In this document: positions 1 to 29,339 of the stretch, piece after piece
How the letters are laid out: each line of letters begins with the position of its first letter
How positions within the stretch are numbered: the stretch's first letter is position 1
IMG/VR virus record: IMGVR_UViG_3300031539_000220
Span: 1-29,339 of that record
DNA: 29,339 nucleotides
Source of the DNA: a virus
Direction: 5' to 3' (one strand)
Notes under the pieces: model-generated
Told to the model about the DNA's origin: nothing
What the model saw: the letters and a program-made list of their open reading frames with translations, nothing else
Database searches by the model: none
Translations under genes and position numbers: made by a program

Positions 1-550
1 GACAAATTAACGAATTAAATGTTGTATTTCCTCCTGCTCCACCATAGCCACCAGATTGAGTTGTTCCAGTTGCAGCAGCTCCAGAAGCTCCTCCTGCTGA
101 AATTGCAATACTTTCCGTTGCTCCTAAAATAGATGCTGGAACAGTTATATTTAAATAACTTCCACCTCCTCCACCACCACCACCACTTTTTGTTGTAGCT
201 GCCGTGTTATTTTTTCGTCCACCACCACCACCACCGCCTGCTCCGAAAATTTGGATGTTTACGGATTTTGCATTGGCTGGTTTTGTCCAAGTTCCGCTTG
301 CTGTGAAAATTTGGACATCAGCAGTTGAAATTCCTCCTGAACCCGTTGCTCCTTGAATTCCAGTCGCTCCTGTGCTACCAACGCCTGTGGCTCCGGTCGA
401 ACCAGCATTTCCTTGCAAACCCGTGGCTCCAGTAGAACCAGTAGCTCCGACATCACCTTGCAAGCCAGTTCCGGTCGCCCCTGTTGCTCCAGTTGCGCCA
501 ATGCCTGCGATGTCGAGCTTGCCAGTAAATGGATTAAATTTGCAAGCCAT
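1..550 (-). CDS. Collagen-like, glycine-rich tail fibre protein (partial, C-terminus beyond window)
   Basis: The frame starts at ATG 548-550 and stays open to the left edge, giving about 183 visible residues. After a short N-terminus ([17 protein letters not shown]) there is a run of roughly 55 residues of Gly-X-Y triplets (GATGATGATG, then blocks such as [11 protein letters not shown]), the hallmark of a collagen-like trimeric stalk. Next comes a segment with [20 protein letters not shown], followed by polyglycine stretches, an arrangement common in phage tail-fibre tips or adhesins. Its position as the last visible gene of the head-tail module, one base after the 86-residue gene, fits a virion appendage that contacts the host surface. 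The fold assignment is inference from composition; the C-terminal receptor-binding part is missing. Confidence 0.75.
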
Positions 551-551
551 A

Positions 552-812
552 TTAAGAAATGCTTACTTTGACAAGGTTTGCATCATTCGCAACAGGAGGC
601 TGAACAGAGTATTCCAAAGCTAAAGTAGCAACTGTTGTTCCTGCGCTTTTGTAAACCACATTAGCAATATTATTTGTTGCTCCGTAGTAAGATAACTCTA
701 ACGAGTCAAATTCAGGGATTTGAAATCCTTGAATGGATTGAGCGATATTTGAAATGTCGCCAATAACACGATGGCGATATTTTGCGGTGTCGAGAATCGA
801 AGGAATGTCCAT
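552..812 (-). CDS. Small hypothetical virion-associated protein
   Basis: This 86-residue protein lies between the capsid gene and the fibre gene. It begins [16 protein letters not shown] and contains [19 protein letters not shown] and [10 protein letters not shown], a beta-rich pattern with alternating hydrophobic residues and no enzyme motif. It is separated by one base from the fibre gene and by 66 bases, holding a strong hairpin, from the capsid gene. The context suggests a small head/neck or fibre-associated structural protein. No function can be assigned from sequence. The start is preceded by TATAATACT rather than a Shine-Dalgarno sequence. Confidence 0.75.
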
Positions 813-834
813 AGTATTATAATTAGCTGAATTA

Positions 835-862
835 GGGAGCGTAGGCAGATTCCTACGCTCCC
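835..862 (-). terminator. Perfect 11-bp hairpin directly downstream of the capsid gene
   Basis: GGGAGCGTAGG (835-845) and CCTACGCTCCC (852-862) are perfect inverted repeats around a 6-nt loop. The structure begins 17 bases after the capsid stop codon in the transcription direction. It is followed by TAATTCAGC rather than a clean U-run, so it may be a partial terminator, or a 3' stabiliser that keeps capsid mRNA more abundant than downstream fibre mRNA. Confidence 0.6.
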
Positions 863-878
863 CTGTTCAACTAACTAA

Positions 879-2087
879 TTACAGACCACCAACAGAGGTC
901 GAGCAAGGCAGCGGAATGCCGTCGAATGGGCAACGCTTGTAGACAATCGCGCAAACATTCTGCGGACGAATCGGCTGAATCGCACGGGAGATTTGGTAGA
1001 TGTGCTGACCGAAATCACCATACAGGTTGCAGTCGTTGTCGCGGAAGTAAGTCCACTCCAGTTCGCCCATAGCGAGTTGAGGCGCGAAGCGGAAGGTTCC
1101 TTCACCCGTGTAGGTTTCAGGAACAAGACGCTTGAAAGCCTCGCCAGCAATGACGAACATGACTTCGTAAGCGGCAGAAACCCATGCAGGGTTGCGGCGT
1201 TGAGCGAAACCATTAGTAACAGCAGTTGAGGTAATAGGATTAACAACAACGAGGTTGCCAGAAATATCGTAACCAGTTGCGCGAAGGGGTTGCTGATCGA
1301 TGCCGAAGGCGAAACCACGATAACCAAAGAACTGATATCCCTTGATCGAATCCTCACCGAGCTTGAACGATCCAGTCGTAAGAGCAACGAGGTCTTCTTT
1401 GACATCGCTATCATTACGGAAATTTTCGATCTGATCGGCGGAAGCCATGACCATGAAGAACTCGCCATCTTTGGTTCCAAAAGGCTCGGCAAGCATCTCT
1501 TCACGCATGAAAGTGCCGATCTTGTAGAGGGTCTTGAAGTTCATTGGAGCATCGGGAAGGATGCCAGTCGCGAACTTCGTGTTGATCGCTTGCATATCAC
1601 CAGTCAGGTTCTGCGAGAACGAACGGGTGCTGTTCGACACATACTTGATGCCAGACTGAAGCAAGTACTGATAACGGATATCGGCATTGATGAGTTGGAG
1701 GATGGTCTTCTCAAGCGAGATTTGAGCTTGGAGATACGAACCCTTGAAAGCGGTACGCGAGGTCTTAACGCAGACGCGAGGCCCAGCACCGCGAAGGGTC
1801 TGGAGTTGGAATTGATACTCGGTCGAGCCAACTTGGTCGGGAGTAGCACCAACGCCGCAAAGCGTAGTGTCGTTTGCGAAAGTCGGAGTTGCAAGCGAGG
1901 CGGCAGGAACTGCCATCTCCTGAACAACGGAACGCACAACATCCGAGACGTTCGGAAGAGTGCCGCCATCGATGGAGTTAATGTAAGGAGATTTACGAGC
2001 AAGCACTCGGCCAATCTGACCGATAATGCGGTTAACATCTTTAGCCGCGAAGTTCTGGACTGCGGCGAGTGAAATACAATCTGACAT
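879..2087 (-). CDS. Putative major capsid protein
   Basis: This 402-residue protein starts MSDCISLAAVQNF and ends in STSVGGL. No catalytic motif is visible. The sequence is rich in mixed alpha/beta segments with an N-terminal helical region, including YLQAQISLEKTILQLINADI, and a C-terminal stretch with ELEWTYFRDNDCNLYGD. The length, the position after the scaffold-like and portal genes, and the isolation behind its own long leader with a candidate promoter and behind a strong downstream hairpin all fit a highly expressed HK97-fold major capsid protein. The call rests on synteny and size rather than on a recognised signature. The start is preceded by AGAAAGATAAAATT, with no good Shine-Dalgarno. 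Another virion protein remains possible. Confidence 0.65.
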   Translation of the reverse strand: MSDCISLAAVQNFAAKDVNRIIGQIGRVLARKSPYINSIDGGTLPNVSDVVRSVVQEMAVPAASLATPTFANDTTLCGVGATPDQVGSTEYQFQLQTLRGAGPRVCVKTSRTAFKGSYLQAQISLEKTILQLINADIRYQYLLQSGIKYVSNSTRSFSQNLTGDMQAINTKFATGILPDAPMNFKTLYKIGTFMREEMLAEPFGTKDGEFFMVMASADQIENFRNDSDVKEDLVALTTGSFKLGEDSIKGYQFFGYRGFAFGIDQQPLRATGYDISGNLVVVNPITSTAVTNGFAQRRNPAWVSAAYEVMFVIAGEAFKRLVPETYTGEGTFRFAPQLAMGELEWTYFRDNDCNLYGDFGQHIYQISRAIQPIRPQNVCAIVYKRCPFDGIPLPCSTSVGGL

Positions 2088-2299
2088 AATTTTATCTTTC
2101 TATTTTAGGTTTGGGTTTGTTTGTTTTTGAACCTCAAAAGATAACTTCCGAGGCATCAAATAAGTTTCTGAATGCGATCTCTCGCATTTTAAATTCTTGT
2201 TTGTTGCCCCGGCACGTTGGGCTTATTCGGCCTGATTGCAATTTCTTTTAGCCATTGCTGGCTACCGAATACGCTTCGGCACTTCGCAGTTATGCTTTT
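2088..2299 (-). other. Structured untranslated leader of the capsid gene
   Basis: This gene-free stretch precedes the capsid start. It holds TAGCCA-TTGC-TGGCTA (2249-2264) immediately next to CCGAA-TACGC-TTCGG (2265-2279), two adjacent perfect small hairpins, and a weaker GCCC...GGGC pairing nearer the gene. On the minus strand no U-run follows them, so they look like leader structure (mRNA stability or processing) rather than a terminator. Confidence 0.4.
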
Positions 2300-2327
2300 C
2301 TTTTACTACACTTTTTTTGCCTGTCAA
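2300..2327 (-). promoter_or_regulatory. Candidate sigma70-type promoter for the capsid gene
   Basis: On the minus strand a perfect TTGACA (2322-2327) is followed after 16 bases by TAAAAG (2300-2305), a 4/6 match to TATAAT. The -35 overlaps the stop codon of the upstream gene (2324-2326). Transcription from here would yield a leader of roughly 200 bases. The -10 is imperfect, so the call is tentative. Confidence 0.35.
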
Positions 2328-2899
2328 ATAATCGGAGCAAATTTTTTTGAAAATTTTTCCTGCATCAATTTGATGTCAGGAACATGCTCCAACGATGGAA
2401 TATCGAGGTCTTGGAATGGATGAAAAATATCTTTTTCGTATTTTATCACTCCATCTTTAATCAAATCTTCGTTAAGAATTCTTTGCAAAGATGCGTTACA
2501 AATATCTTTTGAAATGTAAAAAACGCTTGCTGGGATTCCCATAATAACAAAAGAATTTTTCTCGTATGCATCGGCAACAATCGGAGAGAAACCAAGATTA
2601 AGAACATCGTAGTCGCTAACCCATCCGCCTCCTGCTGCATGGATAGAGCAAAGCCGATTGAATCGAAGTTGAATTAATTCAACTGATTCATTTTTTTCTT
2701 TCTCAAGCAATGGATACGTTTCAAGCAATTTTTTTTGCAGCTTGATCCTGTTAGGAGAAATCTGTGCATGACTTGAATTAAGCATCACAGGATTCCACCC
2801 GGCGCGTGTCCATGAATCCTTCCACAGGTTTGCTTTTGAGAATTCAATCGCCTGATCCCGCGCCTGTAGCGATTCGTAGTAAGCGTAAATATTTTTCAT
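2324..2899 (-). CDS. Putative GT-A-type glycosyltransferase (GT32-like)
   Basis: This 191-residue protein contains a Gly-rich stretch followed by WVSDYDV around residues 91-99. This resembles the DXD metal/nucleotide-sugar site of GT32-like and capsular-polysaccharide transferases (here D96-Y97-D98), preceded by a helix ending RFNRLCSIHAAGG. The length is short for a GT32 enzyme but enough for a minimal GT-A fold. Its ATG overlaps the stop of the preceding glycosyltransferase gene by one base (TAATG), so the two are probably translationally coupled and act together. The position immediately before the capsid gene suggests decoration of virion proteins or a surface glycan. The substrate is unknown. 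Confidence 0.5.
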   Translation of the reverse strand: MKNIYAYYESLQARDQAIEFSKANLWKDSWTRAGWNPVMLNSSHAQISPNRIKLQKKLLETYPLLEKEKNESVELIQLRFNRLCSIHAAGGGWVSDYDVLNLGFSPIVADAYEKNSFVIMGIPASVFYISKDICNASLQRILNEDLIKDGVIKYEKDIFHPFQDLDIPSLEHVPDIKLMQEKFSKKFAPII

Positions 2900-3852
2900 T
2901 AGTACGTTTTGTACCCAAGGTGAAAGGTGGGCACAGCAAGATCGATGTGCGTTGCGTGTCCTGCTTTCTTTGCCCGGATACAGAACGAAATATCTTCCCC
3001 GGTTTTGCCGTCAATCGGATGGAAGAAGTTACCATCGATATCAGGATAGGTTTTTGCAATGTCTTCAAACACGCTGCGGTGGACCAGCATTGCGCCAGTT
3101 CCCAACCAATCAACCTCGACAACAGCATCGTCGTATTGCCTTGCGCGAGGCACTAATGACTGGTCAGAGCAGACCAATCCAGCACCCTCTCTTCGCTCAA
3201 AATAAGCCGCACCAACGATGGTTTTATTGTCACCAATCAACTTGTGAATGATGTGCCTCTGAAGTGGCAAATCCAACACATTTCGCGCAGAGGGAACCCA
3301 GAAGCGCATCCATTCCGGTCGGCCAATGCATGGGATCATATCGTCGTCGAGCATGAGTAGCCAACGAGCATCCGTTTCAAGGAATTTAGCAGCAAGTTTG
3401 TTCCGGGCCTGATAAATCATGGAATTGCCACACTCCATGTCGAAACGGATTTTGTCGCGTCCGAAATCGAGTGCCAATGCGGTCAAAACGAATGCTGTAA
3501 CCGGGTTGGTAGTCTTGTATGCCACCATGCCCACAAAAATGTCTCTGCCGCCAAATTCGCACCGATACGAAGGCATTCCTTCTGGAGTGCGAGATTCGAT
3601 AATGTGTGTGTCTTGAGCAACCTCGGCAACCTCTTTAACAATGTCTTCTTTTTTTGGAGGATCAACTTTTTCCAAACGAGGTTTTCTTACAGGCTTCCTT
3701 TTAACTTTTTGTGATTTTTTCACACTTTCCTTTGGAGCTTCAGTCTGCTCCTTTTTTTTGTGCCGAAACGGCATTACAAGATTTGCAAACGGGTCGAAAG
3801 AGTCGAGCGCATTTGCTGTATTTTTTTCCAGTTGTGTTGTTTGTGTTTCCAT
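2899..3852 (-). CDS. Family 2-like glycosyltransferase with basic N-terminal tail
   Basis: This 317-residue protein has two parts. Residues 1-85 are a charged Lys/Glu/Pro-rich tail. From about residue 100 there is a GT-A domain, with GGRDIFVGMVAYKT at its start, the DXD-type motif LMLDDDM at 167-172 and an acidic GEDISF motif at 285-290 that matches the catalytic ED region of GT2-like enzymes. The combination is typical of a nucleotide-sugar-dependent transferase. It starts at 3852 after AAATAAATAAAT, with no Shine-Dalgarno, and ends in a TAATG overlap with the next glycosyltransferase. The disordered basic tail could tether the enzyme to nucleic acid or to virion parts, but this is a guess. 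The acceptor is unknown. Confidence 0.7.
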   Translation of the reverse strand: METQTTQLEKNTANALDSFDPFANLVMPFRHKKKEQTEAPKESVKKSQKVKRKPVRKPRLEKVDPPKKEDIVKEVAEVAQDTHIIESRTPEGMPSYRCEFGGRDIFVGMVAYKTTNPVTAFVLTALALDFGRDKIRFDMECGNSMIYQARNKLAAKFLETDARWLLMLDDDMIPCIGRPEWMRFWVPSARNVLDLPLQRHIIHKLIGDNKTIVGAAYFERREGAGLVCSDQSLVPRARQYDDAVVEVDWLGTGAMLVHRSVFEDIAKTYPDIDGNFFHPIDGKTGEDISFCIRAKKAGHATHIDLAVPTFHLGYKTY

Positions 3853-3877
3853 ATTTATTTATTTAAAAGTTTTTATG

Positions 3878-3962
3878 TTGCGTAGATGGGACTTGAACCC
3901 ATACTCCGGTTCCCCGAAAACGGATTTTAAGTCCGTTGCGTTTGCCATTTCGCCACTACGCA
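3878..3962 (-). tRNA. tRNA-Leu (anticodon UAA)
   Basis: The cloverleaf is complete. The acceptor TGCGTAG/CTACGCA is fully paired, and the D-arm is GCG...CGC. The anticodon arm is ACGGA-CTTAAAA-TCCGT, with UAA at positions 34-36. A long class II variable arm (TCGG-GGAA-CCGG-type) is followed by the T-arm ATGGG-TTCAAGT-CCCAT. The length of about 85 nt and the long variable arm fit tRNA-Leu decoding UUA. The bases after the discriminator are CA, so CCA is not fully encoded. It sits between the scaffold-like gene (stop at 3968) and the glycosyltransferase gene. Confidence 0.93.
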
Positions 3963-3967
3963 TTATG

Positions 3968-5242
3968 TCAATTCCCTAATGCCTCGTCCAAACCTGCGTC
4001 GATAGCATCGGAACTATTCATCCTAATGCGGTCATTGACGCTCGGCGCAACTCGGTTGGAACTGCTGACATTCTGCCGGGGAAGTCTTCCTGCGTTCTTT
4101 AGTCTGTTGTTTTCTTCGGTCAGTTTTTTCAACTGCTCGGCCATTTGGTTTTTCGATGATTGCTCGACTCGCAATTGCTCCGTCAGAACGTGCGAGAATA
4201 CTGCGGCAGCAGCAACATTTGCACGATCTTGAGCCGTAGTAGGCCAAAGAGCAGAATTAAATTTTTCAGCCATACTGGTAACGGCAGCATTGTGCTGTTC
4301 AATTTGCTTCATTTGATCTGGAGTTGCGCCCTTGGGTGCTTCCTGAAACCTCGCCCATGGTAAATCTTTTGTTACTTGATCCATGTACGAGTCGATCTCG
4401 TTAACTGTGCCTGAATACCACTCTGCTTGTGCCTGCTGTTTTTGTACAAAATATTGCTCGGCATTTTGCGCTGCATTTTGTAGCTCAAACTGCTGTTTTT
4501 CTTTTAAATCAGCAACATCAACAAGATTTCGCTTCAGTCGTTCCGCTTCGGTGAGCGGCAAGCGATCAATTGCGTTGTTTTTCCACCACTTGCTATCGAT
4601 TTTGTCTGGTCCGCCTGCCTGCTCAATGCTTTGAATCACCTCGTCTGACGCTCCATTAGCCCGTAGAATCTTGTAAATATTTTCTTTGGCAGCAGATATC
4701 GGTTCTTCAAATTTAGAACGGAAATCGGGGTCATTTTGAATGTCAAATATCGCTCGGAATCGTCGCAGTTCGTCGTAATCTTCAGGTACTTTTACCTGTT
4801 GTTCAGTTTCGGCAAGTTTTTGACGCAAGGCGGCTGCTTCTTCAGCTTGTTTTTTATATTCAGAAGCAGTTTCTTGAAGTTTTCGCCAATTACTTTGATT
4901 TTTTTCAGAAAGATTTCGAGGACGCTCAATTGCGGCAATTTCTGGGTCAATTTCGACTTCTGGATCGGTTTTTTCTTCGACTTCGCCTTGCTCTTGCTCA
5001 CTTTGGGAGGACTCTTCTTCAACGGAACCTTCTTTTTGTTCGTTTTCAACAGGTTCTTCTTGACTGCTTTCTTCTGGTTGCTCGTTTTCCCCTTGATTTT
5101 GTTCTTCTTGAATTCCTTCCGCTTCGTCCAGCATTTTTTCAAGAGTCTGATCCAAATCGTCATCAATTGGGTCAGCATCTAAACTGGGTTCTCCGAAACC
5201 GGAGGCTACATTTGGTTCGATTGCTTCTTCGTTGTCACTCAT
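3968..5242 (-). CDS. Putative capsid scaffolding protein
   Basis: This 424-residue protein has a strongly acidic, low-complexity N-terminal third rich in Glu, Gln and Ser (runs such as EEQNQGENEQPEESSQEE), a charged helical middle with coiled-coil character (EKNQSNWRKLQETASEYKKQ), and a second helix near the C-terminus (EQLRVEQSSKNQMAEQLKKL). Acidic, highly helical proteins encoded between portal and major capsid genes are usually internal scaffolds for procapsid assembly. No protease motif was seen. The start follows AATAAATAAATAAACAC without a Shine-Dalgarno. The scaffold role is inferred from composition and gene order. Confidence 0.65.
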   Translation of the reverse strand: MSDNEEAIEPNVASGFGEPSLDADPIDDDLDQTLEKMLDEAEGIQEEQNQGENEQPEESSQEEPVENEQKEGSVEEESSQSEQEQGEVEEKTDPEVEIDPEIAAIERPRNLSEKNQSNWRKLQETASEYKKQAEEAAALRQKLAETEQQVKVPEDYDELRRFRAIFDIQNDPDFRSKFEEPISAAKENIYKILRANGASDEVIQSIEQAGGPDKIDSKWWKNNAIDRLPLTEAERLKRNLVDVADLKEKQQFELQNAAQNAEQYFVQKQQAQAEWYSGTVNEIDSYMDQVTKDLPWARFQEAPKGATPDQMKQIEQHNAAVTSMAEKFNSALWPTTAQDRANVAAAAVFSHVLTEQLRVEQSSKNQMAEQLKKLTEENNRLKNAGRLPRQNVSSSNRVAPSVNDRIRMNSSDAIDAGLDEALGN

Positions 5243-5273
5243 GTGTTTATTTATTTATTGGTTTCTACTAAAT

Positions 5274-5534
5274 TTATTTTGACCGCATAGATTTCGACCC
5301 CCGGCATTTCCATTTTTTTCGAGAAAGGTTGTTGGGAGAATTGGGGTCTGATTTCCAGTCGCCTTTGATTTTTGCGGATCGTGCGCAGTAGGCATCACCA
5401 CGCTTGGTTCCCGGACGAATGCGATCTTTGCCGTCTTTTGCTTTCCCTGCCTGCCCATATTCGACCTTGCGTTTACGTCCAGTTTTTGCGTTAGTAACGA
5501 TTTTTGTAAATCTTGGTTTGATTTCAGCACTCAT
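5274..5534 (-). CDS. Small basic phage protein (DUF6321-like)
   Basis: This 86-residue, highly basic protein has RPGTKRGDAYCARSAKIKGD followed by DPNSPNNLSRKKWKCRGSKS. Two Cys residues lie within conserved-looking segments. This pattern resembles small phage proteins of the DUF6321 type; the match is from memory and was not searched. It lies between two short genes in the portal-scaffold interval, with 2-base spacing to the upstream gene. It could be a DNA-associated or minor head protein. No function is established. Confidence 0.65.
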   Translation of the reverse strand: MSAEIKPRFTKIVTNAKTGRKRKVEYGQAGKAKDGKDRIRPGTKRGDAYCARSAKIKGDWKSDPNSPNNLSRKKWKCRGSKSMRSK

Positions 5535-5536
5535 AA

Positions 5537-5776
5537 TTACATTTCTGTGTATTTCCCAGCAGACGCATCTTGTTCTCGGTCATCAAAGTCCAAAAGATAT
5601 TCGATTTCAGAAATAGCAAACTCAAATCCTGATTTGTACTTTGCTTCCAAAGCAACCGATTCAATTGTCCTTCCATTGCATTTCGGAATAGACTCTTTTA
5701 AGTATTTAAGCAGTTTCCCGCCAGACACTTTGTGAAACTCACGGAAAGCTACTGCGTCAGCATTAGTCCAGTTCAT
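5537..5776 (-). CDS. Small conserved hypothetical protein
   Basis: This 79-residue protein (MNWTNADAVAFREFHKVSGG at the start) is predicted to be mostly helical with an acidic C-terminal part (ISEIEYLLDFDDRE). It overlaps the preceding gene by four bases (ATGA), indicating translational coupling. It belongs to the run of three small genes between portal and scaffold, where minor head proteins are often encoded. The function is unknown. Confidence 0.7.
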   Translation of the reverse strand: MNWTNADAVAFREFHKVSGGKLLKYLKESIPKCNGRTIESVALEAKYKSGFEFAISEIEYLLDFDDREQDASAGKYTEM

Positions 5777-6063
5777 TTTTTGTCTTTGTCTGTAACTTTC
5801 TTAACTGTTTCTTTAACTTTTTTGACAACCTTTTTGACTCCTTTTTTTGCGCCTTCGTAAACATCTTTTCCAAGTTCTTTAAGCTGGTCAATATTTGCGA
5901 TTTGATCGCTCATTCCTTGTTTTTCAAGACGCTTGTAAGTCTCTTTTTCCTCTTCTTCTTTAAGAAGTTTTTCGATCTCGTCTTCTTTTTCTGTTTTAGA
6001 AGCAATTGGATTGTCAACGTACTTCTGTTTTTTCAATGTGGTTTTGTTAGGCTTTAATGGCAT
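5773..6063 (-). CDS. Small Lys/Glu-rich hypothetical protein
   Basis: This 96-residue, extremely charged protein has an acidic helical stretch (KEDEIEKLLKEEEEKETYKR) followed by a C-terminus of Val-Lys repeats (KKGVKKVVKKVKETVKKVT), predicted to be one long amphipathic or coiled-coil helix. It starts at 6063 after CTAATAAAATT, 12 bases beyond the portal stop. The basic tail could bind DNA. Its place between portal and scaffold suggests a minor head component, but no function is visible. Confidence 0.65.
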   Translation of the reverse strand: MPLKPNKTTLKKQKYVDNPIASKTEKEDEIEKLLKEEEEKETYKRLEKQGMSDQIANIDQLKELGKDVYEGAKKGVKKVVKKVKETVKKVTDKDKK

Positions 6064-6075
6064 AATTTTATTAGG

Positions 6076-8490
6076 TTACCCTGCGGTTGGTGGTTTGCCG
6101 GGAGCAGCAATTTCGTTTACCCCGGCAAATTGGTCTGGCATCATCGCTTCTGTCGCTTGCTGCGCTTGCGCGGCACTTACCCTGCCGCCACCTCCGCGCC
6201 CCCCTGAAGGCATTCCTGCGCCAGCAGCAGGCATGATTTGATCGACTGGTGGCGCATCCATTCCTGCGGTGATGTGTTTGTAAGCCTCTTGTACCATTTG
6301 CTTGTACTCTGCGATCTTCTGCTTGTCTCCGCCTTTCATTTCTGCCTGATTGACGTGCATAACAAAATGCTCCAACGCTTTTGCGAAAGGAGCAACCATT
6401 TCTGGCGGCAATGCCCCGGCGGGAGCGTTGGCAATGACAGGCATGAGTTTTGCAACGATGGTATCCAAATGCACCATATCGTTGTCGCGAGGCGAAACTG
6501 GCACTTCTTGACCCGCAATAATAGCTTGAAGTTCGATAATCTGCTGGCGAGTAGCTTCGATAGCAACTGCTTCGACCTGATCCTTCGGCAAGATGACTTG
6601 GTTTGCGATTTCTTGACCAACTTTGCGGGACCAGTCGAGTTTAATCAGTTCATCTTGATTAACCGCCGGGTTTCCGGTGTAGCGTTGAATGAGAAGGTCC
6701 AAAATTGCGCCTTCTTGCATTGTGTTGTCAGGAATAAGTTCCTGCGCGGGAGAGAATGCCAGCAAAAGAATGTCGGAAGGAGGCAAATTGCGCTCCAACA
6801 TGTTCAAGCAACACGCAACGGCATCCTCGTCAAGATGAGATGGCATTTCAAATGGAACCAAAAACGATGGCATCTGAAGGTCGGACCCAGAAAATGTCTC
6901 AACAACTTCTTTCCGCGCCCAAATAGCCTCTGGAGCGGACATTCGGGTAATATCCAACAGCATTTTTAACTCGGATGCCGCCCGAATATGCTCTGGATGG
7001 CAAATACCACGTTGCATTCGCGAAACTGCATCGGAATATTGCTTGCTCCAACGCATTAAAATCCCTTCGCGAATCTGGTTTTCGATGGCGGCAACACGAT
7101 TAATTTCGCTTGCGGTTTTGTCTCCGGTCTGGATGCCCAAAGCGGACGAAGGCAAAAAGGTTCCAAGCTGTATTTCGGCCAATCCAGAGATAAATTGGTC
7201 GAGCTTCAGGAAATCGTCAACATCAGCAGGCGCATTTTGCGGTACTACCTCGTATCCCTCGGCAACATAAGCCACAGGGTGCATGACTGTGAGAGGTGCA
7301 ATGCCGGGTTTGGCAGTTGCAGTCTTTTTCAGTAGCAGCATTCCTTTGAGGTAAACATTATCTTGAACTAAATTCCGAGCTTTATCGACAGCAATATGAG
7401 AGTTGTAAAGGTCACGCCCAGCACCTCGGCTTGACATTAAGCTACCGGACCCAATTTCGACCGAAAACAAAGCAAGACAATCGCTCATCCGGTTGTAGCG
7501 ATCCAATTGGGTGCAAATTTCGTTGCCGCTTTTGTCGTCAAACAAATATCGACTGATTTTCCCATGAGGTTCTTTTACCAGCAATTCACCCAACTCAACG
7601 TATTTTGCGTCATTCTCGTATGAAGCACCATAACTGCCCTCGCGCATCCAATCCTCAACCCTTCGCGCATCGTCATCGGAGTCTAAAGACCTCCCGGCGG
7701 GACGAGCATTGTTAAGTGCTTTTACAAGGTTGTTTATATGCCACCCGGCCAAAGCAGAAGTCTCTGGGTCTTCAAGGATCGGCAACAGTTCCGCAATTTG
7801 ATATCGGCGTTTACGCCCCCAAATAGGCGTTGCTTCAACCTCTTGCGGAGTCTCGATGCTAAAGAATGTGTAGTCTTGACGGCAGAACTCTGGCTTCCAA
7901 TCCCTCGGATCGTCCCATGTCAATGCGGTAAAGCCAAAAGTTGTGTTTTCGTGTACGATTTGAGCAACAATATCGTCATGGCCAGACCATCCGCGAATAC
8001 ACTTTGTGATCTCCTCGCGAAAAATATTGGTTTTATTTTCCGCGTCGACTCCTTGTGCAGGGTACTTTGCAAATGTCAAAAACGTGCTTGATTCAACAAC
8101 TTGCTTGAATGGTGGTTGAATCCTCGAAACCATCGTGGAAAGAAACCCTGTCGGACGATTAGATCGCCAGTTCTGACCCATGGATTCCAGTTTCTTTGCG
8201 TTGTACGGAGGTTCGTTGTTTAATTTCTTTTGGATGAGTGCATTTTTGCGGTTTCTTTCAACATTCTGTTGTTTCAAACGCCGATAAGCAGAAAACGCTT
8301 GTTCCGTTCCTCGGAACGTGCGTTTAACCTCAAGCGTCTCTTCATTAACAATTTCATCCGTCTGGTTAACCCCCGGCATTACAACATTTAGCCGAGACTT
8401 TGTGTTTTTGTCGCCTGCCTCCAGAGTTCTGGGTGCTTTGGTCGCAAAAGTCTGAATGATTTCAACTGGAATCGGTGTCGTGTCTGCCAT
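6076..8490 (-). CDS. Portal protein
   Basis: This protein is about 804 residues. The start was chosen at the ATG (MADTTPIPVE), because the slightly longer TTG start would overlap the upstream stop. It is the largest head gene and follows the large terminase and one intervening gene, the classic portal position. The middle region (GLAEIQLGTFLPSSALGIQ, then KTASEINRVAAIENQI and a helical segment before MQRGICH) resembles the long stem/clip helices of large podovirus-type portals. The C-terminus is a Gly/Ala-rich tail with GGRGGGGRVSAAQAQQ. It would form the dodecameric DNA gate at the capsid vertex. The length exceeds that of typical siphovirus portals (about 400-500 residues), favouring a podovirus-like head-tail connector. 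Confidence 0.75.
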   Translation of the reverse strand: MADTTPIPVEIIQTFATKAPRTLEAGDKNTKSRLNVVMPGVNQTDEIVNEETLEVKRTFRGTEQAFSAYRRLKQQNVERNRKNALIQKKLNNEPPYNAKKLESMGQNWRSNRPTGFLSTMVSRIQPPFKQVVESSTFLTFAKYPAQGVDAENKTNIFREEITKCIRGWSGHDDIVAQIVHENTTFGFTALTWDDPRDWKPEFCRQDYTFFSIETPQEVEATPIWGRKRRYQIAELLPILEDPETSALAGWHINNLVKALNNARPAGRSLDSDDDARRVEDWMREGSYGASYENDAKYVELGELLVKEPHGKISRYLFDDKSGNEICTQLDRYNRMSDCLALFSVEIGSGSLMSSRGAGRDLYNSHIAVDKARNLVQDNVYLKGMLLLKKTATAKPGIAPLTVMHPVAYVAEGYEVVPQNAPADVDDFLKLDQFISGLAEIQLGTFLPSSALGIQTGDKTASEINRVAAIENQIREGILMRWSKQYSDAVSRMQRGICHPEHIRAASELKMLLDITRMSAPEAIWARKEVVETFSGSDLQMPSFLVPFEMPSHLDEDAVACCLNMLERNLPPSDILLLAFSPAQELIPDNTMQEGAILDLLIQRYTGNPAVNQDELIKLDWSRKVGQEIANQVILPKDQVEAVAIEATRQQIIELQAIIAGQEVPVSPRDNDMVHLDTIVAKLMPVIANAPAGALPPEMVAPFAKALEHFVMHVNQAEMKGGDKQKIAEYKQMVQEAYKHITAGMDAPPVDQIMPAAGAGMPSGGRGGGGRVSAAQAQQATEAMMPDQFAGVNEIAAPGKPPTAG

Positions 8491-8492
8491 AG

Positions 8493-9071
8493 TTAAACTT
8501 TCAACCAGCAATTTGCTGGAACACTATCTGTTACCTCAAAATGTTCTTTGTCAAAGAAAACTGCTGCGCGATTGTCGTGTCTCAACACAGAACAACCTTT
8601 GACTTTTTTTGTTGAGCGAGTATCTCTGCCTTGCCTAATGCTTGCTGTTAAGCGTTCTGTTGCAGTTATACAACTGCCGCAACCTTGTTTCCAAACAGCA
8701 TTTTTTGGACACTTTAAACACGTCAATGCCCGTGCTTCAGCCAGTTCGTCAGAAACCATTTTAATCTGTTTCTGGCTCAATAAAATATTTTTAGCCCAGA
8801 CTGTAATATCGTTGAGCAATTCGTTTTGACGGGTAGGTTGATCGACGCTAACAACTACAACAGAATCGACCCCGTGACAATTGCGAGGATAATTGCCACA
8901 AATGTAACTATCCACATCTCCATGCACATCCTCAATTGGCAGATGATTTTCTGTGCGATAGTCCTGCACTACTTGGTATAAAGTTTCCAAGCTATATCCT
9001 TCCAACTTAACATCTCCCTGCCAGTAGTGCCAACCACCGGGTGGTATTAATCCATCTATCGGTTTTGCCAT
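8493..9071 (-). CDS. Cys-rich hypothetical protein between terminase and portal
   Basis: This 192-residue protein has several Cys pairs: CGNYPRNC early on, then CLKCPKN...CGSC in the second half, which look like a zinc-binding knuckle. A basic segment (RQGRDTRSTKKVKGC) follows. The start is at 9071 after a TTTTATATAA leader, and the stop sits two bases before the portal ATG. Genes in this slot often encode adaptor or accessory packaging proteins, but no family could be named. The zinc-binding idea rests only on Cys spacing. Confidence 0.7.
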   Translation of the reverse strand: MAKPIDGLIPPGGWHYWQGDVKLEGYSLETLYQVVQDYRTENHLPIEDVHGDVDSYICGNYPRNCHGVDSVVVVSVDQPTRQNELLNDITVWAKNILLSQKQIKMVSDELAEARALTCLKCPKNAVWKQGCGSCITATERLTASIRQGRDTRSTKKVKGCSVLRHDNRAAVFFDKEHFEVTDSVPANCWLKV

Positions 9072-9089
9072 TTATATAAAAGTTATCAG

Positions 9090-10943
9090 TTATTCTGAAA
9101 AGTCAACATATTCCATCGTTTCAATCGATGGAAGTTTTTTTTCCACAAATCTCTCTGTTTTTTGCTCTGTCATAGTAGCAATCGCCCCACCTCGTTGCCG
9201 CATCAGGTATACCAACAAGCTCAATGAGTCAAGTTGATCGGGACTATTTTGTCTTGTGCGCTTTGTGTAGTCTCCCTTGCTCTCAACTCGCACAAGACCC
9301 TGCCCAACTTGTTTGTACCTTCGCGAGGTAGCCTGTCGCACTAACTCTTCAGTTCTGAATGATGGAGATATTTTAAGAAATTCAAATTCAAGATATTTAG
9401 AAAGACCAAAGATTAATTCAGTAACCACACCTGAATAAAGTTCGTTTGCTCGTTGAGAATCGTCACCTAATACATGAGTTTCGGATGCCGCCCATGAATA
9501 GTTGACTCCCATTACCTCGGTCCCAAAAAGACTGCATAACGCATCGTGGATACCTGATCCGTTGCCTGTGCGATCAACGCACAACCACCCCGGCCCGATA
9601 CGCATCTGCTTGCAAAAATTAATAATTGCCCCCGCCTGCTCCAAAGTTGCTTTTTTGGGAAAGTTAATTTGCGAATCCAACTGCAAAACAGTTTTTGGAG
9701 ATTTAAAATCTCGAAACTTTCCATCCATCGGAGTCCACCCGTCCGAAAGTCCAAATCGTCCGTAAGAACACACAACCTGATCCTTGCCCTCCAATGCCAA
9801 GTCAAATGCAGCAAGGCCCACTACCGGGCCAATAAAGCGTACCTGACCCATTGCATTGTCCATCATGGCAGGCGTGATGATCGCCATCGCAACGCCTTCC
9901 TGCGGGAAGAACCCTCTCGCCATGGTGTAGTATTCCGCCGTCCGCCCTCGCGCCTCGTATGCCATGTATCCCTCGTAGGTCTGGAAGCCGGGGAAGATTA
10001 TCTTCCGTTCAATGACGTTTTCGCACCTCGCCGCATCGAGTCGCAACACATGCCACCCGTCTCTGCTCTCCCATTCAAAATCTTCTTCGCAGTCAACTCG
10101 CAACCACCCGCCGAAAGGCTCGCATCGCTTGCCGAATTCGCTATTACGATCTTTCGGGTTCGATGCGCCGAAAATTTTAATTCTTCCCTTGCTACTCTTT
10201 GTATCTGCGGCGGACAGGATGTTCTGCAAGCCTTCCCAGACCCCCGGCGGGATTTCTTCGGCCTCGTCCAACACTACATGCGTTCTGCTCATTGTTCCCC
10301 ATTTCGGATGCGGCTTTTGACGAGGAGAAGGGTGGAATCCGCGAAGCGTTCCTGTTCCTGCGTCTCCCTTGGGAATCGCAACCAGATGGATTCCGTTCTT
10401 GTCATCGTCGTTGACCTGTATGCTCTTGACCAAATCGCTTTCGCCTTTGTACTCTGGCTTGACCAGAGCAGTCCGATAAAAGGTCTTAATCGCCGCAAAT
10501 ACGTTTCGTTGCGCGTGTTGTTCAGTCAACGAAACAACTTTGATACAGGTGTACTCTGGGTCGCGCATCCAATCCAAAAGAAACCATGCTGCGGCGTTAA
10601 AAGTTTTCCCCATCGCGCCAGCACCCTGAACCAGCAACTTGTCCTGCTCAAACAAACATCTCCATGTGTCTTGCGCGGATCGGGGTCGCCAGTCGTAGAC
10701 CCCCGGACCCCAAAGAATCGTTGCTGCCGCCTCAAAGTGGTCTTCTTCCAGCAAACTCTGGACAAACTGAAAGATTACACTTTTTGCAATCTTTTCGTCC
10801 AATACCACATTTGATGGACTGCCCTTGGCTACATTGGCAAGGATATATTTTGCCGCATAAAGTAACCCCATGCGGTCATCGCGATCCGCTTCGGCCCTGA
10901 CTGCCTCCGCAATCTCCAGTACTTTTCTTACAGCATCTACCAT
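9090..10943 (-). CDS. terL: Terminase large subunit
   Basis: This is the packaging motor ATPase and nuclease, 617 residues from ATG 10941-10943. That start was chosen because AGAAGG lies just upstream and the upstream stop then overlaps by only a few bases. Walker A is GAGAMGKT at about 107-114 and Walker B is THVVLDEAEEIP with D225/E226. The RNase H-like nuclease domain shows AAFDLA (D380), CVDRTGNGSG (D456) and SPDQLDSLS (D568/D571) as the three acidic positions. The length is normal for a phage large terminase. It pumps DNA through the portal and cuts it at headful or specific sites. The small-subunit homologue is encoded about 4 kb upstream. Confidence 0.93.
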   Translation of the reverse strand: MVDAVRKVLEIAEAVRAEADRDDRMGLLYAAKYILANVAKGSPSNVVLDEKIAKSVIFQFVQSLLEEDHFEAAATILWGPGVYDWRPRSAQDTWRCLFEQDKLLVQGAGAMGKTFNAAAWFLLDWMRDPEYTCIKVVSLTEQHAQRNVFAAIKTFYRTALVKPEYKGESDLVKSIQVNDDDKNGIHLVAIPKGDAGTGTLRGFHPSPRQKPHPKWGTMSRTHVVLDEAEEIPPGVWEGLQNILSAADTKSSKGRIKIFGASNPKDRNSEFGKRCEPFGGWLRVDCEEDFEWESRDGWHVLRLDAARCENVIERKIIFPGFQTYEGYMAYEARGRTAEYYTMARGFFPQEGVAMAIITPAMMDNAMGQVRFIGPVVGLAAFDLALEGKDQVVCSYGRFGLSDGWTPMDGKFRDFKSPKTVLQLDSQINFPKKATLEQAGAIINFCKQMRIGPGWLCVDRTGNGSGIHDALCSLFGTEVMGVNYSWAASETHVLGDDSQRANELYSGVVTELIFGLSKYLEFEFLKISPSFRTEELVRQATSRRYKQVGQGLVRVESKGDYTKRTRQNSPDQLDSLSLLVYLMRQRGGAIATMTEQKTERFVEKKLPSIETMEYVDFSE

Positions 10944-11170
10944 TTGCCTTCTGGACAACTCTCCGTTGCCATAATCGTTTTTATTTCCATGTTGCACCCG
11001 CAAACCTTGCATTCCCCTGCTCCATTGTATGCCGCAATATCAAATTGCGGACACTCCGCGCAGATGCGTAGCCTTCGCGCAATCTCGCCTTCCTCAACGC
11101 ACGGCAGACCAGCAACCACAAAAGCGTATGCGCTTTTGGTAAAATTTTTTGCTTTTTGCAATATGTTCAT
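10937..11170 (-). CDS. Small zinc-ribbon-like Cys-rich protein
   Basis: This 77-residue protein has CAECPQF and CKVCGCNMEIKT followed by MATESCPEGKW at the very end. The spacing CX2C...CX2CXC...C suggests a zinc ribbon. This type of short protein is frequent near phage terminase genes. It overlaps the upstream 56-residue gene by ATGA and the terminase start by seven bases, so it is probably co-translated with the terminase. The function is unknown; nucleic-acid binding is plausible. Confidence 0.75.
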   Translation of the reverse strand: MNILQKAKNFTKSAYAFVVAGLPCVEEGEIARRLRICAECPQFDIAAYNGAGECKVCGCNMEIKTIMATESCPEGKW

Positions 11171-11337
11171 TTTTCAGATTTTATAAGCCATTCTACTGCT
11201 TTTTTTGCGTCTTCTTCGCAAACATCTTTTGCCATTACGGCATTGTCAGAAACAACCCCATGATCATGCAGGTCGTTCATGGTTTTAACTTCATCGCTCC
11301 AACTTTCCTCTATATGTTTTACTAATTTGTTAATCAT
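11167..11337 (-). CDS. Small hypothetical protein (56 aa)
   Basis: This 56-residue protein starts MINKLVKHIEESWSDEV and ends EWLIKSEK. Both ends form ATGA overlaps: its stop with the Cys-rich gene start at 11170, and its start with the stop of the DUF5872-like gene at 11334. This double coupling supports a real gene. The protein is acidic and predicted to be helical, with one Cys and no recognisable motif. Confidence 0.7.
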   Translation of the reverse strand: MINKLVKHIEESWSDEVKTMNDLHDHGVVSDNAVMAKDVCEEDAKKAVEWLIKSEK

Positions 11338-11729
11338 CTGTATTTTGTTGTCTTCGCTGCAATTTTCTTTGGTTGCTTAACAAATTGCTCGCCTTTCTTT
11401 TCTCCCTCTCGCTTTGCTTTGCTTGTTGCCGCATACTCTTTTGGAGACAAAGCCTCCCGCGCCTTCTTCGGCAAATAACGCTCACCTGTTGCATTCGGAC
11501 CTTGCGTAGAAGGCTTGCCAGACTTCGTTCCCCATTCCTCCTTCGTCCATTTTGACAATGACTTCTGCCCTTCTTTTTTCGGGCCTTTGTACCCTCCCCC
11601 GGCATCCTTATACTCTTTCGCCAGCATCTGTGCTTTTCTCGCACTCCACTCGCCAGCATCTCCCCCTTTTGACCCTGCCATCAGTCGATTTTTAATTCGT
11701 TCTCTCAATGCGATTTTTGTATATGCCAT
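11334..11729 (-). CDS. DUF5872-like small basic protein
   Basis: This 131-residue, Lys-rich protein contains MAGSKGGDAGEWSARKAQML near the N-terminus, KSLSKWTKEEWGTKSGKPST in the middle and GERYLPKKAREALSPKEYAA plus a basic end with KQPKKIAAKTTKYR. This combination matches the DUF5872 family as I remember it, found in phages and large DNA viruses. The role is unknown; the charge suggests nucleic-acid or virion association. The start at 11729 follows AAATAAAAACTAAAATT with no Shine-Dalgarno. Confidence 0.8.
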   Translation of the reverse strand: MAYTKIALRERIKNRLMAGSKGGDAGEWSARKAQMLAKEYKDAGGGYKGPKKEGQKSLSKWTKEEWGTKSGKPSTQGPNATGERYLPKKAREALSPKEYAATSKAKREGEKKGEQFVKQPKKIAAKTTKYR

Positions 11730-11744
11730 AATTTTAGTTTTTAT

Positions 11745-11957
11745 TTAAAGCCTCATTCGCAATTTTTCGCACAGCATCCATTCCTTAAAAACCCCAAAAT
11801 CTTTTGATTGTGTCACGAAGCCATTCTTCTCGCAGATGTCGCATATTCCGTAGTGCCATGTTGACATGTCTTTTTGCGGGTTTTTCTGCTTTCGGCTTCC
11901 GTGCAGGTTTCCGCAGGGAGCGCAGGTCCACTCTGGGTACTGCTCTGTATTTTTCAT
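11745..11957 (-). CDS. Small zinc-finger-like protein, overlapping the upstream gene in another frame
   Basis: This 70-residue protein starts MKNTEQYPEWTCAPCGNLHG. It shows CAPC, then STWHYGICDICEKNG, VTQSKDFGVFKEW, with two CX2C knuckles typical of a single zinc-binding unit. This pattern recurs in small phage proteins. Its first 173 bases lie within the 3' part of the 140-residue gene in a different frame. Both frames look coding, so this is either a true overlapping pair or the upstream gene has an extended tail. A farther upstream start (at 11996) is possible but adds a poor N-terminus. Confidence 0.75.
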   Translation of the reverse strand: MKNTEQYPEWTCAPCGNLHGSRKQKNPQKDMSTWHYGICDICEKNGFVTQSKDFGVFKEWMLCEKLRMRL

Positions 11958-12207
11958 AGTGCTTTTTATATAAAGATAATATTGGTTCTGGTTCAATGCC
12001 TAATGCGTTGCAGATATCCTCAAATCGCAACCCGTAATCGTGCTTGTCAAAAACCCAGCAATATGCGCTTTCTTTCCCAAATTCTGCCTCTGCTTGCTTG
12101 TACATGTCTTCATAGTTCTTACTTGACTTAATGTCCAAATCAGCTTGCTCGACAATCGCGCAAAGCAGTTTTCTATAACACAAAATTTCATCGACATCTA
12201 CACGCAT
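11785..12207 (-). CDS. Hypothetical phage protein with basic overlapping C-terminal tail
   Basis: This 140-residue protein has an N-terminal half (DEILCYRKLLCAIVEQADLD; later SAYCWVFDKHDYGLRFEDIC and NALGIEPEPIL) that resembles a small conserved phage/bacterial family built on an F-x-x-x-C-x-x-L-G-hydrophobic-x-P helix-turn pattern. The last ~55 residues are basic (RKPARKPKAEKPAKRH) and coincide with the reading frame of the zinc-finger-like gene. Its start overlaps the dCMP deaminase stop by 10 bases. The N-terminal part looks real; the tail may be a by-product of overlap or a DNA-binding extension. Confidence 0.65.
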   Translation of the reverse strand: MRVDVDEILCYRKLLCAIVEQADLDIKSSKNYEDMYKQAEAEFGKESAYCWVFDKHDYGLRFEDICNALGIEPEPILSLYKKHYEKYRAVPRVDLRSLRKPARKPKAEKPAKRHVNMALRNMRHLREEWLRDTIKRFWGF

Positions 12208-12587
12208 ACTAAGTCAATCCCAAATCCATCGGCCAAATCAATCGTGCTGCTGTCAATTTCGTAATGCTCACTATAAACAATACGCTTGATGCCGTAGCTT
12301 GCCGCATTACGCAAGCATTCGTTGCAAGGAAGGGTGGTACAGCAAAGCAACTCAACTTCTCCGGGCTTGCAATACCTCAACGCATTCGCTTCGGCATGGA
12401 TCACAAGCTTCCTCCTTCCTTCCCGATCATCCCAGTCCTCAAACATTCCAGTCGGATACCCGTTGTACCCAACTCCAGCAACAGAGTTGTCTTTGCGGAA
12501 AACCACCGCACCAACCTTCCTCCAAGGGTCTTTCGACTTTGTCGCAGCGGCAAATGCCAACTGCATTCCGTAATCATCCCATGTCAT
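12198..12587 (-). CDS. Deoxycytidylate (dCMP) deaminase
   Basis: This 129-residue zinc enzyme converts dCMP to dUMP, feeding dTTP synthesis. The catalytic signature is visible: HAEANAL (H64, E66 as proton shuttle) and PCNEC (C88, C91) bind the zinc. The N-terminal DPWRKVGAVVFRKD and GYNGYPTG are typical of ComEB/dCMP deaminase-type proteins. The length is close to the compact phage forms. It overlaps the methyltransferase stop by 14 bases and the next gene by 10. Together with the MazG-like protein it suggests control of nucleotide pools during infection. Confidence 0.92.
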   Translation of the reverse strand: MTWDDYGMQLAFAAATKSKDPWRKVGAVVFRKDNSVAGVGYNGYPTGMFEDWDDREGRRKLVIHAEANALRYCKPGEVELLCCTTLPCNECLRNAASYGIKRIVYSEHYEIDSSTIDLADGFGIDLVCV

Positions 12588-13095
12588 ATATTTTTGTGAT
12601 CCATTCAGCTACTCGTTTCGCTTGCGGAGTCTCCTCCCGAATAATTTGGTCATAGCACACATCTCCATAAGACTTGAATATCTGGACATTGTTTATCAAC
12701 CATCCCATGTGGTATCCCGACTTCATAAAGTTGATGAAGTTATTGGTAGCTTCTCGATCTACTACGAAGTTTAGTTTCCCAAATTTGTGTTCCCAGTACT
12801 CTTTTGGTTGGCAGTTGATGTGACCATGCCCACCTTGCCCCAGCAACGCAGCAGAAAAGACAATCACAGGCGCAATCTCCGTTAGCTTCTTCACCACATC
12901 GTCAGCAAGACTCTCATCGATGTGCTCGGCAACCTCTAGACACAATGCCAAGTCGTACTTCCCTGTCTCATCAAACATTGACTTGACGATCTCTGGGCAA
13001 CGCTTGTCTGGATCGATCCCAACAACATCATGCCCCAATTCGCGCAACGCCTGAACATATATGCCCGGCCCACATCCAACATCGATAATCTTCAC
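12574..13095 (-). CDS. Class I SAM-dependent methyltransferase
   Basis: The core motif I is IIDVGCGPGIYV at the very start. GHDVVGIDPD (motif II, acidic ribose-binding end) and YDLALCLEVAEHIDE (motif post-I/IV) follow, typical of methyltransferase 11/12-type small-molecule enzymes. I chose the GTG at 13093-13095 (173 residues), because it forms a GTGA overlap with the glycosyltransferase stop and motif I then starts at residue 3. An ATG at 13143 preceded by GGAGTAGG is the alternative and would add 16 residues while overlapping the glycosyltransferase by about 50 bases. The tight coupling suggests the pair act on the same glycan. The acceptor is unknown. Confidence 0.82.
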   Translation of the reverse strand: MKIIDVGCGPGIYVQALRELGHDVVGIDPDKRCPEIVKSMFDETGKYDLALCLEVAEHIDESLADDVVKKLTEIAPVIVFSAALLGQGGHGHINCQPKEYWEHKFGKLNFVVDREATNNFINFMKSGYHMGWLINNVQIFKSYGDVCYDQIIREETPQAKRVAEWITKIYDMG

Positions 13096-14210
13096 GGCAG
13101 CATCCTTGTCATTGCTTCCAACCCGTTTCCGTCTCCGTACCATCCTACTCCCGTGTACACATCCAGCACATCGCTGAAATACTTCTCGTACATTGGCGCA
13201 ACTTTCTCCAAAGAGAAGTTCTCTGCCCAGAGCCTGCATGACTCGCTACTGATCGCCCCCTGCTTGATCGCGTTGATCGCATCGACGAAGTCTCCCATCG
13301 TCCTGCACCGATAGCCCGTAACCCCATGCAAGTTGTTCTCCGCGAACGAACCCCAGTCTGTCGTTATCGTTGGTGTGCCAGAGAAAAGGTTCTCAATCTG
13401 GACTCCTCCAAACGGCTCGACATACTGCGATGGGATCAATGATCCTTTGGCCTTGCTCATTAGTTCTCGACGCTCCTCTGTGTCAGCATAGCCAATGTAC
13501 TCGACATGGTCAGGGATGCGATACCCGTGTTCTATCTGCCCTGCTACCTTCAGATGCACCCCGGTCCTCTCTGCCGCCTGAAACGCCACATCGCATCCCT
13601 TGCCTCCATAGACTCGCCCAATGTACAGGAAGTAGTCTTCCTTCTCGTCGTTGCCGCGATAGGTGAAGTCTTCACGATCAAAGTAGTTTGGGATCACCAC
13701 ATCGTACCAGTCCTGCCTGCATGATCCAACTGCCTGCAAGCCGCAATAGGCATGATAGATCGCATAGCTTTCCCAGACCTTCCATCGCGCCCAATGGCCT
13801 CCAGCATAGCCAATGCCGGGTTCAACGCAGATCAGGTCAGGGTGGGCATCGCAGACAGGACGAACTCCCGATCCCCAGAACGGCAGGATGAAGTCATGCT
13901 TCTGCTTGCGAAGCCCAACCTCCCTGATGGCATTAGCGTAAAAGGTGCGATAGGCGTGATCGTTCACGTCGAATTTGAAGAACGTCTTGCGCCAATCGTG
14001 ATCTCCGTAAGCTACCTGCCAGTCCTCGTTCTCCAGAACGGGAACATGTTCAGTACAATCCAGCACCGAATCCCTGTGCCCGTAGTGCAAGACCTCATGC
14101 CCTCTGGCAGTCATCATCTTGCCGAATTTGACCACCTTCTGCGTATAAGCACAGGCGTTAAACTCTTTGCTGGTTACTGTGTGTGGTAGACCAAGAATGT
14201 GAAATCTCAT
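13092..14210 (-). CDS. GT4-type glycosyltransferase
   Basis: This 372-residue GT-B fold enzyme has a second Rossmann domain that begins at FLYIGRVYGGKGCDVAFQAA. It contains HVEYIGYADTEERRELMSKA and the EX7E signature EPFGGVQIENLFSGTP, which binds the nucleotide-sugar donor in GT4 retaining transferases. The N-terminus (MRFHILGLPHTVTSKEF) is a typical acceptor-domain strand. It is coupled to the preceding small gene (ATGA) and to the methyltransferase (GTGA). It probably transfers a sugar in a glycan that the methyltransferase then caps. Whether the target is host surface, virion or DNA is not visible. Confidence 0.87.
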   Translation of the reverse strand: MRFHILGLPHTVTSKEFNACAYTQKVVKFGKMMTARGHEVLHYGHRDSVLDCTEHVPVLENEDWQVAYGDHDWRKTFFKFDVNDHAYRTFYANAIREVGLRKQKHDFILPFWGSGVRPVCDAHPDLICVEPGIGYAGGHWARWKVWESYAIYHAYCGLQAVGSCRQDWYDVVIPNYFDREDFTYRGNDEKEDYFLYIGRVYGGKGCDVAFQAAERTGVHLKVAGQIEHGYRIPDHVEYIGYADTEERRELMSKAKGSLIPSQYVEPFGGVQIENLFSGTPTITTDWGSFAENNLHGVTGYRCRTMGDFVDAINAIKQGAISSESCRLWAENFSLEKVAPMYEKYFSDVLDVYTGVGWYGDGNGLEAMTRMLP

Positions 14211-14425
14211 ATATTTACGAATTGAACAGGGTTGACTGAACAGACTGCTGCTTTTTCACAACGGAAAATTCCAAAGAACGAATTCGGATGCTTGTTGGCA
14301 AGTCTATTTGCCTCTTGTTCCGCTTCTTCCATCGATTTGTGAATTCTCGATGGGTCGTTAAGATGATCGATTCGATACCTGTCTTCTGTGATGTTTGATT
14401 TGGTTAACTTGATGATTGCGTACAT
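14207..14425 (-). CDS. Small hypothetical protein (72 aa)
   Basis: The start is placed at ATG 14423-14425 (MYAIIKLTKSNITEDRYRID), one base after the MazG-like stop. The protein has a beta-strand-like start, a helical EEAEQEANRLANKHP segment and an FFGIFRCEKAAV strand, a compact alpha/beta pattern without known motif. It ends in an ATGA overlap with the glycosyltransferase. A longer in-frame start at 14512 would overlap MazG and is unlikely. Confidence 0.65.
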   Translation of the reverse strand: MYAIIKLTKSNITEDRYRIDHLNDPSRIHKSMEEAEQEANRLANKHPNSFFGIFRCEKAAVCSVNPVQFVNI

Positions 14426-14426
14426 A

Positions 14427-14819
14427 TTATTGCTTGTCTGCTCGTTGTTGTGCTTGTTGGTTGCTGTAGGTTCCTGCATGATATCGTTTCGAGAGCTTAT
14501 CCCGGTTGGCATGGATGATGTCCTGTAGAGTCACAGGATAGCCCTCATTTGCGTTAAAATGGTTCAGGATGCCTTGCAGGAAGAAAAGGATGTCACCACA
14601 CTCCTCCAGCACATTCTCGCGATCCAGAGGCTTCCTGTACATGACAGACTTCTTGACGGCATCCAGTAGCTCTCCCGCCTCCCCGGCAACTCCCATTGCC
14701 ATATGTGTCAGGTGAGCGTCCTCAGAGGTCATCTGGACGAGGATATCGATGCCCGGCTTGCAGAGGTTCTCCACAAACTGGGAATATGGTATTTGTTGTT
14801 GGTTTTCTGTTGTTTGCAT
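14427..14819 (-). CDS. MazG-like nucleoside triphosphate pyrophosphohydrolase
   Basis: This 130-residue, all-helical enzyme hydrolyses NTPs or dNTPs to NMP and pyrophosphate. The metal-binding signature is present: GEAGELLDAVK (E47, E50, D53) and LEECGDILFFLQG (E72/E73, D76). These acidic pairs coordinate magnesium in MazG and dUTPase-like folds. The length is that of single-domain phage MazG. It lies in the same operon as dCMP deaminase, so a role in pool cleansing or alarmone control is likely. The start follows ACCATTTTT with no Shine-Dalgarno. Confidence 0.88.
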   Translation of the reverse strand: MQTTENQQQIPYSQFVENLCKPGIDILVQMTSEDAHLTHMAMGVAGEAGELLDAVKKSVMYRKPLDRENVLEECGDILFFLQGILNHFNANEGYPVTLQDIIHANRDKLSKRYHAGTYSNQQAQQRADKQ

Positions 14820-14867
14820 AAAAATGGTACTCGACTATCTACAATCTATATTATTGGAAGTTATAGA

Positions 14868-15068
14868 TCATTTCCTTGTTTTAACTGCATTGTTTCTAAT
14901 GATATAACTGCGAATCTGCTCCATGTCGTATTCTGCCTGTTTCTTCCCATCAGGCGTATTAGAATAGGTATGTTGAAAGGATGGCATGGGTTCCTTGCGC
15001 TCAATGCGGGGTCCAACAGGGTTTTCGTTGAGACAGATGGTCAGGCGGATTTCGAGGTTTGGACTCAT
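14868..15068 (-). CDS. Small hypothetical protein (66 aa)
   Basis: This 66-residue protein starts MSPNLEIRLTICLNENPVGP and continues PSFQHTYSNTPDGKKQAEYD with a C-terminal helix. A purine-rich GGGGGTGAGATGAT precedes the ATG. The protein stands alone between the small terminase and MazG, with about 50 bases to the latter. No motif is recognised; coding is supported by its natural composition and good initiation region. Confidence 0.55.
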   Translation of the reverse strand: MSPNLEIRLTICLNENPVGPRIERKEPMPSFQHTYSNTPDGKKQAEYDMEQIRSYIIRNNAVKTRK

Positions 15069-15112
15069 ATCATCTCACCCCCATCTCATTCCCTCTGGAT
15101 ATGTGTGAGGAA

Positions 15113-15155
15113 AATTGGTTTTTAGAGGGCATCTCCCTACGCAGCCTTACCAATT
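15113..15155 (-). other. Nested inverted repeat between small terminase and 66-aa gene
   Basis: AATTGGT (15113-15119) pairs with ACCAATT (15149-15155), enclosing AGGG (15126-15129) and CCCT (15135-15138). On the minus strand the structure is followed by TTTTCC, so it might be a weak terminator or leader structure. The surrounding 110 bases hold no convincing gene; a 20-codon frame starting near 15132 is too short to call. Confidence 0.3.
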
Positions 15156-15178
15156 CCCCTATAATGTGTGCGGAACTT

Positions 15179-15652
15179 TTAGCCTTCAAGGGTCTTGTTG
15201 TCTTCAAGGGTTACCTGCTCTGCCTGTCTGCTTGGCAGTTGGAACGAGAGCGTGAGAGGTTGCGCAGTCTCTATCTCGATTTTCTCTCCGTATTTCTTGG
15301 GAGCCATTTTAGATGCTGCCCACTTAAGAGCATCGACCCGGAGTCTGCCTATTTGAGCGTCATGGCTTGAGAAGGATTCGTCAACGATAAGCTCGGCGTA
15401 ATAGTCTGCCTGCTCTGCGCGAGCGCGTGAGTATTGGTTCCGAAACGCTTCATTTGATTCAATCCAGCTATAGATTGTAGTTCTGCCGGGGAGGTGATCT
15501 GAAGAAGCGATTATGGTGCGTAGCGTTTCGCCTTTAGAAATCCTGCTGCATATTTCGTCAGCAATTTCTTGCGAGAATATTGTGGGTCTTCCATTGATTT
15601 TTTTCTCTAAATTTTCTTCAGGTTGCTCTGGAATTTCTGTTGAATCACTCAT
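15179..15652 (-). CDS. terS: Terminase small subunit-like protein
   Basis: This 157-residue protein opens with an acidic linker, then GRPTIFSQEIADEICSRISK-type HTH sequence. RTTIYSWIESNEAFRNQYSRA follows, then LRVDALKWAASKMAPKKYGEK. This order (HTH, aromatic YxWIE helix, MAPKKYG end) is the pattern of the phage small-terminase-like family as I know it. It would recognise packaging sites and assemble a ring that stimulates the large terminase. Its gene lies about 4.2 kb upstream of terL rather than adjacent. It shares a TAATG junction with the 59-residue coiled-coil gene before it. Confidence 0.85.
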   Translation of the reverse strand: MSDSTEIPEQPEENLEKKINGRPTIFSQEIADEICSRISKGETLRTIIASSDHLPGRTTIYSWIESNEAFRNQYSRARAEQADYYAELIVDESFSSHDAQIGRLRVDALKWAASKMAPKKYGEKIEIETAQPLTLSFQLPSRQAEQVTLEDNKTLEG

Positions 15653-15831
15653 TAAGGTTTGAATTGTTTTGCGAGAGCAATTTTTAGTGAGGCGATTTGA
15701 GTTTGCAATCTGGATCGTTCAATTTCGTCGGAAGATTTATTTAGGGAATCTGTGAGGAAATTGATTTTGTCTTGTAGTGATTCTAGAACTAAATTTTTTT
15801 CTGAAATATTTTTGAAATTGTCTTGACTCAT
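15652..15831 (-). CDS. Small coiled-coil protein (59 aa)
   Basis: This 59-residue protein (MSQDNFKNISEKNLVLESLQ at the start) has regular leucine/isoleucine spacing and reads as a single coiled-coil helix (LQDKINFLTDSLNKSSDEIE, then RLQTQIASLKIALAKQ). Its stop overlaps the small-terminase start by one base (TAATG), implying coupled translation and perhaps a shared complex. No family was recognised. Confidence 0.7.
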   Translation of the reverse strand: MSQDNFKNISEKNLVLESLQDKINFLTDSLNKSSDEIERSRLQTQIASLKIALAKQFKP

Positions 15832-15846
15832 GTTTTGAGAATGGCT

Positions 15847-16299
15847 TTAAAATATCTGCGAAGCAGATGCAGGGGGCTGCACCTGCTCCTCCGAGGTTGT
15901 GTGGAGTGAGGGAAGTGAGTGAGGCGAGTGATTACTTTGGTGGGTGGTAGGTAATTTGGATGATGGTCTTTTGGTCTTTGTGGTGCTTACACTTTTGCTG
16001 TTGGTAGTGGGCCGAGATGCTTTCGGGGTCGTCATCAGGAATGAGTCCAGAGTAGCGAAGTTGATCGGTGAGAGGTTTGGTTCCGCCGACAAAGTTGTCA
16101 ACATCTTGGAGTTTCGTGCTAACTCGTTCAATGCGGAGAGTAATGCGATTTTTGCCTTTTCTTTGTGTCGGTGGAGGTGTGACCAATGGTTTGACAGGAT
16201 CGTGTTGAGGGATGGGGTCAGGTACTCTGGGAGATGGAGCGTGAGGGTGATACTGCCCGTCTTGGTGCAAGTGGTAACCGAGTTTGGATAGGTCTTCAT
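15847..16299 (-). CDS. RusA-like N-terminal half, in a frame overlapping the RusA-like C-terminal half
   Basis: This frame encodes 150 residues, but only the first ~58 look like protein of a known kind. SITLTLHLPEYLTPSLNTIL, then NHWSHLHRHKEKAKIALLSA, resembles the N-terminal PSLN...HW...K region of RusA-like endonucleases. Beyond about residue 60 it becomes Ser/Thr/Pro-rich, the signature of reading the other gene out of frame. The conserved C-terminal RusA signature continues in the overlapping frame (15932-16312). One extra base in the A5 run at 16149-16153 would join the halves into one protein. The separate or fused status is unresolved. Confidence 0.45.
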   Translation of the reverse strand: MKTYPNSVTTCTKTGSITLTLHLPEYLTPSLNTILSNHWSHLHRHKEKAKIALLSALNELARNSKMLTTLSAEPNLSPINFATLDSFLMTTPKASRPTTNSKSVSTTKTKRPSSKLPTTHQSNHSPHSLPSLHTTSEEQVQPPASASQIF

Positions 16300-16312
16300 G
16301 GGTCCAGTTCAT
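15932..16312 (-). CDS. RusA-like Holliday junction resolvase (catalytic half)
   Basis: This 126-residue frame has a Pro/His-rich N-terminal half and a conserved C-terminal half: RITLRIERVSTKLQDVDNFV, GGTKPLTDQLRYSGLIPDDD and a final QKTIIQITYHPPK. The acidic positions D70, D72, D83 and D93-D95 with K79 match the metal-binding pattern of RusA-like resolvases, which cut Holliday junctions during phage recombination and before packaging. Its N-terminus starts plausibly (MNWTHEDLSKLGYHLHQDG), so it may be complete on its own with a Pro-rich linker. Alternatively it is the C-terminal half of a gene split by a -1 shift. The replication-recombination context supports the function. Confidence 0.72.
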   Translation of the reverse strand: MNWTHEDLSKLGYHLHQDGQYHPHAPSPRVPDPIPQHDPVKPLVTPPPTQRKGKNRITLRIERVSTKLQDVDNFVGGTKPLTDQLRYSGLIPDDDPESISAHYQQQKCKHHKDQKTIIQITYHPPK

Positions 16313-16410
16313 TTGTGTTGGGTGAGGGGAGGGTGCGAGGTTTTATGTGGTTGCCTCGCGGGGTCTAATGATAACCAGCAGTCTACAGATGCCGCCACAA
16401 TCCCCAATTG

Positions 16411-16566
16411 TTATTCCTCGGTTGGTGGGTTTAAGCGAGATTGGCCGGGAACCTCGTTCGGATGATATTTCTCCCAGTATTTGTGGAAGTCGATTGTTTC
16501 CTGCTCTTGGATTTCCTTTTTGGTCTGGAAGTAACCTTCAGGATAGTCAATGTAGTCCTTTTTCAT
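16411..16566 (-). CDS. Small hypothetical protein (51 aa)
   Basis: This 51-residue protein starts MKKDYIDYPEGYFQTKKEIQ and ends PNEVPGQSRLNPPTEE. It begins five bases after the SSB-like stop and is natural in composition, with Tyr/Lys/Glu and a HKYWEKYHP segment. No motif is recognised. The following 98 bases up to the RusA-like start hold no visible gene. Confidence 0.65.
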   Translation of the reverse strand: MKKDYIDYPEGYFQTKKEIQEQETIDFHKYWEKYHPNEVPGQSRLNPPTEE

Positions 16567-16571
16567 AGGAT

Positions 16572-17039
16572 TTAGAATGGGATGTCTTCAGCATCATCCA
16601 GCGGGTCTTTTGGCGAGGTGGATCGAGGCGGGAGGGATGCGGCGATTTTGTCGGAGAGTGCCTTTGCCTCGGCGGCATCACGGGTTGGTTTGTTTTCGCC
16701 CGGAGCGTTAAGCCAACGCGCCTTGAATTGCTTTTTGCCATCGTACTCTTCCTCCTCAACAACAACGTCAACCTCTTTGCCAGCGAAGTTGATGTTGGAC
16801 CAAGTCCAATCGTGACCGAATACCTTGACGAGAGTCTCTTCGGTTTTGTCTATTGCGTTACTGGTAAGGTATCCTTTCCAGAAGATTGACCTGCCGTGTT
16901 GTTTTGATTCAGGTTGGGTGCAAACGCACGGGATGCGAATGTATTTGCTGCCCTTTGCGGATTCGTCGAACCACCCATATTGAGGTGCTTCGACCTTGCA
17001 ACGGAAGTTGCCGATCTCTTTAATGAGTTGTGTTGCCAT
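16572..17039 (-). CDS. Single-stranded DNA-binding-like protein (OB-fold/DUF669-type)
   Basis: The start is placed at ATG 17037-17039 (MATQLIKEIGNFRCKVEAPQ), giving 155 residues; an upstream frame extension is Ser/Pro-rich and overlaps the previous gene. The core is strand-rich (YIRIPCVCTQPES, WKGYLTSNAIDKTEETL, GKEVDVVVEEEEYDGKKQFK). The protein ends in DPLDDAEDIPF, an acidic tip with terminal Ile-Pro-Phe just like SSB C-terminal tails that recruit partners. It is therefore a likely ssDNA-binding protein for the replication/recombination module. DUF669-type SSB substitutes are the nearest family I can suggest. Confidence 0.68.
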   Translation of the reverse strand: MATQLIKEIGNFRCKVEAPQYGWFDESAKGSKYIRIPCVCTQPESKQHGRSIFWKGYLTSNAIDKTEETLVKVFGHDWTWSNINFAGKEVDVVVEEEEYDGKKQFKARWLNAPGENKPTRDAAEAKALSDKIAASLPPRSTSPKDPLDDAEDIPF

Positions 17040-17283
17040 TGTATTGTGTGGATTGTGTGGTTGTTGTGTTTTGCTCCGGGGAAGCTGTGGATTGCGTAAC
17101 TTGAGTCGGATACTCTGACTCGATTTGGGACTTGATGTTGTGCAGGACAGGAACGATTTTGTTTGCCCAATCGCAAGCCATTTCATGTGGGAGGTGGATG
17201 GTCACTTCCCCGCCGCATGGCGGAGTGTGACGCTTGACTGTGTACGCTGACAACTTCAGCTTCGTTAGCTTTTTATGTTTCAT
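17020..17283 (-). CDS. Small hypothetical protein (87 aa)
   Basis: This 87-residue protein starts MKHKKLTKLKLSAYTVKRHT and has a central EVTIHLPHEMACDWANKIVP segment followed by a Gln/Thr/Ser-rich tail. It overlaps the SSB-like start by 20 bases. The leader ATAAATACATTATG is identical over 14 bases to the one before the RecT-like gene at 22164. The function is unknown. Confidence 0.65.
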   Translation of the reverse strand: MKHKKLTKLKLSAYTVKRHTPPCGGEVTIHLPHEMACDWANKIVPVLHNIKSQIESEYPTQVTQSTASPEQNTTTTQSTQYNGNTTH

Positions 17284-17290
17284 AATGTAT

Positions 17291-17674
17291 TTATAATTTT
17301 TCCCGTAGAATCAGGTACGCCGCGCATTTTTGCATGGCAGTAACGAATATTAGCGGACAGGGTCGGAACCCTTCAAGCGGAATAATGCCATTATTAGTCA
17401 TGCATGTCAATATGTTTGCATATAAAATTTCCTCATTTTCTCGGAGGTCATACTCTATTTCTTGGCAGAGGTTTAAGTCGCAAACGTAGTTCGGAGGTTC
17501 AGGGAATTCATCATTTTTTCTGCGCCAATTGTTGTTGGCCTCATCGAATTTCCAACCGAGTTCGGTGGCAACTTCTGCGTTGAGCAAGTAAGCGGATGGG
17601 ACAACGTCCTCTTGAGTCATTTCGTGGAGGTTTTTTTCGTTGATCTGTAGCCAGAATTGTTTTGCGTAATCCAT
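17291..17674 (-). CDS. Hypothetical phage protein (127 aa)
   Basis: This 127-residue protein starts MDYAKQFWLQINEKNLHEMT and is mixed alpha/beta. It contains VATELGWKFDEANNNWRRKN and several Cys residues near the middle and end. No catalytic pattern is recognised. It is placed two bases after the 184-residue gene and seven bases before the 87-residue gene, inside the replication operon. Confidence 0.7.
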   Translation of the reverse strand: MDYAKQFWLQINEKNLHEMTQEDVVPSAYLLNAEVATELGWKFDEANNNWRRKNDEFPEPPNYVCDLNLCQEIEYDLRENEEILYANILTCMTNNGIIPLEGFRPCPLIFVTAMQKCAAYLILREKL

Positions 17675-17676
17675 TG

Positions 17677-18231
17677 TTATAGTAGTTCAGAGCAACGATA
17701 AATTGTGTCTTGAAGTTTAAGTTTCGGGATGTCTGCGTAATCGATGAATGAAGGATCGAAGAACGTAACTCTGTTGGTGGGTTGGATGGTGAGTCTGCCG
17801 TTGAATAGCTGGACCCAGATGAATGTTTTATCCTGCTCCGGAGTCTGTGAGTAAGAGTCACCAATAAAAGATGTCTGGAAGAGATACCTGCCTCCCAATA
17901 GTTCTTTGTGGATTTTAACTCGCACCTGTGAATCACCGAGGTGGTCGCAGTCCATATGCTCGTACTGTGATCCGTAGCAGTTCCAGAGTTGTGCGTAGTC
18001 GAGCATCCACCCCTTCTCTGGCTTATCGCAAAATGCGATAGCGTGAGGAGGGAGGTTGCGGTACATCATGCCTCCGTTGCGGAAAACGACATTGATGCCC
18101 CAAGCTCGGTCAGGAATGGCTACAGTCTGCACCCATTCAGCTTCTTGAAAGCCAATTGGTTCTTCGTGAGTAAAGCGTGTGTCCACCCATATGTATTGCA
18201 TAAGTGGAATTGACGATGTTTTATTGTTCAT
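17677..18231 (-). CDS. Hypothetical phage protein (184 aa)
   Basis: This 184-residue protein starts MNNKTSSIPLMQYIWVDTRF. It is rich in aromatic and strand-forming segments (GINVVFRNGGMMYRNLPPHA, YAQLWNCYGSQYEHMDCDHL), giving a beta-rich globular impression without a recognised active site. Its start lies within the last codons of the 56-residue Cys-rich gene (11-base overlap). It is part of the replication operon by position only. Confidence 0.7.
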   Translation of the reverse strand: MNNKTSSIPLMQYIWVDTRFTHEEPIGFQEAEWVQTVAIPDRAWGINVVFRNGGMMYRNLPPHAIAFCDKPEKGWMLDYAQLWNCYGSQYEHMDCDHLGDSQVRVKIHKELLGGRYLFQTSFIGDSYSQTPEQDKTFIWVQLFNGRLTIQPTNRVTFFDPSFIDYADIPKLKLQDTIYRCSELL

Positions 18232-18391
18232 TTTTGTAAAATTCTTTTATTTCGTAATAGCAACTTTTGCAGTAGTGCCTGCCGTGATTTCCGCTTTTGC
18301 CGGGATGGACAAAGCCATATTTTTTCTGTGCTTGCATCCTGCATTTTTTGCCGAATGCCCCGGCGCATTTTGTTGGTGTGTATTTTTTCAT
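18221..18391 (-). CDS. Small Cys/His-rich basic protein (56 aa)
   Basis: This 56-residue protein starts MKKYTPTKCAGAFGKKCRMQ and ends YCKSCYYEIKEFYKNEQ. It shows C...C and CKSC with His residues between, suggesting a small zinc knuckle, and an excess of Lys. It has an ATGA overlap with the stop of the helicase-loader gene and an 11-base overlap with the next gene. The tight coupling and sensible composition support a real gene. Confidence 0.72.
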   Translation of the reverse strand: MKKYTPTKCAGAFGKKCRMQAQKKYGFVHPGKSGNHGRHYCKSCYYEIKEFYKNEQ

Positions 18392-19089
18392 TTTTCGATT
18401 TTGACGATAGTTGAGAAGTCACGAATGCGGCGAAGGATGGGTTGTCCTCGATCCTCCGAGAGCATTTTGGTGAGTTGCGCCCCTGTAGCGTTTGTGGTGA
18501 TTATTGTCGGCTTGAGATTGTTAGTACGATGCTCCAGTACGTCATAAAGTTCCACCTCTGCCCTCTCGGTCATCTTTTGTTTTCCGAGGTCATCGATGAG
18601 CAGGATTGATGTGCGGCGGCAACGCTCCATGGCCTCGATAGCCTGTCCCTTTTCCTCGGCATTGCTGTGCCATTGGTCTGCGGCGAATTTAGCGAACTCC
18701 GTTGCTGTCAACCCGTAGCAGGATCGACCATCTGCCGTCATGCGCTTGAGGATGTGCCAGCAGGCGCGAGTCTTGCCGCTCCCAGCGTATCCTTCAAGCA
18801 GGACTCCTGTTGGTCCGTACTGCCAGTTTTGAGCAATTGCGCTAAAAGCCCCGTAGATTCGATTTAAGTCAGTCTCCCGATAGAGAGGTGGGCAGATGGC
18901 ATCAAACGCAGTTTTAAGCCTGTTTCTGCGCTCGGAATCGGCAAGTCTGTTTTGTTCTCTGATGTGTTTTTGTTCACAAACCTCGCAAAGCAACTTGAAT
19001 TCAAGCGTCCTTCCGCAGGCTTCGATGACAGGCACTTCGACCACTTCAAAGCAGTCTTCGCCAGCACAAGGTTTTATTGTAGTTATCAT
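18388..19089 (-). CDS. DnaC/IstB-like AAA+ helicase loader
   Basis: This 233-residue AAA+ ATPase has Walker A GYAGSGKT at 100-107 and Walker B SILLIDDLGK with D166/D167. A sensor-1-like PTIITTNATG and a RIRDFST arginine-finger region follow. The N-terminus carries several Cys residues (C8, C13, C25, C35, C38) that could form a zinc site. The arrangement matches DnaC-type loaders that place the replicative helicase at the origin. The gene directly follows the DUF1376 replication-initiator gene, the order seen in lambda-like O and P modules. The start is ATG 19087-19089, 15 bases after the initiator stop. Confidence 0.88.
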   Translation of the reverse strand: MITTIKPCAGEDCFEVVEVPVIEACGRTLEFKLLCEVCEQKHIREQNRLADSERRNRLKTAFDAICPPLYRETDLNRIYGAFSAIAQNWQYGPTGVLLEGYAGSGKTRACWHILKRMTADGRSCYGLTATEFAKFAADQWHSNAEEKGQAIEAMERCRRTSILLIDDLGKQKMTERAEVELYDVLEHRTNNLKPTIITTNATGAQLTKMLSEDRGQPILRRIRDFSTIVKIEK

Positions 19090-19104
19090 TAGAGTTGTTG
19101 ATGG

Positions 19105-19833
19105 TTACCAAGAGAAATCGTATTCCTTAGGGATTTCGTTTTGTTTCGGAGGTTCTGGAGGGAGTTCTGGTTGGCATCGGTTGAGCCAGCCGACGATGAA
19201 TTTGCGGGTCTTTCGGCGTTTGGGATTGTTGGCAAGCCAAGCATCCATATTGCGGAGTTCTTGGTCCACGTCAGTTGTCGGGTAGTGCCGTTTGATGTCA
19301 GTAAGCCAAGCGTCATCGACCTGCTTCTTTTCTTCTTTAACCTCATCATGCGATGGGATTCCCGCCGCATTGCCGCCGCCAACTGGCGGTAATATAGCGT
19401 TAGCTATATTATATATTGAAGATGAAGATTGAAGAGCATCGGTTTGGGATATCCCAACCTGTATCCCAGATTGATGCGGTGGGATATGCGGTGGGATATC
19501 TTTTTTGCTGTTTTCTGCGTTTTTCCATCGTTTTTCAGAATTCGCCTTCTGTTTAGCTCGATATTCGTTTTGCTTAATTTTAACGTCTTCTAACTTTTTA
19601 TTGCGAAGTTTCCCATCTTCGCATATGCCAAATTTATCCCAAATTGATCCCATGGCATTCCCATCGCATCCTGCAAGGCGCGAAAGAACAACTCGGTCAT
19701 TTGGTAATCCATCATTGGTCCATTGGTAACAGAGCAGACGAATGTATGCCCCAGTCTCCTCGGCAGACAGCATTGCTGTTCCGACAAGGAAATCCTGCGG
19801 GTAGAATTGAAATGCGGGTGTATTAGATTTCAT
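19105..19833 (-). CDS. DUF1376-type replication initiator
   Basis: This 242-residue protein has an N-terminal PAFQFYPQDFLVGTAMLSAE, GAYIRLLCYQWTNDGLPND and a winged-helix-like LSRLAG pattern, the classic DUF1376 signature of phage replication-initiation proteins. Residues ~105-165 are a low-complexity linker (KKDIPPHIPPHQSG...). The C-terminal part (MDAWLANNPKRRKTRKFIVG) is a second small domain. The linker DNA holds an iteron and AT-rich hairpin region that may be the origin, as in lambda O. It would bind that origin and pass the helicase through the DnaC-like loader encoded next. Confidence 0.85.
   Translation of the reverse strand: MKSNTPAFQFYPQDFLVGTAMLSAEETGAYIRLLCYQWTNDGLPNDRVVLSRLAGCDGNAMGSIWDKFGICEDGKLRNKKLEDVKIKQNEYRAKQKANSEKRWKNAENSKKDIPPHIPPHQSGIQVGISQTDALQSSSSIYNIANAILPPVGGGNAAGIPSHDEVKEEKKQVDDAWLTDIKRHYPTTDVDQELRNMDAWLANNPKRRKTRKFIVGWLNRCQPELPPEPPKQNEIPKEYDFSW
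19376..19499 (-). other. Candidate origin of replication inside the initiator gene
   Basis: The region contains five GGGATA/TATCCC units: GGGATATCCC palindrome 19446-19455, TATCCC 19462-19467, and GGGATAT at 19481 and 19493. Next to them is an AT-rich segment with a perfect 9-bp hairpin (TAATATAGC, 4-nt loop, GCTATATTA; 19390-19411) and a CCGCC-AACT-GGCGG hairpin (19376-19389). Iterons plus an AT-rich unwinding element within the linker-coding part of an initiator gene is the lambda-O layout. It is sequence-based inference only. Confidence 0.5.
19476..19499 (-). repeat. Tandem 12-bp direct repeat (iteron-like)
   Basis: GCGGTGGGATAT occurs twice in perfect tandem (19476-19487 and 19488-19499), encoding the PPHIPPH motif of the initiator linker. 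The unit contains the GGGATAT word found elsewhere nearby. Confidence 0.8.
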
Positions 19834-20158
19834 CTGCGATGCTCTGCTTGGTTTGGAATATTCCTTTTAAGTCCGGGTTCTCTGCCATGATCTTTCGAGC
19901 ATAGAAAGCTCGGAAGTCATTACTCAATTTATAATCATCCTCCGAATCGGTTGTCATGTAGTAGTTCCACCGGAGAACCTCGTACAGCATTCCGATTCCG
20001 ATTTTGCTTTCCTCCCGGCGTTGCCGAAACTGACGAGCAAGGGTGACCAGAGCATCGTAAACATGAGGATTAGCAGCATGGAATCGGACGAATCGTTCAG
20101 GGATTGAATCACCTTTAACTTCATTAATCGGCTCGAAATTAAACTCGTTTTGTTCCAT
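19823..20158 (-). CDS. Conserved hypothetical phage protein (111 aa)
   Basis: This 111-residue protein has RFVRFHAANPHVYDALVTLA, then ESKIGIGMLYEVLRWNYYMT, and KLSNDFRAFYARKIMAENPD. It has the look of a widespread small phage protein with an F-H-x-x-N-P-x-V-Y helix and an I-G-I-G-M-L-Y/F-E-V-L-R-W core. The likely fold is all-helical. It overlaps the initiator start by 11 bases, placing it at the head of the replication set. The function is unknown; a DNA-binding or recruitment role is speculative. Confidence 0.75.
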   Translation of the reverse strand: MEQNEFNFEPINEVKGDSIPERFVRFHAANPHVYDALVTLARQFRQRREESKIGIGMLYEVLRWNYYMTTDSEDDYKLSNDFRAFYARKIMAENPDLKGIFQTKQSIADEI

Positions 20159-20342
20159 ATTTTTTTAAGATGTGTACCAACGATTCAAGTGCCTCTTCCC
20201 GTTTCCAACCAAGACCTTCCTCAATGACCGAATGCCACTTGCCATCGATCTCGACTTCGTAATCCCACCGGGCGCAATCATCTTGATGACGTGGAACACA
20301 TCGCAGAGGGAACCCCATAAAGTCATTATGTTTTTCAATCAT
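20139..20342 (-). CDS. Small hypothetical protein (67 aa)
   Basis: This 67-residue protein starts MIEKHNDFMGFPLRCVPRHQ and contains CARWDYEVEIDGKWHSVIEE followed by a helix. It is coupled at both ends: a 4-base ATGA overlap with the nuclease stop and a 20-base overlap with the 111-residue gene. No known motif. Confidence 0.65.
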   Translation of the reverse strand: MIEKHNDFMGFPLRCVPRHQDDCARWDYEVEIDGKWHSVIEEGLGWKREEALESLVHILKKYGTKRV

Positions 20343-21337
20343 TTCTTTTTGTCCTCAATAAGGCGTGTTGATCCATTGCCAGTAATGACATCTTCGTTAG
20401 ACGGGAAGTAATCCCGTGCTGCTGCCCACTTGCGGAAGTCTTCCGCGCCAATGTTGCCGAATAACTCGGCAATGTCATGGTAGGTCGCACCAGTTGCCTG
20501 TGCCGCTTGAGCAACGGCATTCGGGCCGAATTCTTCTTTGCCTTTGGCTTTTGATAACTTCCAACCGGGAACCTCTTCGCCTCGGTCCAGTCGATCCTTC
20601 GCTTCTTGTTTGCCCCAGTCCCACAATTCTTTTTTGAAAATGTTACAGGCTTTGAGGAATTTGCCCAACTTCTCTGGTTCGGCGAGTTGCGCTTTCAGGG
20701 TATCAATTGATACCTCGTTGTTGACCACCCGGAGCGTTTGCTCGGCAGGCTTGACAATCTGTAGGCAAGTAGACTTCTTGGCGCACCATGAGCAATACTG
20801 GCAGGCGGATGGTTGTTTGTTCGGGTCGTTGTATGCCGCGATGATTCCCTCCACGATCTCCGTAGCGGAATCCATCGTGAAATGGTGAGTAACAACCTTG
20901 CCTTGATCGCAGTAAACCAAATGGCAGGTCCACTCTGGCTCAAAGAATCGGGTCATGTTGCCAAGAGCATATGCAGCCATTTGGGACTCGTACTCATAGA
21001 TTTGCCCTGTTTTTAAATCCAGCGAGGTGCGAATATCTGCCGCCCGGATGTCCTCGGTCCCAACATGGTCCATGCCGGGAGTTTTGACCCACAACTCTGA
21101 CTCGCGAGTCTCAAGGACTGTCTGGTCAGGGATGACGCTTTTAACAAGGTTAATGGCAGTCTGCGCGGAGGTGCGGTCCTTGTCGTTGTCGAGTTCCTGC
21201 AAACAATCCTCGCCTTGAATCAACCGCCGCACAACGGAGTCGATCTTGGTTCCCCTGCTTGCCGCCGGGGATGTACCCCCGGCGGACTCATAGCATGGAC
21301 AGGCTTGCAATTTAGGAAGTGCGCTATGTCGGATCAT
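20339..21337 (-). CDS. PD-(D/E)XK nuclease with Cys cluster (Cas4/RecB-like)
   Basis: This 332-residue protein has a nuclease core with GTEDIRAADIRTSLDLKTGQ (acidic residues, D107 and K109 of the D-x-K motif) and YESQMAAYALGN as the following QxxxY-type helix. A four-Cys set (C179, C182, C185, C191 in ACQYCSWCAKKSTC) resembles the Fe-S-binding C-terminus of Cas4/AddB-type enzymes. C13 and C15 near the N-terminus may contribute. The C-terminal half (from ~200) is a helical extension with GWKLSKAKGKEEFG. It probably resects DNA ends for the RecT-like annealing protein that precedes it (ATGA overlap). DUF2800 is a similar family. Confidence 0.82.
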   Translation of the reverse strand: MIRHSALPKLQACPCYESAGGTSPAASRGTKIDSVVRRLIQGEDCLQELDNDKDRTSAQTAINLVKSVIPDQTVLETRESELWVKTPGMDHVGTEDIRAADIRTSLDLKTGQIYEYESQMAAYALGNMTRFFEPEWTCHLVYCDQGKVVTHHFTMDSATEIVEGIIAAYNDPNKQPSACQYCSWCAKKSTCLQIVKPAEQTLRVVNNEVSIDTLKAQLAEPEKLGKFLKACNIFKKELWDWGKQEAKDRLDRGEEVPGWKLSKAKGKEEFGPNAVAQAAQATGATYHDIAELFGNIGAEDFRKWAAARDYFPSNEDVITGNGSTRLIEDKKK

Positions 21338-22164
21338 TTCTTTGCTCCGGTTGCCGCGCCAACGAACCCAGCGGGATTCGCGATGATGCGTTTGCGATAC
21401 TCGTTGTCCTCAAGATCGCGCCATGTTTTGCCAATGTCGATTTGCCCCTTGGCAACAAGGAATGCGTTGACTGGCAGTTCATGGGTTCCCAGCACAGGCT
21501 CCAGATCGGCGATCCATGATCCATCCTCGGCAACAATTTTGCTTTCCACTACCACGATCTCATCTGGCTTTACCTCTTCAGCCTTGATCTCGATCACCTC
21601 TGGTTCTGGCTCGACCTTCTTCGCTTTCTTCGCAACAGGTGCAGGAGCAGGAGCAGGAGCAGGTGCTGGCGCAGATGGCGCGAAGTCTTGAACTTCTTCA
21701 GGAGTGTAGAAACCCTGAAGCACCGCAGGGTAGACTCCACGAACTCCATCCGAGATCACGCGAGCGCGAAGCATCTGGCGAGGATACTTTTTCCAGTTGT
21801 CCTTGCCACCAAGACCTGCCGCCTTTGCGCGGGTCATGTCCCAATCGACTTTGAGTGATCCACCAGCAGGGTGGCTGAATGTGCCTGCCACACACTCATC
21901 AGTATACTCACTCCATTCGACCTTGCCTCCAGCAGACTGGAATCGAGCGAGGATGGCATCTGCCTTCAATGCTGGTCTGCCCTGAATGATGTGATACTCC
22001 GCAGCAACTGTGCCGGGATGCCTGCCCTCTGCCTGCGCGACCAGCATGAGTGCTACTGCCTCCTCGGTCTTGCGAAGCCCGAAAAGACCGGACTTGACAA
22101 TGTGGTTTGCCATGATCTCCAGTTCGGTGACTGAAGCGGGTTGGGTTGTTGTTAATTGCGACAT
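21334..22164 (-). CDS. RecT-like single-strand annealing protein
   Basis: This is a 276-residue protein from ATG 22162-22164 (MSQLTTTQPASVTELEIMAN). The core contains GRPALKADAILARFQSAGGK, DMTRAKAAGLGGKDNWKKYP and RARVISDGVRGVYPAVLQGF, a pattern shared with RecT-family annealing proteins of freshwater phages. After it comes an Ala-Pro-rich linker ((AP)6-type) and an acidic tail, ending VGAATGAKK. It pairs with the nuclease downstream by ATGA coupling, as in RecE/RecT systems. The start follows ATAAATACATT, identical to another leader in this window. Confidence 0.75.
   Translation of the reverse strand: MSQLTTTQPASVTELEIMANHIVKSGLFGLRKTEEAVALMLVAQAEGRHPGTVAAEYHIIQGRPALKADAILARFQSAGGKVEWSEYTDECVAGTFSHPAGGSLKVDWDMTRAKAAGLGGKDNWKKYPRQMLRARVISDGVRGVYPAVLQGFYTPEEVQDFAPSAPAPAPAPAPAPVAKKAKKVEPEPEVIEIKAEEVKPDEIVVVESKIVAEDGSWIADLEPVLGTHELPVNAFLVAKGQIDIGKTWRDLEDNEYRKRIIANPAGFVGAATGAKK
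21638..21675 (-). repeat. Ala-Pro coding microrepeat
   Basis: A GCAGGA-type hexamer repeats about five times within the RecT-like gene, encoding alternating Ala and Pro in the linker between core and tail. It is a typical slippage-prone linker repeat. Confidence 0.7.
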
Positions 22165-22171
22165 AATGTAT

Positions 22172-22492
22172 TTATTGGTTGATGTGGTTGCGTAGTGTTT
22201 CGTTGTAGATTTGAGCGGAGAGAAGAGCATTCTGATGCTGGAGTCTCTCTAACTCTTGTTCTTGGTTTTCCTGTGGCAGCACGTCATCGTCCGGGAAAAT
22301 TCCAGCGTAGACGGGTGCATTCACAGGAGTATTGTTCTCTGCCTGCGATTGATTTTGCAGGTAGAAATCTTTGATGTGAGGGACGCTTTTTTTTGGGTAG
22401 GTAAGAGTCCTTGTTTCTCTGTATGTTTCCTTGCTTGTGGAGCAAGCCTGAACGGCAAGTGCCGTGATGATGGTTGCTATCTGTAGTTTCAT
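22172..22492 (-). CDS. Putative small lipoprotein (106 aa; spanin-like)
   Basis: The start is placed at ATG 22490-22492, giving 106 residues. MKLQIATIITALAVQACSTS is a short signal peptide with a basic K2, a hydrophobic core and a VQAC lipobox (Cys17), a weak but recognisable lipoprotein pattern. The mature part is polar, and the end forms a helix (QEQELERLQHQNALLSAQIY). It follows the 42-residue gene with an ATGA overlap and precedes the RecT-like start by a few bases. Together with the nearby single-TM proteins it could be the outer-membrane half of a spanin-type lysis pair, but this is inference. Confidence 0.6.
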   Translation of the reverse strand: MKLQIATIITALAVQACSTSKETYRETRTLTYPKKSVPHIKDFYLQNQSQAENNTPVNAPVYAGIFPDDDVLPQENQEQELERLQHQNALLSAQIYNETLRNHINQ

Positions 22493-22617
22493 TTTTTCTC
22501 CTTTGTCTGGGGGTAGACTGTGCTGCGAAATTTCGGAGTCTTGTTTTTGCAAGCCTGAATCAAGCGGATGTACGCTTCCGGGGGCAAGCAAGTGTGGATG
22601 GTCTTCTCAATGCCCAT
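22489..22617 (-). CDS. Small hypothetical protein (42 aa)
   Basis: This 42-residue protein starts MGIEKTIHTCLPPEAYIRLI and ends STVYPQTKEKK. It is flanked by a 2-base gap to the 48-residue gene and an ATGA overlap to the lipoprotein gene, consistent with a coupled cassette. It has two Cys residues and a basic tail, and no known motif. Confidence 0.6.
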   Translation of the reverse strand: MGIEKTIHTCLPPEAYIRLIQACKNKTPKFRSTVYPQTKEKK

Positions 22618-22619
22618 GG

Positions 22620-22766
22620 TTAGTCCTCCTCCTCGTTGAATTCGCGCCACCTCTGGTCGCGCTCCCGGCGTTTGCGTTTGTAGTCCTCAAACTCGTCGAG
22701 GATGCTACGTTGTCCTGCCCAGTAACTGGCGATCATGGCAATTAAGCTGATGACGATGTATTCCAT
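22620..22766 (-). CDS. Small membrane-anchored coiled protein (48 aa)
   Basis: This 48-residue protein starts MEYIVISLIAMIASYWAGQR. Residues 3-18 form one membrane segment, followed by a highly charged helix (KRKRRERDQRWREFNEEED). TTTCAGGAGGACAAAAATAATG gives it one of the few clear Shine-Dalgarno signals here. It starts in a TAATG overlap with the 39-residue gene. It is compatible with a minimal inner-membrane spanin or phage membrane protein but short for a full spanin. Confidence 0.65.
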   Translation of the reverse strand: MEYIVISLIAMIASYWAGQRSILDEFEDYKRKRRERDQRWREFNEEED

Positions 22767-22885
22767 TATTTTTGTCCTCCTGAAAGAGTGAGCGTCAGAA
22801 GCAGAAGAACTGCCATTGGCGCGAAGGCAATCAACGCCTCCCAGCAATGCTGGAGCGTGACGATTAGTGGTACTTGTATTTCCAT
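22766..22885 (-). CDS. Small membrane protein (39 aa), holin-like size
   Basis: This 39-residue protein starts MEIQVPLIVTLQHCWEALIA. Residues ~17-34 (AFAPMAVLLLLTLTL) form one strongly hydrophobic segment with a short polar SGGQK end. It starts in the first codons after the CTATGACACAA element (site C) and is followed by a TAATG junction. Holin-like size and context make a lysis role possible, but one membrane segment is weak evidence. Confidence 0.6.
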   Translation of the reverse strand: MEIQVPLIVTLQHCWEALIAFAPMAVLLLLTLTLSGGQK

Positions 22886-22911
22886 TAGAACTTCAATTTA
22901 ACCCAAGCAAG

Positions 22912-22950
22912 TTGGGTGGTCAATATCTTTTTTTTGCTGTTGTGTCATAG
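22912..22950 (-). promoter_or_regulatory. Repeated phage regulatory element, copy C
   Basis: On the minus strand this reads CTATGACACAA then AGCAAAAAAAAG...GATATTGACC and ACCCAA, matching the copies at 24557-24598 and 26300-26339. The CTATGACACAA overlaps the LuxR-type gene stop. ATGACA could serve as a -35 and the downstream part as a -10. It precedes the four tiny lysis-like genes. Confidence 0.6.
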
Positions 22951-23196
22951 CCACTCATTCGTCGTCAGACCCTTTGCCAAAGCCCATCGGCAGACATCGG
23001 CGGTATTGTGAAAACCAAATTTCCGGTGCAGAGATTCGCGATGTTTTTCGACTGTCTTGATGCTGATTTCGAGTGCGATTCCAACCTGTGCGTTGGTCAA
23101 TCCGCTGGCAATTAATCCTGCTACTTGCTTTTCCCGTGGACTGGCTACTGGAGCAGTTTTCGGGCAAGCGAATAATTTTTGTATGAGATTTTTCAT
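22945..23196 (-). CDS. LuxR/GerE-type HTH transcription regulator
   Basis: From ATG 23194-23196 the protein has 83 residues. It begins MKNLIQKLFACPKT and then gives SPREKQVAGLIASGLTNAQV, EISIKTVEKHRESLHRKFG and TADVCRWALAKG. This is the full LuxR C-terminal HTH, with the S/TPRE opening and the K-T-V-x-x-H recognition helix. There is no sensory domain, so it is a stand-alone DNA-binding regulator like small GerE-type proteins. It lies between two repeated regulatory elements and may bind them or control the early region. Confidence 0.85.
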   Translation of the reverse strand: MKNLIQKLFACPKTAPVASPREKQVAGLIASGLTNAQVGIALEISIKTVEKHRESLHRKFGFHNTADVCRWALAKGLTTNEWL

Positions 23197-23207
23197 GTGG
23201 AAAAGTG

Positions 23208-23226
23208 TGGGGCGAGGGATTGAACC
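23208..23226 (-). other. T-arm-like hairpin downstream of the DUF932-like gene
   Basis: On the minus strand GCGAGG-TTCAATC-CCTCGC is a perfect 6-bp stem with a TTCRANY-type 7-nt loop, the tRNA T-arm shape. It lies between the DUF932-like gene stop at 23243 and the LuxR-type start at 23196. No complete tRNA can be built around it, so it is probably a processing or terminator-like structure. Confidence 0.5.
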
Positions 23227-23242
23227 TCGCTCCGATTGATCT

Positions 23243-24022
23243 TCAGTTGAGCAGGTACTGCTCCGACAAATTCCAGAGTTGCTTGTTGATCTTGAAGTCG
23301 GTTGTCGGTGCGGTGACTCGGCGAATGCCAGAACCGGGGCGACCTTTGACGAGGTTCTCTTGAACACGATTGAAGGTGTGCCAGAGGTTCGTTCCAGAGT
23401 CGTTGTATCGGCGAGCGCGATTCAGGTAGAACAGGCGAGTGTTCCACTCGTAGATATCTTTTCGTTCGGAATCCTCGGTAGGTTCGTCGTAGCGAAGCTT
23501 GAGCGCATCGACCAGATACTGCTTCTGTGCCGCCTCGGTGAGTTCCTTGTTCTTGAACGCATGAACACGCTCGGAAAGGAAAGGGACATTGTCGCGCAGG
23601 CGAGTTGCCGCTTGAATGAAGTCCGATACATCAACTCTACGATGGTGAATCTTGATCGTCTCAAAGATGTCTCCACCGACGAGTCCGTTGAGGCAGGCGA
23701 AGACTTGCAAGCCAACGGAGAGTTGAGCGGAGCTAGTTCCATCATGCGAGTTGATCAACACAAACTCTGGTGATGCCTCGCCAGCAATCGTGATGTTGTC
23801 GCGATGACCGAAACGGATCAAGTGCTTTTGAAATCCCTTATTCTCGTCCTTCCTCGCTTTGGCGAGTTGGATTTGACGAGGGATGTAGCCGTTCTCCTCG
23901 AAAGAGGAAACGATCTGCTGGGTGCTGATGAATCCGTAGCGTTCGCTGCGGGTGGATGAAGCATGGGTAGCCTCGATGGGGTTAGTGTTCACGATTTCGA
24001 GTGATGGGATGATGATGTTCAT
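23243..24022 (-). CDS. DUF932-like protein
   Basis: This 259-residue protein has ERYGFISTQQIVSSFEENGY, then QLAKARKDENKGFQKHLIRF, GEASPEFVLINSHDGTSSAQ and a later helical region (AAQKQYLVDALKLRYDEPTE). This matches the DUF932/DUF945-type family of phage and plasmid proteins; similarity is from memory of the pattern, not a search. The role is unproven; related genes occur in anti-restriction or early accessory regions. The start at 24022 follows AAAACCAAAAAA, with tandem hairpins just upstream. Confidence 0.7.
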   Translation of the reverse strand: MNIIIPSLEIVNTNPIEATHASSTRSERYGFISTQQIVSSFEENGYIPRQIQLAKARKDENKGFQKHLIRFGHRDNITIAGEASPEFVLINSHDGTSSAQLSVGLQVFACLNGLVGGDIFETIKIHHRRVDVSDFIQAATRLRDNVPFLSERVHAFKNKELTEAAQKQYLVDALKLRYDEPTEDSERKDIYEWNTRLFYLNRARRYNDSGTNLWHTFNRVQENLVKGRPGSGIRRVTAPTTDFKINKQLWNLSEQYLLN

Positions 24023-24048
24023 TTTTTTGGTTTTCTTGTTGATGGTTG

Positions 24049-24088
24049 GGTTCTGGGAGGAACAGAACCGGGAGGATCGGACTCCCGG
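24049..24088 (-). other. Two overlapping perfect 7-bp hairpins
   Basis: GGTTCTG-(7 nt)-CAGAACC (24049-24069) and CCGGGAG-(7 nt)-CTCCCGG (24068-24088) share two bases and so compete weakly. On the minus strand the second loop is TCCGATC, close to a tRNA T-loop. They lie between the 128-residue gene (24098) and the DUF932-like gene (24022), where a terminator or attenuator is expected; no U-run follows. Confidence 0.55.
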
Positions 24089-24097
24089 CGAGATTGG

Positions 24098-24484
24098 TTA
24101 GATGTCGAGGTTAAGATTGATGAATTGAATCGGGTCGCTGCAATGCTCGCCAAGAAGTCGAACAATCAGTTTCTCTCCTTCAATAAGGACTGCTTGTCCG
24201 TCGAACAATTGAACTGCTTCAGCAATTTCTTTGAGCTTTGCGGCGTGTGCTTCTGCTTTTCCGGAATAGTCAGCGCAAAGAACAGCAGGTTCTTGATATG
24301 ACCAGACAGTTTGATGTCCATTTGCAACTGCGCGATTATGTGCCGCCTCTTGGTCTTCATTATATTTAGCAGCATATCCGCGAGCAGTACGAATTGTGAT
24401 GCGTTGTGCATACTTGCTGAATCCTGCTCCACGAACTGTCTGCCCGTGCTTGAGAGTGATGAGTTGGTTTTCTGTAGCGTTCAT
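24098..24484 (-). CDS. Hypothetical protein (128 aa)
   Basis: From ATG 24482-24484 (MNATENQLITLKHGQTVRGA) the product has 128 residues, with GYAAKYNEDQEAAHNRAVAN in the first half and a helical AAKLKEIAEAVQLFDGQAVL segment. No known motif. An earlier in-frame start at 24586 lies inside the regulatory element and gives an unlikely N-terminus. It is the first gene after copy B of the regulatory element. Confidence 0.65.
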   Translation of the reverse strand: MNATENQLITLKHGQTVRGAGFSKYAQRITIRTARGYAAKYNEDQEAAHNRAVANGHQTVWSYQEPAVLCADYSGKAEAHAAKLKEIAEAVQLFDGQAVLIEGEKLIVRLLGEHCSDPIQFINLNLDI

Positions 24485-24517
24485 TTTTGTAGTTTCTATT
24501 TTTGGTTTGGTTCGTTG

Positions 24518-24556
24518 GCGGGTTGCCTTCGATGGAGATGACAATATCGAACCCGC
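24518..24556 (-). other. Leader hairpin before the 128-aa gene
   Basis: GCGGGTT (24518-24524) pairs perfectly with AACCCGC (24550-24556). CGAT and ATCG words inside extend a possible inner stem. It lies between copy B of the regulatory element and the start at 24484, and would fold in the 5' leader of the transcript. Confidence 0.45.
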
Positions 24557-24598
24557 TTGGGTTATGCAACAAGAATTTTTGCCCATGTTGTGTCATAG
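24557..24598 (-). promoter_or_regulatory. Repeated phage regulatory element, copy B
   Basis: On the minus strand this reads CTATGACACAA, then CATGGGCAAAAATTCTTG and ACCCAA about 30 bases apart, matching copies A (26300-26339) and C. The similarity to copy A extends past ACCCAA into GGGTTCGATAT versus AGCTTCGATAA. It probably drives the 128-residue gene. Confidence 0.65.
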
Positions 24599-24645
24599 AA
24601 AAAATTCTTTTAAATTTCTATTGACAACCGCAGAACCCGATAGAA

Positions 24646-24816
24646 TCAGGCTTCGCAGGCTACCGCAACTTTTCGCGGCCTGCCACCCTTCATTCCATTG
24701 AGTGCTGCCGCCAATCTTTTTTTATCACTCGTTGCGCTTCCTCCACGCTTTCCGATCTCGGAAAGGAATCGGCGTACAGGCGAGGGAAGAGGATCATTTT
24801 TCGTTTTTGTGTTCAT
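24646..24816 (-). CDS. Small basic GGRPRK protein (56 aa)
   Basis: From ATG 24814-24816 (MNTKTKNDPLPSPVRRFLSE) the protein has 56 residues, with LSEIGKRGGSATSDKKRLAA and NGMKGGRPRKVAV. The GGxGxSA and GGRPRK words are characteristic of a small DNA-binding-like bacterial/phage protein family, the latter resembling an AT-hook. It overlaps the upstream 49-residue gene by 23 bases. It could be a small regulator; no direct evidence. Confidence 0.7.
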   Translation of the reverse strand: MNTKTKNDPLPSPVRRFLSEIGKRGGSATSDKKRLAAALNGMKGGRPRKVAVACEA

Positions 24817-24943
24817 TAGATTTTTTGTGTGCTGACCAATCAATGGCAGCAAAGTTTTCTTGATACTGCTTGGACTGCGTATCAGTCCGAGGTTTGTCAC
24901 CCTTGCCGTTCCTTGACCATTCGTTGTCCTTGACAGTCTTCAT
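24794..24943 (-). CDS. Small hypothetical protein (49 aa)
   Basis: This 49-residue protein starts MKTVKDNEWSRNGKGDKPRT and continues QSKQYQENFAAIDWSAHKKS. The NGKGDKPR motif is shared by many tiny phage and bacterial proteins. It starts in a TGATG overlap with the 94-residue gene and overlaps the GGRPRK gene. Function unknown. Confidence 0.7.
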   Translation of the reverse strand: MKTVKDNEWSRNGKGDKPRTDTQSKQYQENFAAIDWSAHKKSNEHKNEK

Positions 24944-25227
24944 CAACTTTTGGGTTCTGACTGGTAATCGTCGAACCTGACGATATTGTCGGGTGCTACA
25001 GTTGTGGTCTCGCCACTTTTGGCGACTTCTCGGAGGTGCAGTTGCTCCAGAAGCGCACTCGCAACCATCAGGCGGAAACTGAATAGTTTGGTGTTGTGCA
25101 TCAAATCGTGAAACACATCGTCCTTGCTGATCTTCTCGAAATCGATGCCAGCAAGAACTGACTCGACAGAGTTCCTAACTTCTTCCTCCGGGGTTCCCGG
25201 AGCTTCGTTGTTGTTGTCTTTATTCAT
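24943..25227 (-). CDS. Small acidic hypothetical protein (94 aa)
   Basis: This 94-residue protein begins with an acidic linker (MNKDNNNEAPGTPEEEVRNS) and has a helical core (FHDLMHNTKLFSFRLMVASA, LLEQLHLREVAK). It overlaps the upstream 74-residue gene by eight bases and the next gene by one. No family recognised. Confidence 0.7.
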   Translation of the reverse strand: MNKDNNNEAPGTPEEEVRNSVESVLAGIDFEKISKDDVFHDLMHNTKLFSFRLMVASALLEQLHLREVAKSGETTTVAPDNIVRFDDYQSEPKS

Positions 25228-25444
25228 TTATTTTTTCTCTTTGGTCCAGCATGCAGTCCGCATCGCGGAACGATAGCTCCGCTACAAGACGCGAATCTGC
25301 TTGGGAAAATTTATCACTCGCTCGGTAGCCTTGCAAGGCGGAACCTGCGAACCAATCGCGCATGGACATGCCAGAATTCGGCCTGATCGGCGGATGCTGG
25401 CTTCCCTGAACGGGAAATGCTGGATGGTTCTTGCTGGACGGCAT
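25220..25444 (-). CDS. Small conserved phage protein with start codon inside a hairpin (74 aa)
   Basis: This 74-residue protein contains GMSMRDWFAGSALQGYRASD and ends LSFRDADCMLDQREKINE, a pattern common in short phage proteins of unknown function (N-terminal Pro-rich part, then SxRDWFAGxAL). The ATG (25442-25444) lies in one arm of a 10-bp hairpin at 25436-25471, so initiation may be regulated. A later ATG (at 25369) would avoid the hairpin but truncate the Pro-rich N-terminus. Confidence 0.75.
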   Translation of the reverse strand: MPSSKNHPAFPVQGSQHPPIRPNSGMSMRDWFAGSALQGYRASDKFSQADSRLVAELSFRDADCMLDQREKINE

Positions 25445-25471
25445 GAAGTGTTTTTACACGGCATGCCGTCC
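25436..25471 (-). promoter_or_regulatory. Long hairpin sequestering a start codon
   Basis: GGACGGCATG (25436-25445) and CATGCCGTCC (25462-25471) are perfect 10-bp inverted repeats. An inner GTGT-TTTT-ACAC stem gives a continuous rod with one small internal loop. The start codon of the 74-residue gene (25442-25444) lies in the 3' arm on the mRNA. It could act as a translational switch or an RNA-processing site. Confidence 0.6.
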
Positions 25472-25533
25472 AATGCAAATGCGTCAGTCGCAGCACCCGC
25501 AGCAAGGATGATGGTTGGTGGTTGCGTCTGGGG

Positions 25534-25797
25534 TTACTTCTCCTGCTGGCGCAGGGAAAGAAGGTGCTGGAGCAGGTACTCCTCGACATTGGAGAGGGCT
25601 TGCCGTTGCTCGATGCGGTGATCCTGTGCCTTGGACCATGCTTCCGGGTCTTGGACATAGTAGTCACGAGCGTTAAACTCGATCTTGCCGAGTGCGTCCT
25701 GCGCGGCCCCGACAGCCTCGTATGCGGCTTCGTATCCGTTCCACAGGTCTTTGTAGCCTGTGCCGTTCAAGTGGACTGTTGGTGCTGTGATGTTCAT
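25534..25797 (-). CDS. Small hypothetical protein (87 aa)
   Basis: From ATG 25795-25797 (MNITAPTVHLNGTGYKDLWN) the protein has 87 residues. It is mostly helical, with GYEAAYEAVGAAQDALGKIE and a C-terminal coiled-coil-like RIEQRQALSNVEEYLLQHLL segment. The leader CAACTAAAACTACCATGAAC is identical to that of the next gene upstream at 26062. It is followed by an 89-base spacer without a clear gene before 25444. Confidence 0.7.
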   Translation of the reverse strand: MNITAPTVHLNGTGYKDLWNGYEAAYEAVGAAQDALGKIEFNARDYYVQDPEAWSKAQDHRIEQRQALSNVEEYLLQHLLSLRQQEK

Positions 25798-25811
25798 GGT
25801 AGTTTTAGTTG
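25792..25811 (-). repeat. 20-bp duplicated start-codon leader, copy 1
   Basis: The 20 bases (minus strand CAACTAAAACTACCATGAAC) are identical to 26057-26076. They contain the stop codon of the upstream gene and the start of the downstream one, so it is a duplicated gene junction. Confidence 0.85.
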
Positions 25812-26062
25812 TTGGTTTGTTTGTGGTAAGCGGCAAGTAGTCGTTCGGCGGCATAGCACCAATGACGGCAATCTGAAGAGAATCCATCACGCATATCTTT
25901 ATCCGAATAAAAGTATGCGTCCTCGATCAATTCAGGTAGGTTCACATCGTCTGTTGCAACCCATACCGATTTGGAGTTGGAGCGGATTGCAGCAGGAGTT
26001 GGAAGGTCACGCTCGGCGTGATCGTCGTAGAATTTACGAGGTAGCTGGATTAGCGAGTTCAT
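25805..26062 (-). CDS. Small hypothetical protein (85 aa)
   Basis: From ATG 26060-26062 (MNSLIQLPRKFYDDHAERDL) the protein has 85 residues, continuing LPTPAAIRSNSKSVWVATDD and NLPELIEDAYFYSDKDMRDG with a Cys-His-Trp-Cys segment near the end. An F-Y-x-D-H-x-x-R-D-L-P start is familiar from small phage proteins, but no function is known. Its stop lies inside the 20-bp repeat shared with the other leader. Confidence 0.7.
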   Translation of the reverse strand: MNSLIQLPRKFYDDHAERDLPTPAAIRSNSKSVWVATDDVNLPELIEDAYFYSDKDMRDGFSSDCRHWCYAAERLLAAYHKQTNN

Positions 26063-26076
26063 GGTAGTTTTAGTTG
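26057..26076 (-). repeat. 20-bp duplicated start-codon leader, copy 2
   Basis: This is identical to 25792-25811. It contains the stop of the 68-residue gene and the ATG at 26062. Confidence 0.85.
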
Positions 26077-26276
26077 AGGTTGAATTTTTGGCGGAAGGCT
26101 TGGTAGCCGTAGCAGAGATCGCCAGCGAAGCTGTAGACTCCGAGGTCGCGACGACCATCGCTATACCTGCACCAGCAATATTGCCACTTGGTTTCTCCAA
26201 GGATGAACTCTTCCTCTCCCGTGGCTTGGGAGAGGTATTCTACATACAGGTCGTTGTCGGTTTGGTTTGTTGTCAT
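26070..26276 (-). CDS. Small hypothetical protein (68 aa)
   Basis: This 68-residue protein starts MTTNQTDNDLYVEYLSQATG. It has a Trp/Tyr/Cys-rich core (KWQYCWCRYSDGRRDLGVYS) and ends RQKFNLN. It is the first gene after copy A of the regulatory element, about 24 bases beyond its ACCCAA box. No family recognised. Confidence 0.65.
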   Translation of the reverse strand: MTTNQTDNDLYVEYLSQATGEEEFILGETKWQYCWCRYSDGRRDLGVYSFAGDLCYGYQAFRQKFNLN

Positions 26277-26299
26277 GGCAGAGAGATTATCGAAGCTGG

Positions 26300-26339
26300 T
26301 TGGGTTTGCAAGAATTATTTTTTGACTCTTGTGTCATAG
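26300..26339 (-). promoter_or_regulatory. Repeated phage regulatory element, copy A
   Basis: On the minus strand this reads CTATGACACAA, then GAGTCAAAAAATAATTCTTG and ACCCAA. ATGACA is a near match to a -35, with TTCTTG 17 bases on. It is shared with copies B and C, and it probably starts the early transcript at the 68-residue gene. Confidence 0.65.
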
Positions 26340-26381
26340 TAAAAACATTTATGCTTGACGCTTGATCAAAAACCCAAGCAG

Positions 26382-26416
26382 TCCGCAGACCCGCATGAAT
26401 GCTCACTCTGCGGGTG
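26382..26416 (-). terminator. Possible terminator or processing hairpin after the initiator-like tRNA
   Basis: Two alternative perfect 7-bp stems overlap here: ACCCGCA with TGCGGGT (26390-26416), and CCGCAGA with TCTGCGG (26382-26412 region). On the minus strand the stem is followed a little later by GGGTTTTTG. It would end or process the late transcript just beyond the tRNA CCA. Confidence 0.35.
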
Positions 26417-26488
26417 GTTGCAGGACCGGGAATCGAACCCGGAACTTCAGGTTATGGGCCTGACGAGATACCCTTTCTCTATCCTGCG
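26415..26488 (-). tRNA. Initiator-like tRNA-fMet (anticodon CAU)
   Basis: A complete 74-nt cloverleaf with encoded CCA. The acceptor CGCAGGA/TCCTGCA has a C1.A72 mismatch, and the D-arm GAGA/TCTC has A11:U24. Both are bacterial initiator hallmarks (formylase recognition; exclusion from elongation). The anticodon arm is TCAGG-CCCATAA-CCTGA, so the anticodon is CAU, but position 33 is C instead of U and only two of the three conserved G:C pairs are present (A29:U41). The T-arm is CCGGG-TTCGATT-CCCGG. tRNA-Met initiator genes are rare in phages. Confidence 0.85.
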
Positions 26489-26492
26489 GAAA

Positions 26493-26636
26493 TTATTTTT
26501 TGCGCTTCTTCGCCTTCGCCTTGCGTTGTACTGCGTAGGCAATCGCCACCGATTGCTTCACCGATTTTCCTGACTTTACTTCCGAGGAAACATTGCGATC
26601 AAAGCAATTTTGTGAAGCGCATTTTCGTAGTGGCAT
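26493..26636 (-). CDS. Small basic protein (47 aa)
   Basis: This 47-residue protein starts MPLRKCASQNCFDRNVSSEV, continues KSGKSVKQSVAIAYAVQRKA and ends in a lysine/arginine-rich tail. The K-x-G-K-x-x-K-Q-S/A-V-A-I-A core is a familiar tiny phage-protein motif of unknown function. The stop lies four bases before the initiator-like tRNA, and the start is one base after the large polyvalent gene stop. Confidence 0.7.
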   Translation of the reverse strand: MPLRKCASQNCFDRNVSSEVKSGKSVKQSVAIAYAVQRKAKAKKRKK

Positions 26637-26637
26637 A

Positions 26638-29339
26638 CTATTTCTTTTTTACACCCTTGTTCATTTTTTTCAAGAGAGAATCCTGCATCTCAACTGCCTG
26701 ATCGTAATCGGTAGCGTAGATGTCAGTACGAGGTTCGTATTCGCCTTCAAATTTCGGATCAAGAACCATCATCACAACATCGGGTTCTCCGTTGTTAAAT
26801 TCTTTGAATGTTTCCTTGTCCCAATCTTCCATATATTGAGCTTGCTCTTCATTCCACGGAGTTCTTGCCGCCTCAACAAATCCATGCGCTCCATAAAACT
26901 CTGGAAGGATTGTATCAAATGCATCGAGCTTTTTACCTCCAGCAGCAATTGCTGCTTCAATTACGCTTCGACCACTTCCTTTTTCCATACTGAAGACAGA
27001 AACAATGTCTCCATCTGGTTTGACGGCAAATCCAGATTTGCCAGATTCTGACATGAATAATTTCATGTTTTGATAATCTTTGGGGTCGTAAACATAAACT
27101 GCCGCTCCATATTTGGATTCTTCTTTGCTTTGCGTAAGTGCATCCGCAAATTTTTGTGCAGATGGAGTGTCTGTCGAATCAAGTTCCAAAAACTTAACAG
27201 GTGGAAGTCCATTATTCCTATACATGGTTGCCAGCTTGCGCCCTGCCTTCCATTCAGAAATGTATTTTACCCCAAGATTCTTTTTGGACTTTGGTTTTAG
27301 AACCCGTAACTCTCCGCCATCTCCTCCGCTTTTTCGCGAGTAAGACCAGAGTGCCTTTTCATTGCCCGTCCGATTTCGTCGAGCGGTTGTGACTGCGACA
27401 TACTGCCTGAACTTTTGCTTTTCTTTTCCAGTAAACCCTCCAGCACCTTCCTGCTGCCGGGCTTGATCTGAATCCCCTTCTTGAGCTTCTGGTCGTGTAG
27501 TTGTTGTGCGGTCATTTTTAATTTTTTCTAATACTTCATCGATTCGTTTTTGCGAAACGCCTTTCTCTCGCGCAACGCCAATTGCGGCGTTTGCGTAGTC
27601 TGGTGCTTCATCGTCCTCGTACCCATCTGCGTCAGACGAGTCAAGATTATCTTGGTCGGCTTTAACCTTGGCGGTTTCGTAAAGTCGTTTTTCAGCATAC
27701 CACAGAACTGCCTGTAGGTCTGCCATAGTTAGCCCTGCGTATTTTGGATCACTCTTGAGTTCGTCAAGCATTAAACCAAATATCTCACGAATGAAATTTC
27801 GTTCTGTCGGGCCTGATGGTGCTTCCTTCTGACCATCCAGATATTTTGCAAGACCATTGCCAGACTTGCGGAACTCTTCACCAGTTTCTGTCTGGTTCAT
27901 CAATTGACGCAATTCAGGTTTCATCGATGCCTTCTGGATTGCCACAGAAAGGTCTTCAAGACTCATCTGCGAGATGTCTTGCTTAATCATCTGATCCATC
28001 CGCGCCTTGTCTTCAGGAGTTAATTTCTGGACTGCCTCCTGCAAGCGATCAGTTGCCTGCTTGGTCAATTCTGGATTCAATTCAACCAATGTGCCAGTCC
28101 ACCTTCCCCATGTACGGACTAACCAACGATCCATCGTTAAAGCGTCAAAAAGACCATACAGATTTGAGAAGAATCCATTGCCAATCTTCGGACCAAGGAT
28201 TGCCGATCCACGAACATTCGTGTCCGAAAACTCACCACCCGGTGACAGGTCTTTACTCAACCGAGAAATCTCACCAACTGTGAAAGCGGTCTGCATGAAC
28301 TTACGAGTGTTCTCCATGCCCCACTCCTTGGTGAGTTTATTGAACAGGTCCAGACCCTCGTTGATCGCTTTCTGCGCCTGCCCAGCTTCAATGTTTGTGG
28401 GCATCTTTCCAGACTTGCGGTATTGCCGATAGACTCGTTCAGCCAACTCGAAATTTTTATCAACCTTCAATCCGTTCGATGTAACTGCCAATGCCCATGT
28501 GAAGGCGAATCGAGCGTTTTCATCGGTTGCGATTTCAGGGAACAGCAACGACATCACGCCAAGTGCCTGCTTGGTCTTTTCGTCATACCATCCGATAGCA
28601 TTTGGATTTTGCTCCAAAGCAATCAACGCATCCTTAAACCCAACGCGAGCGAGATACTCGATTGCCTCTGCGGTTCTCTCGGAGATTGTGACCCCAGCTT
28701 TCTCTGCTGCTTCCATGACTCGGCGTTGCAAGTCCATCTTGAAGTCTCGTCCTTTTTTCCAAGGTTGCGAGTTAGCCACTTTGATTGCATTAGAAATTAC
28801 AGACTGCTCGTCCACCGATTCAGGTACTTCAATGCCAGTCGAGCGAAGCTCTGTGTCGGCTACCTCTTCTTCAGCATCTGCTTCAGTTTTTGCAACAGGG
28901 ATTTCTTGTTTCACTTCAACCTGCTGTTTTGGAATTTCTGGAGTCTTGGCAGCTTCACGAATAGGTGCTTCTACTCCCTGCAATGCTTGTCTCAAAATTC
29001 CAAATTCTCCAGCCCCTTTAGCAATAGCCTCTGGAAGCTCGACCCCTTGCAAAGGCCGAATCATCTCTGTGGCGCGAGGATAGAGTTTAGGTGGTTCGAC
29101 TCCCTGCATTCCTTGCGGGGATTGCTCTGGCGGCATGAAGCGAATGTCAGGAAAGTTCGTTTGGAACCTCTGCGAAAGAGGAATTACATTGCCTTCGTCA
29201 TCGTAGGTTACAGGGTCGGCGGATTTGATTTGATTGGGGTTGAAAGTTAAATAGTAAACTCCAGTGTCAAAGTCCCCATCCAAAGCGTCTCTCTTGGTGT
29301 CCTCTATTCTGACAGCATCTACTCCAGAATTTCGAAAAT
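26638..29339 (-). CDS. Large polyvalent virion-type protein with GNAT-like C-terminal domain (partial, N-terminus beyond window)
   Basis: The frame is open to the right edge, giving about 899 visible residues; the true start is outside. Near the beginning the segment YYLTFNPNQIKSADPVTYDD...VIPLSQRFQTN...DIRFMPP is typical of the end of ADP-ribosyltransferase-like or MuF-type toxin modules in giant phage proteins. A charged helical middle follows. The last ~200 residues contain SGKSGFAVKPDGDIVSVFSM, GGKKLDAFDTILPEFYGAHG and a PDVVMMVLDP end, a GNAT-like acetyltransferase pattern. Such chimeric proteins are often packaged and injected. Residues before the start of this window are needed to name the first domain. 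Confidence 0.65.
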   Translation of the reverse strand, partial: FRNSGVDAVRIEDTKRDALDGDFDTGVYYLTFNPNQIKSADPVTYDDEGNVIPLSQRFQTNFPDIRFMPPEQSPQGMQGVEPPKLYPRATEMIRPLQGVELPEAIAKGAGEFGILRQALQGVEAPIREAAKTPEIPKQQVEVKQEIPVAKTEADAEEEVADTELRSTGIEVPESVDEQSVISNAIKVANSQPWKKGRDFKMDLQRRVMEAAEKAGVTISERTAEAIEYLARVGFKDALIALEQNPNAIGWYDEKTKQALGVMSLLFPEIATDENARFAFTWALAVTSNGLKVDKNFELAERVYRQYRKSGKMPTNIEAGQAQKAINEGLDLFNKLTKEWGMENTRKFMQTAFTVGEISRLSKDLSPGGEFSDTNVRGSAILGPKIGNGFFSNLYGLFDALTMDRWLVRTWGRWTGTLVELNPELTKQATDRLQEAVQKLTPEDKARMDQMIKQDISQMSLEDLSVAIQKASMKPELRQLMNQTETGEEFRKSGNGLAKYLDGQKEAPSGPTERNFIREIFGLMLDELKSDPKYAGLTMADLQAVLWYAEKRLYETAKVKADQDNLDSSDADGYEDDEAPDYANAAIGVAREKGVSQKRIDEVLEKIKNDRTTTTRPEAQEGDSDQARQQEGAGGFTGKEKQKFRQYVAVTTARRNRTGNEKALWSYSRKSGGDGGELRVLKPKSKKNLGVKYISEWKAGRKLATMYRNNGLPPVKFLELDSTDTPSAQKFADALTQSKEESKYGAAVYVYDPKDYQNMKLFMSESGKSGFAVKPDGDIVSVFSMEKGSGRSVIEAAIAAGGKKLDAFDTILPEFYGAHGFVEAARTPWNEEQAQYMEDWDKETFKEFNNGEPDVVMMVLDPKFEGEYEPRTDIYATDYDQAVEMQDSLLKKMNKGVKKK
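27297..27515 (-). CDS. Possible small overlapping gene inside the polyvalent gene (72 aa)
   Basis: A same-strand frame within the polyvalent gene encodes MTAQQLHDQKLKKGIQIKPG and ends RHSGLTREKAEEMAESYGF. The C-terminal x-G-L-T-x-E-K-A-x-E-M-x-x-x-G-F pattern looks like a genuine small-protein tail, and the host gene is low-complexity here. Either a true overlapping gene or a chance frame; kept at low confidence. Confidence 0.3.
   Translation of the reverse strand: MTAQQLHDQKLKKGIQIKPGSRKVLEGLLEKKSKSSGSMSQSQPLDEIGRAMKRHSGLTREKAEEMAESYGF

Follow-up and report, generated by a model that had tools for sequence, protein, structure and literature searches.

The window analysed here, a phage record taken at its whole length of 29,339 bases, carries a putative replication initiator gene of the DUF1376 family on the minus strand (19105–19833, 242 aa). 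Its product matches the Pfam profile PF07120 (DUF1376) with an E value of 2.1e-9 and 38.1 bits, above the curated cut-off of 30.1, and a PHROG family annotated as 'primosomal protein' with an E value of 6.5e-15. Downstream, after a gap of 15 bp, follows a gene for a DnaC-like helicase loader (18388–19089, minus strand), the product of which is recognized by the AAA+ loader profile phrog_50 (E 1.1e-24) and by IstB_IS21 (E 5.8e-9), in agreement with the adjacent loader proposed in the first-pass annotation. Upstream of the initiator gene lie exonuclease and RecT-like genes. Elsewhere in the window, a DUF932 protein (Pfam E 1.1e-31) is encoded near the recombination genes at 23243–24022, and an open-ended gene with collagen-like Gly-X-Y repeats at 2–550 probably encodes a fibre protein.

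In the AlphaFold model of the initiator, the N-domain is a confidently predicted winged helix that includes a long helix; a disordered linker connects it to a C-domain of three helices. The DUF1376 winged helix extends over residues ~8–112, the linker over residues ~113–170 and the C-terminal helical domain over residues ~174–220; the linker is the part encoded by the origin-like DNA described below. Officially, no function is assigned to DUF1376, and our literature search returned no title or abstract on what it does. A Foldseek search with the whole model gave no significant match. When the N-domain was compared by VIA-align, the RepA_N-type plasmid initiators 4pql, 4pt7 and 5kbj scored Z values of 4.4–4.6, a weak match level with that of generic winged helices; the likeness consists of a winged-helix initiator domain, with no sequence relation shown. 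In RepA_N plasmids, the origin lies within repA.

The DNA encoding the linker is marked by a cluster of short repeats. The word GGGATA/TATCCC starts at 19446, 19450, 19462, 19481, 19493 and 19635, and the word search thus recovered in place all the copies described earlier, including the remote TATCCC. Extended to the heptamer TGGGATA, the word occurs six times in the 29,339 bp, all six inside the DUF1376 gene and five of them within 54 bp, at 19445 (+), 19450 (−), 19462 (−), 19480 (+) and 19492 (+), with the copy at 19635 (−) standing apart. The totals for the whole window are unremarkable (6 TGGGATA versus 1.8 expected, 11 GGGATA versus 7.2), and it is the clustering that stands out. Two overlapping half-sites, 19445–19451 (+) and 19450–19456 (−), form the palindromic pair TTGGGATATCCCAA at 19444–19457, and a single half-site follows at 19462–19468 (−). 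The 12-bp tandem repeat ATGCGGTGGGAT is as perfect as had been claimed, with copies on the plus strand at 19474–19485 and 19486–19497 that include TGGGATA at 19480–19486 and 19492–19498. This tandem repeat is only a part of the set of TGGGATA half-sites to which the palindrome also belongs. The outlying copy at 19635–19641 (−) lies in the part coding for the N-domain. Together with TGGCATA at 19624 and TGGGAT near 19647, it makes up a second small cluster (19620–19660), which is kept in relatives and may be driven by the conserved peptide W-D-K-F-G-I-C.

The linker was compared with a recoding null, in which codons were resampled while the protein and the codon usage of the gene were kept. Five or more copies of TGGGATA appeared in the linker in 1 of 20,000 synonymous recodings, any 7-mer reached five copies or more in 2 of 20,000, and an inverted repeat of at least 9 bp was present in 8 of 3,000. 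With in-frame direct repeats ignored, no other 180-bp stretch of the 29 kb is as rich in repeats as the linker, which holds 23 pairs versus 17 in the next region. Both the repeats and the hairpin beside them are therefore real and go beyond chance.

Comparison with relatives of the window (L002, L003, L007, L008 and those of the L004 type) offers a further level of detail, as the words recur there in different frames and on both strands; a scan of genome contigs with the alignment returned no relatives. The stretch GGGATATCCC is present in L002, L003 and L007 and lies in a different frame in L004/L008; one clade translates it as G-I-S-Q, the other as R-D-I-P. Most copies in the L004/L008 clade are TGGCATA/TATGCCA; the two half-sites of the palindrome are among them (TTGGGATATCCCAA to TTGGCATATGCCAA), with a Ser-to-Cys change in the protein, and the linker of G002 holds seven clustered copies of TGGCATA. 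Since the words shift frame, occupy both strands and change in concert along with amino-acid changes, the selected unit is the DNA. Sites that change in concert while the protein sequence changes too behave like the targets of a DNA-binding protein that co-evolves with them. Conservation of the repeats in relatives, the check that the first-pass annotation had called for, is thus found at the DNA level, across frames and with coordinated changes.

These observations bear on the notion that the repetition in the DNA simply reflects repeated I/M-P-x-H units in the protein, or slippage within a disordered linker. Linkers do tolerate expansion, and the units IPPHIPPH and MPSHMPSH are in-frame tandem repeats. 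However, the excess persists without in-frame direct repeats and after codon resampling, the words also occur inverted and off-frame, they change in concert across copies, and the hairpin covaries (see below). We consider this explanation highly improbable; in its strict form, with protein repeats as the only cause, it was rejected on account of the off-frame and inverted copies.

For a broader comparison, 80 loci were fetched and 57 distinct DUF1376 genes were tested, counting only off-frame direct or inverted 7-mer pairs, i.e., those not explicable by a protein repeat. The linkers of the 57 genes hold on average 16.8 such pairs versus 3.2 expected, and the excess is significant (p < 0.05) in the linker of 75% of the genes, compared with 23% for the N-terminal and 5% for the C-terminal part. 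In a model-free scan of 180-bp stretches, the linker, which amounts to 2.4% of positions, ranks first in its locus for repeat density in 32 of 57 cases and among the top three in 42; the same scan recovers the annotated lambda iterons in lambda O. Ranked over whole records, the linker comes first in G003 (a complete 63-kb genome with a 127-bp direct terminal repeat; 35 versus 16 for the next region) and in G002, second after the contig end in G001, and only fifth in the more distant G005. The repeat words vary by family, among them TGGGATA, TGGCATA, CCACCCTTG, AACCGCG and CCATGGC. The rule is not universal, because some DUF1376 genes (e.g., L031, L062, L089 and those of phages AH02 and Cd) have no significant linker repeats. 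Directly downstream, a DnaC-like gene is present in 26 of 55 loci and a DnaB-like ORF, identified by eye from the sequences, in about 13 more.

Next to the iterons of the window lies an AT-rich, strand-asymmetric tract (19412–19436), purine-rich on the plus strand and TCTTCATCTTCA-like on the coding strand. Its best 30-bp window reaches 80% AT, a moderate richness equalled by about 1% of all windows of that size in the 29 kb. Over 56 families, mean AT content rises by 8–10% at the 3′ end of the iterons, matching the place of this tract, which is hence a candidate unwinding region. The linker site is not singled out by GC skew: the minimum of the window, a fragment record, lies near 14.5 kb, and the circular skew minimum of G003, 4.0 kb from the linker (p ~ 0.13), is uninformative because all G003 genes are on one strand.

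On the far side of this tract sits the AT-rich hairpin TAATATAGC-GTTA-GCTATATTA (19390–19411), an inverted repeat with z values of −3.7 and −4.7 on the two strands. Its arms (19390–19398 and 19403–19411) are complementary at nine of nine positions around a GTTA loop, which bears out the 9-bp stem of the first-pass annotation. In the relatives, the letters of the stem differ while pairing is kept, with TAATATAGC/GCTATATTA in the window and ACAATAGC/GCTATTGT in the L004 type. Between L003 and L007, a G-C pair is replaced by T-A in a double change, by which two alanines become Ser and Asp. In a larger group with the same loader family, the hairpin reads TACTTCTAC-TAAA-GTAGAAGTA, TACTTCTTC-TAA[AC]-GAAGAAGTA or TACTACTTC-TAAA-GAAGTAGTA. 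These hairpins were gathered by a peptide pattern, with pairing not being a criterion, and full pairing was found in 42 of 42 gene copies (some contigs having been fetched twice). Across the stem of this group, the codon for Thr always faces that for Val, and Ser faces Glu. The loops of L014–L073 are nearly always TAAA or TAAC (also TGAC, TTAC and TATC), and the closing C-G pair is invariant.

Among ten distinct hairpins, 92% of cells are paired, with 24 double changes and 0 one-sided ones. Their covariation score of 0.657 compares with 0.18 for shuffled and at most 0.25 for slid alignments, most of the types having first been noticed via a search for the best inverted repeat. The hairpin is hence a separate conserved element under selection at the DNA level, and not merely AT-rich DNA. 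The exact hairpin word was rejected as a diagnostic, as a search of the whole collection returned 33 stretches, of which only the 3 in the known relatives lie in DUF1376 genes.

Covariation of a stem in a transcribed coding region would also be displayed by an RNA element of the initiator mRNA, acting on translation or stability independently of an iteron origin. Nevertheless, no G-U pair occurs among the paired cells of the ten hairpins, although RNA stems usually tolerate them, and this absence leans toward a DNA element. A search of Rfam gave no match. The hairpin moreover adjoins the iterons near the AT peak, and sequence inspection of lambda O revealed an imperfect palindrome, ATTCGTCAGA...TCTGGCGAAT, likewise after its AT-rich tract. 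We therefore regard the RNA element as rather unlikely, though less so than the protein-repeat explanation above.

In the initiators that precede the same loader family, at least six N-domain types, four of them belonging to DUF1376, occur on shared C-domains, and the module breakpoints fall after the repeats, so that N-domain and repeats are exchanged as a module. A group of such N-domain swaps upstream of the loader (L163, L166, L172, L175, L178, L180 and L182) includes types beginning MRWLNIEIANL and MPNRVLREG. E. coli phage 673R7 and the metagenomic locus L172 both combine N-domain type F with the iteron TGTAACGCT; their N-domains are identical at 64 of 110 residues, and their C-domains are unrelated. 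A test of repeat vocabulary over all pairs did not separate dependence on the N-domain from that on the C-domain (Spearman 0.23 vs 0.20), and the view that repeats follow the N-domain accordingly builds on such specific pairs and on the module breakpoints. The window-type hairpin is found with two different sets of N-domain and iterons, those of the window/L002 and of L038/L054.

It is possible, though we would not favor it over its opposite, that the site consists of two separately inherited parts. The iterons would be exchanged with the N-domain, while the strictly Watson-Crick 9-bp hairpin, with its 4-nt loop of the TAAA/TAAC type, would stay with the C-domain and loader side. It might act there as a DNA structure, such as a helicase-loading, primase or dyad site, and dictate the amino-acid covariation of the linker (Thr/Val and Ser/Glu in one group).

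The layout closely resembles that of phage lambda, where the origin consists of iterons and an AT-rich tract in the middle of gene O (PMC7466680). In the O protein, the N-domain binds the iterons, the C-domain binds the loader, and a flexible linker connects the two (PMC6022878). Both systems have multiple iterons where the initiator gene encodes its linker, with an AT-rich tract adjoining them and a loader gene directly downstream; modular exchange of the N-domain and the proposed division of labour between N- and C-domain are likewise alike. The differences are also clear. The N-domain of the window protein is DUF1376 instead of the Phage_rep_O domain (PF04492) of lambda, the loader is a DnaC-like AAA+ protein unlike lambda P, the half-sites measure 7 bp versus 18 bp for the lambda iterons, the coding strand is pyrimidine-rich rather than purine-rich, and a compact perfect hairpin is present. 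The PF04492 profile has no match in the window protein or in YdaU of the E. coli Rac prophage, DUF1376 being the sole hit in both.

YdaU is thus a DUF1376 protein, and its neighbour YdaV is DnaC-like, in the same order as in the window. In the ydaU linker, copies of TGTTCAAACA in either orientation precede an AT-rich stretch, although the iteron word and the C-domain differ from those of the window. The Rac prophage has an active origin, oriJ (PMC3945230). The C-domain of YdaU recurs at 39–87% identity in the O proteins of Gifsy-1, mEpX1 and 673R7, which also precede a DnaC-like gene (47% for Gifsy-1 and 81% for 673R7 over 124 residues). The N-domains of the Gifsy-1 and mEpX1 proteins match PF04492, and that of 673R7 is a third type without a Pfam match; the Gifsy-1 gene contains dense ATCCCCG/CTATCCC repeats. 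Since YdaU and the Gifsy-1 and mEpX1 proteins share their C-domain, DUF1376 occupies exactly the place of the DNA-binding domain of lambda O.

Since dozens of related phages and the Rac prophage share this layout but differ in their repeat words, ~19390–19500 is very probably a lambda-type replication origin inside the initiator gene, with the DUF1376 domain as its winged-helix DNA binder. The lambda O/P arrangement suggested in the first-pass annotation gains support from the DNA-level conservation of the repeats and from the hairpin covariation. Binding, melting, loading and the start of replication at this site are steps that we infer. The winged-helix N-domain would bind the TGGGATA iterons, probably as dimers on the dyads, and a nucleoprotein complex would form, upon which the adjoining AT-rich tract may melt. 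The C-terminal domain would recruit the DnaC-like loader, which in turn would deliver the host DnaB helicase. In the hairpin, the origin might possess a second conserved DNA element, e.g., a dyad site or a structure in the melted strand.

The same repeats could instead be operators, bound by the DUF1376 protein or a repressor within its own gene for control of transcription, with replication starting elsewhere. Iteron-type initiators often autoregulate, the 673R7 gene is immediately preceded by two copies of its word, and our data speak for predicted binding sites rather than for replication as such. Yet the repeats of the window lie only inside the gene, with none at a promoter, and operators would not account for the AT-rich tract, the hairpin and the neighbouring loader or helicase gene. 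A proven origin is known from lambda O (PMC7466680), which is laid out alike and whose domain is exchangeable. We consider operators unlikely, and an origin the better explanation of the site.

Although this kind of origin is itself known, a lambda-type intragenic origin is new for this family, which is not described as such in the literature searched. The sequence comparisons turn DUF1376 into a predicted origin-binding domain, exchangeable for that of lambda O. The origin and its recognition word become predictable from sequence alone in many uncultured phages, the pairs of initiator and iteron amount to a library of specificities provided by nature, and a new element worth testing is the hairpin. 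A testable example is harbored by E. coli K-12 in the form of Rac ydaU-ydaV. In phage 673R7 (L223:1022–1456), GCGTTAC/GTAACGC is found not only in the linker but also just upstream of the initiator gene (1022 and 1034) and in the N-domain part (1202–1226), and these extra copies suggest autoregulation or a second binding cluster.

Follow-up and report, generated by a model that had tools for sequence, protein, structure and literature searches.

What is the short sequence that stands three times on one strand of this viral DNA, and which protein reads it? In the window (the whole stretch analysed, 29,339 nt), the 11-mer CTATGACACAA occurs exactly three times, on the minus strand only, at positions 26329-26339 (copy A), 24588-24598 (copy B) and 22940-22950 (copy C), as the first-pass annotation had reported. 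Each is followed by ACCCAA, at 26300-26305, 24557-24562 and 22912-22917, respectively; the spacing of 28-31 bases claimed for these words has to be corrected to 22-25 nt between them, or 33-36 nt from start to start. Taken alone, the window does not lift the triple 11-mer beyond chance: 16 11-mers (counted as strand pairs) are present in at least three copies, whereas 20 dinucleotide shuffles yielded 3.65 such words on average and 11 at most, and the combination of three copies with a common downstream 6-mer was also obtained in 3 of 40 shuffles. Among the literature matches listed for the 11-mer or its core, none looked related, as judged by title.

Putative promoters and genes downstream of the three copies

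A sigma70-like core, TTGNNN-16/17 nt-TANNNT, was found at all three copies, each element lying 16-18 nt upstream of the core and ACCCAA directly 3' of the -35 hexamer. The copy A core (26284-26311, minus strand) consists of TTGCAA (26306-26311), a spacer starting with ACCCAA and TAATCT (26284-26289); the element is centred at about -57 from the predicted start. At copy B (core 24541-24569, minus strand; element centre at about -59), TTGCAT (24564-24569) and TATTGT (24541-24546) are separated by the AACCCAAGCGGGTTCGA spacer, and at copy C (core 22895-22923, minus strand), TTGACC (22918-22923) and TAAATT (22895-22900) by 17 nt. The hexamers are weak, as copy C was the only one of the three cores to reach the threshold of a 9-of-12 consensus scan. 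It had been stated earlier that the motif does not fully match the canonical -35/-10 pair; the core was overlooked, being situated 3' of that motif.

The first ORFs after these putative promoters are on the minus strand. Promoter A directly precedes a 68-aa ORF (26070-26276) belonging to no Pfam family, whose ATG is located 7 nt beyond TAATCT; the copy A transcript is predicted to be leaderless or nearly so, and an ATG 6-7 nt after the -10 box recurs at 6 of the 23 sites described below. Copy A also adjoins a tRNA, in a stretch that is well conserved throughout (77% mean identity). Promoter B is followed by a 128-aa ORF (24098-24484), a DUF932 gene (23243-24022) and a GerE/LuxR-type gene (22945-23196, minus strand), the TGA stop codon of which (22945-22947) falls within CTATGACACAA of copy C. 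Alignments of the promoter B leader revealed a putative GGC-N5-GCC hairpin (24517-24527, minus strand) that is also present in the B leaders of other members and in several A leaders; together with GACGAACCAAACC, it bears out in relatives the earlier remark that copies A and B share leader sequence. Directly downstream of promoter C, a 39-aa ORF with a hydrophobic stretch (22766-22885) precedes RecT-like (21334-22230) and exonuclease-like (20339-21337) genes.

The -35/-10 spacer is filled by a CCCAA-N5-TTGGG palindrome, with ACCCAA as its left half. This palindrome is perfect in copy C (CCCAACTTGCTTGGG, 22902-22916, minus strand), where it constitutes a putative operator, and perfect spacers were found at nine promoters, in G000, G001, G002, G008, G010, G011, G014 and, twice, G018; the right half is poorly preserved at many A and B sites. 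The spellings of the palindrome that were searched were not found in the papers covered. In viral_contigs, CCCAA-N5-TTGGG was found in 18 stretches compared to 1 for the control AAACCC-N5-GGGTT, but a second control, AACCAC-N5-GTGGT, gave 19, of which many resembled promoters and one sequence recurred across near-identical contigs. A special enrichment in unrelated phages was thus rejected, and since palindromes are common in promoter spacers, no enrichment is claimed beyond this phage group.

Conservation and spacing in related phages

The first-pass annotation had named the absence of further copies in relatives as a refutation. Twenty-two composite sites (element plus core) were found in 8 of 13 related phage records, as against 1 in reversed-sequence controls; this test thus failed to refute the proposal, and chance is a most unlikely source of the CTATGACACAA repeat. 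The 8 records are kin and hence not independent. Over 23 sites (22 distinct sequences), the gap between the element and the -35 hexamer was 7 (3 sites), 16 (8), 17 (5), 18 (5) or 19 nt (2), and no other value was observed in a scan of gaps from 0 to 60 nt that required TTG and TANNNT. The element is accordingly centred at -56 to -59 or at -47, with nothing between; the two classes differ by roughly one turn of the helix, a spacing compatible with a class I-like site for an activator in contact with RNA polymerase. ACCCAA adjoins the -35 hexamer at 22 of the 23 sites.

Promoter alignments, which were unfiltered, agree with this picture. TTG, ACCCAA and TANNNT are among the invariant columns for both promoter A (8 sequences) and promoter B (9 sequences). 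TATGACA..A is invariant in the A alignment and is broken in the B alignment by G005, a record without a GerE-type gene, and by one base in G008. Conservation, fixed geometry and location upstream of early genes thus support the original proposal of a promoter or operator element.

Candidate regulators and competing explanations

The GerE-type gene encodes an 83-aa stand-alone helix-turn-helix (HTH) protein that matches PF00196 with an E value of 1.2e-14 and 54.1 bits (cut-off 23.5). Its structure model (pLDDT 84.9) displays helices at residues 20-30, 35-42, 46-60 and 65-74, and the fold family is backed by PF00196 and by PDB relatives including 1fse. GerE was the only domain found in it, the autoinducer-binding domain of LuxR quorum-sensing receptors being absent. 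Orthologues sharing 61-74% identity are encoded in all 8 element-bearing records. In G005, by contrast, the gene is missing and promoter B lacks TATGACAMAA, yet TTG, ACCCAAGC and TANNNT are retained. The earlier suggestion that the element is an operator of the neighbouring LuxR-type protein is a possible one, and this protein is the best candidate for an activator acting at TATGACAMAA.

The element might instead be the site of a host regulator, the phage borrowing host activation, an explanation that we regard as possible but on the unlikely side. The element and the GerE-type gene are indeed not strictly coupled. L252 and L253 encode GerE-type proteins (61% identity), and across the full length of their contigs the element gave nothing beyond one-mismatch background matches; the repeats of the GerE-bearing, element-less L252 and L254 include no equivalent element. 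Likewise, the element is gone from promoter C of G008, G010 and G015, all of which have an intact GerE-type gene. On the other hand, G005 is missing both the element and the GerE-type gene while keeping the core promoter. Moreover, a narrower pattern (element, TTG and ACCCAAGC) gave only four unrelated-looking matches in genome_contigs (84,980 species genomes), in a scan confined to sites that also carry the phage core.

It could also be imagined that CTATGACACAA and ACCCAA are the two boxes of a promoter recognised by a phage RNA polymerase or by a sigma factor, whether alternative or encoded by the phage, and the GerE-type protein does weakly match a PHROG family annotated 'sigma factor'. 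However, the element and ACCCAA are not a fixed distance apart (the hexamer plus either 7 or 16-19 nt), while TTG and TANNNT, both invariant in the unfiltered alignments, are always 16 or 17 nt apart, which is ordinary sigma70 geometry and holds for the three copies as for the 23 sites. This makes such a promoter improbable, and the phage-modified or alternative-sigma promoter put forward earlier finds no support, every copy being seated over a sigma70-like core.

Still less probable is a coding role for CT-ATG-ACA-CAA, as the beginning of a small ORF or short leader peptide. ATG ACA CAA/AAA (Met-Thr-Gln/Lys) opens a frame at every site, and in copies A and C this frame runs for 16 codons, but the lengths range from 3 to 100 codons, the changes between gaps of 16, 17, 18 and 19 nt break the frame, an AGGAG-like sequence lies within 12 nt upstream of the ATG at 0 of 23 sites, and the CTATGACACAA word is upstream of the predicted transcript start; this explanation was accordingly rejected. 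A chance repeat of an 11-mer, insignificant as it is within the window alone, is virtually dismissed by the conservation and geometry across relatives.

Regarding the spacer palindrome, binding by the GerE-type protein is disfavoured, as the palindrome or its near-complete form is found in GerE-less records (G005 and G021-G025, some of which are fragments). A 56-aa basic protein of the GGRPRK type (24646-24816, minus strand), whose gene ends 79 nt before the -35 hexamer of copy B, is a candidate operator-binding regulator. GGRPRK-type proteins occur in records carrying ACCCAA-spacer promoters, and in each of ten such records the gene ends 70-105 nt upstream of an operator promoter. The model of the 56-aa protein contains two predicted helices (pLDDT 63.7, a low-confidence fold), and the GGRPRK proteins of the phage group gave no family match above the curated cut-off. 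In G024, a distant GC-rich virus record, a GGRPRK-like segment is joined to an AcrIC5-like domain (Pfam) in an operon with a CCCAA-N5-TTGGG promoter; no acr gene was recognised in the window. Quite tentatively, these 50-56 aa proteins might represent a new Aca-like class of phage operator-binding regulators, forming with the GerE-type activator a two-protein early switch. If the GGRPRK protein binds the spacer palindrome, it would add a kind of regulator that one record connects with an anti-CRISPR-like domain.

A model for early transcription and its relation to known systems

From the sequence, geometry, conservation and co-occurrence described above, we infer, with reasonable though limited confidence, an early regulon whose sigma70 promoters combine an activator site upstream with an operator in the spacer, and for which the GerE-type protein is the likeliest activator. 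The three copies would be members of one early-gene promoter class in a group of tailed phages. The TTGNNN-16/17-TANNNT core would be used by the host polymerase carrying its principal, sigma70-type factor. An activator bound at TATGACAMAA would offset the weak -35 hexamers (TTGCAA, TTGATA, TTGACC); this site has its centre near -57 or, in a second class where it lies one helical turn nearer, near -47. In favour of such a role, the two operator promoters of G018, whose -35 hexamers are TTGACG and TTGACA, carry no such element. A repressor bound to the CCCAA-N5-TTGGG operator, perfect or half-conserved depending on the promoter, would block polymerase. Being encoded in the promoter B operon, the 83-aa protein would exert feedback on the promoter of its own operon. 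Points against this model are the GerE-bearing, element-less L252 and L253, the loss of the element from promoter C in three records, the imperfect palindromes at many A and B sites, the kinship of the 8 records and the general conservation around copy A beside its tRNA.

The terminase had no relative among GTDB genomes, and neither it nor a 402-aa protein of the virion region had a match in 50,697 phage records. The model offers a testable regulatory map, with two named candidate regulators, for a group of phages of ~60-63 kb that has no isolate in the phage collection searched, and in which G005, devoid of both the activator gene and its site, is a natural experiment.

T4 MotA, P2 Ogr/Delta and Mu C/Mor are phage-encoded activators of sigma70 promoters. 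As in these systems, host sigma70 polymerase would be brought to a set of phage promoters by a small phage protein acting through a fixed upstream box; unlike them, this protein belongs to the GerE/LuxR HTH family, and the promoters have another box, two helically phased positions and a spacer palindrome. Bacillus subtilis GerE is a single-domain GerE/LuxR HTH regulator that works with sigma-K. Both GerE (74 aa) and the phage protein (83 aa) are stand-alone HTH proteins without a receiver or ligand domain; the latter differs in being phage-borne and associated with sigma70-type promoters, and the sequences give no evidence of similar boxes.

In Aca/AcrIIA15-type operators, as described in PMC10901769, a small repressor binds inverted repeats located 5' of the -35 box as well as in the -35/-10 spacer. 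The inverted repeat between -35 and -10 is common to both systems, but the phage upstream element differs in not being a copy of the spacer palindrome. Lastly, the phage-encoded LuxR-type quorum-sensing receptors that bind host autoinducers, as described in PMC6456758, likewise carry a LuxR-type HTH, to which the 83-aa protein corresponds as a DNA-binding domain only.

Predicted composite promoters in the window and its relatives

The CTATGACACAA word is indeed present in three copies where the first-pass annotation had placed them, all on the minus strand (A, 26329-26339; B, 24588-24598; C, 22940-22950), and each is followed by ACCCAA inside the coordinates then proposed, at a distance of 22-25 nt and not the 28-31 bases claimed. 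Sixteen 11-mers occur at least three times in the window, compared to a mean of 3.65 and a maximum of 11 in 20 shuffles; in 3 of 40 shuffles, too, three copies of an 11-mer had a downstream 6-mer in common. Since a repeat within the window alone is no proof of anything, relatives were compared. The window, a virus record of 29,339 bases, carries terminase, RecT-like, exonuclease-like and DUF932 genes; neither its DNA from 20000 to 29339 nor two of its proteins found a match in the phage collection, whereas protein searches of IMG/VR yielded related records, the longest of about 63 kb. The conservation scan covered 13 records, the window and 12 relatives. Twenty-two composite sites were detected in eight of them (G000, G001, G002, G008, G010, G011, G014 and G015) compared to a single site in the reversed sequences of all 13, and none in G005, G017, G018, G019 and G020. 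The copies in relatives that the first-pass annotation had proposed to search for are thus present. Among the papers listed by literature searches, none with an account of the CTATGACACAA element was noticed.

Downstream of each copy, on the minus strand, lies a core promoter that had been missed: TTGCAA-16-TAATCT at A, TTGCAT-17-TATTGT at B and TTGACC-17-TAAATT at C, with ACCCAA immediately after the -35 hexamer at A and C and one base beyond it at B. The promoter or operator reading was right in outline, as the composite is conserved with a fixed geometry in relatives, whereas the proposed alternative sigma factor was not supported, since a sigma70-like core follows every copy. The generalised NTATGACAMAN occurs 42 times in the 13 records; a TTGNNN-15..18-TANNNT core follows at 23 sites, and at the remaining 19 no core was found at any gap within 0-60. 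The 23 core-linked sites represent 22 distinct sequences, all within the same eight records, with gaps of 7 (3 sites), 16 (8), 17 (5), 18 (5) or 19 nt (2) and promoter spacers of 16 or 17 nt. Assuming a start 7 nt past the -10 box, the element would be centred either between -56 and -59 or, one helical turn away, near -47. The gap scan demanded TTG and TANNNT beforehand; in unfiltered alignments of promoters A (8 sequences) and B (9 sequences), TTG, TANNNT and ACCCAA are invariant. Degenerate elements seen by eye at the expected places (G015, gap 7; G008, promoter B) were left out of the counts. At 6 of the 23 sites an ATG lies 6-7 nt past the -10 box, so that the mRNA may be leaderless there.

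In the stretch that separates the tRNA-Met gene from promoter A, CTTGGGTTTTTGATCAAGCGTCAAGCA (26340-26380, minus strand) is about as conserved as the element itself in the promoter A alignment; it could act as a terminator or have some other regulatory role. The A and B leaders, in the window (24517-24527, minus strand) and in relatives, carry a putative GGC-N5-GCC hairpin followed by GACGAACCAAACC; the loop-proximal bases of the hairpin, inspected by eye, apparently co-vary (GGCG/CGCC, GGCA/TGCC). A hairpin-like intercistronic GTTC(C/T)TCCCAGAAC (or GTTCTCCCCAGAAC), then a AACCATCAACA-like sequence, precedes the ATG at 24050-24089 (minus strand) and upstream of DUF932 in G001, G002, G010, G014, G015 and the loci L252 and L253; the genes behind such sequences have no obvious Shine-Dalgarno.

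The spacer palindrome

ACCCAA contains the left half of a CCCAA-N5-TTGGG palindrome, which is perfect at promoters of G000, G001, G002, G008, G010, G011 and G014 and twice in G018; G011 has two more perfect copies away from promoters. With one mismatch allowed, it was found at 39 places in the 13 records compared to 22 in the reversed control. As a putative operator it is a good candidate at promoter C and in G018 and a weaker one elsewhere, because the right half is often poorly kept and many A and B promoters preserve only the left half well. In viral_contigs, the palindrome gave 18 matches and control palindromes 1 and 19, and enrichment outside the phage group is therefore not claimed. The control with 19 matches, AACCAC-N5-GTGGT, is another spacer palindrome that recurs in unrelated viruses of that collection, with many of the 19 stretches (L222-L240) in promoter-like contexts. 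In G017 (L137) and G019 (L146), which do not have the ACCCAA palindrome, a ATGGGCAATACTACCCAT palindrome covers the presumed -10 upstream of DUF932, which gives the impression that operators differ from one phage clade to another.

Candidate regulators

Beside promoter C lies a gene (22945-23196, minus strand) for an 83-aa protein in which GerE is the sole domain; the protein has a typical helical predicted fold and PDB relatives including EsrB, FixJ, NarL and GerE. It is present in all eight element-bearing records (61-74% identity) and was not found in G005 and G020 among the 13; promoter B of G005 kept its core and lost the element. G017, G018 and G019 encode a GerE-type protein of 41-50% identity and have no element promoter. 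A search for GerE relatives yielded 36 loci, with the element in L241-L250; L251, a fragment, has promoter C alone with the element lost, and none of the 25 loci L252-L276 has the element before such a promoter. Two of these, L252 and L253, encode a protein of 61% identity, and their whole contigs gave one-mismatch background matches only and no true element. Because the element-less loci L252-L276 stand against co-occurrence, the link between element and GerE-type protein is suggestive, not proven, and the LuxR-type protein is a possible reader of the element. A GGGGCGAGG-TTCAAT-CCTCGCCCC-like stem-loop resembling a tRNA T-arm precedes this gene (23208-23234) and is kept in G002, G008, G010 and G011, also standing ahead of DUF932 in G008 and G011.

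A basic protein of 50-56 aa ending in GGRPRK is encoded in 10 of the 13 records (G000, G001, G002, G005, G008, G010, G011, G014, G015 and G018), the same ten that have TTG-ACCCAA promoters with a -10, and was not found in G017, G019 and G020. In all ten the promoter lies 70-105 nt downstream of the gene end. Genes for such small basic proteins lie at 24649-24816 (minus strand) in the window, 11944-12093 in L117, 17550-17705 in L141 and 8053-8466 in L182. On 19 further or repeated records the profile matched five (G004, G005, G006, G012 and G024); no match was obtained in G021, G022, G023 and G025, some of them fragments, despite a palindromic promoter. The G024 protein combines a GGRPRK-like segment with an AcrIC5 domain (PF22147 in Pfam, E 3.8e-19). 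The structure prediction for the GGRPRK protein is poor (pLDDT 63.7, two helices), and this second candidate regulator is a lead only.

Proposed regulation and known systems

From the sequence, geometry, conservation and co-occurrence observed, we infer transcription starts, binding and regulation, with the following as the most likely scheme. The host sigma70-type polymerase would read the core promoters, a phage-encoded activator would bind TATGACAMAA, and the spacer palindrome would be the site of a repressor. As the GerE-type gene lies downstream of promoter B, this promoter would drive it, hence a feedback. Small phage repressors binding between -35 and -10 are known, as described for AcrIIA15/Aca (PMC10901769). 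The GerE-type protein is not a quorum-sensing LuxR receptor, since unlike these it has no ligand domain. T4 MotA, P2 Ogr and Mu C are known phage activators of sigma70 promoters; the promoters described here would work similarly, but with a GerE-type protein as the candidate activator.

Follow-up and report, generated by a model that had tools for sequence, protein, structure and literature searches.

Phage initiator tRNAs are known to exist, but their purpose is not known. The initiator tRNA starts every protein, and U33 is normally near-universal among tRNAs. A virus record of 29,339 bases (the window, meaning the whole stretch of DNA that was analyzed) carries a tRNA gene with a CAU anticodon and a C at position 33. 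This locus raises the questions of whether the gene belongs to a phage and encodes an initiator, whether its unusual base is preserved, and what such a tRNA would do during infection.

An initiator-type tRNA gene in a phage genome

Genes of the window lie mostly on the minus strand and encode TerL, a small terminase subunit, a RecT-like protein, a DnaC-like loader, and a dCMP deaminase. At 26415-26488 on the minus strand, ARAGORN called a tRNA-Met(CAT) gene, which scored 56.8 bits (E value of 6e-10; cut-off of 29) against the Rfam tRNA model and, when folded computationally on its own, formed a cloverleaf of -25.7 kcal/mol (z of -2.3). Its minus-strand sequence is CGCAGGAUAGAGAAAGGGUAUCUCGUCAGGCCCAUAACCUGAAGUUCCGGGUUCGAUUCCCGGUCCUGCAACCA. 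Direct reading gives C1·A72, A73, and an encoded CCA at the ends, A11:U24, A29:U41, G30:C40, and G31:C39 in the stems, and C32-C33-C34-A35-U36-A37-A38 in the anticodon loop. A preliminary description of this DNA had listed C1·A72, A11:U24, CAU, CCA, C33, and A29:U41, and all of these are present by ARAGORN, Rfam, and reading. The features discussed below are as follows:

26415..26488, minus strand: initiator-type tRNA-CAU (tRNA-fMet) gene, 74 nt including the encoded CCA (ARAGORN, Rfam RF00005, fold, covariation)
26452..26458, minus strand: anticodon loop CCCAUAA (32-38), invariant among aligned relatives
26454-26456, minus strand: anticodon CAU, within loop CCCAUAA
26457, minus strand: C33 replacing U33 (direct reading; 10/10 in a base-33-blind scan)
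26461, minus strand: A29 of A29:U41, invariant in the lineage and common among bacterial initiators
26449, minus strand: U41 of A29:U41, on the same basis as A29
26419, minus strand: A72 opposite C1 (26488); an end left unpaired in this way marks formylated initiators, and 1:72 is unpaired in every relative
26493..26636, minus strand: small conserved ORF of 47 aa, MPLRKCASQNCF..., which stops 4 nt short of the tRNA
26390..26414, minus strand: 6-bp inverted repeat CCCGCA...TGCGGG directly 3' of the tRNA (direct reading, alignment)
3877..3962, minus strand: tRNA-Leu(UAA), a second phage tRNA, with the normal U33 (ARAGORN; Rfam, 64.1 bits)

Bacterial initiators are marked by an unpaired 1:72, by A11:U24, and by G:C pairs in the anticodon stem, the E. 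coli rule being three consecutive G:C pairs at 29-31:39-41 (PMC7949028). The window tRNA is a cloverleaf with a CAU anticodon by ARAGORN, Rfam, and fold. Its 1:72 position is unpaired, as C·A in the window and as C·U or U·U in some relatives, and the purine11:pyrimidine24 pair is constant as A11:U24 across all members. The strict run of three G:C pairs is absent, the first of the three being substituted by A29:U41. However, A29:U41 is found in all of the Verrucomicrobiota initiators and many of the Pseudomonadota initiators among the matches listed, and therefore the strict rule does not delimit the natural initiator family. The 1:72 mismatch persists even as its letters change, a pattern expected from selection for an unpaired end.

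An elongator tRNA-Met or a lysidine-modified tRNA-Ile2 would share the CAU anticodon, and the change of one of the three G:C pairs to A:U speaks in the same direction. Both of these tRNAs are recognized by a paired 1:72 and pyrimidine11:purine24, whereas all members have an unpaired 1:72 and a constant A11:U24, and the chromosomal matches of the window tRNA in Verrucomicrobiota are initiator genes among the matches read. We consider either noninitiator identity very improbable; anatomy, as opposed to an isotype model, appears to exclude both. The same observations uphold the earlier assignment to the initiator type, and the earlier claim that the gene is phage encoded agrees with the presence on that strand of TerL, the small terminase subunit, RecT, and further phage genes and with conserved synteny. 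Overall, the sequence shows a phage-encoded initiator-type gene under selection, whose tRNA would be formylated and used in initiation.

Conservation of the tRNA within an uncultured phage lineage

The source lineage comprises uncultured tailed phages, about 60 kb in size. In cultured phages, no match was found for TerL, for two other large proteins, or, by megablast, for the first 25 kb of the window. Relatives of TerL were found on 149 stretches in IMG/VR, 80 of which were kept, and a relative of the tRNA was present in 7 of the 22 TerL-lineage records searched, many lineage records being fragments. The tRNA sits at the same place in all seven, starting within a few bases of the end of a conserved ORF of some 47 to 52 aa, and this ORF lies upstream of the tRNA in 8/8 members aligned; the two are probably cotranscribed. 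Among five distinct sequences, five base pairs have changed on both sides (27:43, 28:42, and three T-stem pairs), and none of 500 shuffles reached the covariation score of the alignment. Synteny in seven relatives together with these paired stem changes indicates that the tRNA is more than a chance match.

Within this evolving tRNA, some positions do not move. The loop CCCAUAA and the pairs A29:U41, G30:C40, and G31:C39 are invariant while other positions vary, and 1:72 is never paired in any aligned sequence. An IMG/VR scan for the tRNA body with N at position 33 returned C33 in 10/10 records, superseding a first count with the motif CAGGCCCATAACCTG, which was biased toward C33 by design and included chance non-tRNA matches. 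A second type of tRNA body (in G018 and L107) follows the same ORF and likewise carries C33. Among the matches read, the G018 tRNA differs from the closest chromosomal initiator at 3 of 74 positions, one of which is the change of U33 to C, and its closest chromosomal relatives all have U33. Given these relatives and the invariance of C33 in the lineage, the change to C33 seems to have been retained on the phage side in the G018 type. U33 is preserved in the tRNA-Leu of the window phage, which argues that the anticodon loops of this phage are not simply drifting.

Other parts of the locus are less constant. The encoded CCA is absent from several relatives (L206, L207, L208, and L203), which have ACCC instead, so that the CCA-adding enzyme of the host is probably used. 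The inverted repeat at 26390..26414 was not called by a terminator scan and is a possible 3' processing or termination signal. The noncoding stretch that follows the tRNA (26284-26414) is partly conserved between relatives and also holds a GCTTG...CAAGC repeat. In addition, no tRNA was found in a 62-kb relative (G010), and the tRNA would thus be dispensable to the wider family.

A search of TerL against 388 Verrucomicrobiota genomes gave only two weak matches and no prophage clearly of the lineage, and a prophage and spacer search with 20 kb of DNA against 289 Verrucomicrobiota genomes gave the tRNA and short repeat-like matches. The tRNA does not settle the host, since the G018 type is 96 to 97% identical to both Verrucomicrobiota and Pseudomonadota matches. 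A glycosyltransferase at 13092-14210 shares, across 96% of its length, about 70% identity with the enzyme of Synechococcus myophages ACG-2014f; the Synechococcus-phage host that this would suggest was rejected, as one mobile gene is insufficient. Another relative (G003) encodes PATR (autotransporter-type) and collagen repeat proteins, possibly of the tail or surface (L451:13851-15266 and L451:9598-11997).

Distribution of A29:U41 and C33 among initiators

The preliminary description had called both A29:U41 and C33 odd. For A29:U41 this does not hold, as the pair is common among bacterial initiators: beyond the chromosomal matches in Verrucomicrobiota and Pseudomonadota, it occurs in 66 of a sample of 117 viral initiator arms. 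C33 occurs in 9 of these 117, a fraction that is not comparable with that among the chromosomal matches listed because host taxa differ. At least 117 stretches of chromosomes or genome contigs in a genome collection carry C33 initiators, in clades that include Weissella, Leuconostoc, Erysipelotrichaceae, Patescibacteria, Phycisphaerae, and Lentisphaeria, which shows that C33 is not confined to phages. Among the matches listed for the Pseudomonadota sample, C33 appeared once, in the genome used to choose the center. Animal initiator tRNAs carry C33 as well (PMC9023262, PMC8080527).

Among phages, C33 is present in 5/5 tRNAs read from Pseudomonas phage D3 and its relatives (four of these), and both C33 (L291) and U33 (L275) are found among D3-like tRNAs in IMG/VR; the latter two tRNAs form a natural near-pair for a one-base comparison at position 33. 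C33 is uncommon, as the description of it as odd implied, and it is fixed in the present lineage, but it has precedents in chromosomes, in animals, and in phage D3. Of the other ARAGORN tRNAs of viral loci, 17 of 457 also read C33, some of them probably false calls, so it is not clear that C33 is confined to initiators among viral tRNAs. A literature search covering few subscription journals turned up no article that deals with C33 in initiator tRNAs of phages.

Two further viral tRNAs came to light. The archaeal virus ANMV-1 (KP703175.1) has an initiator-like tRNA with C33 (L486:101-163), overlapped by a CDS annotated as an anaerobic ribonucleoside triphosphate reductase. Pseudanabaena phage Pan5 has an unannotated initiator-like tRNA with U33 and A29:U41 (L442:1501-1570; ON968456.1, 31585-31654), overlain by a CDS annotated as "omega transcriptional repressor."

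Leader sequences and the initiator tRNA

Most starts in the window had been said to lack a Shine-Dalgarno (SD) sequence, and a match of at least 4 nt was indeed found at just 5 of 32 hand-picked starts, with leaders that are 72% A/T. From this it had been proposed that the phage may supply its own initiator to favor initiation at its SD-less, A/T-rich leaders. The SD-poor, A/T-rich leaders of the window fit this proposal. However, the relative without the tRNA (G010) has the same leader statistics, with SD matches at 21% against a background of 16% and leaders of 73% A/T. With ORF sets picked mechanically, long relatives with and without the tRNA are alike (SD, 21 to 24%; background, 14 to 16%). 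The D3-like phages of Pseudomonas share C33, which also counts against the proposal. Moreover, it is established that an initiator tRNA reads the start codon and does not touch the leader. Nothing ties the tRNA to the leaders, and we find this function hardly credible.

Possible roles of the tRNA and of C33

The explanation that we favor, and consider fairly probable as a whole, is a selected phage tRNA-fMet that sustains initiation, with C33 tolerated and fixed as a distinction from the host. The tRNA would be transcribed with the upstream small ORF, processed, charged by the MetRS of the host, and then formylated. In the ribosomal P site, it would keep initiation going in infected cells whose own tRNA-fMet has run short or been cleaved. 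C33 would be tolerated because an initiator never decodes in the A site. In the P site, the contacts of uS9 at positions 32, 33, and 35 are with phosphates (PMC7531240), so that C33 should be tolerated there, and the presence of C33 in natural chromosomal and animal initiators supports this tolerance. The likeliest reason for the fixation of C33 would be that it sets the phage tRNA apart from host tRNA-fMet at the anticodon loop, a site of attack for some tRNA-cutting toxins of hosts. This nuclease-linked reason for fixation is the weakest step, and we infer it only with doubt. Against the explanation as a whole stands the apparent dispensability of the tRNA in the wider family. U33 is also among the E. 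coli initiator determinants for MetRS (PMC9976931), and C33 might accordingly lower charging.

A stronger claim would make C33 a phage-selected escape allele against nucleases of the tRNA-fMet anticodon loop, arisen more than once, in this lineage and in D3-like phages. Both this claim and the weaker nuclease-linked step of the favored explanation draw on the cleavage of tRNA-fMet by VapC toxins at A38/C39, within the anticodon stem-loop (PMC4105405), on the proposal that phage tRNAs escape such nucleases through altered anticodon loops (PMC10264068), and on the separate occurrence of C33 in D3-like phages. Against both, phages are reported to encode tRNA-fMet rarely where it is a VapC target (PMC10264068). 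We regard the stronger version as unlikely. A plain initiator supplement, which would raise or protect initiation capacity and in which C33 is a neutral, P-site-tolerated allele inherited from a donor or host, is a real possibility, if not our preferred one. Phage tRNA-fMet genes are known elsewhere (PMC12429752, PMC10747093), chromosomal C33 occurs in the six clades named above, and the D3-like tRNAs of IMG/VR have both bases at position 33; C33 could simply match the initiator of the phage's own host. This neutral allele is harder to reconcile with a C33 that is invariant in the lineage while other positions vary and with U33 in the nearest chromosomal relatives of the G018 tRNA that were read. 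Tyrosine integrase PF00589 was found in 0/12 lineage records (several near 60 kb, some of them fragments) and in 14/14 control genomes, in a search confined to the tyrosine type. This result, together with the lack of a clear lineage prophage in the 388 genomes of one phylum, Verrucomicrobiota, leaves very little room for tRNA-dependent lysogeny, in which the phage tRNA would replace a host tRNA-fMet gene disrupted by prophage integration, as phage tRNAs do in some mycobacteriophages (PMC10865867).

Phage initiator tRNAs were already known, and the present gene is of an ordinary kind, its oddity being an unusually well-preserved C33. One fixed anticodon-loop base in an otherwise evolving tRNA offers a one-base test of escape from host tRNA-cutting defense. 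In addition, C33 and A29:U41 occur naturally as alleles of bacterial initiators, an observation relevant to the strictness of the three-G:C and U33 rules for initiation.

Comparison with known systems

Bacterial tRNA-fMet, as encoded by E. coli metZWV and metY, shares with the window tRNA the CAU anticodon, the unpaired 1:72, A11:U24, G30:C40, G31:C39, and A73. The window tRNA differs in having A29:U41 instead of G29:C41, C33 instead of U33, a shortened D-loop, and a four-base variable loop. The chromosomal C33 initiators of Lentisphaeria (Victivallales), Weissella, Patescibacteria, and others share C33, and those of Lentisphaeria and many Patescibacteria share A29:U41 as well; these are cellular genes, however, mostly with a longer D-loop and a variable loop of five bases. 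The tRNA-Met of phage D3 and D3-like phages is likewise a phage-encoded initiator type with the loop CCCAUAA and C33, but it keeps three G:C pairs, belongs to an unrelated phage, and is about 75 to 76% identical to the window tRNA.

In the animal cytosolic initiator, 1:72 is paired. That tRNA resembles the window tRNA in its C33 and CAU anticodon (PMC9023262, PMC8080527) but is not formylated and has A54/A58 in the T-loop (PMC9023262). The nuclease-evading phage tRNAs of van den Berg et al. 2023 (PMC10264068) also have a changed anticodon loop; a general avoidance of tRNA-fMet was reported with them, whereas the present tRNA is itself of the tRNA-fMet type.
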